NCBI GenBank assembly: GCA_012845835.1
Contig: JABAKD010000016.1
Coordinates: forward strand, 19,883,196-19,947,195
DNA: 64,000 nucleotides
From: Undaria pinnatifida
Taxonomy: Eukaryota; Sar; Phaeophyceae; Laminariales; Alariaceae
Direction of reading: 5' to 3'
In this document: one piece after another, positions 1-64,000 of the stretch
Layout: the number at the start of each line of letters is the position of its first letter
Position numbering within the stretch: the first letter of the stretch is position 1
The notes under the pieces: generated by a model
What the model saw: only the letters and a program-made list of their open reading frames with translations
The model's database searches: none
Told to the model about the DNA's origin: nothing
Translations under genes and position numbers: made by a program

Positions 1-19
1 CTCCCCCATACTAAATTGA

Positions 20-210
20 AGTAATTTTTCCCTCAAAAGGGTTCTCCGCTAACGCCCCGAAAAATGTTCCCTATACTAAGTTCAAGTAATTTTGCCCCCA
101 AGAGGGTTTCCAGTGGTGAAGGCGTTAATCTCCCCGATACTAACTTCAAGTAATTTTGCCCCCAAAAGGGTTTCCAGTGGGAAAGCCGTTAATCTCCCAG
201 AGAGAGAAAG
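20..210 (+). repeat. Tandem repeat of about 70 bp at the window start
   Basis: Two to three units containing ATACTAAnTTCAAGTAATTT, TGCCCCCAAnAGGGTTTCCA and a GCCGTTAATCTCCC-like end. The first unit is more diverged. It may continue to the left of the window. Confidence 0.7.
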
Positions 211-230
211 CGAGGAACATCAGAAACAAA

Positions 231-540
231 ACGTGGTGCGCCTATATCGTAGCAGGCGTCTCACACTGTTGAAGTTAAAGACATGCGAGGTCATGGGTTC
301 AAGTCTCACGGAGTGCATATTAATAGTTCTCGTAGGGACTTTTTCTTGCAAAAATAAAAACGACGAGCGAAAAGCGCGAGAGCGTGAGTTAGCAAAGCTC
401 GATGAGGGCCAACGAGCATAAAAACCTGAAAAGCGAGAAATAAATGCGGAGCCCTGTGCGTGATAAAATTGAAGGCAATTCCGGGGAGGGGGGAGGGAAG
501 ACACCTGTGACCACGGCTTGCCCAGAAGGTTCTTTAGAGT
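231..540 (+). mobile_element. tRNA-derived SINE-like repeat, copy 1
   Basis: A B-box-like GGTTCAAGTCTCAC near 294 precedes a body shared with 9290-9590: GAGTGCAT, GGGACTTTTTCTTGC, AAGCGCGAGAGCGTGAGTTA, GATAAAATTGAAGGCAA and CGGCTTGCCCAGAAG. The A box is not clear. No coding capacity. Confidence 0.65.
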
Positions 541-2094
541 ATAACCTCTAACGGGTTGAAGCTGGAGAGTAGAAAAATATCAACAACAAAAAAACTGAGG
601 TCTGCGTCAGCTGAACCATCGAGCTGTCTGACTGTCTGGCCAACGCACTAACAGCTTGACACAGCATGCCGGTTTGGTTCGAAGCCAGTTTACGGTACAG
701 CGGGGGGAACCGTCGCATAGTAGAGGCCCGGAGAGGCCCGTGGTTTGCGGATAGGAGACAAACAGATAACCAAGTTCGCTACTGGATGAAAGGGAGTGTG
801 TTAAAATACGAGAGGAAAAGCGAAAAAAAGTAAAAAATAAAAACTACCAAAAAAAACGGGAAAAGTAAAATGCAAAGCTGTGCAAGCCGAAAAGAGCTTG
901 CCTTGGGGAGAGAAGAGCACCGGGGAGAAGGTCACGAAGCCCAAGGTCGACACGATCACTGCTACGACGTCGCCAATTGTGGTGGTACTCCGAGTGGGGG
1001 ATGCGTGGTTGGTCGGTGTTGGGAAGCGTGCTCCTCATGGGTTCCGGTGCCCTTGTTTGGTCTCGCCTCATGGCTCGCTGGATAGACTCAAAAGCTTATA
1101 CATTATTTCCTCTTCATTGGACTCTAAAAGACAGACAACACAGGCCTAGCCACGATAGGGCTGGGTAGAGCAGGTAGAGCGGGAGGAGCAGGTAGTGAGA
1201 TGTGGGGCGTCCTGCTTGTCCCATCATCGTCACCTACATTATCGCCAATCTATGATGGCCTTGACGTGAATGTGGCATCTAAAGTCACGTGGTTTCACCT
1301 CAACCATGACATGGCTTCACGTCGAATCTATAAAGCTATCCTTCTACGGAGGGCACTCCATTACAGAAACATCAGCTCGAGGACAAACAAAAAAACTACC
1401 AACGTTTACGGTACATCGGCTACAAGTCTCCATAATTTACCGGTTGGTGAACACAGGATCACCCACAACATGTGACGCGAACTGCCAGGCTAGGGGCCAA
1501 TTCTTTCTACGTCAGATACGCTGGGTTGCACGGCATGCGCACGCATGGACTGAAACAATGGCGTGTCATTCCCTCGATGGTTCCCGCGTTTTTTTGTCCT
1601 CCGACGACAGGTGGGATGCCACGGCTTTCCGCACGCTATGCCACCCCGTGCTGGTGGCTTCCCTTCTCTTCTTACGCTCGCAACAGAGAATTGCTCCACC
1701 ACAGTCACAGCAGAGCCTCCCCCGTTCTAGGCGTAAAGCAACATGGACGAGTTTGTGGACAAGCCGTGGTAGAAAAAAGGTACCAGGTACGATATCACTT
1801 AAGAATTAAAAATTAGATGGGCGTGGCGTATACGCATTAGAGTCATTGCCGTACGTATAACACACAAAAATAGCACACACCCTGAGACCTATTTCAGAGA
1901 CGATATGATTCCCCTTAAAAAGCAAGAACACACACCACGAAAACGTTATTATTATTAGTGATCATTTTCTGTTAACCCTCACCCTGTTCACCCTGGCAAG
2001 ATGTATGCTACGATATCTAGAGGTAGGTAGCATTTTTTGGCTATTTGTTGTCTCGTGTTGTGTAGTTAATGACGGGGCTGTCCTTAACTAACCC

Positions 2095-2290
2095 AAACTC
2101 TTCGGAAATAATACAACACTTTTTTTATAGCGTGATTCTCGTTGTGTACCTAGGCCATGGGATTCTTCATCCGGTATACCGTAGCAGTTTCATTTTTTCT
2201 CCAGATCAACTTTTGGGAGAGGTCTTGAGCTCCCAAATCCTGGAACCTCATAAAACAAGTGGTGCACCTCTGTCGTATTAATAGCACTCG
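2095..2290 (+). repeat. GGCCATGG dispersed repeat, copy A
   Basis: Core GTGTACCTAGGCCATGGGAT, then TCTTCAT, GTAGCAGTTTCATTTTTTCT, TTTTGGGAGAG and a GGTGCACCTCT end. The same order recurs at about 9845-10025. Probably a short non-autonomous element; no terminal inverted repeats seen. Confidence 0.6.
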
Positions 2291-3358
2291 TCGCAACATC
2301 CACGGGACTCACCTATCACCAAACAATAATACATCTGTACATCTGGAAAAACGAGCGACACCAGTCTATCTCGGAGTTTGCAAAATCTGAGTACTCATAT
2401 CGAACTCACAGCACAGCTGACGCATTTTATTTTTTAGTTATATTTTATAAAACGGGGGGCTTCGAAAGACGTCGAGTCGACATGTTTCCAGAAATAAATG
2501 TCGATCTTGGAAATGCCCCGTGGACGTGACGTATTTCCATAGATAAACGCATCGGTCGTGTCGGTGTTTACGAACACTCTCCCCCTCGTCGAGAAAATCT
2601 GCTTCGAAAATCCAAATCGTCCGAGGGGGTGACAAGAGTGTGCTTGTTATCGCGCGTGTGAAACGATAGTTGGGTGGCGACGCGGTTCAACAAACTTATT
2701 TCAGATCGTGATGAAAATAAAACACACCGTGAGCAACAACCGCTGCATGCACCAGCAACCAGGTACAGTAACTCACAGCAATTCCGCAAAATAGCTGCAC
2801 GCAACGAGCTGGCAAACCAAGCCACCAACAACAATGACTATACCAGGTAGTCGACGACTCACAGTGGACATGGACGACCTGCTGGACAAGCCGTGGTTGC
2901 AAGCATTATCCTGTGATGGGGCAGTCTGTGAGTTGGCTGAACTTGACGTTTGTCAGCGTGGCGACGAAGTAAGCCAAACAACTTTTTTTCGCACTTACCG
3001 GCATGAAAAACACTGCGAGGCACGAACAAACGCTCCATCCAGTCTGACACAAAAATCGCGCACGACAAGTCTGCAGATAACTCGACGCAACTAACGCTAA
3101 TACCTAGCCAACTCCCAGGTATTGATAACTAGTCAGCGACTCATTATTTTAGCGTAGTCAGCTAACTCACGGACCCCACCGGTTATTGTGTCTCTAGAAG
3201 TGGCCATACCGGAAAAAAAAAACTAGCTCGTTGAAGTTGTGATCCATACTTGGAAGTATGCATGCAAGGCCGCCTCACTAGCGGTTCTTAGTATTAATAC
3301 GAGCAGTAGGATGCAGCTCCCCCTTATATGCGACTTGCCGAACACCTCACGGCACTAC

Positions 3359-3520
3359 GCGCTTGGTGGAAGCAATGTCTACCTGGTCGGTGAAAACCCG
3401 ACATGCTCCGTCCCGGCTTGTAGGGATGCGAGGGTCTATGGTCATGCGACTACGGCCATGCGTGAATATCGAGTATACCCCAACCCCCCACCCCGCCTCC
3501 CGTTACTCGCCTCGATTTTA
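3359..3520 (+). repeat. Dispersed repeat, copy 1 of a pair
   Basis: Shares with 15832-15985 the sequence CGCTTGG, CTGGTCGGTGAAAACCCGAC, ATGCTCCGTCCCGGC and TTGTAGGGATGCGAGGG, same strand. A 150-residue open frame covers it (3239-3691) but resembles nothing I know, so I treat it as a repeat. Confidence 0.55.
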
Positions 3521-4303
3521 TCAATGCTGCAGAATACTGCAGAGCAGGGTATTCCACCTATTAATACGAGCAATATCTGCTCGTCGATTTTGGGCAATTT
3601 TGCCGATTTACACACGCTCTCGCGATTTCAGCTACCGACGACTGAAATTTTTGGTGGTTTGACCGAATCGGGGGTTGGAACCTTAAACTAGAACCTCCGA
3701 ACTTTAGCCAGCGAGCCTCGGGTAACAGCAGTCTATCAGTCTATTGTAGCGGTTGACTATTGATATGTTCTCGTACCCAACACCTACTACTACTATATAT
3801 CTAATACGAAGTACTACCGATGTGGCGTACCTGGTACAGAATTAATGTGGACGAAAATGTAAGGACTGTTTGGCACCCTCACTAATTACTATTAGTCCGG
3901 GCGGTAGTGTTTTGGGGGAGGGGGTGAAGAGGGCAGGGCCACAGAGAGACCGAGACGGCGGGGAGTCTTTCCCTGCCACGACCGACAACAGTAAATCAGT
4001 TGTATCAAACAGCATTACCGCACACCCTTCTGCAAGCATACACGCAGCAGTTACAAACCAGCCATTATACTGTCTGTATGGACAGCGGGTTGTCGTTCGA
4101 TGCTTTTTCTGAAGTGTGTGGGTGGGACGGCTTGGCCTTTGCGGCTGGACCAGGAGGGCGGGGAGGTACATCTAGTTTTCGTATTTTTTTGTTATTGGCA
4201 ACATCGCTTCACGCTTGTATCGGGACGTTGTGTTCTTTCGTCATGTTTCTGGATTTTGACACTCACGCTACATTGCCTGGTGGCAAATGACACAAAAAAA
4301 AAA

Positions 4304-4425
4304 CGACCTATATCCTTAATGAGGACACACAACCCGTAATACGCGCCATCGGAGTAGCTTGCAAAGATGAGTTTCGGCAAAATCTTGGATCTCACAGCTG
4401 GAGTGCATTTTCATTTTATGTAATA
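4304..4425 (+). repeat. 430-bp dispersed repeat, short copy
   Basis: Only the last 120 bases of the family: CGACCTATATCCTTAATGAG, GACACACAACCCGTAATACG, CAAAGATGAGTTTCGGCAAA and CTCACAGCTGGAGTG. It follows an A-rich run. Confidence 0.75.
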
Positions 4426-4477
4426 ATAATAGACTAATAGTCCTACCGTCCCTGTATTCTCGATTGTTTGCCAGATA

Positions 4478-4643
4478 CAGTAGGTGGCCCTATATAGTGC
4501 GGGTGTCCGATATTGTGCGGGTGAAATCGTTTGGCACAATATAGACCCCTCTATAGTGGCCGGTTTTTAGATAGTGCGGGTGCCCGGTATAGTGCGGTTA
4601 AATTTTCGTGACACATACCCGCACTATATAGGGCCACCTACTG
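4478..4643 (+). mobile_element. 166-bp MITE, pogo/Tc1-mariner type
   Basis: Starts CAGTAGGTGGCCC and ends with its exact inverse, GGGCCACCTACTG. Counting the flanking TA, 29 bases at each end match perfectly as inverted repeats. It is flanked by TA on both sides (4476-4477, 4644-4645), the target duplication of Tc1/mariner-type transposases; the CAGT start is common in the pogo branch. The inside repeats the word TATAGTGCGGGTG. No coding capacity, so it must have been moved by a transposase elsewhere. Perfect ends suggest a recent insertion. Confidence 0.85.
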
Positions 4644-6720
4644 TATTAAGGTCACGAAGCCGAGATACCTGGTACATACTAGTGCTGCCGTCTACACCTA
4701 CTGGTTGGTACCAGGAATATCGTTCGCCCTCGGATCGTCGGTTTTAGATTTTAGGGTAGAAGGAACACATAGCTTCGGGCCGCCACGTTTATTTGTGGTG
4801 TGCTAATGAATACCGTACCTGGGCAAACCTGGGCACTGCTGTTGGACGCACCCAAAACAAAGGAAAAGTTGCACTATTTTTACGCCACTGCCCACGGCTC
4901 TCTAAGACTACGATGTTATAGTCTGAGCTTGAAATGCCTGCGGAGGAAAATAGCCGTTCCTCAACTTAGCAATAATAGTACCGCACACAGAAGAGTTGCT
5001 GTTGATGCTGGTGGTGTTGATGCTACCGTAGTTGTTGGTGTGTACGGGACCATAGATACACCAACAGCAGCAGAGCCCAATCAACTATGCATGGTACCTG
5101 GTACCAGGTAGCTCCCTACTGTGCATACAGGTAGTCTATAGGGACCGTTTAACATTCATTTTGATAGCTAAGGGCTTGCTAAGTTTCGGTTCAGAGTAGT
5201 ACGATAGACTATACAGAGCACCTGGTACATGGTACAGGTACTTTGATACACGGCGGTAGAAATGTGTGTCAGGTGCCAGCCCAACACACACCGGCACAAC
5301 TCAAGGCACCGGCACTATTGCTATTACTCACCCTTTCTGTACCGTAGTATAACATCGGCCGCAGACATGGCGGATGAAAGCACAACGCGCTCTCACCTTG
5401 TATTCCTGTCGTGACATCATCGTGTCTTCCTCCTCCTCCTTCTCCCAGACCACCACGACTACCGCCGCCGCGATGACGGTAGCAAGCGAGAGGCACTGAT
5501 GGATTGATCGTTGTTCGGACAAGAACAATACGAAGTACGAGGCACCCTGGTACCAGGATGCTGGCTTTCTGCCGCTTTCTGCGAGGTCTTGCTCTTGCTA
5601 TCTTGTACCACCGGCGGGACTTAGAACGAGGAAACAACGACGTACGTACCTGGTAGGAAGGCGCAAGTATAGCACGTGCCAGGTAGGAGGAGATCACGCC
5701 ATAAATGATGGTTGACTTGTCCTTGTCATGCAGATTGCGTGATTGACACTGTCTGCTGTTCAGAGGATTATTTCGGCGAGACAAGCCTTACAGCAGCAGC
5801 AGTTGCGAGCGATACAGCGACGTATCATAGTAATACCGGTAGTATACTGTATGTGGCATATTTGAACCAGCCGTGATAGAGTCGGGTCCTCGCTGTATGT
5901 TGCTGTGGTTGACCCGTGTAGTATTACAGTAGTAGTACTAGTTTGCTGTGTATATAATAATTCCAGCCTATTAATTCCAGCCGGGGGACCTCGGCCGGAT
6001 CTCGGCGGGATATTCGAAGAACACAAACACTCGGTATGCACTCGTACTGGAACGGACGGAAACATTCTGGCGGCTGACAGCGCTTCTGTTGAGTTGTTGC
6101 TGCCTACGCTACAGGTACCCCAATCGCAAAATGCAAAATGAAACGGAGCAGATAGAAGATGCCTGCAATAATCGCAAATTTCGTACCTCCTTCAAATCAG
6201 AAGAACCAAGAAGATGAGGAAGCAGTCCGAATCCAAGTTAAGCAGATACCTTTGCACCGTGATCTGTCATTCGTGTCGAACTGGTTGGGTGCGTTGGGTG
6301 CGGCAAGCGATTGTTCAGCTGGTTTGCGTTGTGTGCTGTGTGGTTTGGGTTGCGTTGCTCCGGTGGCATGCGGCACCATCATCAGTGTGCTCTTCGCGAT
6401 CAGAACAACACGCCGCAGTTTTACTATTTTTCTGCTGTTTGGGGGGGGGAGGTTGTTCCATGATTATATTTGTTCCAAAACGTTGGTAATCGCATACGCA
6501 TCACAACACCCACGCGCTAGGAAAGAAAGACCGAACGAGCTATCAGGTAGGCGAAACTCACAGCACCGCCTGTTGAGTGCATCGGCCGACAGACCCGAGG
6601 TGCGGCGGACTTCACAATTCGCGCTCGAGAAACTAATCGCCCCCGACCGAATGGTGATTTTTCTTCATTTCCAAACATCAGCAGCAATCTGAGGTCAAAT
6701 CTAAACAGAACAAGGGCGGC
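4644..6720. other. Intergenic, no gene supported
   Basis: Contains several of the palindromic TACCTGGTAC words and some 60-180 residue open frames (the longest 6159-6692) without recognisable domains. It could include the promoter and 5' UTR of the kinase gene; no TATA box is evident. Confidence 0.45.
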
Positions 6721-6843
6721 ATGGGATCGCTGCGATTACATCCCAATGAGAGCGCTCATCCTGCTCCTCCTGCAACCCGCGAGGATAACCGTGGCAGCGA
6801 GCCGGCGACGAGCCAAGAAGTTAATGCGGACGGCGGTCAGCAG
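6721..6843 (+). CDS. Kinase gene exon 1 (N-terminal 41 residues)
   Basis: Open from ATG 6721 to a strong donor CAG|GTGAGA. It ends in phase 0, matching the phase-0 acceptor at 8781. The peptide is hydrophilic, rich in Pro, Glu and Asn, with no signal peptide. This is the least certain exon because it rests only on the open frame and the splice site. Confidence 0.5.
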
Positions 6844-9800
6844 GTGAGAGAGTGTATGATCCACGAGGTGGCACAGTCTTTCTCAGTGGTCATCCGTTGG
6901 GCCTGAGGTGGTTTTCGGGGGAAAGCAAAGTGTTTTTTGATCTTGCTTTGTGTGGCGTTTCTTTTCAATCCAGCGCGGTGATCGTTCCATGGCGCAAACA
7001 TTACATTAGCCACAGCAGTCGCTTAGCACACCCGCCGAGCACCTGCAGTACCCTATGGCACCCTAACCCACCCTCGCATAGCTCCGCACCGGAGGGGCGT
7101 ACCCCCGGTACGCTCGAGGGGACCCTCTCGGGGTTGCAGGTGGGCACTCCTTTTGGTGCTCATCCTTGATCTCGCCCTCCTCCCCTTCCGCCTCCCTTTC
7201 CCCGAAAACTCCGCCGGCGGTAAACTTTATTTTCTTATCAACTGGTGTTTAGAGCGGTACGTGCGAGGTGCAACGGTCCGTACAGACAAAACGCCCTCTA
7301 TGCACTTGTACTGTGGGATGATATTTCAGCACCATGCATTTTGGCTAACACCGGCAGCAGCAGCTACCCCCACCTACTAGTTTTTGCATAACAGCGGGCG
7401 TGCAACTTGATCGTACGGCAGCAGTGATCACCAGTATTCACCACTAGTATAGCATAGAGCACTTGCAACGGCACCGCCAGGTAGGCACTTGCGTCTACAA
7501 AACGGTAGACGTAAAATCGGCCGAGAAACTGCATACAACGCAGTGCATAGGGCTGCGATTCGGCAGGATATCACGACTAATAAAACGAAATCGCTAGGCT
7601 ACTAGGCTAGGCAAGCCAACGAAGCCTTCTGCCTGTGACGGTAGACGGCACGTGGGTTGGCGAAGCCAGTGGTGACCGATGTGCCGGCCTTCGTCAGGAG
7701 GGTGCAACGAGCAAAAATCGCATCGCCCGCGAGCAGCAAGCAGGAAACGCAGCACTGCCACCACCACTAGCGGTATCAGTAGTCCCGGTAGATGAAGAAA
7801 GCGCTATGCCCGTAGCGGGTAGCCCGATTTAAGAGCACCTCGTGACAAGCCGAAACAAGCTCTCTTGTTTATAGCCACCAGGTATGATACACACAGTGCT
7901 AGTTGTTCAGCATTTCCACTGCTATTAGAATAGCCGATTGAGTCTTCAGATTTGGTGGGTATCATGCGTACCTCAAGGTTGTACTCCCATCAATATCTGG
8001 GCACTGGCAGCCTCCATCAGTAGATATTTACGAGAACTGCGTCAGTATACTGGAATGTATCAGAGACCTGACCCGCCACCACCATGGGTTCGGCCGTAAT
8101 TAAAAACTATGCAGTGTGTAAACCATTAATAACTGTGTTCGCCTGTGGTAACACCTCCCCATTCCCATCTCCAAGAATGCCTGCTGTACACCAATTGAGT
8201 ATTGATCGCGAATTTCAGCCCACCACATAGCGGCGATGGGTTTGACGGCGCTGAAAAACTACAAACGAAGAGCGCTTTACCTGCTCGCGCGTGGTGTAAC
8301 CCCCTCCGCCAGCCCGCCCGCCCGCCCGCTCCCCCCATCATGCTATATGCGAGGACATTTCTTGACATTTCCAATCCACCACCGCCATGGTCTCAAACAT
8401 TCTACCAACCACGTCTACACTCAACCTGTCCGTGCGCACTGCACACACGTTGAAGGATCCCCCCCCCTCGTCCGCTGCGCTCATTCGCTATTACCTTGCC
8501 CTCACCCCTCGTCGCCTGCCCTCATCCGGCCTCCCCTGCCCTCAGCCCCATTTCCCTGCCCTCAACCCCCTTGCCCTACCCTCACTCACATCTCCCTACC
8601 CTCAACCCCCTCTTCCAACCCCCCCCCCACCCGTTCGTCTTATCCCACCTATGGTTGTCTCCCCCCCGCGCACCCCCTCTCTCCGCCTCTCACACCTCCC
8701 CTGTCATCACCCCACCTCCCCCCCCCCCTACCCCTCCACGCTCGTCTCGTCCTATCTAGGGTCGCCCCCCCCCACCACAGCACGACGCAACCCCGGCAGT
8801 GGCCGTATCTGCCATGGTGGAGCTCCTCCACCCCCTCCCGGCTAACAGCGTACCCGGTGCAATCAGGAGCTGGTTCCCGGGCAAGTACCATCACGCCTGC
8901 GTAGAGCGTGCGCGCGCCACCGGCGACCCTATCGCCGTCCTCATTGCTGAAAGGGTGGTGTCTGCTGCTGCAACTGCTGCTACTGCTGGCACTGCCGCTA
9001 CGGTGGACCCCCCGGGGATGGTTCTGGGGAGGGTTTTGGGGGAGGGAGGCTCCGGCTGTGTCAGGATGGTGTCCATGCCGGACCTTGGGTTCACCGGCGC
9101 CATGAAAACCTTAAAAGCGGTGAGATAGCTCGATTTTCTTGAGCGTGTTATTTCTTTAGAGTTGTACCCGCGTTTTTTTTTCACAAGCTATTTCCGAAAA
9201 TAAACCCGATAGGCTTACGAACTGTTTTTGTCTTCGGGATACCCTCGGAATCACGTGCTCCATGAAGACATCCAAGGCGGTGAAACTTGACAAGTGATAC
9301 CATGAGGCCGGTCGCCCCGGTGATGTATCAGATTATCCTCGAGCTTGGTATAGATCATTTCCGTGAGTTCGACCCCCCCCGAGTGCATACTCGCATGAAC
9401 TCGGAGGGATTTTTTCTTGCGCACAAATTGACTGGCGGAAAGCGCGAGAGCGTGAGTTAGCAACACTCGATGAAAAATGGGCGAGCAGTGGGATTGCTGA
9501 ACCCTATGCGCGATAAAACGTTGAAGGCAAGAACCGGGGGGGGGGAGGGACGACACTTGTGACTACGGCTTGTCCAGAAGCTGGGAAATCGAAACGTTAA
9601 AAAAAGAAAAAAAAAAAAACATAGAGGTAGCCCTTTTTCTTTTTGGCCAGAGTAATTGTGAGTGGTTACAAGTCGGGGTCCTCGAGTGAAGAGCTCCCCG
9701 ACATCGTTGGATTATATAGCGTTTATAATAGCAGTAGCAGCAGTTGTGTTTGGGCGCGTCTGCGATAGCGATATCGTACTGCTGTAGCAATTTTGTCTGA

Positions 9801-12800
9801 AACGTGTTCTGAATCACGGGACTTCTTAGCCCACAATCGTCGGAATTTTCGGATTTATTTTGCAATTGTTTTCGTGGTGTACCTACGGAGGCCATGGAAT
9901 TGTTCATTGGATATTGTAGCAGTTTCATCTTTTTCCCATTTCAGTTTTTGGGAGAGTTTTTTTTTCTTTTAGAGCTCCTCTCGAGTGAGGAGCATCATGA
10001 AATAATCGGTACACCTCTATTCTGCCGTACCACACTACTGCCTTCGGCCTGCCCCGTCCTTGGGGTGGGCCGAGGAAGCCCGCGAGGACCTGCAGCGGTC
10101 TAGCGGCAGTCACACGGGCATCGAGCCTCGGGCTGGGTAGAGAGGGAACCTTGCGCGGTCTGGCTAGTGAACTGCTCACTCTAAGGACCGCGTGGGGTGG
10201 TGGTGATGGGTTTTCTTTTTAACCCCGACGCCGAGGAGTTTATCCCCGGGGCAGGACGGGTACATCACCACAGCAGAGAGCGCAGCGTGGGCAGCTTGGG
10301 GAGTGGAGAGGCTGGCCACCGCGTGGGTACGCATGCACGACAGGAAGGATGGGAGTGTCGGCGTTGGCTGGGACGGCTGCACCCAGCCAGCGGAAACCAA
10401 GGCGCGAACCGGGCTACGAAACGGAGAGCCACAATCATCACATTAATAGAGAGAAAAAAGAAACAACAGAAACAGAAACGGAGGAGGGGACGAGCCTCTC
10501 GTCGGCTGGCCGAGAAAGCAGCACGCGAGACTCGTAAGAGACGGAAGGCGGCACTTGTGGCGGTAGCGACCTACAACGTACGTACCCTGGCCGTAAAGGG
10601 GAAGAACGGGTATGGGCATGACGAGCGTGTACTGGCGAAAGGCCAGCAACTCGGCTGTGACTTCATTGGCCTGCAGGAAACTCGACGGCCCGGCAACACG
10701 AGATTCAGTGCAGCTGGATACCAAGTTTTTTGCCCAGGTCAGGAAAAAACAGCAGCGAGGCAAGGGCTGTACGGAGTAGGTCTAGCAGTTAAGGACTCAA
10801 TATGCCGTAAGTCTAGGTTCACCCAGCAGTTCATTGACGAACGGCTTATGTCTATGCGCTTTGAGTTGGATGGTCGATGCGATGCTGTTAATTTCGTCGT
10901 TGCGTACGCCCCAACTGATTGTACCAAAGACACCAAGCTGAAAGGTATTTTCTGGCAAAAGCTGGAGGACCTGGTTGAACAGATCCCCACTAAAGAGTGT
11001 TTGTTTGTACTGATGGATGCTAACGCGCGAACTGGGCAGAGGATGGAAGGGTGCGGTGATGATGAAAGTAGGGTGCTTGGAGCATACGGACGAGATGCTC
11101 GTAGCGATAATGGCAAACGACTTTTGTCGTTCGCTACCAATTGCAAGCTAGCTCTCACCAACACATTTTTCAGCACGCGCAAGGGTGGGATATGGCATAC
11201 GTACAACGGCACCAGCCCGAATGACCGTAAGAGGATAGACTACATCCTAACCCGCCAAGCCCATCGACCTAGAGTACATGATGTTAAAGTCATCCCACAG
11301 CCTCCGCCACCAGCTAAGGCCGATTCAGACCACAACATTGTGTACATCAAGGTCCGACTTAGTGGTCACTTTTCGTCCAACAGAAAAATGCTGAAACCCC
11401 CAAAACGCCGAGAATTCGACAGGCAGCTTTTTTTATCCGACGGAAAGCGTCGCCAACGAGTAATCGCGAGGGTTGTTTCCACTCTCAACCAACCTATCCA
11501 GCCCCGTAACACGTCTGGCATGGTTGAGTTTTTCACCACGACTATCATCGATGCTGTAGAGAAAGAGGTGCCACCTCCACCACGTCGCCACCGCCGGCAT
11601 GGTTGGTGCGAGCCTGCCGAAACTTCGGCCGCTTTCAGAGTAGCATGGACAGCGAGGGAGGATGCGAGACAGTTCTTGCGTGCCAACCCCCGAGATAGTG
11701 TAGCGTGGAAGAAATTGAGATCTGCGTGTGCGAATCTGCAGGAAGTGGTTGCCGCAGGAGTACAAGCGTACTTTGAAGAGTACCTCGCCGAAACCGAGAG
11801 ACTCCTAGCGAGTAACGATCAACGAGGGTTCTACAAGCACCTGAAGAGTACGGTGGGATTGCAAGGTACAAAAGCGAGGAGCGAGCAGTTTAGTATGGAC
11901 GAGGATGGCACGTTGTTGCGGGATCAAGCGCGAATTCGTGAACGATGGGCGGGGCACTACCACAAACTCTTGAACACGAAATCGCTGAAACTCGATCCCA
12001 CGATCATCGACCTCTTACCACCGCGACCGATTAAACTATCGCTTGGAGATGAACCATCCATGGACGAGATGACGGATGCGATTAAGGGCATGTCAAATTG
12101 GAAAGCCGTTGGACCAGACGGTCTCCCGGTCGAACTACTAAAACTTGACCACCCCGCTTTCGTCCAGTGTTTTCACAATATCCTTGTCAACGTGTGGGTA
12201 ACGGGCGAAGTCCCCCAGCAATGGAAAGATGCTATCATCAAGACCCTTCACAAAAAAAAGGATCGAACTGATTGCAACAATTACAGAGGGATCTCGCTTG
12301 TTGCCCACGCAGGCAAAATATTGTTGAAAATCGTTGCGTCCCGCCTTAGCAACTACTGCGAGACCGAGGAAATACTTCCTGAAGAACAGTGCGGCTTCCG
12401 TCCCGCACGGTCGACGGTCGACATGCTGTTTGTCGTGCGCCGGTTGCAAGAGCTCGGACGACAGAGGAAAATCCCCCTGTACATGTGCTTCATCGATCTG
12501 CAGAAAGCGTACGACTCTGTCGACCGGGAACTGTTGTGGGAGGTACTCACACGCCTTGGCGTACCAACCAAGATGCTTACAGTTATCCGCAACTTCCACG
12601 AAGGCATGCGGGCTCGCGTGCGTGCGGATGACGGCGAGCACTCGGATTGGTTTAATGTCACCCAGGGGCTGCGGCAAGGCTGCGTGCTATCACCGTTACT
12701 GTTCAACGTGTTCTTCGCTGCTGCGATACACGTCGTGCTGGTACGCTTCAGCAAAGACGAAAGCATCGTAAGGGATTTGGTTCACCTCGAAGAGGGCAGT

Positions 12801-15800
12801 GTAGTCGGAAAAGAGGAACCGTTGGCATGCGTGCAAAGGGCTGTGTGGGGCATGTTGTACGCAGATGACGCAGGAATTGTTTCGAAGTCGGCGGAAGGCC
12901 TTGCTAAAATGATGACAGTCATCGTGACTGTCTTCGAAGCAGCAGGCCTCACGGTATCGGCAAAGAAGACAGAGACGATGCTGCTACGAACACCGGACCA
13001 GACATCCCTCGCCCCACCGCTCGCGATCGAAGCATCAGGCCAGAGGTATAAACAGACGACCCAGTTTTTATACCTAGGCGGCATTATCCACGAAAGCGCT
13101 GACCTCTCGCTCGAAATCGAACGACGGATCCGTCTCATGCGGGCATGCCTCAAACGGTTTGGCCCGGAATTGTATGACAGGACGACCGCCCCGCTTAGTC
13201 TGAAAGTCCGCATGCTGAAGGCCGAGGTCATTGAGACCCTGCTGTACGGGTGTGTGACGTGGACCCTCAATGCGGACCACTTCGCCAAGCTCCGATCAGC
13301 CCACCACGAAGTCCTTTTGCGAGTCATTGGCTTCCAGCGCCGATTACGCACCGACCACACCACCCTCTCGTACGCGAAGGCCCTCAGGATGACACGATGC
13401 GAGAGCATCGAAACGACCATCCGTAAACGGCGGCTCTTCTTTGCCGGGGCCCTGGTGCGACAACACAAGGGGCGACTGCCCCGTCGGTTGATGTTCGGGA
13501 CGATCGCTGGTGGGGAGAACCCGAAACCAGGCGGACAACTTAAGACTTGGCCTAGAGCCATAGCTGAGGACCTTAGGGTGTTCAAAGCCAACGAGGGATC
13601 AACGGAACACTCCCCCTTAGTTTTTGGAGTTGGGACCGCGCTGTGGCCCACTGCAGCAAAAAAGGTGGGCAAGTGGTACCGGGGGGTCCTCGAAGCAGCT
13701 GAACGGTTCATGGGCAGGTGGCACGAGGATGAGGCAAAGCTGAGTAGACAGCGCCGCGCATCCGCCGTGGGTGGTGTCGAAGGGAACGGGGGAAGGGGGG
13801 GCAGCAGGAGGGGTAGAAGGAACACCGCCCAAGGGTATGGGGGCAGGGGGGGGGACAGGAGGAGTAGAAGGGAAACCGCGGTAGATGAAAGTAGGAAGGA
13901 GACCGCAGACAGGGTAGCAAGGTACCAGGCCGACTAGTAGGTGGAACCTTTCTATCTATGCCACTCGTACCGCCAACTGCTGCGGCTGCTCGGAATGTGA
14001 TGTCTTGGTACTTTGATTTTTCCGTGAATTTATTTATTTTATTTTATTTTATTTTTTTCTTTCCCCTTCTTATCCTTATGAAGGGAGTCTTGCATGGTGG
14101 GTAGGTGACGAGCCTGTTTTATTTGGCCCTCCCAGTCTTCCTTCTTCTACTTGTTTCTTTTTTCCGGGGTATTTTTTCCCTTTCTTTCCCCCTTGCATGT
14201 CCATTTTGGCTCATGCTCGGGGTATGTTTCTATCTCCCGTGCTTTGGCTCCCCTTTTTATTTATTTATTTATTTATTTTGTCTTGGTTTCTTTCGTTGTT
14301 TCTCTCTTTTACAAGGTATTTTGGTTTAATGAGAAGAACACAAAGGGGGGAGGGGGGGAAACAGGAGGAGTAGAAGGAAAGCCGTCCAAGGGAATGGGGG
14401 CAGGGGGGGCAACAGGAGGAATAGAAGGGAGACCGCGGTGGACGAAGGCAGGAAGGAGATGGCAGACAGGGTAGCAAGGTACCAGGCCGACTAGTAGGTA
14501 CATAGCACTTTTCGTCTTTCTCTGGGGTATTTTTTTTCCCCTTTGTTCCCTCCTTGCGTGTCCAGGTTTTTGGCTCGTGTTCGGAGTATCTTATTTTGGT
14601 TTTACTTTACTTTATTTTATTTCATTTTATTATGTTTCTTTTCCGAGCTTTGGCTCTCCTTTGCGGTTGGGTTGTTTCTTCGATTTCCCCTTCATTTTGT
14701 TTGTTTCATTTTTTGTTTTATTTTTATCTTTGTTTTTATTTGTTTTCTTTTTTTGTTTTTTGTTTTTTGTTTTTTGTTTTTTGTTTTTTGTTTTTTGTTT
14801 TTTGTTTTTGTTTTTGTTTTTGTTTATTTCTTATTTCTCTCTTCCAATGTATTTCTGTTGCTGACGTATGTATGTTGTGCCTGTCGTACCCAGTACTAGG
14901 GCATGACATTGCGTTGTCGAATGCATTACGATGCATTATCTCTGTGTCGTGGCTTGTGACCACAGAGCTGATCTTTCTAGGGTGAAGAATCAGTACGGAC
15001 ACTGGGTGTGCTGGATGTCGACGAGTAGAAGAACGGTTTAATGTGAAGAACACACACACACACACCACACGTCGGTTGCCAATACTACTGATATTGTGGC
15101 CAGGCCGTGTCATTGCTCACTGAGTTGCGTTTTCATCGTTTCTCTCAAGGTCGGTTTTGGATGGACAAGGTATACAAGTACCACGGCAATGGAAAGATCC
15201 TCAGAAGAGAAGCCGCAGAAAAATCGCGTCATACAAGTATGAATGTATTTGCTACTGCTTTGAATGTTGTCATTCGTACTGTAGTACTCTTTATATACCG
15301 GCCAGTTTGTTGCTTGTCATCCGAAGATGTGCACAGCATGAGCTTCAACGTAGATCACTCCTGCTATAAAACTACTATTTAACACTCCCAGGGACGAAAT
15401 TGTGGTGGTGATGGTGGTGATGGTGGTGATGGTGATGGTTGTGATGGTTGTGATAACTTTCTGATTGTGAGGCATTGGACCTGCTTCCGCGGTGCCTACA
15501 TCCTGTATGTACAAGTACATCCTGTATGTACAAGTACATCCTGGCACCCGGGTCACGTTCTCGTGTAAGTTTTTTTTTTTTTTGTTTCGCTTTTTTGATT
15601 GTGTGTCTGCTCGCGGCCGCAGGCATTGCTTCGTACCTTCCTTACGTCATACCTCCGTTCTTCCCTCCCTTCTTCTGATAATACTTATTTCTAGTTGTCG
15701 ATGTTGAATCTCACGCTGCTCCTTGTAGCATGAAGAATAAAAATTCCGGTGCCACAGGTGCAAATAAATATAATTACGGTAAGAGAAGCTCAATATGTTG

Positions 15801-18800
15801 CAGTATCTCCCCTAGCAATCAACATGTTCACGCTTGGCGCACGCGAGATCTGCCTGGTCGACGAAACTCCGACGTGCTCCGTGCCGGCATTGTAGGGATG
15901 CGAGAGTATGCGCATGAAATGAGTGCACCCTCGCCCGCCCTCCCCTCATGGCACCGTGCACCATGGTCCTTCTTACCGTTACTTGAACACATCGCACAGG
16001 CGACATCATCCCTCCTATTGATGATCTTCTGAAGATTTGCGTCTTTCAGAGAAGGCCGATCCCTGCGCTGTATGGTCTGCGTTGCCTATACAAAGATCAG
16101 GTTGCCGGGTGGAATCCGGATGCTATTATAGCACATAATTGCTGGGGTGGATTTGTACTACACCGATCCTGCACTACACATCATGCCCCGACAGATACAT
16201 GATCTGTTTCACCTATCCCTGAGGTCCACTGTAAATTGGACGAAATGAAACACGATAAAGGCAGCATCTCCACCTTTCTCAGTCGAGCTGAAGCTGTCCT
16301 ATGTGACGACTGGTCTGTACTCGTGTGGGGGCTCTGTATAGCCGTTCAGTCAACCGGGAAACGAACATACTCTCGAATGAAAACTAAAAACAAACGGGGA
16401 TATTTCTTCCCTCCCCACCGTTGTTTTCTTGTCTTTCATCAGACTAACTACGATAGATATCCGTAAAATAGATCACCTAAAGCGTGATCTGTCCGATGTG
16501 TGGTTACTTGACCATCTAGATCGTGATTTGTCCGATGTGTGGGTACTTCAAAAGACATGCTGTATATGATGTACCTGTGCGTATGCCCTTCAATCCCCCA
16601 CCGACATCCAACCAAGGGGGCGATGGAGGCGACATGTCGGGCGTCATGGGGTTCCGCCGCATGGGCATGTTCAGCTAGGTGGAAGTCCTGATCACGTGAC
16701 CAGGACTTCCACCTCGCTGAACATCCCCATCCGGCCGATCCCATTACGCGCGACGTGTCGCCTCCATCGCCGCCCTGGTTGGATGCCGGTGGGGGATTGG
16801 GAAGAGCATAGGCACAGTACAACACATACAGCATGTCTGCTAAAGTTGACCTCACATTGGACAGATCACGATCTACTGTACACCGATCCTGCACTACACA
16901 TCATGCCCCGACAGATACATGATCTTTTTCACCTATCCCTGACGTCCATTGTAAATTGGGCAAAATGAAACACGATGAAGGCAGCATCTCCACCTTTCTT
17001 AGTCGAGCTGGAGCTGTCCTATGTGACGACTGGTCTGTACTGTTGTGGAGGCTCTGTATAGCCGTTCAGTATACCGGGAAACATACTCTCGAATAAATGC
17101 TAAAAGCAAACGGGTATGTTTCCTCCCTCCCCACCGTTTTCATCTTGTCATTCATCCGACTAACTATAGTAGATGTCCGTAAAATAGATAACCTAGCGTG
17201 ATCTGTCCCATGTGTGGTTACGTGATCATCTAGATCGTGATCTGTTCAAAGTGTGGTTACTTGATAATCTAGATCGTGATTTGTCCGATGTGTGGTCACT
17301 CCAATAGACATGCTGTATACGGTGTATCTGTGCGCGTGTGCCCTTCCTAATCCCCCGCCGACATCCAACCAGGGTGGCGATGGAGACATGTCGCGTGCCA
17401 TTGGATTCGGCCGGATGGGCCTGTTTGCGGAGATGGATGTCCTCATCAGGTGAGGATGGGGCAGGGTTTTTACTTTTTTATTTTGCGTTATCGTTGCTGT
17501 TGCTGTGCAGCTCTTTGTCTTTCAATTTCATTTTCGAGCGCAGCGAGATTCCAATTTCCGACAATGTAAAACAATAGGGGCTGACCCCTAGACCCGCATG
17601 CCCGCTTTTCTATGCGTGTTTTGGTGCGTGCGCGTCCCATTCGACGACCGGGATCAGAATAATGGCTAGTAAGGTGGTAAACGGGGCACGATTCCAGCAT
17701 CTTGTCGGTTTTGGTTGGGCTGGACTTGGTTGACTCGGGTTGGGTTGGGTCTTCGCTGCTTCCCACCTATGCACATGGTTGACACCAGTTTCAAACATTC
17801 ACCAGCACGAATCCTAGCGAGGGTTGCAGTATATTTGCGTTACCGCTGCTGTTGATGTGCAACGCATTGTACTGTATAATGTTTCTATTGCATGGCTGCT
17901 GTGGTTGTTGGTGGTGCTTAGCGCTTTGTCTTTCGATACTATCGAGTTACTTCTGCTGTTGTTGGTGTGCAGCGCTGTTGTCTTTTGTTGTTATCGCGTT
18001 CGTGGTGCTGTTGCTGTGCAGCGCTTCGTCGCTATTAAGGTTTTTTTGCCGCTCGACAATGTGCGGCATGACTGAGCTTCAACGTCGACCACTCACATTT
18101 TTTTCCAGAAAGTGAAAGCAGCCTAGGGGATTTACCGCTGCACGGTAGAAGTCCCTCTGTAGTGGCGGTTGTCTGCTACCCTGTAAAATCGCTGGCGTAG
18201 TATCTATTAATAGTGACATGTGCTGTGTTATATTGTGCTGTACTATTGTGTATCGTGTTGTGCCGTGCCTTGCGGCGGTGCCACACGCTGCGACTTTTAC
18301 TGTGCTGTGCTTTGCTGTGCCGTCACGTGTTGCGCCGTACTGTGTTTTAAGGTACTTGAAAAAACGCACCCACAGCAGTCTTCCTTGCCTCCCCTCCTTA
18401 GCTATGGACCCAGCATCATCCATTTACCTTTGCTCGTTGTCCCTATTCCTTATTCCCCCGCCCCTACGTATTCACCCGAGCCTGTTATCCCACCGCTATC
18501 CCTTGTCCCTATTCCTATACCCCCCCGCCCGTCCTCCTACGTTGATATTTGTTCGCCGTGCGTAGGATGCCGGACCACCCCCATATCAACCAGGCGCTGG
18601 GAATTAATGATACCGACCAGAACAACTTCTGGCTGGTGTACCCGCTGGCTGACGGGGATCTTTTGGAAGACATCGCCAAACGGACCAAAATGGTCGAGAG
18701 TGAAGTCATGCGGTGAGGTTGACTAAGAAAATATAGCATATTTATTCCAGTCTTGCCTTCCAAGGTCGTTGCCATCGTCGTTTCGTTTTTTTTGTTCCTT

Positions 18801-21800
18801 TTCCTGGTATACATCACGAAATGTCTGCCATGTTTGCCATCCTTCAATGTGCAGCAGCACGAGCTACAATGCCGATTACGCGTACACATCCACATAACGT
18901 AGAATCAAGCCAACACGGGGAATTCACGAAACGAGGGATCTAATTTTTGTTGCTCGGATTGCTGTTGTATGGTCTCCCTCTACCATCAAAAACAAGTAAT
19001 ATCTTGAAAAAATAAGAAACGCTTTCAATTTCCACCCCCTACCCCCATCGATATATCCCCTGAGCAGTTTTTTTTTTGTTCCGGTAATAAGTACCATGGT
19101 AGGTGCTGTTGTCGGAACGTCGTGTAGTTGCCGTTATGTTTGCTATCCGACAGTGTGCAGCATGTCATAATCTTCATCGGCGATCACTCCTGAGCATTAT
19201 TGTTATAACATCATTGTTCCTATTATGTTGTTGCTGCTGTTGATGCTATTTGTTGTTTGTTGTTGTTGCTGCTGTTGTTGTTGTTGTTGTTGTTGTTGTT
19301 TTATTGCTGTTGTAGCTGCTGTTGCTGTTGTTGCTGTTGTTGCTGTTGCTGCTGTTTGTTGTTGTTTGTTGTTGTTGTTTCATTGCTGCTGTTGTTGTTT
19401 TATTGCTGTTGTTGTTGTTGCTGTTGTTGCTATTGTTGTTGATGTTGTTAATGATGTTGTTGATGTTGTTGTTGTTGGCGCTGCCTCTGCCGCTGCTGCT
19501 GATGTTGTTGTTGTTGTTGTTGTTGTTATTGTAATTGTTGTAGGTTATGGTGTTCCGTCTGGAGAGGATGGGTGGCCAATAGTTACATGACTACAAGGCA
19601 TGCAATGGATGAAGACGCTCCCCCTCCTCCCGCCTCCCGTCCGACCCCCCTACGGACTACGGCAATGCATGACAATCGTAACACCTCCCCCTCCCCGTCT
19701 CCGCTGAATCCCGGCAATGCTTGCAGCCTGGTCATCGAGGGCGGCACCGGGGCTAGCTGTATGCATGACAACGGTTACGTGCACAACGACATAAAGGCTG
19801 AGAACATCTTAGTCTTCTCCTCCGGCCCGGGTACCAAAACAACGGGCAAGATAGCGGACCTTGGCCTGGCCCGTGGTGAGCGAAAAACAATGAGGAGTGG
19901 TGCAGTGTGTGCTGTGGTGTAGTGTGCGGTGCTGTGCTATGACGCTGTGGTGTGGTGTGCTGTTGTGTCGTGTGCTGTGGTTTTTCTGTTGGCTTCGGGA
20001 AGCGTTCTGCACGGGATGGAGAAAGACGGTGGGGTGGCGGCGGGGGGAGCAGGGGTAGGAACGGTACGTGTGCAATAAAGTGGTTGGATGGTTTAGGTGT
20101 ATGCATTTATAAACTGCAGTACGTCTTTATTAGCTCGGAGATGTCCTTCCCCTGCCACCGCCGTTACCGATTATGCCATTGTGACTTGTTTCCGTTGCCG
20201 CTAACGCCATCGCCGCCACCGCAGCCATCACCACTATTTTGGCCGAACGTAACACTCTCGCCCCTACTTCCGCCTTTCCTTTTGGTACCCGCGTCCATCA
20301 ACTTCACACCAACACGGCGTGAAAACAACAACAACAACAACAGCGATCGGTGACATGCGGCGAGGGGGAACTCTCGGGGGAACTCCGCCCGAAGCAATGC
20401 AGGGTAGACAGGTTCCGTGCCATCCCAGTCAGGACGTTTTCGCCTTCGCGCACATGGTCCTTGTTTTGGTGGCGAAGGTGGAGTGTAAATTCGCCAACAT
20501 GTTTGCTAGCCAGGTGAGTGTTGTGGTGGGTTGGCGCGAGCTTGCGAATTCGACCGTCTGGACATTGAATGGTGGATAGGGAAGAGTAGGGAAGGGTAGG
20601 GTAGGGCAGGGTAGGGTAGGGTAGAGTAGGGTAGGGTAGGGCAGGGTGGGGTAGAGTAGGGTAAGGTAGGATAGGGTAGGGTATGCTATGGTAGGGTAGG
20701 GTACGGTAGCGTACGGTAGGGTGAGGTAAGGTAGAGCAGGGTAGGGTAGGGTAGAGTAGGGTGGGGTAGGATAGGGCAGGGTAAGGTAAGGTAGAGCAGG
20801 GCAGGGTAGGGTAGGGTAGGGTACGGTAGGGTAGGGTAGGGTACGGTAGGGTGAGGTAAGGTAGAGCAGGGTAGGGTAGGGTAGATTGGAGGAGGCTTTG
20901 GCAAGGATATAGCGTGTCGACAAAGGACATTGCGGGGACTTGAACCCCACATCATGCGGTTGTTAGAGATTAATCAAAACCAGTAAAAGCCGGCGGTCGA
21001 CACTGGGGGTTATTTGAACTCCACATTCCGCTTTTGTAAGAGATACAGCATGACCACGGAGCTATGGTACCCACCAGCGCTGATTGCTAGCCCGTGGTCG
21101 TGGTTCATCTCTAGCATTGCGAGCAAGTCATCAGACGCGATGAACAACATACGAGTGCACTGTGTTTTGGTCCTTCTCCAGGTCACGCCAAGCCGTCACG
21201 TTGCCCGCCTTGGTTTAGGGTTTAGGGTTTGAGCGTTGGGGTTTGATATAATTTCCGGCAGTCATCACAACCGGGTTAGCTTGTTTGTCACCTCGTGATG
21301 TCGTCGTCGTGGCCGAATAAATTTCCTTGCCGTCGTGTAAATCCCTTCATTACCACGCAGTTACGTATTCGTCATATTAATTTTGTCGTCGTCGCTGAGT
21401 GAAATTTGATCGTCGATACATGGTACGTATCATTCGTATGTACCTTAAAGGTCTTCAGCTCCTTCTGTCTTTCTTTGTCACCGCGTACAATCCGTCCTCG
21501 GCGCGGCGAATAAGCAACTAAAAAACCCTCCTTTGTCGCCCTTCGCCACCGGTGACCGGTTCCTTGTCCCTCGTTGCTTACAACGTTAGCTTTGCATGAC
21601 GGCGGACGACAAGAGGCGGTTGGTGGCTATGGATGCCGAGTCTGCAAGGATCTACATCGTGAGTTAGCCCGCGTTGTTGCCAGGCTGGCAGACCCTTCCC
21701 CCCCTTCTGCCTTTGTTGCTTACAATAACGTGTGTAATCGCTGACACTCCGATTTGGCTCAAAATCTCACTACATTTTCTCTTCCTTAGTTATTTCCTTC

Positions 21801-24800
21801 CTTCCTTTCTTCTTTCGTTCTGTTCCTAGTTTATGTGCGTTGTCTTCGGCCTTGACCTCGACGTAGACTGGCCTTGAGAAAGGTAGCATTTTCTTGCCAA
21901 AACCCACGCGGCGCCCCAGCAACTGAGGAGCCTTGGGTACTGAGTATTGTGTGAAGAGCATTGGTCACTTACGGTTTACCATGTTCATCGGTTTGGCTTT
22001 CGATCTTTCTCGCACCCCCGGTTTTCGGCCATCGTAGAGCTCCATGGCAAACGAGCCTCGGAAAAAAGAGGTGCACCTCTAAAGGTAGCATACGCCTTGA
22101 CCTTGACAATGACCTCCACCTTGAGACCAAGGCTAGTACTGTACACGGTAGAGGGGTCCCCCTTTAGGGGCGACCAAGACTAATAATGTATACGGTAGGG
22201 GTCCCCCTTTAGGGGCGACCAAGGCTACTACTGTATGCGGTAGAGGGGTCCCCTTTTAGGGGCGACCAAGGCTACTGCTGTATACGTTAGGGTTGGAACA
22301 ACTGGCTACGTAATTCTTTTTTTTTTCGTGCTTTTGTGTTTCACGACATGCGCCACGGCCATGGAAGTGCTTAATACGGTGTACTAGTAAAACAGAGATC
22401 GAGGTACAGAGCTATTCGCGCGGGTAGCCTATATAGGGAAGCGAAGTTTGGGGCTTTCCCACCTATCGTGGCTTTGATGAGGCTTTAGCTGGTGGCTACC
22501 TTGTTTCTTTGCAATATTAATCGTGGGCGCTCTTCGGTTTCTTCGCTATGGGTACCACCAGCAGGGGACGGTTTATTACGCTGCGAGAAAAAAAACAATA
22601 ATAGCATTTTCACGAGCCTTGTTCTTAGCGAGACACAACACCTCTTGCTCCGGTGGTCTATGCTCGGTCGAAATGGGCGTACCCCCCCCTACCGTAGCGT
22701 TGGTTTCGACCTTGACCTTGACCTTGACCTCCGCCCTAACATAGACCTTGACTTGCATTGGCCTTGACCTTGACATTGACATTGACCGTGGGCTTGACCT
22801 TGGCCTTGACCTTGACCTTCGCCCTAACCTTGACCTTGACCTGGACATTGACATTGACCGTGGGCTTGACCTTGGCCTCGACCTTGACCTTGGCCTTGAC
22901 CTTGTCCTTCGCCCTAACCTTGACTTGACCTTGACATTGGCATTGACATTGACATTGACCGTGGGCTTGACCTTGGCCTCGACCTTGACCTTGGCCTTAA
23001 CCTTGACCTTCACCCTAACCTTGACATTGACATTGACATTGACCGTGGGCTTGACCTTGGTCTCGACCTTGACATTTGCCTTGACCTTGACCTTGGCCTT
23101 GACCTTGACCTTTACATTATAATTAACCCCTCGCCTGCTCATTTGGTTTTGCACGTGACGCCACGCGCAGGAGTATATGACAATAAGGAATCTGACGGAA
23201 CCTAGCTTTCGAGGTGCCGTCCTCAACCCGAGCATTGTGTCTGCTCAGTTCCAGCACATGAGCCATGAGGTAAGAACCGTTTGTGTGTGTCTGGATGGCT
23301 CTTCCTTCGTACGTACGTAAGGACAGTTGATGTCGAACGAAAATTGAGTATCGACAGATTTAGCCGAACTCGTAGCAGCACCGCCCCCCTGTTGGTGACT
23401 GATTAAAAATCGCTCGTCGAGTTTCTGTAGAGCTGTTAATTTCTTTACAAGGGTGGCCCTTGGTTTTGGGTACAATCTGCGTGGAGTTAGTGTGAAATAT
23501 CTTTGATGCATATATTTTGCAATGAGATCTCCAGCGATGGCTCGTGCGAGACGATACCGTGGTTCGGCCTTCCCGCCGTAATACCCCCGCCCGCCAGTTC
23601 TTTCCCTTCCATTTCCCTTATTTTGATTTTCCCGACACCTCTCCGACCGGTTTCTGCCTCCACCGCATCTGCTGTTAGCGCTGCTGCCGCCGCCCCCGTC
23701 CACCCCTGCCACCAATCCCTATCCTTGCGCCGCCCCTACCCTCTTCCCGTTCCCCGTCTCACGTAAACTATTTGCCGCGTTTTTCGAAGCTTATCCAGCT
23801 CATCGACCCAGCGTTAGCCGTCAACCCCAGCGAGCGCCCCTCGATGCAACAACTGCTGCGGGGCATGATTGGCCTATATGGCCGTCAACTGAAATTTGAG
23901 AAGACTTCTTCCGCGGCTGTGGCTCCAGCTGCGGCTGAACCTTTGTCGGGCGCTCCTTCGGCAACCGATGCCTTGGCCGTTGGCGCTATCGCAGCCCTTC
24001 CTGGTGTGGTGGGACTTTCTGCGGAGGAAGCCGCTGCTGGTGATGCAGCTAGTGCTGCTGTTTCTGCCACTGTCGCTGCCGCCGCCATCCCCGCTTCTCA
24101 TGCTCGTTATGCTGGGGACGTTCCCCCCACGCTACCCGTTGCGAAAGAGAACGCAGCACCAAAAGACACTGCACGCGTCCGGAGGCTTCCTCCGGGTCTA
24201 TTTGGTGGTGTTGGCAGTGTTGGTGGTGGTGGCGGCGATTGTGGTGCTGAAGATGGTGGTACGGCTTCGGGAGGTATTTTCCCAACGCCGGCTGTTGCTA
24301 CAGCTGACACAGCTCCATACGGCACAGCAACCGTCCAGAGACTTCCTCCGGGTCTGCTTGTCGCCGACAGTGGCGGAGCCAGTCTACCCGCGCCTACCCC
24401 CGCTGCCACGGCTGCAGCCATCACCACCACCACCGCTTCCGCTGCTACCGTCATCACCGCCACCGCAACTGTCATCGTCGATAGAGGAAACGGAGCGGTG
24501 CGCTATCCCCGTTCGGAGGGTAACACCACGACGCCGGCAGTCACGAGTGGTGCCATCGGCAAAGGCGCTGGTGATAGCTACGATGCCAGCGGTGGTGGCA
24601 ATGGTGGAGGAGCGCATGCTGATGGCTACGCCGTTCAGGGGCCGGCACCAGAGCCTGCCATGGAACGGGTCACAAAAGGGAGCACAGCCAGGATTAATGC
24701 TGTATACGGTTGGACGGCTGCTTCCGAAACAGCAACAGGTCATTTCGGCTTTCCGAGACACGCGCCGACACCACATGTTAAATTGCCGAGGTCACCAACC

Positions 24801-26186
24801 TCGCTCGTGAGGAGACAAGCGGATGGTTGTCCGCAAGTCGTGCACGCTGAAAGCTCTACCCCGTTCCGGGAGGAGCGGGGCAGCGATGGCAGCGACACCT
24901 GCGGTAACACGTTCGGCGGCGGCGATTGCGACGGAGATGAGGGAGTGTGTGTGACTCCTTCTACGGTTTCTTGGGTAGGCGGAGAAATATGGGGAGGGGC
25001 AGGCGGAGGAAGGACATCTTGCAGCCCCCGCCTCGCAAGAGATGGGGGATGGGGGGAAGGAGGAGGGGGTGATGGGGACGGAGGACGATGGGGTGAGCGA
25101 GAAGGACCAGCATGCGGTGGAGGAGGAGAGACGACTTCCAGAGCTCGCCCCGCAAGTGAAGGGGGGTGGGGAGGAGGAGAAAACGGCGGAGGAGGGGAAT
25201 TGGTCGGAGGAGCGGAGACATCTTGGAGTCCTCGTAGCGCAAGAGATGGGGGTTGGGGAGAGGAAGGCGGAGACGGCTGTGGGGAAGAAGGGGGTGTATG
25301 GGACGGAGGACAAGGGGCGCCCTACAGTCCTCGCAACGCGAGAGCAGCCGCTATCGCTCCCGACCGCCGACGCCACCACCAGCACCACTATCACCACCAC
25401 CAAGACACTACGGCCAACGGGAATGCCGCGCACTCAACTAGGCATGCCGCGGCACGGACATCAACTTCAAGCCAGAACCATCTCATAGAATGGAAGACTC
25501 AAAAGGGTAGCGGCCACGGCAGCGGATACCGCCGCCGCGGTATCGGCAGCTGCAGTGGTAGCAGCGGCCGTCTCGGTGGCTTCAGCTACAGTAGCAGCAG
25601 TGTCGGTGGCGAGGGTGGTACCGGCGGAAGCGGCGGCAACGGTGGAGTCGTATCCTTCCATCGCCGGAATAAGCGGCGAACTCGCGGCAAACCGTCTCCG
25701 CGCTCGGGCGACAACTCGCGCCACCATCAAAAATCCGCGTTCCGAGAGACTGGTGCCTCTCGCCGACCCGCACACCAAGGAGATATGGCTCCTGCTCCTT
25801 CTGTTGCGAGGGCTTCTCCGAGGGTAGCTACCGGTGGCGGCAACTTCCGCGGGAGCGATGGTGGTGATGACATCAGTGTGAGCGGCAGCGGGTGGCGCGG
25901 CGATGCCCGTTACCTCCCGGTCGCGCCCAGTGCCGCTCGCCAGGTCGCGTGCACGAACAGCGGATGGTGTGGTCCTGACGTCCACATTCAGCTACCCGTC
26001 GCGGCGTGTAGGTCCTTCGCCTCCAAGGCGACGACGGTGGGTGCGGCGACGTGGTACCCCCGGCATGCTGGGCACGGGGTACACGCTGGGTACAGTCGGC
26101 AAACTGGACACTGTGGGCAGGGTTGGTACGGCGGACCAGCCTGGCACGCTAGCCGCGTGGGGTATGCTAACCGCGTGAGGCGATGA
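6721..26186 (+). CDS. Protein kinase, nine exons, with long low-complexity C-terminal tail
   Basis: Predicted Ser/Thr-type protein kinase that would transfer phosphate from ATP to an unknown protein. Exons: 6721-6843, 8781-9119, 17373-17449, 18566-18712, 19727-19875, 20344-20513, 21590-21658, 23171-23269, 23790-26186. All introns are GT-AG and every junction phase agrees, giving 3570 nt and 1189 residues. Visible core: glycine loop GEGGSG (residues 128-133), beta-3 Lys in AMKTLK (150), helix-C Glu in FAEMD (174), catalytic loop VHNDIKAEN (Asp 250; HND instead of HRD), DLG instead of DFG (273-275), PPE instead of APE (293-295), the segment DVFAFAHMV, and the late Arg in ERPSM (407). Residues about 430-1189 are Ala-, Gly- and Ser-rich without a known domain. 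The start at 6721 is the first ATG after an in-frame stop; exon 1 is the least certain part, and translation could instead begin at the ATG at 8814. I cannot place it in a named kinase family. Confidence 0.85.
6844..8780 (+). other. Kinase gene intron 1
   Basis: GTGAGA to ACAG. Mostly unique sequence, with short open frames I do not consider coding. The last 320 bases (8456-8780) are a C-rich, G-poor tract of CCCTC/CCCCC words that also acts as the polypyrimidine run before exon 2. Confidence 0.55.
8781..9119 (+). CDS. Kinase gene exon 2 (glycine loop and beta-3 Lys)
   Basis: The acceptor follows a C-rich tract ending CCACCACAG. The exon encodes an Ala-rich linker, then VLGRVLGEGGSGCV and GAMKTLKA, the ATP-binding loop and lysine. 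It ends at donor GCG|GTGAGA in phase 0. Confidence 0.85.
9290..9590 (+). mobile_element. tRNA-derived SINE-like repeat, copy 2 (kinase intron 2)
   Basis: Shares with copy 1 the B-box-like GAGTTCGACCCCC, then GAGTGCATA, GGATTTTTTCTTGC, AAGCGCGAGAGCGTGAGTTA and CGGCTTGTCCAGAAG, in the same order and strand. It ends before an A-rich run at about 9598-9620, which could be its tail. Confidence 0.65.
9845..10025 (+). repeat. GGCCATGG dispersed repeat, copy B (kinase intron 2)
   Basis: Matches copy A: GTGTACCTACGGAGGCCATG, TTGTTCAT, GTAGCAGTTTCATCTTTTTC, GTTTTTGGGAGAG and GGTACACCTCT. It lies directly before the LINE. Confidence 0.6.
10206..13937 (+). CDS. LINE endonuclease-reverse transcriptase
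   Basis: A 1243-residue ORF from ATG 10206 (a GTG lies three codons earlier). A basic N-terminal segment of about 120 residues precedes an APE-type endonuclease: TYNVRTL near 10570, GLQETR, VAYAPT, LMDANARTG, RKRIDYILTR and ADSDHNIVYIKV near 11330. The reverse transcriptase follows: GPDGLPVELLK, NNYRGISLVAHAGKIL, EQCGFRPARSTVD, FIDLQKAYDSVDRELLW, VTQGLRQGCVLSPLLFNVFF, and the catalytic MLYADDAGIV near 12850. Downstream are FLYLGGIIHES and ETLLYGCVTW, then a C-terminal segment ending in a Gly/Arg-rich tail coded by the tandem 3' repeat. No interrupting stop or shift is visible, so the element may still be able to move, using target-primed reverse transcription as other LINEs do. Confidence 0.95.
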   Translation: MGFLFNPDAEEFIPGAGRVHHHSRERSVGSLGSGEAGHRVGTHARQEGWECRRWLGRLHPASGNQGANRATKRRATIITLIERKKKQQKQKRRRGRASRRLAEKAARETRKRRKAALVAVATYNVRTLAVKGKNGYGHDERVLAKGQQLGCDFIGLQETRRPGNTRFSAAGYQVFCPGQEKTAARQGLYGVGLAVKDSICRKSRFTQQFIDERLMSMRFELDGRCDAVNFVVAYAPTDCTKDTKLKGIFWQKLEDLVEQIPTKECLFVLMDANARTGQRMEGCGDDESRVLGAYGRDARSDNGKRLLSFATNCKLALTNTFFSTRKGGIWHTYNGTSPNDRKRIDYILTRQAHRPRVHDVKVIPQPPPPAKADSDHNIVYIKVRLSGHFSSNRKMLKPPKRREFDRQLFLSDGKRRQRVIARVVSTLNQPIQPRNTSGMVEFFTTTIIDAVEKEVPPPPRRHRRHGWCEPAETSAAFRVAWTAREDARQFLRANPRDSVAWKKLRSACANLQEVVAAGVQAYFEEYLAETERLLASNDQRGFYKHLKSTVGLQGTKARSEQFSMDEDGTLLRDQARIRERWAGHYHKLLNTKSLKLDPTIIDLLPPRPIKLSLGDEPSMDEMTDAIKGMSNWKAVGPDGLPVELLKLDHPAFVQCFHNILVNVWVTGEVPQQWKDAIIKTLHKKKDRTDCNNYRGISLVAHAGKILLKIVASRLSNYCETEEILPEEQCGFRPARSTVDMLFVVRRLQELGRQRKIPLYMCFIDLQKAYDSVDRELLWEVLTRLGVPTKMLTVIRNFHEGMRARVRADDGEHSDWFNVTQGLRQGCVLSPLLFNVFFAAAIHVVLVRFSKDESIVRDLVHLEEGSVVGKEEPLACVQRAVWGMLYADDAGIVSKSAEGLAKMMTVIVTVFEAAGLTVSAKKTETMLLRTPDQTSLAPPLAIEASGQRYKQTTQFLYLGGIIHESADLSLEIERRIRLMRACLKRFGPELYDRTTAPLSLKVRMLKAEVIETLLYGCVTWTLNADHFAKLRSAHHEVLLRVIGFQRRLRTDHTTLSYAKALRMTRCESIETTIRKRRLFFAGALVRQHKGRLPRRLMFGTIAGGENPKPGGQLKTWPRAIAEDLRVFKANEGSTEHSPLVFGVGTALWPTAAKKVGKWYRGVLEAAERFMGRWHEDEAKLSRQRRASAVGGVEGNGGRGGSRRGRRNTAQGYGGRGGDRRSRRETAVDESRKETADRVARYQAD
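13800..15066 (+). repeat. Tandem duplication of the LINE 3' end
   Basis: Unit 1 (about 13800-14345) and unit 2 (about 14350-15066) share, in the same order, a GGAGxxGTAGAAGG-rich start, CAGGGTAGCAAGGTACCAGG, CCGACTAGTAGGT, a T-rich segment with CTCGTGTTCGG/CTCATGCTCGG, and the ending GGTTTAATGxGAAGAACACA. Unit 2 is longer because of a (TTTTTTG)n run at about 14752-14815. The stop codon of the LINE ORF is in unit 1. Confidence 0.75.
15832..15985 (+). repeat. Dispersed repeat, copy 2 of a pair (kinase intron 2)
   Basis: Matches 3359-3520 through CGCTTGG, CTGGTCGACGAAACTCCGAC, GTGCTCCGTGCCGGC and TTGTAGGGATGCGAGAG, then diverges. Confidence 0.55.
16614..16697 (+). pseudogene. Decayed direct copy of kinase helix-C exon
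   Basis: Matches exon 3 (17373-17449) closely and would read GGDGGDMSGVMGFRRMGMFS, then a TAG at 16675 and VEVLIT. The acceptor CCAG has become CCAAG and the donor CAG|GTGAG has become CACGTGACC. With the stop and both splice sites changed it should not be usable. It sits at the end of a roughly 530-bp block repeated again at 16878-17449. Confidence 0.75.
16698..16774 (-). pseudogene. Inverted copy of kinase helix-C exon
   Basis: On the minus strand this matches exon 3: CCAACCAG|GGCGGCGATGG, then codons for GGDGGDTSRVMG, then a one-base shift before a stretch matching RMGMFSEVEVL in another frame. It abuts the direct copy head to head through a near-palindrome at 16685-16706 (GTCCTGATCACGTGACCAGG and two more bases). 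Flanking intron sequence is inverted with it, to about 16880. Confidence 0.72.
17373..17449 (+). CDS. Kinase gene exon 3 (helix C)
   Basis: A 77-nt exon between CCAACCAG| and CATCAG|GTGAGG. It encodes GGDGDMSRAIGFGRMG followed by LFAEMDVLI, with the helix-C Glu. It leaves two bases, which the first base of exon 4 completes to Arg. It supplies exactly the piece missing between beta-3 and HPHIN. Two decayed copies lie just upstream. Confidence 0.85.
17450..18565 (+). other. Kinase gene intron 3
   Basis: GTGAGG to GTAG. It contains a loose repeat built from GTTGCTGTGCAGCGCTTTGTC-like words (about 17485-18030) and a TGTGCTG-rich stretch (about 18215-18345). No coding signal recognised. Confidence 0.55.
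18566..18712 (+). CDS. Kinase gene exon 4 (beta-4 to helix D)
   Basis: Starts after TGCGTAG| and ends at GCG|GTGAGG. It encodes MPDHPHINQALGIN, then WLVYPLADGDLLEDI, typical of kinase strand 4, strand 5 and the hinge. It leaves two bases for the next exon. Confidence 0.88.
19225..19545 (+). repeat. TTG/TGC trinucleotide repeat in kinase intron 4
   Basis: About 320 bases of imperfect (TTG)n and (CTG)n triplets. All three frames are open on the plus strand only because of the repeat and give runs of Leu, Cys or Val. It lies in intron 4 (18713-19726) and is not coding. Confidence 0.85.
19727..19875 (+). CDS. Kinase gene exon 5 (catalytic loop and DLG)
   Basis: Starts after GCTTGCAG| and ends at CGTG|GTGAGC. 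It encodes the helix-E end CMHDNGY, the catalytic loop VHNDIKAENIL and KIADLGLAR. This is the most diagnostic exon of the gene. Confidence 0.92.
20344..20513 (+). CDS. Kinase gene exon 6 (activation segment, helix F)
   Basis: Starts after an AAC repeat ending ACAACAG| and ends at AGCCAG|GTGAGT. It encodes GGTLGGTPPEAMQGR and QDVFAFAHMVLVLV, matching the end of the activation segment and helix F. It ends in phase 0. Confidence 0.88.
20578..20890 (+). repeat. GGGTA pentanucleotide array in kinase intron 6
   Basis: About 310 bases of GGGTA units with variants GGGCA, GAGTA, GTACG and AGGTA, in the G-rich sense of the transcript. The minus strand reads as Leu-Pro-Tyr-Pro repeats, which are not real proteins. 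It lies in intron 6 (20514-21589). Confidence 0.85.
21590..21658 (+). CDS. Kinase gene exon 7 (C-lobe)
   Basis: A 69-nt, 23-codon exon between ACGTTAG| and TACATC|GTGAGT, phase 0 at both ends. It encodes LCMTADDKRRLVAMDAESAR and three more residues. No signature motif; supported by the splice sites and phase only. Confidence 0.65.
22143..22295 (+). repeat. Tandem repeat of about 50-56 bp in kinase intron 7
   Basis: Three copies of a unit containing GGGGTCCCCCTTTAGGGGCG, then ACCAAG, a CTACTACTGTATACGGTAG-like stretch and AGG. The unit contains a short inverted repeat (CCCCTTTAGGGG) that could form a small hairpin. Confidence 0.7.
22705..23122 (+). repeat. TTGACC hexanucleotide array in kinase intron 7
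   Basis: About 415 bases of TTGACC, TTGGCC and TTGACA units, arranged in longer higher-order blocks that restart with GACCGTGGGCTTGACC. Both strands are open and give Leu-Thr or Val-Lys repeats. It lies inside intron 7 (21659-23170) and ends about 50 bases before exon 8. Confidence 0.85.
23171..23269 (+). CDS. Kinase gene exon 8 (C-lobe)
   Basis: A 99-nt exon between CACGCGCAG| and CATGAG|GTAAGA, phase 0 at both ends, encoding 33 residues starting EYMTIRNLTEPSFRG. It fits the helix G region of the kinase C-lobe. Confidence 0.75.
23270..23789 (+). other. Kinase gene intron 8
   Basis: GTAAGA to GAAG, 520 bases. The last 200 bases are C/T-rich. No repeat or coding signal recognised. Confidence 0.55.
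23790..26186 (+). CDS. Kinase gene exon 9 (end of kinase domain and long tail)
   Basis: Begins after TTTTTCGAAG| (an alternative acceptor nine bases on keeps the frame). The first codons, LIQLIDPALAVNPSERPSM, are the usual end of a kinase domain. About 780 residues of Ala-, Gly-, Ser- and Pro-rich sequence follow in one open frame to TGA at 26184. Internal repeats include RLPPGL (twice) and an SPRxARDGGWG-like unit (four times). The long frame may be partly a result of composition, but it is continuous with the conserved kinase end. Confidence 0.8.
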   Translation, partial: LIQLIDPALAVNPSERPSMQQLLRGMIGLYGRQLKFEKTSSAAVAPAAAEPLSGAPSATDALAVGAIAALPGVVGLSAEEAAAGDAASAAVSATVAAAAIPASHARYAGDVPPTLPVAKENAAPKDTARVRRLPPGLFGGVGSVGGGGGDCGAEDGGTASGGIFPTPAVATADTAPYGTATVQRLPPGLLVADSGGASLPAPTPAATAAAITTTTASAATVITATATVIVDRGNGAVRYPRSEGNTTTPAVTSGAIGKGAGDSYDASGGGNGGGAHADGYAVQGPAPEPAMERVTKGSTARINAVYGWTAASETATGHFGFPRHAPTPHVKLPRSPTSLVRRQADGCPQVVHAESSTPFREERGSDGSDTCGNTFGGGDCDGDEGVCVTPSTVSWVGGEIWGGAGGGRTSCSPRLARDGGWGEGGGGDGDGGRWGEREGPACGGGGETTSRARPASEGGWGGGENGGGGELVGGAETSWSPRSARDGGWGEEGGDGCGEEGGVWDGGQGAPYSPRNARAAAIAPDRRRHHQHHYHHHQDTTANGNAAHSTRHAAARTSTSSQNHLIEWKTQKGSGHGSGYRRRGIGSCSGSSGRLGGFSYSSSSVGGEGGTGGSGGNGGVVSFHRRNKRRTRGKPSPRSGDNSRHHQKSAFRETGASRRPAHQGDMAPAPSVARASPRVATGGGNFRGSDGGDDISVSGSGWRGDARYLPVAPSAARQVACTNSGWCGPDVHIQLPVAACRSFASKATTVGAATWYPRHAGHGVHAGYSRQTGHCGQGWYGGPAWHASRVGYANRVRR

Positions 26187-28865
26187 GCGTGCGCCGTTGT
26201 CTAGAGGGGACCCGGAGGAGGCAGTGTCGTGATGGGTATCTGACAGGAGGAGACGGGTGGAGTATTAGGGGTGGTGATGGTTTTGCTTCTTTGCCTGCTG
26301 TGCCGCTTCTTGAAGAGAGCGGAGTTGTGGGAAATGGGGCAGGGTGTGGGTGGCGGGGTGGGTAGGTGTTGAGTTTGACGGTGGTGAATAGCTCCCCCCC
26401 CCGCCCCATGCTCTTTTCGGTGGGACTTGTCACAACAGCGGCAGTGGTATTGTCGTGTGGAGAACGGCGTGTTTGGGGCGGGATTCGTGTGCTCCAAGCC
26501 ACGGCGGGCGGTTGTTGGCTGTGTGATGGGTGTAGAGAGAAGCAGCGTGAAGTCTCGCTCGTCCGTCTCTATCCCCACCCCGCAAGTGTCGCACATGCGG
26601 TATACCTTGCCGCGATTGCGTTTGGTGGTCAGAGAGACTTCGTTACATTTTGTGTTTTTCAGGGTGGCGTTTTATCTTGTTACGTGGCGCATCTACTTGG
26701 CTATCATCGCAGCAGAACTTGCGCGTGCTACAAGAAAATGCCATAGGTCGTACCGCGGAAGTGTCATCGCCGTTTTTCGTTTTTGGCTGGGACTCTTGAG
26801 CTTCGGGCACTGATTGCGCCTGCGCCTGCGGCAGCTAGGTCGGTGCCAGCTGTTGGTCGGTCGGTGGTGTGCGGTGCGGTTTACGCCGCTCTTGGGCTTC
26901 TATAGTGGTGCCCAAGATGTGTGCAATCGGGGACGTTTAATGCGTGAATAGACGTGCGTGTATTCGAGCAAACCGTTGAAGCCCCCGCCGCCCCCCCCCC
27001 AGCGGAATATTTGCTATGATAGCGTTGTTGGTTTAGGTGTACAGTACAGATGGCTTGGATCCCGGGAGCGGCTTCAGACACGTTCTTTTCTATATAATTT
27101 ACTGCTGAAGTAATGGGAGGGTGTATCATAGAGCTCTATTTAGGCGAAGCTTCCTAAAAACAAGAAAGTCGTGGAGCATGCAACGTTTATGGTGTATAGG
27201 GATTTGCATCATTGACAGACGTCCGTCGTACTTACATAGCATTACAACAGGTTTATGCTGAAGTAAAAAAAGGTGTAAGTGAGGGAGGGGGGGAGGGAGG
27301 GAGTGGCGTAGAAGTTAGTTGGTTGATTTGTTGGTCATGTCTAGGTGGTGGTGAAAGAGTGCTAGAATATTGCAATTCTTACGTTCGTCGTGTGGATACA
27401 TTTGGACATATCTTGTGCCGTGCGTGGTGTCGAAATGCTGTCGTTACTGTTCTGTGGGGAATAACTTCCAGGTATTATTGAGTTTATTGTACTAGCATAC
27501 TTCCTACTGAAATATTCAATATGGACAGAAATATTGGGACCGTTGGTGGTATTACTTTGAATATACATCGGTCCCTGCGTTCCCGTCGATACTAATATAG
27601 GGGAAGGGGGCTATTAAAATATTCAGACGTCCAAAGTCTAAAACACTGCTGTGACATCGTTGGACTGAGTTACTGCTTTTTTACCATTGCCCCGCTATAG
27701 ATGGTGAAGAGCGATAGGAAGCAGCTTTTACTGGTAGCACCAGTCTTCTTCTGTGGCCAGCAAACAGAAGAGGGTGCTGCCTTTTTTTAGTTCCCAGTAA
27801 TACTAAAATATAAAAATGGTGCTGTCAATGGATAAGGGGGGGGGTAATGATGATGCTGTGTTCCTGCATTCCCTCGTGACCATTGTTCTCTTTTTTATCC
27901 GTTGAACGTAGCAGAGGCAGGGTTGGGCGAGCTCAGACTCGCCGTGCGACTTGTAGCAAGCAGAATGTGCGGGAGGGCGAGGGAGGGGAATTCACTCGCC
28001 TAGCGTAAAATCAGGTACCATTAATAGGCCTAACGCTCATCATTGGCTCTCATCTCTCGCAATAACTAAGCTGAACGGACGAAAATGTAGTGGCCGTTGG
28101 GGCATGGACTTGACTACAAAACGATCCTTACGTTTTCTTCCTGAGTGGTGTGTATAGTAGCTGTTGTAGCGCGATATATTTCACAGACATATCTGGTATG
28201 GGCATGCAGTCATTAATGCGTACAGGCATACAGTCGTTCAGACAGGCATACAAGCATATCTATCTACCAACATCGCGTGTACGTACGAAAGAAGACATGG
28301 CCCTGGCGCGGACAAACAGAAAGGCTGATGGTGGCGGCACGCTGAGACACCCGTGGTAGTGGTGGCAAGCAGTTTCTCGCCTGTACTTGTTCGTGACGAG
28401 CGCTTCGACCGATCCGATGCTCTGGGGGCAGAGCGGTGAACTAATTGGTTCGAGAAACGCGGGGGGGTGCGGGGCAGGGTAGGAGGGGGGAAGGGGGTGG
28501 GGGGAGCGGCCAGCCGTACGCTGTAACGCCGATGATGATGGAAGATAAGCAACTGTTCAAAACATCTGATGGAGATGTGACATATCTGCCTCACGTTCGC
28601 CGTGAGGAGGAGGGTTGTCGTGTGAATGTTCTACAAAACGAATCGGGCTGCTGTGGTAGCCTGGGCAAGACGCCTCAAAAGGTTTTTAAACAGGCATAAC
28701 ATGTCTGGTGGCGGCTTGTTCGCCTTGAAGATATTCGTTGTGCTTTTTGGTCGACTACCTGACGTTCTGCTGCACTCGAGCAAGAGCCACGGGTCTCTCT
28801 ATACTACCTGGTACATCTCCTTCTCACGATAATTTAGTGCCCCTCCGGAACAGCCGCTGCGACTC
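26187..28865. other. Kinase 3' flank and intergenic, no gene supported
   Basis: The first few hundred bases probably hold the kinase 3' UTR. Overlapping GC-rich open frames (26366-26813 plus, 26201-26596 minus) have no family resemblance. Beyond 26900 the sequence is plain. Confidence 0.45.
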
Positions 28866-29072
28866 TATCTCTCCCCCTCCCTTCCTCCCTCTCTCCCCTT
28901 TTCCCTACCTCCCACCCTCCCTTGCTCGCTCTCTCCCCCCCTCCCTCGCTCTCTCCCCCCCTCCCTCCCTCTCTCCTTCACTCCCTTCCTCACTCCCTCC
29001 CTCTCCCTTTCCCCCCTCCCCCTCCCTCTCCCTCTCCCTTCCCCCCCTCCCCCTCCCCCTCCCTCCTGCCCC
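28866..29072 (+). repeat. CCCTCCCT polypyrimidine tract
   Basis: About 200 bases of C and T only, mostly CCCTCCCT and CTCTCC. Open frames across it (Ser/Pro-rich) are an effect of the repeat. Confidence 0.85.
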
Positions 29073-29559
29073 CTACTCGGCGCGTGCTACGATAGGGTAT
29101 GCCTAAAGGTAGCCCCTAAGCGTTACGAAGGCTCTTTACTTCAGCATCTCTATACCCCACCCGACATTCGAAACAACGATAGTCTAAGCCCGGTGAAAAA
29201 TCTCATGGGATGGGTATCTAACGAACAGTATAGTAACATACACATTGTATCAGAATATGCTGAGCAGCTCTTCAGTTGGGTAGCCCCGCCCTGTCGGTGG
29301 TAAAAGTTCGGGCTCAAAAAAGTAATCATCGCAGCACAGTTTCTCTCTCGCCCCCTTCCCCTCCGTCGCGCGCCCCTTCTTGCCCCCCCCTCCCTACTCC
29401 CTCGGCCCCTGCTTTAAAACTCCCCGCGGGTTTGGCGTCTGCAACCCCTCCACGAGAGCGCACACATTCAGCTAGTAGGTGTGTTATCGATTGGGTCTCA
29501 ATAGTGGTTCCGCCGCCTCCCGCCTCCCGCCTCCCTATCATAACCATGCTACGGTAAGG

Positions 29560-29725
29560 GGGGTGCTGCACGTAGTGGTTGTTCAGGCCCCTCCTCTCCA
29601 TCCGAAGAACTCTGTACGCTATACTTGTACCCCACCCAAAAAGCGCAATTAACAGGAAAAAAAAGATAGGGCAAACCGATGAACAACCAACCCCATGGCC
29701 TATACACTAATAAACCAAAAATAAC
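29560..29725 (-). repeat. GGCCATGG dispersed repeat, copy C
   Basis: On the minus strand it has GTGTATAGGCCATGGGGTTG followed by GTTGTTCATCGG. Only the core is clearly shared; the ends are not defined. Confidence 0.4.
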
Positions 29726-30269
29726 GTAAACACCGAAGGTATTCTCAAGATAGTAAAGTGGGTACGGTAGTACTAGTATTAGTTCCTCAGCTGAGCAGCC
29801 ACCCGCGTAATCCTTTATGAATATTTTGGCCCAAACTTTGCCGCCACTATCGTAGCCCCCCTCCCCATCCCCCCGGCTCCGAAACGCCACTCCTGCGGCA
29901 AACGGAAAGGAGAAGGGGCTGATTCATAACGTACTGGCCAGCACACGTCTGCAGCCACTCTAGCTGCAGATAGAGAGGTGAAACATCGAAAAGCCAACAG
30001 CAGCAATTGCCTTTGTTTGGGGACCAGGTCAAAGTGGCAGTGATAAAACAACAACGAGGAGCGTGGTCGTATCAAAACCAACCGTCTCTGAATAGGAAGA
30101 AGAGCGTTACAGCTGCACAAGTACCATCATCGCGCTACGAGCCCATCGTGCACCCCTTTGTGCCGCATTTGGGGCACGTCCCCTACCCCTCCCTATAGCC
30201 CGGACTGCTTCGTGTGGACGTTGCGGTATTTCATGGTCATATGATGTATGATACCACTTATTTTAGTTA

Positions 30270-30395
30270 TTTTCCCCTCCGGAACCTGAGGGTTGTAAAG
30301 TTAACACAAGAAGAACAAAAAATGTCAAAATTTGTTCCCTCCGGAGCCCCAAAGGGTTCGTAAGGGTAACACAAGAGGAACAAAAAATGTGTCGT
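30270..30395 (+). repeat. Two-copy tandem repeat of about 60 bp
   Basis: Two units sharing TTCCCTCCGGA, an AAGGGTT-like middle, TAACACAAGA and GAACAAAAAATGT. Confidence 0.65.
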
Positions 30396-30469
30396 GGTGG
30401 GTGGGGCATGGTTGGCAAAACCGAGAACGCCTGCCAGGAACCCAGCACCCCGTACGTCACATATTTATG

Positions 30470-30740
30470 CCACGAACGAAAAGGGGTAGCATACAACTGT
30501 GTATGCATATTACCACCAGGCACGTCGTACCACGAATGAACGCGGTAACACCTACCTGCAAGCAGACCAGCACCTCGCAAGTCGTACTGCTGTATATGCC
30601 ACGAAGGAAGGTGGCAAAACCTGCAAGCGGACCAGCACCCCGCTCGTCGTCTGTGCTGAATGCGCCACGAAGGAAGGCGGTAACACTTGCAAGCAGACCA
30701 GCACCATGCATCGGACCATGAACGGACGCGGTAACGCGCA
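30470..30740 (+). repeat. Minisatellite of about 60-68 bp units
   Basis: Four to five diverged units containing GCCACGAAGGAAGGCGGTAA, CACxTGCAAGCAGACCAGCA and CC. Open frames on both strands here are by-products of a unit length divisible by three. Confidence 0.7.
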
Positions 30741-30779
30741 ACAACAACAGTCAGTCATACCGGTTAAGGAATTAGACTA

Positions 30780-31150
30780 GTGGGGTATTAGTCCGTTTGA
30801 CCACTTGTAAAAGGTTAACCAATAGCCTACCCAAAGTAAGCCTTATAACATTCTCCCCCCCTGAAACGGCAGGATAGCAGGTCGGCCGGATATACGGCGG
30901 ACCTCTTTCAATATCCAAGCCGTTTCATTTCCTGGGGATACCAAGGAGAGTATTTTTAAGTTCGACATGGAATGGGGAAAATCTGAAACGTTTATTGTTG
31001 TGGATGGTGGGGATCGAACCCACGACCCAAAAACCCATGGTCCTGCCGACGACGCCATTTTTTAGGGTTGTGTGGTATTAGCCCCGTTTGACCACTTGCA
31101 AAAGGTTAACCAATATAATAATAGCTTACTCAAACTAAGCCTTGTAATAT
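30780..31150. mobile_element. Direct repeats flanking a tRNA-like sequence
   Basis: Two direct repeats (about 30780-30852 and 31069-31150) share CCGTTTGACCACTTG, AAAAGGTTAACCAATA and CAAA followed by TAAGCCTT. Between them, on the minus strand at about 31000-31060, lies a tRNA-like stretch with A-box-like TGGCGTCGTCGGCAGG and B box GGGTTCGATCCCC. It could be a SINE in a duplicated site or a very short terminal-repeat element; I cannot decide. Confidence 0.5.
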
Positions 31151-31799
31151 ACCGCATTCGCAGTTGTTGGGACCAATTTCCGCTATCAATGATGTAAGAC
31201 TAAATGACGATTACAACAATATCATCGGCCACACGAATCAGCGCTTTAGTTTGAGGAGCCTTAATTGGTACCCCACGCCCAAAGCCTGTTTTTTTGTTGT
31301 AGTGAACTGAAAATGCAACCCGATGCACGAACCCATGACCTCGGTATGCCAAAGAAAGGACATATTGATAGTGCGAAACAATGATGACATGATTTTTTTT
31401 TTGACGATTTTGGGTTAAGGAGCCCCGTCATTAACGACGCCTTCACGACTGGAAACCCGTTAATGAGGACAACATTACTAGTAATTAGTATAGAGACGGG
31501 TTAAGGATCCCCGTCATTGAGAAACCAAACAAAATTACCATAAGGCGCTACCTCTATCTATCTTTTACGCCGGAGTATTATGTAGCGCGCGTCGTTCCAT
31601 TGGTCAACCTTTAAGGCGTGGTGTGACCAATAATAATAGCGATTTGAACTATTTTTTTTCCCCTTCAAAAAATAATTGTACCCACGGATTTTTTTTTGTT
31701 GCGACAGATGACGGCCGTCGAGTTAGTGTGCGATATCATTGCAGCTTGTTCCAAATAGCATTATTAACCCTCCCCTTGGGAAATTCAGTCGCCAAAAAT

Positions 31800-31832
31800 T
31801 GACAGAAACAAACAAACAAACAAACAAACAAA
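31800..31832 (+). repeat. AAAC microsatellite
   Basis: Seven or so copies of CAAA/AAAC. Confidence 0.85.
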
Positions 31833-32485
31833 ATAACTGACGATTTACGGCACCGACCGCATGATGATGAGGCAACCCGAGGTGCTGGTTGGTGTTGAAT
31901 CACATACATGTATGTGCTCAAAACATGCGACGCGGGAAAGCTGTGAGGCAAGCGTGGGGTCATCACGATACTCGGATTGCCTCAAGCTTCTCCTGAATTA
32001 GACGCTTTTTAATTGGATCACGCTCGTCGGCATTTGGTCTGTATACTATTATCAAGATATAATTAAGTCCCAAGGGGATTAAATTGGTTTTCTGTTTTGT
32101 CTTATCGTGGACGCTCGTAAACCGGGTACCCCATCTTAAACCATTATGGAGACCTCAGATGGGAAAAAAATGACGATCACTTGCACATAGCTGACGATTA
32201 TTGATAGGACCAGCCACACTATGTGAAGCAGCGCCAACCGTCAAGTCCGGAGATGATGTTTTCTATGCCAGACGGCAATGCACGGACGGGGGGCTGCACG
32301 ACACGCGTGTGTGTGCATGATGAGCATGGGTTTTCGTGGGTGCACGATTTTTTCCGAATCTAAAAGGACCAGTCAGCTGCCTTGTTGTGTTTTGTTCCGA
32401 CCGGATGATACGTAGTGGATGCTCAGCTATTAATGCAAGGAGAGCTTTGCAATCTGCCCGTGATATATCGGTCGTGCGTACTCGT

Positions 32486-32640
32486 GAAGGATTGACGCTA
32501 GGAGACCGCGATGTGACTGGCCCCTTGACTGACCGCCCCCCACACTCATAGTGACACGTTAACAAAGACGCGCTAGGAGGCCGCGATTTGACTGACTCCT
32601 TGACTGACCGTCTCCCCATACTACTAATAGTGGCATGCTA
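32486..32640 (+). repeat. Two-copy tandem repeat of about 77 bp
   Basis: Two units sharing CGCTAGGAGxCCGCGAT, TGACTG, CCTTGACTGACCG and CAxACTxxTAGTG. Confidence 0.65.
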
Positions 32641-34889
32641 TACTTGTGGGTGCACCTCAAAAGGAGCTAACAACTACATTTGCTTTTTTGGAGCCAAACA
32701 TATTGTTGATCGAACTACCTACAAGGGTGCAATCCTACACGCGAGCGCAATCCTATGCGGAAGCGTTTTGCGTGCAATCTCGGCTTTTTTCGCGGAACGA
32801 CCTCTACAAATGGTCACTTTGGTGCCTCAAGCTGGCCCAGGCCTCGCCCCCCCCCCCTCATTCATGAATGTCATGCCGTTGCCCAGTTATTCGTAAACCT
32901 TGGAAGGTGGCGGCTGACGGACGCGTGCCAAGCACCTACTTATTCTGCCTAGGGCTCCTCATTCGATGAACTCCATAGCTCATCCGACAGCCGCCGTTTG
33001 AGAAACAACCATACGCTATTGCTATACAACGGCAGCTTGCGCTGCCGGGGTTGTAACGAAGACCACTGATAGGGACAGCTTACGCTATACCTACAATGGG
33101 ACCCGAAGGGTGCGCCAGCTAGCGTTGGGCTGCGAAAGCAACTGAGTTAAATCGACATACGACGCGTATGAAAATACGTGGAAGTGTGGTGAGCTAAAGC
33201 TATATTTTTCCCCATCCGCCGGAGGATAAAAAAAAAAAAAAAGCTATTCATACCTACCCGATGCACAATACCACGAGCGAGACATCCAACGGATGGCATA
33301 TTCAAATACGCATCGGACCCAAAGCTATACATGGGCAGCCAGCCCCTCAGATGAAGTTGAAAGCTCGGTCCTCGAGAAAGGTTTAGGCTCAAAAGTGAGA
33401 CTCTAACCACCGTACGAGCACCGCAGCTCGACAACAGTCGATTTTTTCTTTGTTCTCTTTGGCGCTTCCCCCTCGGATGCATAGTCAATGATCAAATGAC
33501 CAAGGCAAGCAACAAATGAGTATTCCTCCCCCCCCTCCCCCGGATGCGCACCGCACCGACGCCGCGCTCCCTTGCCCGTGGCATATCTGGCCATCACAAA
33601 CAGAGGTGGGCAGTTACCCCCCCTGCGCTGAATCTAGCACCACAACATGTGAAACGCGGCGGGTACCGCACCGGCGGTTCTTCAGGGAGCGCCACGACAC
33701 TGCTGGCAGACCCAAGCAGAGCGGGTGCCCCCACCTCAATCGCAACCACTACCGCACCCGCGGTGCTTTACCGTTTGACGAGAACTCCTTGTCGTCTACG
33801 CAAATTTTCTCGCCAAGCATGATTCACAATCCTTCCTGCGGGAGGAAGCCGAAGGCTGCGATTCGACCATGAGGCTCGATTGCAGCGGCGGCGGCGGTAG
33901 CGGTAGTTTTCTCCCCCGACCAACTGTCTCAATGCTGCCGCTTTGGCCTGTGCCTCATGTTCGCACGTACGCGGGGGCAGGAAAACTGACCCCTGCCTCT
34001 CGCCAATCTTCTGTACCAATCATCGGTAAAGAAGGCTATGGTGGCGGTGGCAAGCGATTCGAAGAACCACCCCTGGTGGGCGACACGCGGCATGTAGCAG
34101 AAGAGTCCCCACCCCTGATAGCTTCTCATAATGTGGTAGGAGCTGCCACCGCCGACACCGCCGCCGCCGCTGCCACCGTCGGTTCTGCAAAAGTTCGCTG
34201 CATGTGCGGAGAGGCGATACTTGGCGTTAGCCCCTTGGTTGACGGCTCTTCCCAGGGCAGGAGCCGCCGCCGCCACCTCCGCTGTATGCTCCGCGGCAGG
34301 TTGCAGCTGCGCTGACAGGCGAGCCTAAGAATACCACCGCAATTAGTCGAGGTGAAGCAAGTGAAATGCTAGCGTACCGGGTACAACAACACGACAATAC
34401 AAGCCAGGCGATAAACATAAGAAATTAAAGAACTAAAAAAATGTTTGGTAATAACGACAGGGGTGAAGAATGTGGTGCAACAAGATCATAAGAGGCTGCA
34501 AGAAGAACAGCATACGTGCTGAAGAGAAAAAGATAACTGTTGCGCGGACGAAACAGCACGAAGAAGAAGAGGAAGAAGACACCGGCGTAAGGCCGGCGCG
34601 CAGAGAAAGCAAGGGGAGAAAGAGAGAAACAAGGGCAACAAAGAAAGAGAACGAAACCAGAAAGGCAAAAGGTGTCATTGCTGCCGCTTTTACGCTCCCT
34701 CCATTGAACCCAACGAAAGCACAATGGGTAAAAACTACCCCTCACTGCTGTCGGGTTCACGGCTATGCTACTAGTAGTATTAATAGTATCAATAGTAGCA
34801 CACGTCACACTTATTAGTCGAACCGGCACCTTGCCACACGATCTACCATTCGTTTCTACATTCATCGACAGCTGTATCAGTACTCCCCA

Positions 34890-35445
34890 CCCCCCCGGTT
34901 TCCCATTGTCGCTGCTATTGGCGTCCACTGCTGCGTGGCATAGCCAGCTCTTCTCCGCCTCACCCCTGTGCCATCTCGTCATGAAGTGGTCCGCCGCGTC
35001 GACGACCACAGGCACCACTTACCATTCCTCTAGTAGTCCGTCCTCGGTCATAGCACCATCTCTACTCCGAACGGCAAAGGGGAGCTTTCCGTGGATCGCT
35101 CGGTGGCTTGGAATACCTTGATGTCGTCTGATAGACATTGAGCCCAGTTTTTTCTGGTCGGCCTAGCCCCGGATTCTCCCCGCCAGCCATCGTCCCGAAC
35201 ATCACTCGATGGGTCAGCCGCTCATCGGTCATTCGTTGCACGGCTCCCGCAAGGAGGAGGCGGTCACAATGGCGGTCATCATTTTCACAAGGCCTTGCGC
35301 CGACGTCTGGCCAGAATACCTGCATCTTCGGCGTACAACATAATTCACCGGACTGACCTTCGTACACATGCAACAAATCGGCACCCCCCCCCCTTGATTC
35401 CCTAAGTAGTGTACCATGTGTTTAGTGTACAATGTGCTCCGGGTC
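34890..35445 (-). pseudogene. Relic of the LINE family (3' part of ORF)
   Basis: On the minus strand it carries, in separate frames, pieces matching the LINE at 10206-13937: a catalytic box now reading MLYAEDAGI (about 35330), ALxKMMTAIVT, then directly LLLAGAV and RVMFGTMAGGENPG (about 35160-35250), and DAADHFMTRWH (about 34975) for EAAERFMGRWH. The stretch between the catalytic box and AGAL is missing (about 170 codons), and there are several frame changes. Old, dead copy of the same family. Confidence 0.8.
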
Positions 35446-37163
35446 GGGATAATATTTGCCAAACATTAACCTGATCAAATAGCGCCGTTTATTGGATGCT
35501 CAACTGTCAACTTTGCCAGCATGATAGCCTGATCCCATACCTGCAGTAGGCAGGCTGTAGCTTGGTAAAGTTCGTAACACTACCACGAATGAAGTCGGTG
35601 TTGCGAGCTTGAGCTCCTGAAGGGTTTTATCCTATATAGATTGTCGTGCAGTAACGCCTACTATTATCAAGCTTGTGTATTCACAATTCGACGAGAGAGT
35701 CAACGGGGGAAGGAAATGCTGAACGCTTCTCGCGATGAAAATGAAGGCATGCACCATACGTACGTAGCTGGGGTGCCTCCTCCTGTCTGACCCCGGATCT
35801 GAGTTATTATTATGTTATTATGTTATTATGAGATGAGAGAGAATTGGACAAAAAGTGGAAAGACTGTTCCATTAGTCTAGAGGGATGGGCAAAAGGGGAA
35901 AAGCTATGAATCGAAAAATATACCAGCATATTCTAGCTTAGTTTCCACATGTCGCCGGAACAGCGAAAGCGCGAGTTGGCAAGCATCGACGACAATTGAC
36001 CAACAGGGGGGGTGCTGAACCTGTGCGCGGTAACAGCCAAACCATGTGTGTATGTGCCGTCCAGCGAGAATAGAAGACGCCTAGGGTACGATGTCTTGTC
36101 CGCAATGCCGTTGAGTGTACATGTTCCTATGAATTGAGCTGGACAAAAGCAAAAAGAAAGTAGAAATGACGAAAACAATGAGGAAAAAATGACAAAAAAT
36201 GGATGTATGCCATGCACTTTCAGCACCGTCTAAAATTTTAGTAGGATCTTTGGATCTTTCCGTTGCTGTTTTTTCGACCAAACGGGTAAGAAAGGGGTAA
36301 CTTTCGGGCTGCTTCGTTTTACCTTTCACTTCTGCCACTGCACGCAGGATCAAAAAATGATACCAGATACAGTACACCATCGACTACAGCCCGCAACAGA
36401 ACGTCGCAACCAATCACAACACAGCTGTCCGGTGGGCACTGCCGTCGTCTCACCCACCCCTACCCACAGTAGTAGGAGATTGCTGCCGTTGCTATTCTTC
36501 ACACCGGCCTAGCTAGCTAGGTGGCTGCTATCCGCCATCTCAACCTAGGCGGCTGGCAGCCGTCGGCGTCTCAACCTGGGGGGTGCCGGAAGCGAGGCTG
36601 CTGCTGTCAGGTATGCATACCAATTCTCGTCTGCACACCAAGATGACACGATGGAGCGTCGGCGCGTCGAACCACGAATGAAGAACATACTGGGGTCGCG
36701 AAGCCAACAACGCAGATAGATCCCGAAGATAGACTAGCTACGAAACATCCTGCTCCAAGGCCCCCTTGCCCTTGGCGCAGAGCGGCTTCGTAGATTGCAT
36801 TGCCCCTCGCACTCCCCTCGTCTCGCGTTGCCTCTCAGCCTTATGGTGGCGGTTGAGATTCTTGGATTTGGTCAAATATCCTCTCAGCCTGGCGATATGA
36901 TACCTGGTATGTTATGCCATTCAATACACGCGTAAACACATGTGTGCAGGTAGGTGCAGCTGCAGGCAGAGCCCATGGATTCTTATTTTTTTTCCGATAG
37001 CACTCAACAGTCAAAATGCAGTCACCACTACATCAAGGGATGAGCGATCTGCCATCGACATGGTGCTCGTTTGGTCTTTTTCACACTCTGCATCGTGTCC
37101 TACCTGCTCTGTTTACCACCTCTTCTGTTTGTTGTGCCAGGATCCACCACTCACCGAGGAAGC
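35446..37163. other. Intergenic, no gene supported
   Basis: Apart from the truncated SINE copy near 35950, nothing recognised. A TTATTATG microsatellite lies at about 35803-35830. Confidence 0.45.
35950..36060 (+). mobile_element. SINE-like repeat, truncated copy 3
   Basis: Only part of the body is present: CAGCGAAAGCGCGAGTTGGC, AAGCATCGACGA and GTGCTGAACCTGTGCGCGGT. More diverged than copies 1 and 2. Confidence 0.45.
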
Positions 37164-38006
37164 ATGAGATCTTCTCTGGCGATGAAGACAATCTTCTTTG
37201 TGCCATGCTTGTCGGTGCTCCCATATACGCCCACCGCGTCTGCAATCAGACTTGCGGGTTTGACCTCGGGCATCAGCGCCCGCTTTCGTACGGGGCCCTC
37301 GCCGACGCCTACCTCGGAGGATCCGGCTGAGGTAAGAAGCTTGCTTTGGCTGTTCAATCAAAGTCCCATAAGTAGCGTAAACAGCAACGTGCGTTTACTG
37401 GGCTGTGGTACGAGTACATAATCCGACTTTGAAAAAAGTCGTCGGCAGTGGCGAGTACCGTGCTAGATATAATTATAGGAACCGTTTGAACATAATTATG
37501 AAATTAAAACGTTCCTTATATTTAATCCCGGAGTGCCACACAGACGCGATACGTCGTATCATAGCGAGGTACTGCACCATGGGTGAAAATTGTTGTCGTA
37601 TTGTGTAAGAATACCGCTGGCCCCTATCTGCACAGCAAAACGGCAGACATCTCATCCTACAATATATGCCTGTGTTCGGTCGGATAGCACTTGCATGGTG
37701 GGGTGCCCTGTGTTTCGAGTTCTGAACGAGATCTACCGCTGTAACAAAACCTAAGTTGCAGAAATCAGCCCTATGTACTGTTGTTAGTGTGCGGTACTGT
37801 GTAATCCACACAAACGCGCCGCGCTAAATAACAGGTGCAATTTTTTGTGACATTTTTCCTCTTGGTTGGTTCTCTTTTTCAATATTTTTGTTCGCGGGTT
37901 GCAACAAAACCTACAGGTCCCCACCAAAAAATGTCTTTTCAGAAAAAAAATGCCATGTATGTGCCTCTTTCAGGAGATGCTTACCCATGCTTCCGATCCT
38001 AAATAA
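37164..38006 (+). CDS. Candidate small secreted protein, two exons
   Basis: Not a recognised gene. Exon 37164-37331 would encode MRSSLAMKTIFFVPCLSVLP, with a signal-peptide-like basic start, a hydrophobic core and a possible cut after TASA, followed by a short Ser/Thr/Pro-rich part. It ends at GCTGAG|GTAAGA in phase 0. An acceptor CTCTTTCAG| at 37973 would add ten codons (EMLTHASDPK) and a stop at 38004, giving 66 residues. An acceptor-like GTTGTGCCAG just before (37140) hints at an upstream exon or a 5' UTR intron. Equally, it could be the first exon of something else, or chance. Confidence 0.25.
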
Positions 38007-39625
38007 TCTACAGCTCTAGTCTAGAGGAGTGAGCCCCGTTCCCAAACCTCGAGCACAGCTCGAAGGAGCAGATCACAGGATGTGAGATGGAGGCAGGACG
38101 AGGATTCAGTGCTATTAATAGCAGTGCATACTGCTGTGCTTGATGTTTCATGGTTGACAGCCGAGTCGGTTTTGCGTCTGCTAGTTGCTTTATTCGTCCA
38201 CATCAGACACTTCCTGTTAATACCAACAGACGATGCTGGTTTTAACGTTGGCCTGATGAACAAACACATTTGTACTGCTGCCGTCCTCGTACTGTAGCTA
38301 TATCTCTAGACTGCTGCGGCATTATACCTGAGAACACTACGGTAGATAAAATCAAGTAGGAGTCGATGATCTGGGGCGACGTTCGCAGCGTTTGTACATA
38401 GTTCCATTGCACGCAATATCTATGTCTCATCGTTACTCGTGACCACAGAGCACAGAGCTTTGATCTCTACATGTAGACTAGAGTGATGAACACTACTACT
38501 AATAGTAACACCGACTGCCTGTGCTGGGTGTCGGTGCGCGAAACACAACGGTGAACTGTCAAGGAACGCGCCATCATAGGAACGCGCCAACATCGAAGCA
38601 GGCGGCACGCGTTGCTGCAATGTTCATGGTTCGATTCCTTAGCTGCGCGCGCGACGGCAGGGTAGCCCGTTCGGGCCATTACGTTGGCTGAAGAGCTCCT
38701 ACAACGAATAACCGCTTAAAATCGTTGGAACAAACATGATTTCTTTCCGTGTGATGCGCCGCATACCTAGGCCATGGGATTATTGACCAGGTTACGCTTT
38801 CATGATCTTTCAGAGTACGGTTTGGGTTAGGCATTGCAGCAGAGACACCTCAAGCAAGTAACACAAGAAAAAATGAGGTGCGCCCTCATCGAAACACGCA
38901 TAGAGTAGAGACCGAACCCTATACGCCGTATGCTACTCATCTACCTTGGGCGTGTGATATTGCTGTCGTTGCGATATTTCTTTGGAGAGAGAGTGATATC
39001 CCTAAACCTCTTCACGATTCATATAAATCCTCATCACTGAATCGATGCAACATGTCAACCTTCTGCTATTGACGACGGTGCATGCTTGCCCTATCGGTCT
39101 ATCGACGTCCCAGAGAGCACGCTTGGCCGAGCAAGAAAGGGTGAGGGCCGTCAGCGCCCAGTGTTGCGCGGCGTTACACGAATCCGACGGAGTGGGGGAG
39201 TGGACGGACGGCGTAATTAAACAGAAGTGGCCAAAGATCTGGTGAGATGCTCCCTCCCCCAACTAACTGTTCTTCGTACTGCAGTACTGCACCCCTCTCG
39301 TTGTTTGTACTTCGATATTTCTGGTGAATTGTTTAAGTAAATAGTAATGTGAAAAAGGGAGATCATACGTCCAGGACGTCTCGTCCTTCCCACTCGGAGT
39401 TGCCAGTGTTGCATTATACGGCACTTGCTCTGATTATGGGCGCAGGCCGATGGTTTATCCGACGCAAAGCATGCTTCTCCGCGAACACGCAGGACGATCG
39501 CCCTACATGATGCGCCTACACGGTTCATGCTAGTCAATACACAGTATAGTAGGTTATGGTCCTATTTTTTGTGCAAGTCGTAAACGTTTGGCGATGGTCC
39601 TATTTAATATAAAGCCGGAGTGCTC
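38007..39625. other. Intergenic, upstream of the acyltransferase gene
   Basis: Holds a tRNA-like B box (38629), a GGCCATGG repeat copy (38720-38900) and plain sequence. The last 30 bases contain a TATA-like TATTTAATATAAAG, about 15 bases before the ATG, which is closer than usual. Confidence 0.45.
38720..38900 (+). repeat. GGCCATGG dispersed repeat, copy D
   Basis: GCATACCTAGGCCATGGGAT and TATTGACCAGG, with a GAGGTGCGCCCTC end near 38874-38886. A tRNA-like B box (GGTTCGATTCC, about 38629) lies upstream and might be its head. Confidence 0.45.
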
Positions 39626-39805
39626 ATGAGTACTCAACACTATGCAAGCAAGCTGTGGCCGATGGCCGACAGTAACACGCTGCACCCTACCCTCCTTCGC
39701 CGCTCCGTCTTGCACCTCTCTCCCTGTTCAACGTGCAGCCTGATTGATGGCGCCACGTGCCCAATGTATGACTTCCACGGCTTGGAGCCAGAGCCTAAGG
39801 TCCCG
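39626..39805 (+). CDS. Acyltransferase gene exon 1
   Basis: 60 codons from ATG 39626 to donor GTCCCG|GTACGT, phase 0. The N-terminal region is not conserved in the family, and no membrane segment is seen here. Confidence 0.65.
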
Positions 39806-42800
39806 GTACGTAACACGGCTTACCGCACTTACTTGTGCTTGATAGGACTGATTTTGATTTCAACTTGGCATGAAACATGCTGTCATTCATTCGTTGTGCT
39901 CTTGCAAACTCCGAAACAAACTACTATTAATAGCTCTATAATAGTTGAATCTGAACTTAACTCGAGTTTGCTCCCTGTGCGTCACGCCCGTTCCTGTCAT
40001 GTCAGGCTGGAACGATGATGTGCATCGACAGCAACGGCAACACCGCGACGAGAAGCATCACCGCTCACACAGCCAACCACGGCCAGACCACTACCACCGA
40101 CAACTATGGGGCTCCTGTTCCCCCGTGCGAGGTCAGCCCGATCGATCAGCTGCGATACGAGTGGCTCATATTCATTAGCGCGCTTGGCGTGGCTGCCGTC
40201 ATGCAAACGTTCGGCACTCTCTACGCAGCTATGCTTCCCCTACAACATGGAGACGAAGGTCCTATCGATCTCGAGACCCTGACGTACGAGGAACGCGTCA
40301 TGGTGGTGGCAACCTTGTGGCTGGTGAGTGTCCAACCATTTTCAAAATGCCTCGCGATGCTGTGCGGAGCATACTCGCATGGCTGCACCGTCCGTAGGGC
40401 TCCAGCCACTACTTGAGTCCTCGTGCGACACGACAAGCCATGTAGGCCAAATATATTTTGCTGTGCGCGTCTGATCAGGATGCAGGGGTGTTTTCTTTAC
40501 AAGTACTACTCCTTTGGGTTCAGTTAGTGCCTACAATCGCCAAAGCCGAAGCAAGTAGCATGCCTATACTCGTACCTTCTCTCCCGTCGTCGAGCCCATT
40601 TCTTCAGGCCTTGTCTTCTCCGGTGTGTAGCGGTGCTATCCATAAACCATAGTATCAGTACTGTGCATTGTCTACGCCGGCCATGATGGAAACTGGTACG
40701 TTTTCGGTCCAGATCGCCAACAAACGCCGTTTCGGTATGACGTGCCATATACGTTGCTCTACCTGCAAATAATACGGGTGATATGTGCGACTTACCCCAG
40801 GATATACATGATAAACTGATGCATTATTTCCAAAACCGTCACATTTATCCCCTCAAAATAATGTAAAGTTTCCACGCGCAGATTGAGCTGCCCCCAACCG
40901 CCCCACCCCCGCCCCAACCCCCCCCCCCCCAAAAGAAGCTGGTGCATCATGTATTTATTTTTTTCCCAAAACCGTCAGATTTATCCCCTTAAAGGTTTTA
41001 TAGCTTCCACGCACAAATTGCCCGCCCGTCCGTCCCCCCCCCCCTCAGCCCCCCCCCCCCCCCCCCCCCCCCCCTTCCCCCCCGTCCAACCCCGCTCACT
41101 TTTGATCAAAACCAGGCCCCCACGTCCTTCAAAACTCCGCCCCCCCCTCACCGGTTATTCGACTTACAGGATTCACTTGATAAACGGATACATTTCCCTC
41201 CACAGCTGCCAGATTTTTGTTCTCCTCAGAAACGTGTTTTATAGTTTCCGCGCACAGACTGCCTAACATCACCCTGTTGACCCTGATAGCTACACTATAG
41301 TTCCAAGGGGAGTCGCCGACCTATATCCTTAATGAGGACACACAACCCGTAATACGCGCGATCGGAGTATCACACACAGCTTGCAAAGATGAGTTTCGAC
41401 AAAATCTTCGATCTCACAGCTGGAGTGTATTTTCATTTATTAATATATATATACATGTGTCTACCTGTAGATACTACGATTATTGTATGCTGTGGACTAC
41501 GGCATCGAATCAGCGTACAGTATGGAGACAAGAAACACGCCTTGCTCTATCTGTGCTCCATCCCACCAACCAACGTAACCCCTGCAGGCATGCGGTGGTG
41601 CTACAATCATGTTCCTTGTGCTCCAAGCATACCTTGTTCGCTGCATCTGGATTCTGTGGTTTACTTGGTGGTGCTTGGTCCCAGCGGTTTTGCTCATGAC
41701 GTCCACCGCCATCGCCATGAGGTGACTATAGACCTGGACTCAATCGAATTGACTGGCGTTGGATTTAACAGGACTAAACGCAACTTGACTTTAATTAGTT
41801 TGACTTGACATCAAATATTGATGACGTATCTAGGCTTGAAGTGGATAGACGGGGCTTCGACATATTTTCGTTATGATTTCATTCCCTTGGCTGGGCTTGG
41901 ACATAGTTGGCCTGTACTTTGATTTGATTTTGTATGACTTGCATCATGGCACCTCTCATACCGCTCCCAAGCACGCCTCTCCCATGGTGCTGGTTTAATG
42001 CCCTCACACCGAACCACAACAACCTCCTCCTCCCTCGCGACGCTCTCCTCCTGCCCCGAACTTGCCTTTCATGGTTTGCGGAATTGCTGCTGCTGCTGCT
42101 GCTGCAATAGACGCCTTGAGCACAGGATGCCAGACAAAGCCATCCTTGGTCACCGCCTGTTTAGGCTGTGGCGAGAGTACTTCGGGTTCGAAGTTGTACA
42201 CGAAGACTACGACATGTTCATGAAATTGCTTGCGGACAAGGGCCAGCAATATCTCCTCGCCCAGATGCCGCACGCCGTCATGGTGAAAATTTCTGCTGAT
42301 AGCATGTCGTTCGTTGGACCAAACAACACAGAAGAAAAAGTAATTTCTGTTTTAGATCGAATTCTTAGACGGTAGAATCCAAATCTTGTTTTAAGCGTGA
42401 GAATCGCTTCTCGTCCCCGTGCAGGGCTTGCGAGGTGGTCATGTCGAAGAATTCGGGTTGTAGCTGATTTACTATTTCCCCGTACTCATGCTACAGTGTG
42501 CCTGCAAGGCCGCATGCGCTAAACCCACATACGTATGGGAAGTGCGCCGAATTGTCACCGGTTTCGTTACAGGGTAGGGAGGACCACCAGCGTTTCCAAT
42601 TTACCTTTAGGCAATTTAGTTTGTGGATTTGGAGAGCGCTACGGCCGGCATGCACCTGACCTCAAATCTAGCGGCAATTTCAAACCTAACTAACGGCTCA
42701 CCGCGCGGTGTTTGGTTTACTTTGCCACGTTCGTCTCACCAACACATCATCAGCCGTTTGGAGCCATACTAGGAATGTCCGTGGCCGAAACCGCCTTCCC

Positions 42801-45800
42801 GGGAGTGTGGCCGGTGTCCGCCGTTGTCGCGTCGGCGCTGCTAAGTACTCCCGTCTTACGGGACGCCATCAACGTTCTGGGCGTACGGAAGGCCGGTACA
42901 GCCTCCATCCTGCAGATGTTCGCAGACGGCTTCAAGGTGAATGAAAAGGCGGGGCACGTTAGCGGTAAAGAAGCGGCAAGCCATTCAGTAATACCAGGAT
43001 GGGTGCTGGAGCCGATCGGTCAATCGCTCCACGATACCGCGATATACATAAAGCCTATACACATTCGTGCTTCGTGAAGGGTGTATTCGTACTCTGCGCG
43101 GGAGACACGTTCGGCTATCCGAATTCCTTGATGTTAGTAGTCGTGCTCGTGATGTATTTTGCTATAGTCGTGTGAGCTGTGTCAAGCCGACGTCACTGGC
43201 ATACCCTGCCCTACCCTCACCCTTCTACTCCCATGCCCTGTCTTTTTGTTTGTTGTCGCTTTTTCCGTTTGAAGGCTGTCTGCGTGGTCACCGGCGGCAT
43301 CGGGGAAATGTTTGTGTCTCGCAAGACGGAGACACTAACCTGCCTACGCAAGAATTTTGCGAAGATCGCTTTCAGGGTGAGGACAGTATCGCTATACTTA
43401 GAATAGCACGATCGACGGCGGTGATTGCGAAAGTTATTTGTTATCTGGCTGAAAACGACCGTATCGAAAAATCACGCAAGTAGTTCGACCCCTTCAACAT
43501 AACTACATACAGGGAAGGTGGGAGGTATAGAACGACCCTGTAGACGTACCTGGTGACGTCTAGGATGACATATGGGCTAGAAATGGTGCATGTGTGTAGT
43601 CCGTCAATGCCCACCGGTGCTGCGGTGATGTTATCTCTCGATACATTGACAATCAACAAGAAAGGTTGCAGCGACTATCCTAACTGTGATTCTGTACTCC
43701 CTTCTGGTGTCGACTTTGATACGGAAATGACGCTGCTCGTGAAACGTTTCCGTCGATCGATGATGTCCTTTCGCGCGTCTCAGGGCGGATACGCCATCAT
43801 CCCGGTGTATTGCTTCGGTGTTTCGAGGACCCACGACCTCCTGCCCGGCGTGGGCCACCGCTACATTCGACTACTGTCTAGGAAGGTAACAAGGGAAACA
43901 CAGTAGTTACTCTTTAATTTCGTAGCACGGTTTCACATCACATACTGTTGTCAGCACTGCCACAATCAAGGTCGGAAACACAGTTCAAAAGGTGATGAGG
44001 TGTTAGGTTGATCCGCGTAGCGCAGTGACACTAGGCACCGCCGTTTCGAGTCTCATCGTCACTGGTCAGTCAGTTCTCCGAACACCCCCATTCCACGCCC
44101 GAATAACAGGATGTAGATAGGTCATATAGGCACGTTTTTCGATAGGGGGAGCACCCTGTTGGGGGCTCCTCTCCTCATCCCGTCATCGTGGGAAAGCCGT
44201 ATACTGGTCATCCCACCGTAGTGGCTGCGGCGGATTCTAAGAAGTTTTTGAGCTGCTACCATGAGGAACTAGCGCAACACCTCACAAGAAACATCCGTTG
44301 GAAGGCATTCGCTGGTTCAACCCGGCAAAGTCTCCTATTCGCTATTCACTAGTCCTAAGACCAGTATGTTGGTAAAGTATAAGACATCAGACCACACCGT
44401 CGTTCCTCGCCTGAGGAGCTCAAGCGGCTACAATGTCATAATCGTTTGACAAATAAACGTGCAACCCCTACGGTGGGGTATTTCATACCCATCATACCCA
44501 TCATACCCATCAGACCCATCAGACCCACCATACCCATCATACCCATCACACCCATCAGACCCATCAGACCCATCAGACCCACCATAACCATCACACCCAT
44601 CACACCCATCATACCCACCATACCCATCATACCCATAATACCCATCATATCCACCATACCCACCATACCCACCATACCCAACATACCCATCATACCCATC
44701 ATACCCACCATACCCACCATACCCATCACACCCATCACACCCATCACACCCATCATACCCATCACACCCATCATACCCATCACACCCATCATACCCATCA
44801 TACCCATCACACCCATCACACCCATCAGACCCATCAGACCCACCATATCCATCATATCCATCACACTCACCGTACCAATCAGACCCATCATACCCATCAT
44901 ATCATCAGACCCACCACACGCATCAGACCCATCATGCCCATCATACCTATAATACCTTTCATACCCATCAGACCCATCATACCCACCACACCCAGCATAC
45001 CCATCATACCCATCATAAAGAATTTCGTTCGACGAAGGCTACGGTAGATAGAGGTACGCCAACCATTGCTTTTCTGAGGTTCCTAAGCTATTGAGGAGCT
45101 GTATACTATTGATACTATTCATACTATTAGTACAACCGATAGTATACCCACTCTTTCTTAAATGATTTTGGAACACGGTAACTAAACAGTCAAGCTCGAT
45201 GAACAATCCCATGGCCCTGGCATATATACAGACAAATTAAAATAACAATAATAATATTGCTAAAAACAAAAAAGACAATTTCCTCCATGATTCTGGGCTA
45301 AGGAGTGCCGCCCCCTTTCGGAGAAATGTTTCGGCCAAAAAGTGCTACCTCTGTCGCATCATAGCGTGTGTCGCTATGTACTTATGCCGTGTGATGGTTT
45401 ATCACGCTGTGCTTCATGATATTTTTAAAGGTGAGGTATCAACCCCTCGAGAGAGCAAGCGTCTATGTGACTCCCACTTTACGGCTGGCTGTTGGTGCTT
45501 CCTGTAAAAGGTGTATCTATGTGCGAGGCTAGCTCGTGCCAACAGGTGTCTCCCCTTCGCCCCCCGTGTATACCCGATCTGCCCGCTCCGCCCGACCCCT
45601 TGTCAGCTGAGGCTGCCCCTCATCCTCTTCCGAGGCGCGTTCGGCTTGATCCCACACCGTCAAAAGCTGAAGCTTCTCGTGGGAAGGTGAGTCAGGTTGA
45701 AATTATATTTGTCCCAAGCTTGCCATGCTTCGATAGCCGCTGAAATATCTCGCGGGTGGTGTCTCGTGGGTGTAGCTTCTGAGGGGCTATCTACACTACA

Positions 45801-46205
45801 GTACAGTAGCCTAACCTTGCGCACACTGAATAGTAGCCTCACTTCGCGCAGATATAAAAGCATTATCGTCAAACGTGCAGGATGCCAGGCTATGGTTTTT
45901 GCTATTATTATGAGCGCTCGTGATGCAACAATCGTATAAGAACCACTTTCATTTTCGTCAACGGTATCTGCAAGTTCGGCAGTGACCGCCCCCCTCACCC
46001 CCCCTCTCCACCCCTCCCCTATTTTCATGGTCGATGGGCCGCTGTGGCATGCTAATGTAGGCCCATCCTCGTCGACAAGGCTTCGTCACCGGTCACCGAC
46101 GACGAGGCGCAGGCGCTCTGCGACAAGGTTCAGGCGGCGGTGATCAAGCTGTACCATGACCACAAGCCAACGTGGGAGACGCGACCGATCAGCTTCGAGC
46201 CTTGA
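39626..46205 (+). CDS. DGAT2-type acyltransferase (diacylglycerol/monoacylglycerol O-acyltransferase), nine exons
   Basis: Predicted ER membrane enzyme that transfers a fatty acyl group from acyl-CoA to a mono- or diacylglycerol. Exons: 39626-39805, 40006-40323, 41588-41721, 42126-42339, 42754-42936, 43275-43376, 43784-43885, 45607-45686, 46061-46205. All junctions are GT-AG and phase-consistent, giving 1458 nt and 485 residues. Order matches the DGAT2 family: membrane segments at about 113-137 and 171-205, LFRLWREYFGFE (222-233), the acyltransferase motif as MPHA (258-261), AFPGVWP, TPVLRD, VVTGGIGEM (family VxGGxxE), KNFAKIAFRGGYAIIPVYCFG, LILFRGAFGLIPH and LVGRPILV, ending with the C-terminal helix. 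The HPHG motif is altered, but the second His (260) is kept, as in plant EPHS variants. ATG 39626 is the first in frame; a TATA-like TATTTAATATAAAG lies at about 39601-39614. Lipid class specificity cannot be read from sequence. Confidence 0.9.
40006..40323 (+). CDS. Acyltransferase gene exon 2 (first membrane segment)
   Basis: Between CATGTCAG| and TGGCTG|GTGAGT, 106 codons, phase 0. It encodes a Thr-rich linker, then WLIFISALGVAAVMQTFGTL, a likely membrane segment. Confidence 0.8.
40324..41587 (+). other. Acyltransferase gene intron 2
   Basis: GTGAGT to GCAG. It holds a C-rich stretch with a long poly-C run (about 41032-41090) and, at about 41000-41436, one copy of a dispersed 430-bp repeat that recurs at 48710-49126. 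Confidence 0.6.
41000..41436 (+). repeat. 430-bp dispersed repeat, copy in acyltransferase intron 2
   Basis: Shares with 48710-49126 the blocks TTTTGATCAAAA, CCTTCAAAACTCCGCC, TTCGACTTACAGGATTCACT, CACAGCTGCCAGATTTT, ATAGTTTCCGCGCACAGACT, GCCTAACATCACCCTG and the 120-base end. A poly-C run replaces part of its start. No coding capacity recognised. Confidence 0.8.
41588..41721 (+). CDS. Acyltransferase gene exon 3 (second membrane segment)
   Basis: Between CCCTGCAG| and CATGAG|GTGACT. It encodes ATIMFLVLQAYLVRCIWILW, then FTWW and a second hydrophobic run. It leaves two bases, completed to Arg by exon 4. Confidence 0.75.
42126..42339 (+). CDS. Acyltransferase gene exon 4 (MPHA motif)
   Basis: Between GAGCACAG| and GAAAAA|GTAATT. 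It encodes LFRLWREYFGFE and QYLLAQMPHAVMVKI, aligning with WRYFRDYFP and YIFGYHPHGIM of animal DGAT2. Ends in phase 0. Confidence 0.88.
42754..42936 (+). CDS. Acyltransferase gene exon 5
   Basis: Between ATCATCAG| and TTCAAG|GTGAAT, 61 codons. It encodes AFPGVWPVSAVVASALLSTP and VLRDAINVLGV, matching the family segment FPGIRPY... PVLREYLMSGG. Confidence 0.88.
43275..43376 (+). CDS. Acyltransferase gene exon 6
   Basis: Between GTTTGAAG| and TTCAGG|GTGAGG, 34 codons, phase 0. It encodes VCVVTGGIGEMF and RKNFAKIAFR, the family's VVGGAAE and RKGFVKLAL segments. Confidence 0.88.
43784..43885 (+). CDS. Acyltransferase gene exon 7
   Basis: Between GCGTCTCAG| and AGGAAG|GTAACA, 34 codons, phase 0. 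It encodes GGYAIIPVYCFGVSRTHDLL, matching GADLVPIYSFGENEVY of DGAT2. Confidence 0.88.
44479..45020 (+). repeat. Nine-base minisatellite ACCCATCAT
   Basis: About 540 bases of ACCCATCAT with variants CAGACCCATCA, CACACCCAT and CCACCATACC. It reads as Ile-Pro repeats on the plus strand and Met-Gly repeats on the minus strand; neither is a gene. It lies inside intron 7 of the acyltransferase gene. Confidence 0.9.
45190..45390 (-). repeat. GGCCATGG dispersed repeat, copy E (acyltransferase intron 7)
   Basis: The minus strand carries GCCAGGGCCATGGGATTGTT followed by CATCGAGC. Sequence on the other side (GGTAGCACTTTTTGGCC) recalls the region at 31390-31560, suggesting a longer family member. Confidence 0.4.
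45607..45686 (+). CDS. Acyltransferase gene exon 8
   Basis: Between CTTGTCAG| and GGGAAG|GTGAGT, 80 nt. It encodes LPLILFRGAFGLIPHRQKLK and LLVG, the family's FHGRG... GLVPYSKPI..VVG segment. It leaves two bases. Confidence 0.85.
46061..46205 (+). CDS. Acyltransferase gene exon 9 (C-terminus)
   Basis: Starts after CTAATGTAG| and ends at TGA 46203. It encodes PILVDKASSPVTDDEAQALC, then VQAAVIKLYHDHKPTW, matching the C-terminal family helix that ends in LFDKHK. Confidence 0.88.
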
Positions 46206-46329
46206 ACGCAGAGCTCGACCCCGAAAATCCGACAAGCCTGGATGTTTGGGATTGCCCCTTGGTTTCCGTACACGAATATTGCCCACCACGATTCCCTCCG
46301 CCTTATCGTGATTTCCTTTTGTCCTCCCC

Positions 46330-47860
46330 TGTTTCTCCACAGATAAAGGCTTGGCTGTTGTTGTTTTGTATTTTTGTTCCTACGCGGGATTGGGTGGGCT
46401 ACGTATGCTCTATCGATTGTTTTCTTTCGAGACAGGCTTGGATGTCAGTGTTGCTTTCGGTCTTGTTCTACGTAATTTGCCACCTGGTTTGGGGTCGCTT
46501 CTAGGCCCTCTCGACTCTCGCTACATGACCGCTAGGATATCCGTAATGCTTGCGGAGTTGCAATATGGGAGCACTGCCATCTGTGCGTAGGTCGGCTGCT
46601 TATTTTGGCCTTCTCGAGTTTTCCATTCGTGACAGACGTGTATTTGCGTAGTGACTTAGATACGCATATTGCCATCTGGGTTTGGGCACCTATGCCTTCC
46701 CGAGCTTTCCTTTCGAAAAAGGCTCTGATGTCCGTGTTGCTTTTGATTCTGTTCTGTGTAATTGGCCACCTAGTTTGGGGTTGCTTCTAGGCCCTCTCGA
46801 CGTTCACTTTGGAGACGGCGAGGATATCTACAATGCCAACGTTTGCGATATGACAGCACTGTGGTTAGGCCGTTTTTTTTTGCCTTCTCGAGTTTTCCCT
46901 TCGAGACGGACGCGGATGTGTGTATTAATTTAGATACTCTATAGTCTAGGCACCTGGGTTTGGGCGCCTATGTCTTCTGGGTTTGGGCGCCTATGCTTTC
47001 TCGAGTTCTCCTTTCGAGACAGGCCTGGATGTCGGATACATATATGGGTAAAACGACATCTGGGTTTAGGTTGACTTTAAGCCGTTGCGTGTTTCCTTTC
47101 GAGACATGCTCGGGTGTCCGTGATGCTTTCGTTCGCGATAAACCAGCACCGCTGCGCTACCTGTGCTTAGGTCGGTTACGTATGTCCCCTCGGCATATGC
47201 CTTCGAGACAGGCTTGGACGTCTGTATTGCTTGCAACTTTTGGTGTGCGTACTTTGCCACCTGATTTGTGGGTCGGCTCTATGTCGTCTCGAGTTTTGCC
47301 TTCGAGACAGGCTTGGATGTCTGTATTGCTTTTGATTGCTAGGTGCGTGCGTTCGCACCTGGGCTAGGCGGCTACGTATGCCCTCTTGAGTTTTTCCTTC
47401 GAGACGGGCTTGGACGTCGAATATTTTTTGTTGTTTTCATACGTACATTGGCACCTGTGTTGGGATCGTCTGTGTTTTCTCAAGCGTTTTGTTCGAGACA
47501 ACGCTTGGATGACCGTGGTGCTTTAGGTTCTTGTACGCGTTCGTTGCCATCGGCTGCTTGGGTCGGGCTCTAGGCCGTCTCGAGTTTCCCCTTGTATATC
47601 CGTATTGTTTTCGCTTAACAGATGGACGCGCATGGCCACCTGCGCTTGAGCGGCCATTGCGCCACGCTCACTCGTTCCTTCCCTACGAGTAAGACCTGGA
47701 TGTTCGCAATGAGATTGCGATGTGCGAGCATCTGCAACCTGTGCTTAGGTCGCTTGCTTATGTTCGATAGACCTTACCCTTCGAGACAGAGTTGGATGTC
47801 CGTATTGCTTTCGGCATCGTGTTTACACCGCTTGGATGCCTGAGCGACGGCAGTCTCTCA
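46330..47860 (+). repeat. Degenerate satellite of about 100-bp units
   Basis: About eleven units marked by TTCGAGACAGGCTTGGATGT, then CCGTATTGCTTTCG-like words and GCACCTGGGTTxGGTCG, at about 46430, 46709, 46888, 47013, 47096, 47199, 47300, 47397, 47490, 47680 and 47778. Spacing is 80-280 bases. It starts 120 bases after the acyltransferase stop codon and may form its 3' flank. Open frames inside it are not conserved between units. Confidence 0.7.
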
Positions 47861-48709
47861 TGCTCCAGGTAGGTACAGTTGCTTTTGTAGGCAACTTGAC
47901 TCTTCTACGTTTCCAGCTTCGTTTGAAGACTGACTGTGGTTTCGATACTGACTGGGCATCACTACGCTAGTACGATGAGCCGTTTGAATTAAGTTATCAG
48001 TATGTGACTCGCCCTGTTGCGCGCGCTGATAACAGTCGAATAATTCTTTGCGAGGTGCGAAGGTGTGGGAGTGGCTTACTACTTGCCGCCAGTTTTATCC
48101 GAGATATTAAGACCTGTCAAAGCGGAAAGTGTTTTTTTTGTTGTTGTTGCACGTTCAGTGCGGGTGAGCCCTAGAGCACGATACTGCTACCGATCTGCGG
48201 TATGCCAAAGCGATAAAGGCGCCAAGCTATCCAGCTTATGTTTTCTCTACAGTGCATTATTTTCCTCGTTGTTTCATGCGTTCCTTGTTTTTATTTAATT
48301 TTTTTTTCTTTTTTTTTCGTCCTTCTTTTCTTCTTCATTTGTTCTTGTGTTTCTTCAAAAAGTAGTCTGCCTTGAGGCCACGGACTAGATGACGCCTCTA
48401 ATCCAAAGTGAGAACAACAACAACCCTTCAAAACAAGGCGTCTCGAATGCCAGCGACTATTACCACGTTATGTGGCTTCGTACCATGTAAACGCAGTCAA
48501 AGTGCCCAATCAGTGACCGATAAACACTCCAATAAGCAAGGTGGCTGCCGTGACTGTTTCTATAATTCCAATGACTGAGAGCGGACTGATGGCTGATTTA
48601 CCGTATTTCTGTTGTCCACTCTGTACCACGCGTATTGCAAACCCCGACCTAAAGCCCTTCCCCCCCGCCCCCGGCCCCCCCTGCCACATTCCCCTCCCCT
48701 CCCCCACAA
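47861..48709. other. Intergenic, no gene supported
   Basis: A T-rich run (48294-48360) and a C-rich run (48655-48715) are the only notable features. Confidence 0.45.
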
Positions 48710-49126
48710 GAAATATTTATAGTTTCCACGCACAAATTGACCTGCCCCACCCGTCCCCTCCCCCCCCCTGCCCCCCTCCCGCCCCCTTTTTGATCAAAAT
48801 CAGGCCCGCACGCCCTTCAAAACTCCGCCCTGCCCTCACCGGATATTCGACTTACAGGATTCACTTGATATACTGATGAATTACCTTCCACAGCTGCCAG
48901 ATTTTGTCCCCCTCAGAAACGGGTTTTATAGTTTCCGCGCACAGACTGCCTAACATCACCCTGCTGACCCTGATAGCTACACTGTAGTTGCAAGGGGAGT
49001 CGCCGACCTATATCCTTAATGAGGACACACAACCCGTAACACGCGCGATCGGAGTATCACACACAGCTTGCAAAGATGAGTTTTGGCAAAATATTCGATC
49101 TCACAGCTGGAGTGTATTAATATTTT
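48710..49126 (+). repeat. 430-bp dispersed repeat, copy upstream of the LTR element
   Basis: Same blocks in the same order and strand as 41000-41436. It ends at CTCACAGCTGGAGTGTATTA, 140 bases before the LTR element. The C-rich sequence before it (48650-48790) also resembles the other copy. Confidence 0.8.
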
Positions 49127-49264
49127 TATAATTTATACTTGTTGCTCTATTAATAGTATTTTTCAGTTGGTCATCTGACAATGTGCGGCGTTTTTCCCAA
49201 CCAAGTGACATCCACATGTACTAGAAAGTGTATCCATAGTTCAGCAAGCTCAGACATGGGATAT

Positions 49265-49534
49265 TGTTAAGATACGGCCTCGAAAGGCCTGTAGGTATCC
49301 GAATTTGAGATCATTTGGATGGGTTTCGTATGATGAGGTTGGCGGTTTATATTCGGGGAAGTTAGGAATTAGATCGGAGGCACGCGCCTCCGATCTCAGA
49401 AGCTATCCCGGGCTCTGGTGGAAACGAATAAAGCTACATCTCTACGAAGGAACGAAAGTGAGTACTCTCCGAAGACCTGCTCAATTGGCAGACCTGCAGG
49501 GGGCACTCTGTGTCCCCCACCTATTAATTTAACA
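49265..49534 (+). repeat. 5' LTR of the Gypsy-like element
   Basis: 270 bp, TGTTAAGATACGG to TTAATTTAACA, bounded by TG and CA. It contains an inverted repeat GATCGGAGGCACGCGCCTCCGATC in its centre (about 49373-49396). Same sequence as 62500-62769 over its whole length by my reading. Confidence 0.95.
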
Positions 49535-51599
49535 AGTGGCGTCGTCGAGCTTGATGTGCTATTGTGGCAGCGTTCTTCCGGTTTCTCCGATTTTTTTTTC
49601 GTAGCGATTTTGCTTTTGCTTTCCATCGAGCCCACAACCCCTGTTCCTTCTCGGGTGGCTTCTCAATGGAGGGAGCGCCCTTCCTCCTACAACGGCGACC
49701 ACAACAGCAGTGAGATGGCAGGGGCCCCTCCTGTTGGTCGCCGCGCACGTACCACACGGACGACACCTTCCAAGTACGTGCGGACGACACTGCTCTGCGG
49801 AGCACATTCCTCGTCTCGAATTTTGGTCCCTCCTGTTGGTTGCTGGGCACGCACCACACAGAGGACACTTTCCGAGTACGAGCGGACGACACTGCTCTTC
49901 GGAGCACACCCCTCGTCCCGGCCTTTGGCCGCATCAGTTCACCGCCAGCTGGTCATAGACCACTCAGCAGTGGAACTGCCCGAGCCCCACCCATCAGACT
50001 TGTTTGCTCCGCGCTCTGCCAGCATGTTGCACAGCACATCCGCGAGTTGCCAGCACAAGCCCCAAGATCGGCCATCGACTCGTACTTTTTTTTTCGCGCT
50101 TTGGGGCTCGGAGGCATATGCACGACATGCCACGGACAAGCATACTGGGACCAACCCTTCGAATGACATTCGAAGGGGACTTCGCTCGCTGAGAGAGCCC
50201 ATCGCCCAGCACATCCTTGCTGTCGGTGCCAGACCGTCCTTCGCGGGACCCCCTTGGACTACGGGCACCGTGCTCTAGGAGCTCATGTCGGGGCTCCTTC
50301 CTTTGTGATCTACCTGGGAAGAAACAGGCGGTGCTCGTGGAATGTTTGAGCTTTTTCGTTTGGCGAATTTTCCAGTACACGCGTTATCATATGGGTTTCA
50401 GTATGTACGTCGATCATTCTTGCGCGTCGAACAAGCAGCTGCCCTGGTGCCCCCTTTCTGCCGAAATTAGTACAAGCTACGAATTTGGCACCTCGGACCC
50501 CTCTCCGATCTTTCTCGATCAACAGCGTTCCACTACTGCTGTCCGTCGCGTAGCTTCAACCACCATCATTTTTGCAGAGGTGCCAACTACAGTGCAGCAC
50601 AATGGGCTCGCTGTCAATGCCTGCCATATACCGCCGGATTCTCTGCTGTAGAAGTCACTGTACAGCAGCCAAGCCGCCTACTTTGCTCCTGCTCATACAC
50701 CACATAGCTCGACCCTTCACTGCCCCAGCGTCCACAGTTACAGCACCGCAGCTCTGACACCCCCCACTGCTGTGCGAGTGCTCCTTGCAAGTTCGATTCG
50801 AGAGGTTGTTTTTTTTCGTCCTGGCCCCTCCGTGACTAGAACTTGAACCTAGTGAACGCTGAAACTCTGTGCTGGCTTTTTTTTGGGCAAGACTACTGTT
50901 GGTGTGTGCGATGCCCTATATTCTCCCATTCATGGGTACGCGGGGACTATAATACCACTTTCGGTGTATGCACAGCTGTGACCGTGCGGCACTCCGCACT
51001 GCTGTCAACGTAACTGTCCCTTTATCGGTGGGAGCGGGTACGGATTTTTTTTCAGCTGTACGGGCGTTAGGCCGTCTTCCTGCCCGTACATGTGCTGCCC
51101 TTCACGATATTGCTAGGGTCTACGCTGGAATTTTTTTTTTTTTTCTTCTTCTCTGCACATGTTCGGACAGCTACTGCCCGTTACAGAGCGCTTACTACAC
51201 AGTTCGCGGAGATACTGCGCTTCACAGTTTTTACTAGTGCAGTGGAGAACAGCCCGTTTAATGCGGTACCTTTGGGGGCAAACAGCCTTTCTATTCGACT
51301 GTGGGCGTGCACATTTTTCTACAGCTGGTGTTGGTACTACACTACCCATCTCGGTGCGGTTGAAATTACCGTTACCTGTGAACACAGCAGTGATACTGCA
51401 GCAATCAGCACTACTGCAGGCGCGACCGTCCCCCTTCAGTGCGGTCGGGGGAAACTACTTTGTTTGGGGGGGTTATACTGCCCGTTTTTTTTTTAATATA
51501 CGGTTGGTGCGCGAACGTATACTGTCCTACCCCCCACCACACTACTGCTGTGGGGCAGATGCTGCCCATTTTTATACGGTTGGCTGCGCGATCCTTCAC

Positions 51600-52900
51600 T
51601 GTGCCTCCACCCCTACACTACACCTAGGGTTAAATGCTGCCCGTTTTGGTGCGACGAGTGTCGGCGTGTTGGGTGACCTTTCACTGTGTCCTCCCCCCTA
51701 CACTACACCTAGGGTAAATGCTGCCCGTTTTGGTGCGATGAGTGACAGCGTGTTGGGCGATCTTACACTGTGCTTCCACCCCTACACTACACCTAGGGTA
51801 AATGCTGCCTGTTTTGGTGCGACGAGTGTCGGCGTGTTGGGTGACCTTTCACTGTGCTCCCCCCCCCTACACTACACCTAGGGTAAATGCTGCCCGTTTT
51901 GGTGCGATGAGTGTCAGCGTGTTGAGCGATCTTACACTGTGCTTCCACCCCTACACTACACCTAGGTTAAATGCTGCCTGTTTTGGTGCGACAAGTGTCA
52001 GCGTGTTGGGTGACCTTCCACTGTGCTCCCCCCCCCTACACTACACCTAGGGTAAATGCTGCCCGTTTTGGTGCGATGAGTGTCAGCGTGTTGGGCGATC
52101 TTACACTGGTGCTTCCACCCCTACACTACACCTAGGGTAAATGCTGCCTGTTTTGGTGCGACGAGTGTCAGCGTGTTGGGCGATCTTACACTGGTGCTTC
52201 CACCCCTGCACTACACCTAGGGTAAATGCTGCCCGTTTTGGTGCGATGAGTGTCAGCGTGTTGGGCGATCTTACTCTGTGCTTCCACCCCTACACTACAC
52301 CTAGGGTAAGTGCTGCCTGTTTTGGTGCGACGAGTGTCAGCGTGTTGGGTGACCTTTCACTGTGCTCCCCCCCTACACTACACCTAGGGTAAATGCTGCC
52401 CGTTTTGGTGCGATGAGTGTCAGCGTGTTGGGCGATCTCACACTGTGCTTCCACCCCTACACTACACCTAGGTAAATGCTGCCTGTTTTGGTGCGACGAG
52501 TGTCAACGTGTTGGGTGACCTTTCACTGTGCTCCCCCCCTACACTACACCTAGGGTAAATGCTGCCCGTTTTGGTGCGATGAGTGTCAGCGTGTTGGGCG
52601 ACCTTTCACTGTGCTCCCCCCCTACACTACACCTAGGGTAAATGCTGCCCGTTTTGGTGCGATGAGCGTCGGCGTGTTGGGCGAACCTTTCACTGTGCTC
52701 CCCCTCTACACTACACCTAGGTTGAATGCTGCCTGTTTTGGTGCGATGAGTGTCGGCGTGTTGGGCGACCCTTAGCTGTGTTACCCCCCACACTACACCT
52801 AGGTTAAACGCTGCCTGTTTTGGTGCGATGAGCGTCGGCGTGTTGGGCGAACCTTTATTGTGATAACCCCTACACTACACCTAGGGTAAATGCTGCCTGT
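51600..52900 (+). repeat. Internal 84-85 bp tandem array of the LTR element
   Basis: About 15-16 copies of a unit containing CTACACTACACCTAGGGT, AAATGCTGCC, GTTTTGGTGCGA and GTGTTGGGYGA. Two unit versions (GCCCGTTTTGG/GATGAG and GCCTGTTTTGG/GACGAG) alternate along much of the array, so the real period may be a dimer of about 169 bp. A last partial copy (CACTACACCTAGG, about 53348) sits just before the gag-like region. A position in the leader before gag suggests a non-coding role. Confidence 0.85.
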
Positions 52901-53359
52901 TTTGGTCCGATGAGCGTCGGCGTTTTTGGCGACGCTTTCCTGTGCTACGTCCCCCCGCCTAGGTCGAATGATGCCTGTTTAAGTGCGATGGCTGCAGACG
53001 TACCCTTACTGTGTTGCACCCCCTGCACTGCGGTTGGGGTCAGTGCTGCCCAGTTTTGGCTCCTTGTACTGCGGTTCGTGCGGGCGTTACACATATACCC
53101 TACGGTCAGACTGGGCGCTGCTCTTATGTTGCGGTTATGATGATTGGTACCTTGTTACTGCTGTACTCCTCTTATACGGCTAGTTGACGTGGCTGCTACC
53201 ATCACTGAGGCTGGACGGAGTCAAGGTCCATATTGTTGCTGTTTGCTGAAACACAGATATACCGCTCCTTGGAGCAGGAACACCACAACAAATTATCTGT
53301 CTCCATAGCTTCTTCACGCGTCGTTCCTATCCCCCCCCCCCCCTCCTTCACTACACCTA

Positions 53360-55459
53360 GGCACCATGTCCACCAGTGACGATGGGGGCTACTCGGGGCT
53401 GGCTGAGGTCTTCCACGCACCCCAACCTGGATGCCCACGAGACAGGGAGAGCTCGCTCGAGATGCCGCGACTCGAGACGGGGGGAACCACCGGTGGCGGG
53501 TTCCGGTGACGAGACCGAAGACGGAGCACCATACCTCCACCCGTTCCCACCAACCAAGCGGGTCGATTCGCTGGTTCGCGCTGAGAAGAAGACGGACCTA
53601 CCCCCACCGGACTCGGGGGCGTCTCGACGCCAGCTCTCGCCAGCCCCGGGGGAGCGCCACCAGCTGCCCCCCCCGCGCTCGACAGGGCACCACCGCCGCC
53701 ACCTGGGCTCTCCGCGCTCGACAGAGCGCCACCCCCAGAGCTCCCGGGACCGGGGCGCCCATGCCGCCCCCTTGGACTTGGCATACGCGGCGGCGCGGGC
53801 CCAGCGGGCGCTCGACGACGTCAACCAGACGATAGCACGCCGACGTCGGTTTGACGAAGATATCGAGCAGGCGAAGACCGCTGCGCGGGAGTCGTCCCTG
53901 GTTGCGAAGAGGGCGCAACAAGCCCTCGCTCAGTCAGTTGCGTCGGCTGCGGCGGGAGCTAACGCGGCCCCCTTGCCTTCGTCGCGCCCGCAGGGTGTCG
54001 CATCCCAGCGACCACGACCCGTGAGCGACGCCTCCTTCGAGGGCATCGTCGCGTGCATGGCGTCTGCACCGCGGGTAGACTTCTCCTCAGCGTTGGCGAC
54101 CCGCGGTGGTGGAAACGGCCTGCGCCCTCCTCCCGTCAGAGAGGCCGGCGTCGCGGCAAGCGGACGTCCTCAATGGAAGCGGCCTGGGCTCGCGTGGATT
54201 GTACGCCCTATGCTAGACAGACGAGAGCCGCCCTGACCCTTGCCCTCGTCAAGGCCCTGCTGATAGCCCACGACGAGGACCCCGACCCTGTCTTTTGGCC
54301 GGACCCCGGAGGAAGAGTTGGCAAAACGAAACCGGGGAAAATGTCGCGACAGTCGCGACCGCGGGGACCGCAACCGTGGGGGTGGCGGCAAAAATGGTGG
54401 GGGTGGCGACCACCACCGCCGCCGCGGGGGTGACAGCGCATCGGGTGCTGGTGTGCCTGAGGGCGCCGCCGAGGGGGCAACTTCGGTCCAACAACCGGGG
54501 CAGTTGGCTGCAGCTCTGGCAGAGGAATGGCGCGAGAGGACGTTCAGCGTGGGACGGCTCATCAACCTCCTCCCGCTCGTCTTCGTCCTCGAGCACGGAC
54601 CACAGCGAGGTGGTCGTGGTAGCAGGCAAAAAGTGTCAAGAGCCATGGCAGGAGGAGCATCTGCCTGAGGCTTTCACCCTCCTGTTGCGTCTGCTGATCA
54701 CGCACTTCAACGGGGTTGATACGGAGGAGGGCTACACTACGTTGCATACTTTTGGAATGTGTAACGGCATGCCTTTTTCTGATTTCAGTCGGGAGTTTCG
54801 CGTACTCATGCCGACCGCTACGGGGAGTGAGCGTGTTTTGTCTCCGGGGACGGATGTGGTGTTGGAGGTGATTCGGGTGGCGGCGAATGAGCAATTTCCG
54901 GCTTTCCTGCCTGCGTTGTACCCTGGTTCAAAGGCAACAAACCCGCGGCCGTACATGTCGTTGGATGCTATGTGGCGGTCTTTTAGTGACTAATAAGACA
55001 CCTGCCGTCAACGGCGAAACATTTTTTCTCTCCCTGTTTCTTCGACGGGAGCGCGGTCATGCGCCCTGTCGGGGCCCCGGCCATGGGCGCGGCCAGGGCC
55101 GAGTGCCGTCCCAGTCGCTTTCGTGGCAGACGGGATCGAGCCATCATTCAACTGTCATGCCCATCGATGATTCATCTGACCCTTGGCTTGACCACACATC
55201 GAACTGCTGGCCACTAGAAGAGCATCATTATGCAGAAGGTTTCGCCGTGAAGGCCTCGTTTAAGACAGTCGACCCTCCCCTTTGGAGCGGCCTCCTTTCA
55301 CCTCGCGCTGATGCCCTCCGAGAAAACCGGGGGCTTTGCCTCAACTGCCACGAAGACAACCATTCCTTCAAGCATTGTAGGCATCCTTATATTACTGCGA
55401 GTGGCTGCTTGAACCCTGAACTAGGCCAACTTGGCGACGATGACGCACACCGACGTTGA
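53360..55459 (+). mobile_element. Gag-like region of the LTR element, with zinc knuckle
   Basis: Open, GC-rich coding-like sequence with Arg/Pro/Ala-rich and Gln/Ala-rich segments, then a retroviral-type zinc knuckle CLNCHEDNHSFKHC near 55338-55383 (CX2CX4HX4C). The position after the leader array and before integrase fits gag. The region is spread over more than one frame and looks broken. Confidence 0.55.
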
Positions 55460-58400
55460 CAAACACGCATGGTCTGCTACCGCCGAGACGACAAATCCTC
55501 TCGCCCAAACAACCACAAGAAAAATCGTCGCCATCTTTCAGGATCAGGGCCAGGTAAACTGTTACAACGATACCACATACACGTCGGATCACCATGGTAT
55601 CCTGCGCTCGCCCGCCTCTTTTGCCCCCGCTCCCGCTTCTCGAATGCGCTTTGGAGCAGCCCACAACCCGGGCGAAAATAAATGTGCGCGCCAACCTGGC
55701 ACATTCCGTAACGGCAATCGACAGCTCGACGGCGGTACGGCACCGTCGACAACACTGTCGGGGGGTACCTGTTTTGGTTTCAGAAAATGCTCGTGTTCTG
55801 TTGCTAGCCTGTCCAGTAACGCAGCACAGATTGCCTCTGTCAAGAGCCTACGGGCTCCTACGCCGTCTGCGGACAATTCTCACGGCGTAGTACCGGCGGC
55901 GGGAACTAGCGCTTCAAGCGTGGTTTCCTCCAACCAGGTAATTTTTTTCTTTTCTTTCTTCTTTTTTGACGGCGAGAACGCGCGCTTTCCGCGACGTTCC
56001 CCTCGGTCATGGTCTGAGTTCGGCAACGGGAACCGCGCTTCCAGCGCCGTTTCCCTCAGCCGCGGCATAAACTCAGCAATGGGGGTACGCGCTCCAAACG
56101 CCGCCCCCATCAACCATGGCACGGGAGCCTGCGCTTTGCGCGCTCCCCCTCTAGGTACGCGCCGCGCAACAATATAGCTGCAGCGACGGCGCGTCGCCTT
56201 TTTACGCGTATGTGTGCATTCCCCCCTTTCCCTGACCAGGCGGTGGCGGTCGGTTTGAGGTGTGGGACGGTCGACCCTCGAAACACTTTTTCTGACCACG
56301 AGGTGGCGGTCGATTTGAGGTGTGGGAAGGCCAACACTAAAACACCGAGATCTTTTGCGAGGCTCGATCCAGTGTTTGCTCGCGATAAGAGCGGGCGCTC
56401 TGTCCTTTTTTTCCATCAAGGAGGAGTCGACAAGATTAGCTACCTCGCCTCCCTTCTCCAAGAGACATAACGGAAGAGAGCCTCCTCGGGTAAAAATATT
56501 ATTGCCTTGCCCGAGCCCCGCTCCAGAAGACGCCCACAGGGTTTACGGACCCTGCTTCGTCTTTTAACACGCTAACCCACGTGTTTCAGGCTACGTCTGC
56601 CCCAGTGGCACAGGAAGAAGATCCGACACTGCGCGACGGGCCAGTGGTGACTCCACGGCCTCCAGCCTGATCAGCTGGACGCTATTCCCGTAAATTTACG
56701 GAAGAATCGCGCCTCTCGTCAAGCAGAAACAGCTCAGAGCCCCTGCCCCTTTGGGCGCAGTTAGAGCAGTTTTCTTGCGATTATACGCCAAAAAGCGAAG
56801 AGGCCACGACGCGAGAAACCGTGGGTTCGGACTCGCGTCGTGCTCCCGAGGCCTGGTGTTCCTGAGGGGGACACTACAGGCCCAAAGAGCCGAGGACTGG
56901 TGTTCCCAGACGGGGACATTACAGACCCAAATGCCCAAAGAGGCTACCGACGGGTTGGCACCGTCGGTGTTGGACTCTTTTTCGGGTGTAATGAGGACGG
57001 CTTCTTACGAGTTTCCGCCAGCGAGTGAGGAGGACCCGAGGCGAGAAACCCCAGGTTCGGACTCGCATGTTGCTCCCGAGGCCTGGTGCTCCCGCAAGGG
57101 GACATTACAGGCCCAAGTAGCCGAGGACTGGTGTTCCCCAAAGGGGACATTGCAGACCCACAAATGTCCAACGAGGCTACCGACGGGCTGGCACCGTCGG
57201 TTTTTGCCATTTTTCGGGCGCAGTTAGAGCGGATTCTCGCGCTTTTCCGCCAACGAGCGAAGAAAGACCCGAGGCGAGATACCACGGGTTCGGATTCGCG
57301 TCGTGCTCCCGAGGCCTGGTGTTCCTGGACGGGGAAATTGCAGGCCCAAATTTCAACACGGATTTTGACCCTTCTCTCGAATACTCCACAGCCAAGTGGT
57401 GTTATTCTGGCAGCTCCCATCCTATTTTCCACCCTGGTCCCCTTCGTCGTTTGCCGTGGACGACGTATCATATTCTTGCGCGGAGCAGGACATGATGGCC
57501 GAAAAGACCAAGTTTTTGCAAGACCATCGAGCAGTGGGGCTCATTATGTCGTCGCCTCGTCCAAGCACACGCAAACGCATCGGTCGAGGCGTGCACAACT
57601 TTGACTCCGCTGTTGGGGACAGGGAGAAGCAAAACGCCGTGTCACCTGGCACCTACGCCAAATTCACGCAGAATTCAGCCACAAAAAAAAAAAAATCACC
57701 TTTTGAGCTCTGACAACAAGCTTCTGGCTGAATCCTGCCCTCTGAACCCAGTGTGGGGCGTTGGTCTCCGGGCGGATGGTCCCAGGGCCAACAGCCCATG
57801 CCAGGGGAGAGGAAAACTTGCTCGGTGAGGCCCTTTCTGCCGTTCGCGCAGCTATTTGCGACAATGAGACCGGGTCGGCGCACCCGGCCTCCCCTAGTCG
57901 GTTCCGCACCTGCACTGCGAGTGCAAGAACCAAGAAATCTCGTCCGCGCCGCAACCAGACCGTTCACAGCGGCCAGCGCTCGCAAAGCTTCCCCTTCGGC
58001 GTTTCCGACCTATTTCTCGGGCGCGTTGGCCAATGAAAAGCCGTGAAGTTGTGGAGATAGCTTCTAGCGTCGGCCCTGACCTTGCGATGTCAGAACACTG
58101 CCCCTGTTTCGTCGAGGGTACTGTGACGCTGGACGACGTTTTGTTCACTATGAAAATCGCGTTTATCAGTCGAGCAACGCTCGACTCGGAGAGGCACTGG
58201 ACTCCTATAGATTTGGGGACCGGCAGCATTGCTTAGGTTCCCGAACACCTCCGAGGACACTGAGGGGAACAAAGTTCCGCATATCCTCCGGCCACAATAC
58301 ATAGGAGAGCATTGGTAAAGTGGGGACCCTCAATGCACGAGTCCAGCGGTAGCTTGAGTTCGTCACCGCGTTCGATTGCACACTCGAGTACCGCAAAGGC

Positions 58401-59154
58401 AGCGCCAAGGGCATCGCCGATTTTTCCGGCCCGTTTTCCAGAGCCCGCTACGGAGTACGACCGCAGTGGCTTGGAAAAATTCAACCTCGTGGGGTTGACA
58501 AGCCTCAACCCCGTTGGAGATAGCGGTATCTACCTCCTACGGACCCGCGGGCTGCGCGCTCCCCCCTCGCCGATCCCAGGAGTCGGTTCGGGTGGACTCG
58601 CGCCCCTCGCCAAAAGCACTGTCTTGGGTGGGCTCGTGCCCCACACCGAAAGCACTGCTTTGGGTGGACTCGAACCCCTCGCCGAAAGCACTGTCTTGGG
58701 TGGGCTCGTGTCCCGCACTGAACATGCTGCCTTGGGTGGGCTCCCCCTCACCTCTACCGCGTTTCACGATTTTCGCACACACGAGCCACGTATAAGGATT
58801 GACGGCCTTTCTGTTTCCCCGGGGAGATTCGTCGCTCGTGTTTCTGCCTCCGTCGCCACTACCGAAGGCTGTACCGGCCGCGGGTCGATTTCACCTGCCG
58901 CCGACACTGTTTTCGCTTCGGTTTTTGCCATACCCATCGAGGGCGGCACGGGCTCCGCAGAAGCCCTGGCTGCAGCGACGCCCATCACACAGCCGACCTA
59001 TCTATCCCGGAGTTCTTTACAGGAGACGGCCCCCGCCGCGACCACCGGTTCGACTGTGTCCGTCTCCGCCATGCTTGGCACTCCAGCCCCTCCGTCGTCG
59101 ACGACGCGCCGACGAACAGCGATAACAACAGGTAATGCACCCCCGCTGTAGATT
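55460..59154 (+). mobile_element. Central region of the LTR element, function not recognised
   Basis: Between the zinc knuckle and the integrase ORF. It contains two or three loose repeats around GAGGCCTGGTGTTCC and GGGGACATTACAGGCCC (56840-57360) and a short repeat coding a GGLVPxTESTALGGLEP-like unit (58590-58750). Protease, reverse transcriptase and RNase H would be expected in a complete Gypsy element before integrase; I see none of their motifs here. Confidence 0.5.
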
Positions 59155-61641
59155 ATGGATTCGGGCCCGGCGGGGCCCCTCGGCCATCTTGCGCACGAAG
59201 TACAACCCCTTCGCGAGTTCCACGGCCGCAGCCGACCCCGTCGCCGCCGCGACCCCTGCTCTTGTCGACTCGCCGGTCCGCACGGTGCCACTACCGTCCA
59301 ACCGCGACCACGCAGAGCCTATATGGCAACTCCTCTCTTACGGCTCACGCCTTCTCCTGGTGGCACGCCGACCGCATATACAAGGGACGCCCTTCGCAAC
59401 GCTGCTGAATTGCGTTTCGCTGATTCCGTCGCACGTTACTCACATGGCGATTGGAAGCGAGAGCAGCACGCTGAGCCGACGTGCAACGCCATGATGCGTT
59501 ACGTTTCTATCGGCCGGCCATCGGTCCTGCCGCCCGACTTTTTGGCGTGCTACCTCTCGCACAAGCGTCCCTCCCTCTCAGACATCCAGGAGCTGGCGGG
59601 TAAGGGTCGACTACATACAACCGACGACGACTTTGTCCTACTCCTCCGTAACCCGACACTCCCGCCAACAAGCTCTGACAAACCGAACTCTGTGGGGCGA
59701 GCTGCTTGCTTGCTAAACGACGAGCCAGTTCGCATCTACGTTCCCCTGCTCATGCGCCCTTGGATCATGCAAGCTCGCCACTCGACGGCCTCCTGCCACC
59801 TTGGCACCACGCGCACGTTGCGCATGCTGGAGCGTTTTTATTGGTGGATTGGCATGAGTGTGTGTACCCGGTGGTGGCTTCGCCACTGCTTGAAGTGCCA
59901 AGCGCGGAAAACCCCACGGATGACTGTTCGCTGGCCCATCATCACAATGCCTCTGCCGGAAGGTTCAGGTATCGCCGTCAGTGTTGACTACTTCGGCCCC
60001 CTTCCGGTCAAACCACGAGGCATCACCTACATCCTGCTGTTCACCGATCGCTTCAGTCGTCGGGCCGACATGTTCCCCGTCACTGCCGCTGAGTTCACCG
60101 CGGAGGGTACAGCCAATATCCTGGTGAACCAATACATCCCCTTGTGGGGGTGCCCGCGCACCATACTCTCGGACAACGGACTGCAGTTCTGCTCCAAGCT
60201 TTCACAAGCTGAATATCAGCTGTTAGGTGTACACAAGCTTGCTACAAGCTCATATAATCCCAACTGTAACGGGGGCGTTGAGCGGGTAAATCACACTATG
60301 GCACAAATGCTAGCTATGGTCGTCAAGGAGCGACAAGACGACTGGGACTCGCATCTGCCCCACCTAGAATTCGCTTACAACAACTCTGTCAGCGCGGCGA
60401 CGGGTTTGGCGCCCAACGAGGTCCACATGGGCAGACTCCCACGGCCCCCCCTGACGGGTTTCGACCGCACAGGTGTCGTGGGACACCAGAGTCTGGCCCG
60501 TGACCACCTGGTCTATTGCGACTTGGCCACCGACCGGCAAAAGCGCGCGAACGACATTGTCCGCGCACACCACGCCCTCACCGTTTCCCGTGTTAACCGC
60601 AGAAACTCCGCCCTCGCCGACGCGCTGCGTCCAGCACCTAACTTCACTGTGGGTGGTTGGGCATGGGTATACAATTCTGCCTCTACCATCCGCCAGGGTG
60701 TGAAAGCGAATACCGACGCCAAGGTACTCAAGGCCAAACTCGCGCTTAACTGGACGGGCCCATACAAGGTCCTGGCCGTCGGTCCCTGCTCCGCCGCCGA
60801 GACCCCGGACGGCTCGCCGCTCGGGAGCAACCTCCTTTATTTGGATCTCCCTTCCGACCTGCCTGGTTCGGACGCTCGTCGGCGTGTGGCTATTGAGCGC
60901 TGCAAACCCTGTGCCAACCCCCACGACAGCGGGGACATGCCCAAATACCTACCGGCGGGGCTGACACAGTATGTGCTCAACAAGTTTTCCAAGAAGTCCC
61001 CGCCGTACCACGTCACTCAAGACGACGTTTCAACTCCCCTCCAACGGCTGGAGGTGGAGCAGATCACTGGTCATCAGTCGGTACGGGGGCGAGGTGGCGT
61101 CATCGCGGTGCTATACAAGACGCATTGGGCGGGACTCTCCGAACCGTCCTGGGAGCGGGAAATGGACCTTCACCTCTCCCGCTCCCACATCTTGCGTTAT
61201 TGGGCCGGAACCCCGGACCAGCACCGCCAAACCAACCGCCTTTACCGCCGAATGCGGATCGGGGCGGCACAGCGTGAGCTCTCCCGCAACAACGGGGAAC
61301 GTTTCCTAGCGCCGGGCTACGCCTGTGTTTCCCGCACCGATTGGCTCCGTCGCTACCACGACACCGTACTTCCTAAGGGAGCCCACTTTTGGTACAAGGG
61401 AGACGATGGTTTATGGTGGCTAGGAAAAATCAGCGCGAGCACTACCGAGGACAAGGTATACCTGGTCCGCTTTCTGGACGACCCGGGACCGATTAAACTC
61501 CCTCTTCCCCCGGCGCGCTACACGACTTCAACGGGAGCCGTACGAGGCTCTTGGTGCTTGCAAGTTCACATCGCCAGTGCGTTTCCTCGGGGAATCCAAC
61601 GTAACGTAGACGAATCTCGAGGCGCGGCCGTGGCCAGTTGA
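59155..61641 (+). CDS. LTR-element integrase with chromodomain and Tudor-like C-terminus
   Basis: An 828-residue ORF. It has the H2C2 zinc-binding part (ARHSTASCHLG to HCLKCQ), the integrase core with its three acidic positions in VSVDYFGPLPV, LSDNGLQF and NGGVERVNHTM, and then VGGWAWVYN and NWTGPYKVL typical of the Gypsy integrase end. A chromodomain-like segment follows (YKTHWAGLSEPSWERE, about 61040-61210). Last comes a segment with WYKGDDGLWWLGKI and VYLVRFLDDPGP (about 61385-61500) that resembles a Tudor/Agenet fold; that last call is inference. Chromodomains of this group are known to steer insertion to marked chromatin. This part of the element looks whole. Confidence 0.88.
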   Translation: MDSGPAGPLGHLAHEVQPLREFHGRSRPRRRRDPCSCRLAGPHGATTVQPRPRRAYMATPLLRLTPSPGGTPTAYTRDALRNAAELRFADSVARYSHGDWKREQHAEPTCNAMMRYVSIGRPSVLPPDFLACYLSHKRPSLSDIQELAGKGRLHTTDDDFVLLLRNPTLPPTSSDKPNSVGRAACLLNDEPVRIYVPLLMRPWIMQARHSTASCHLGTTRTLRMLERFYWWIGMSVCTRWWLRHCLKCQARKTPRMTVRWPIITMPLPEGSGIAVSVDYFGPLPVKPRGITYILLFTDRFSRRADMFPVTAAEFTAEGTANILVNQYIPLWGCPRTILSDNGLQFCSKLSQAEYQLLGVHKLATSSYNPNCNGGVERVNHTMAQMLAMVVKERQDDWDSHLPHLEFAYNNSVSAATGLAPNEVHMGRLPRPPLTGFDRTGVVGHQSLARDHLVYCDLATDRQKRANDIVRAHHALTVSRVNRRNSALADALRPAPNFTVGGWAWVYNSASTIRQGVKANTDAKVLKAKLALNWTGPYKVLAVGPCSAAETPDGSPLGSNLLYLDLPSDLPGSDARRRVAIERCKPCANPHDSGDMPKYLPAGLTQYVLNKFSKKSPPYHVTQDDVSTPLQRLEVEQITGHQSVRGRGGVIAVLYKTHWAGLSEPSWEREMDLHLSRSHILRYWAGTPDQHRQTNRLYRRMRIGAAQRELSRNNGERFLAPGYACVSRTDWLRRYHDTVLPKGAHFWYKGDDGLWWLGKISASTTEDKVYLVRFLDDPGPIKLPLPPARYTTSTGAVRGSWCLQVHIASAFPRGIQRNVDESRGAAVAS

Positions 61642-62499
61642 CTTCCAAGCCACCACCGTTTCTCGATAGTTCTTCATTTTTTGAGGTATGAGTTTTGCGT
61701 CTTTGTCTTTGGGTCGTTCGTAGTGTTCTGAGGGTCTTCATCGAGTTTTGGGGCGGTTCTTTCCATTTTTTTTCTTTTCTGTCCTGCCGAACCCCCTACT
61801 CAGTGCCGGGTCAGGGTTCGGGTAAAACGCCGCTATCTGAGGCGCAGGGCTGTCGTCTTTTTGTCATAGTTCAAATTCGCCCTGCCGACGCCCTCCTCAG
61901 CCCAGAGCCGGGGGGCGACCAGTGTACGGGTCTGTGTGTCTTTTTGTTTTGTGTGTTGTATTTGTTCTGCTTTGTTTTTTTTTTTCGTCTAAACACTTCC
62001 TCCCCTAGCGGGGCTGTAGGTGTTGACACCTTCCATCCCGGGTATTCGTCGCTTCCCCGTCTAACCCCCCCGCCTTGCCGATGGCCCGCGGGAGGTTTTT
62101 CGCATGACTTCTCCCTTGTGTTAGCGCCTGTGTCCCCCTCCATATCGACGAGGGCTCGCCTCGCCATAGTACCTTTTCTGTGGTTGGTTTACCGTAGAGC
62201 CTTTCCTGCCCCCCCCCGCCACACCGGCGGCATGCGGCAGGTTCTAGAGCCTTTTCTGCCCCCCCCGCCTCACCGGCGGCATGCGGCAGGTTTTTGATGG
62301 GTGACTATTGCCTTGCTGTAGGGTCTGCTTTTCTTTCTACTGCTTTTCTTCGCGTGTTCCTGGCTCCGTAGCCAGACGGTTAGAGGTGTGGGAGTGGGTT
62401 TTGAGGAGCCGCATCTTCGACTCATGGTCTAGTTCGTAGAACCGGAGTTTCCCCGAATCTCCCATATTTCTGCATATGCGACTCATCAGGGTGGGCTAG

Positions 62500-62769
62500 T
62501 GTTAAGATACGGCCTCGAAAGGCCTGTAGGTATCCGAATTTGAGATCATTTGGATGGGTTTCGTATGATGAGGTTGGCGGTTTATATTCGGGGAAGTTAG
62601 GAATTAGATCGGAGGCACGCGCCTCCGATCTCAGAAGCTATCCCGGGCTCTGGTGGAAACGAATAAAGCTACATCTCTACGAAGGAACGAAAGTGAGTAC
62701 TCTCCGAAGACCTGCTCAATTGGCAGACCTGCAGGGGGCACTCTGTGTCCCCCACCTATTAATTTAACA
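62500..62769 (+). repeat. 3' LTR of the Gypsy-like element
   Basis: 270 bp, TG to CA, same as the 5' LTR. It is preceded by a weak purine run (AGGGTGGG, about 62488-62495) and followed by ATAT, the target duplication. Confidence 0.95.
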
Positions 62770-62773
62770 ATAT

Positions 62774-63784
62774 GTTACATGGAAGAAAATAATATACTTT
62801 CCACTATGTGTCATTATTGATGATCGCTCCACCTCCATCTTATCTACCTGCAACGGCCTGGACACTACAGCTGTTTCCCTTAAAAGTGTGCAATGAACCA
62901 TCGCGTCGACAATCAGTAGAGCTCACCACTTTTTTGACAACATGGTTGACGCACACTGTGTACAAGACAAAGGGGTGTCACCGTACAATGGTTGGTTGTT
63001 GCGTTTCATTGCCTTAGGGCTAGGGTTAGGTATTTGTAAAATTTAAAGAGTGTGTCAACCATGTGAGGTACCCTCTCGACGACAGCCTCGTCGGCGATGT
63101 CGTTGTTATTATTCAATTTGTCGTATCTGACAATGAATGGGTAACGATTGTTCCGACCATGCCATCGAGCAAGGCTAGGGCATTGTATTAATAGTATCAT
63201 ACTGCTGTGTCATACTGTAGTATCATACCCTATTGTCACATCATATCATACGATCATACTATCATACTATCATACTCGCACGCGCGACTCTGCACTTCAC
63301 TAGCAAAAATACTTTATTTAAGCCGTTTGTTTGGTGCAGCGTAGATAACCATTCCATTGCGGACTCATAGTGCAAAAACAAAAAAGCAGCACCAGAAAAG
63401 AGAGACCGAAATATAGAGGAGGCGGGTCACTCGCGGGAGTGATACCGGGCCACCGCAAAAGCTAAAGGCACAAAAGGCACAAAAGGCCCATAAGGTAAAG
63501 GTAAAGGTGGCCTCCCTATCCTACGTAGCCTTGGTGCATCCCAATACAAAAAAAACTGAATTCAGAACCCAGTGAATGCAGACGTGGAGGATGTTGTTAC
63601 CAATCAGACCTGAAAAATAGATGATGAAAAGAACGGCCAACAACGTAAGTCCCCTTATGGATAGCTCATATCGACTTCTACCCAATTATTCAAGTGCCCA
63701 TTGTTTGCATAGACGTGCATCATAATTACACCCCGGGCGATAAGTCAGGGAGTAGAAACTTCCACGTGAGCTTTGCTGTGCAGC
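62774..63784. other. Intergenic after the LTR element
   Basis: No gene recognised. It has an ATCATACT-type microsatellite (63225-63278) and a GGCACAAAAGG / GGTAAAGG short repeat (63466-63510). Confidence 0.45.
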
Positions 63785-64000
63785 GCCAGTCAGCGTCCAA
63801 CCATGGCGGAACTGGTGGAAGGAACGATCGACACAATATGGCTGCCAGCTGGAGGCAGAACGGGTCGCTTCACTAGCTGCGATTGCGGCTGCAGCTGCAG
63901 CTGGTTCCCGTCCAGTAACCGATACATTGGCCGCGGCGGCCGTCCTTCGGGATGTTCTGGGACTTCCTGAGGAGGAAACCAGTGCTGCTGCGGCTGCTGC
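63785..64000 (+). pseudogene. Partial paralogue of the kinase gene's last exon, frame-disrupted, cut by window end
   Basis: In one frame it reads QRPTMAELVEGTIDTIW, matching ERPSMQQLLRGMIGLYG at the kinase end of exon 9. One base out of frame it continues YGCQLEAERVASLAAIAAAA and then VTDTLAAAAVLRDVLGLPEE, matching YGRQLKFEK.., ATDALAVGAIAALPGVVGLS and EE of the kinase tail. So the order of the conserved kinase end and the Ala-rich tail is kept, with one frame change near 63835. An acceptor-like TTTGCTGTGCAG| precedes it at about 63783. No other kinase exons were found in the window nearby. It is a broken copy, or a gene with a sequencing error. Confidence 0.6.

Follow-up and report, generated by a model that had tools for sequence, protein, structure and literature searches.

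An inverted triplication of a helix-C exon, probably made by template switching, in four paralogous kinase genes of Undaria pinnatifida

Upstream of the exon that encodes its helix-C Glu, a protein kinase gene of the brown alga Undaria pinnatifida carries two further copies of that exon, one of them inverted, which raises the questions of how a direct-inverted-direct series came to lie within one gene and whether the additional copies take part in its expression. The window (the whole 64,000-nt stretch that was analysed, C22:19883196-19947195) belongs to a 511-Mb assembly of 68 contigs, which was searched for relatives. A type III polyketide synthase exon elsewhere in that assembly matches PDB 4b0n, the Ectocarpus enzyme, at E 2e-52 and differs from it at 4 of 91 residues, as befits a brown alga.

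The host kinase gene and its three exon copies

The host gene is composed of four exons in the window:

8814..9119, + strand: kinase exon 1 (Gly-rich loop, beta-3 Lys), ending in phase 0 and followed by GTGAGA
17373..17449, + strand: working exon 2, copy B (helix-C Glu), donor GTGAGG
18566..18712, + strand: kinase exon 3 (beta-4, hinge)
19727..19875, + strand: kinase exon 4 (HND catalytic loop, DLG)

Exons 1, 2 (B), 3 and 4 form a single open frame that matches the Pfam Pkinase domain (PF00069, E 4.6e-17), in agreement with a sequence-only reading of the window in which B (17373-17449) had been named as the working exon. The translation contains the motifs GAMKTLK, FAEMDVL, HNDIKAEN and ADLG, which we take to hold the beta-3 Lys, helix-C Glu, catalytic Asp and DxG, respectively, and the host gene thereby has both the domain and the key residues of a eukaryotic protein kinase. 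Its best PDB matches are Ser/Thr kinases, e.g. calcium-dependent kinases (best E 4e-9). As a correction to that reading, 9119 is the last base of exon 1 and 9120 the first of the intron.

The copies extend across 16159-17449, within intron 1 up to exon 2, in the layout XY / Y' / XY, where X is present in two copies and Y (~178 nt of proximal intron and exon) in three. The XY repeat unit, at ~540-575 nt, is larger than the 77-nt exon plus flank that the sequence-only reading had taken to be duplicated. Its parts are:

16159..16517 (start may be 16156), + strand: X_A, upstream intron segment, copy 1
16518..16615, + strand: Y intron part of direct copy A
16616..16695, + strand: exon-like copy A, in which the helix-C Glu codon is replaced by an in-frame TAG and the acceptor AG is off by one base
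16692..16699 (axis 16695/16696), no strand: palindromic axis TCACGTGA, a perfect 8-mer
16696..16774, - strand: exon-like copy A' (inverted), with a 1-nt deletion and AG/GT dinucleotides retained on the minus strand
16775..16875, - strand: Y intron part of inverted copy A'
16870..16884, no strand: second junction, inverted Y into X
16879..17231, + strand: X_B, copy 2 of X
17232..17270, + strand: additional 39-nt repeat unit, in B and not in A
17271..17372, + strand: Y intron part of copy B, acceptor AG at 17371-17372

Copies A and B are 80.7% identical across 584 aligned columns (E 3e-162), A and A' 84.1% across 364 (E 1e-103, a self-match of 16517-16875 in which each arm is counted twice), and A' and B 78.2% across 188 (E 1e-34). 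When only the exon parts were compared, the observed score was reached by 0/500 dinucleotide shuffles in all three pairings; the segments align better than shuffled sequence, and the proposal of three copies of the helix-C exon segment is borne out. The symmetry axis had been put at 16697/16698 and lies two bases upstream, at 16695/16696, separating the exon-like parts 16616-16695 and 16696-16774. This is the sole self-inverted pair among the 39 repeat pairs listed for the 64-kb window (at least 60 nt, at least 80 bits). The 8-mer TCACGTGA itself occurs once in the window against 0.99 expected, and the corresponding place in the B exon reads TCAGGTGA, while past the exon donor the sequence beyond GTGA is single-copy. 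Since the arms differ by ~16%, the inversion is no recent read-level fold-back artefact. Within the gene, the three Y intron parts are about equidistant (odd sites: A 7, A' 8, B 6), and X of A and B are 94% identical over 204 nt, a value higher than for Y or the exon. The 39-nt repeat unit in X/Y (17185-17334) is dispersed over many contigs, sometimes with several neighbouring matches.

Paralogs and the probable order of events

A search with the kinase protein located exon 1 in at least five close genes (P1-P5) and three more distant ones (K1-K3), with weaker matches beyond. The close genes all lie on contig C22, where P1 is the window gene and the others are found at 20.105 Mb (P2), 19.720 Mb (P3), 19.521 Mb (P4) and 19.492 Mb (P5). 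The layout of the window gene is repeated in three of them: the order is A, A', B in P1, P2 and P3, and P4 has A, two inverted copies (I1, I2) and B. In P5, X, the Y intron part, the exon and the intron after it form a single contiguous run, the 3,701 bases across intron 1 of this gene contain no further copy, and the regions of K1-K3 (6.4-9.7 kb) contain one credible exon-2 match each. Thus the event is not private to this gene and is older than the split of the four paralogs. Because P1-P4 share both the layout and the second junction, and P5 and K1-K3 have a single exon, the triple most likely had one origin, later than the split from P5 and earlier than that of P1-P4, this being the simplest account.

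The kinase cluster (C22 19.48-20.19 Mb) consists of two inverted halves, with P5, P4 and P3 on the minus strand and P1 and P2 on the plus strand, and members of at least two other kinase subfamilies lie between these genes. Exon B of P4 has lost 12 nt, in frame, from the beta-3/helix-C loop. Exon 1 of P5 has an in-frame TAG as the second-last codon before the donor, so P5 may be dead or spliced differently, and may be a poor outgroup.

The junctions differ between the paralogs in a way that suggests an order of events. P1 and P2 have GATCTACTGTACACCG at junction 2; in P3 a single base just upstream is changed, and P4 is altered further. At the axis, P2 and P3 have inverted TGATCAAGTGA arms that enclose a 12-nt spacer (AACTGGAGTGGG), and the axis is spacer-free in P1 (TCACGTGA) and in P4 (ACACGTGA, core CACGTG). 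In P4, I1 meets I2 at TGGG, the four bases with which the P2/P3 spacer ends. Homology at the junctions, taken without a chance control, amounts to at most TA/CTA at junction 2, the self-complementary arms at the axis and TGGG at I1/I2. The spacer-free axes of P1/P4, set against the 12-nt spacer of P2/P3, together with the extra inverted copy in P4, point to a second fold-back at one spot, and at least two fold-backs make the simplest account. The sequence-only reading had suggested a template-switch or fold-back origin from the near-palindrome at the junction. That origin is supported by the sharp junctions, the palindromic axis and the inverted middle copy; the palindrome is present, but is secondary and not a trace of the original event, as P2 and P3 have the 12-nt spacer.

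We therefore consider it likely that the four paralogs share a triplication of old date, made by template switching and modified by a second fold-back in the P1/P4 lineage, and that the extra copies are silent. In an ancestral kinase gene, a template switch during replication would have copied the distal part of intron 1 and exon 2 (XY), turned at the 3' end of the exon and copied Y backwards for ~178 nt to give Y', and then returned to where X begins and copied XY once more, leaving XY / Y' / XY in one intron. Later gene duplication would have produced at least four paralogs inheriting this layout. In the P1/P4 lineage a second, shorter fold-back at the same axis would have removed the spacer and added another inverted copy, which was retained in P4, while in P1 the two inverted copies I1 and I2 probably collapsed. 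Only B would be spliced; A and A' would be silent pseudo-exons, and the copies may have exchanged some sequence.

In trees of the exon (14 copies), the Y intron (13), X (9) and a concatenation, the copies of one gene never group together. The B copies form one group throughout, with support of 99 (exon), 92 (Y intron) and 97 (X), and the inverted copies form one group on the Y intron (support 93). P1_A and P4_A are joined on the Y intron (support 91), the A copies being otherwise poorly resolved, and the short exon tree has A and I intermixed, with P2_I/P3_I adjoining B (support 52). The P1 inverted exon groups with P4_I1 (47) and the P1 inverted intron with P4_I2 (44), a split that a collapse of I1 and I2 predicts, at weak support. 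On X the A copies are not one group and P2_A and P3_A are closer to the B group (support 57). This last result, with the unequal A-B identity of X and Y, would suit two independent events, a tandem duplication of XY and a later insertion of an inverted Y. We regard that order as unlikely, given that both junctions are recognisable in P1-P4, that the three Y intron parts of P1 lie at nearly equal distances, which is the prediction of one event, and that the intermediate is found in none of the five P genes examined. Because the A-B likeness of X exceeds that of Y and the exon, a single age for all parts does need later conversion of X or uneven rates. As a separate candidate, homogenisation of the arms near the axis was considered, where 9/11 informative sites with A=A'≠B fall in the last 29 nt (Fisher p 0.004); it was dropped because P5 has A/A'-like states there, and a conservative-change simulation on the same tract gave 0.038, too weak to lean on.

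Capture of the exon by a mobile element that was then inserted is barely credible. The dispersal of the 39-nt repeat of X/Y on many contigs would favour it, but among the best 35 candidates from a search with the B region (575 nt), long X/Y matches are confined to the C22 kinase cluster, and the matches off C22, among those listed, all fall within query positions 292-424, the zone of the 39-nt repeat. Moreover, the XY unit ends at an exon border and within a repeat, and terminal repeats were not noticed, short of a dedicated search. As for relatives outside this genome, matching the kinase protein against viral_contigs gave 1 pattern match with 0 confirmed, and against genome_contigs 22 with 0 confirmed; the X pattern had 0 matches in viral_contigs, and Rfam gave 0 families at gathering score on the window.

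The triplication favoured here resembles the DUP-TRP/INV-DUP class of human genomic disorders, which the accessible part of PMC10766186 describes together with palindrome instability and the ODIRA model. Shared with that class are the direct-inverted-direct order, with a triplicated next to a duplicated segment and an inverted middle copy between two direct ones, and the presence of two novel junctions, at which homology may be short or lacking (PMC10766186). The Undaria rearrangement is sub-kilobase rather than much larger, and is old and inherited via gene duplication; nor does it have the two-sided 1-2-3-2-1 flank, as X is duplicated upstream only and the far side shares at most 4 nt (GTGA). 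As only one flank is duplicated, we do not assign it to the class. ODIRA likewise gives inverted triplications with palindromic junctions that rearrange later, but in the part of PMC10766186 available its yeast junctions form at short inverted repeats 40-80 nt apart, in contrast to the 12 or 0 nt here (a spacer of the present sequence, from which the original state could differ), and the yeast amplicon contains a replication origin, where the present unit is too small to assume one. For the second event, the closest known counterpart would be short-range template switching, as in the mutations of great apes treated in PMC7954356: the P1/P4 event would have run ~106 nt backwards and returned at short homology, on a likewise local scale. 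One genome holds the outgroup P5, the spacer form (P2/P3), the spacer-free form (P1) and the added-copy form (P4), a series that is rarely available and that lets the order of fold-backs and the decay or persistence of the palindrome be read directly.

Probably silent copies and the predicted hairpin

The splice sites and frames of the copies differ by class. A has its acceptor AG one base out of place in P1, P2 and P4 and has lost it in P3, and the frame has a stop in P1 and a 1-nt deletion in P2 and P3, being open in P4 (lesions in 3/4 genes); judged by its sequence, A looks dead. B has an open frame and AG/GT in all four genes. An open frame with AG/GT is found in three of the five inverted copies (P2, P3 and P4_I2), a 1-nt deletion being common to P1 and P4_I1, and an inverted copy cannot be an exon of the host transcript, as it lies on the wrong strand. 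The loss of frame or splice sites proposed for both extra copies is seen in A here, and A' has a 1-nt deletion with AG/GT kept.

Inclusion of A, with either acceptor and with or without B, leads to a stop after 122 or 126 residues, and skipping of exon 2 to a stop after 115 residues. The predicted joins thus agree with the earlier view of a failed exon duplication in which inclusion of A or skipping of exon 2 gives a product with a stop, and the sequence lends no support to alternative splicing of the extra copies. A duplicated exon within an intron is also the starting point of mutually exclusive exons, but those call for two intact exons with usable splice sites on the transcribed strand, whereas here one copy is inverted and the direct copy, by its defects in P1-P4, is non-functional in sequence.

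Codon counts for A and B cover 3/6 pairs per class, P3 being left out as near-identical to P2 (P3_B = P2_B). Synonymous/non-synonymous changes are 1/4 (P1-P2), 1/4 (P1-P4) and 1/7 (P2-P4) for A, the first two pairs including one stop each, and 5/1 (P1-P4), 6/1 (P2-P4) and 2/3 (P1-P2) for B. There is no sign of constraint in the three A pairs counted. Six of the ten I pairs give 5/3, 2/4, 2/6, 0/2, 7/6 and 4/3, and since the changes are so few no constraint is claimed on I.

The inverted arms would also allow a long stem in the pre-mRNA, and this A/A' hairpin might be the working element, feeding small RNAs or controlling the use of exon B, which implies an inverted-duplication small-RNA locus sitting inside its own target. 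The predicted pairing is strong, with an A:A' duplex of -277 kcal/mol, where 100 shuffles of one arm give -91 +/- 7.5, an A':B duplex of -262 against -94 +/- 7.3 for shuffles, and a predicted stem with 308-332 paired bases in 4/4 paralogs. Ectocarpus miRNAs inside protein-coding genes are mainly intronic, yet the same account, in the part available, reports no evidence of their origin from protein-coding genes (PMC4513859). The distance between arms is 0.142 within genes (5 pairs) and 0.154 between genes (15 pairs). Because the arms are no closer within than between genes, the pairing of the stem is seemingly not maintained by selection, and a working hairpin appears improbable. Allen et al. 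2004 reportedly derived MIRNA genes from inverted duplication of target sequence; the foldback arms here do resemble a coding exon as in such a locus, but they are not co-evolving (0.142 vs 0.154) and do not show its maintained complementarity.

Divergence of the working exon

With P5 as outgroup, the working exon has changed more than its own silent copies. Lineage-specific exon changes are more numerous in B than in the silent partner in 9/9 comparisons, with p<0.05 in 6/9, the comparisons not being independent. The counts are 13 vs 4 (A, p 0.049) and 9 vs 3 (I, p 0.15) in P1; 12 vs 2 against both A and I (p 0.013 each) in P2; 12 vs 2 (A, p 0.013) and 12 vs 0 (I, p<0.001) in P3; and 10 vs 7 (A, p 0.63), 8 vs 3 (I1, p 0.23) and 10 vs 2 (I2, p 0.039) in P4. 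No such excess is seen in the Y intron, and in X it is found in P4 (20 vs 5, p 0.004) and nearly so in P1 (16 vs 6, p 0.052), with none in P2 and P3. In a hand-framed alignment of the exon, B stands at a distance of 0.28-0.32 from P5 and the A and I copies at 0.16-0.25; in the Y intron the corresponding distances are 0.22-0.23 (B) and 0.21-0.33 (A, I). Relative to P5, B has 10, 10 and 7 synonymous changes (P1, P2, P4), where the seven A and I copies that were counted have 2-8; non-synonymous changes are similar (10-14 in B, 9-14 in A and I). Because the excess is mainly synonymous, it is better explained by a burst of mutation, or by conversion from a kinase outside the sample, than by adaptive change. 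The excess is nonetheless odd for a working copy and counts against our best explanation.

A second pattern concerns possible exchange between copies. Over five comparisons, the exon has 10 sites (6 distinct) where I equals B and differs from A and P5, against 2 (1 distinct) where A equals B, and in the Y intron the relation is reversed, with 3 (1 distinct) for I=B and 9 (3 distinct) for A=B. The excess in the exon would make exchange between I and B possible there. Taken furthest, it could mean an active cassette, with A, A' and B serving as helix-C exons that alternate with or replace one another, as the open frame and AG/GT of A' in P2, P3 and P4_I2 might allow and as the exon shuffling known in brown algal immune-receptor genes might suggest (PMC11378527, in part). 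We find a cassette very improbable: the Y-intron count is opposite, inclusion of A brings a stop or a frameshift, A' is on the wrong strand, and the exon states in common are found for B in more genes, which suggests transfer from B to I and not from I to B. The shuffling described for ROCO receptors in the accessible part of PMC11378527 differs further in using direct, in-frame exons, a different process from the inverted copy here, and neither "inverted" nor "antisense" occurs in the available text of that paper. Among the entries listed by literature searches there was no report of a comparable inverted exon copy, which is weak evidence of novelty.

In another reading, A' would not be debris but would exchange sequence with the expressed helix-C exon across the inverted repeat, and the duplication would have freed that exon to diverge. 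If true, the regulatory helix in a family of brown-algal kinases would owe part of its diversity to an inverted exon copy within the gene. We give this very little credence and place low weight on I-B exchange, because the Y-intron sites speak against it and the excess of B relative to P5 is mainly synonymous. For the old triplication with apparently silent extra copies, it is the staged paralogs and the fast-changing exon B that would raise the finding above a curiosity.

A LINE-type ORF (10185-13937; endonuclease and reverse transcriptase) lies inside intron 1 of P1; its protein gave 61 pattern matches in viral_contigs, 0 of them confirmed. By exon spacing the intron measures 8.25 kb in P1 and ~3.3 kb in P2-P4, and from this difference in length the ORF looks private to P1 among the four. 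Two pairs of diverged collinear repeats (294-528 with 9364-9580, and 2060-2271 with 9804-10018) are probably 5' parts of related LINE copies.

Finally, the tail of exon 1 (the beta-3 Lys segment) has a copy at 9243-9283, ~120 nt into intron 1. Its local score alone is not significant (52/500 shuffles reach it), but the copy is made more convincing by its conservation in eight paralogs. The surrounding block is alignable in 8/8 genes (P1-P5, K1-K3) with CCATGAAGAC in every one, and GGGATACCCTCGGA is present in P1-P5 and K1 and altered in K2 and K3, with a donor-like GCGGTGAGA in P5. This segment is an older duplication, and possibly a functional one.
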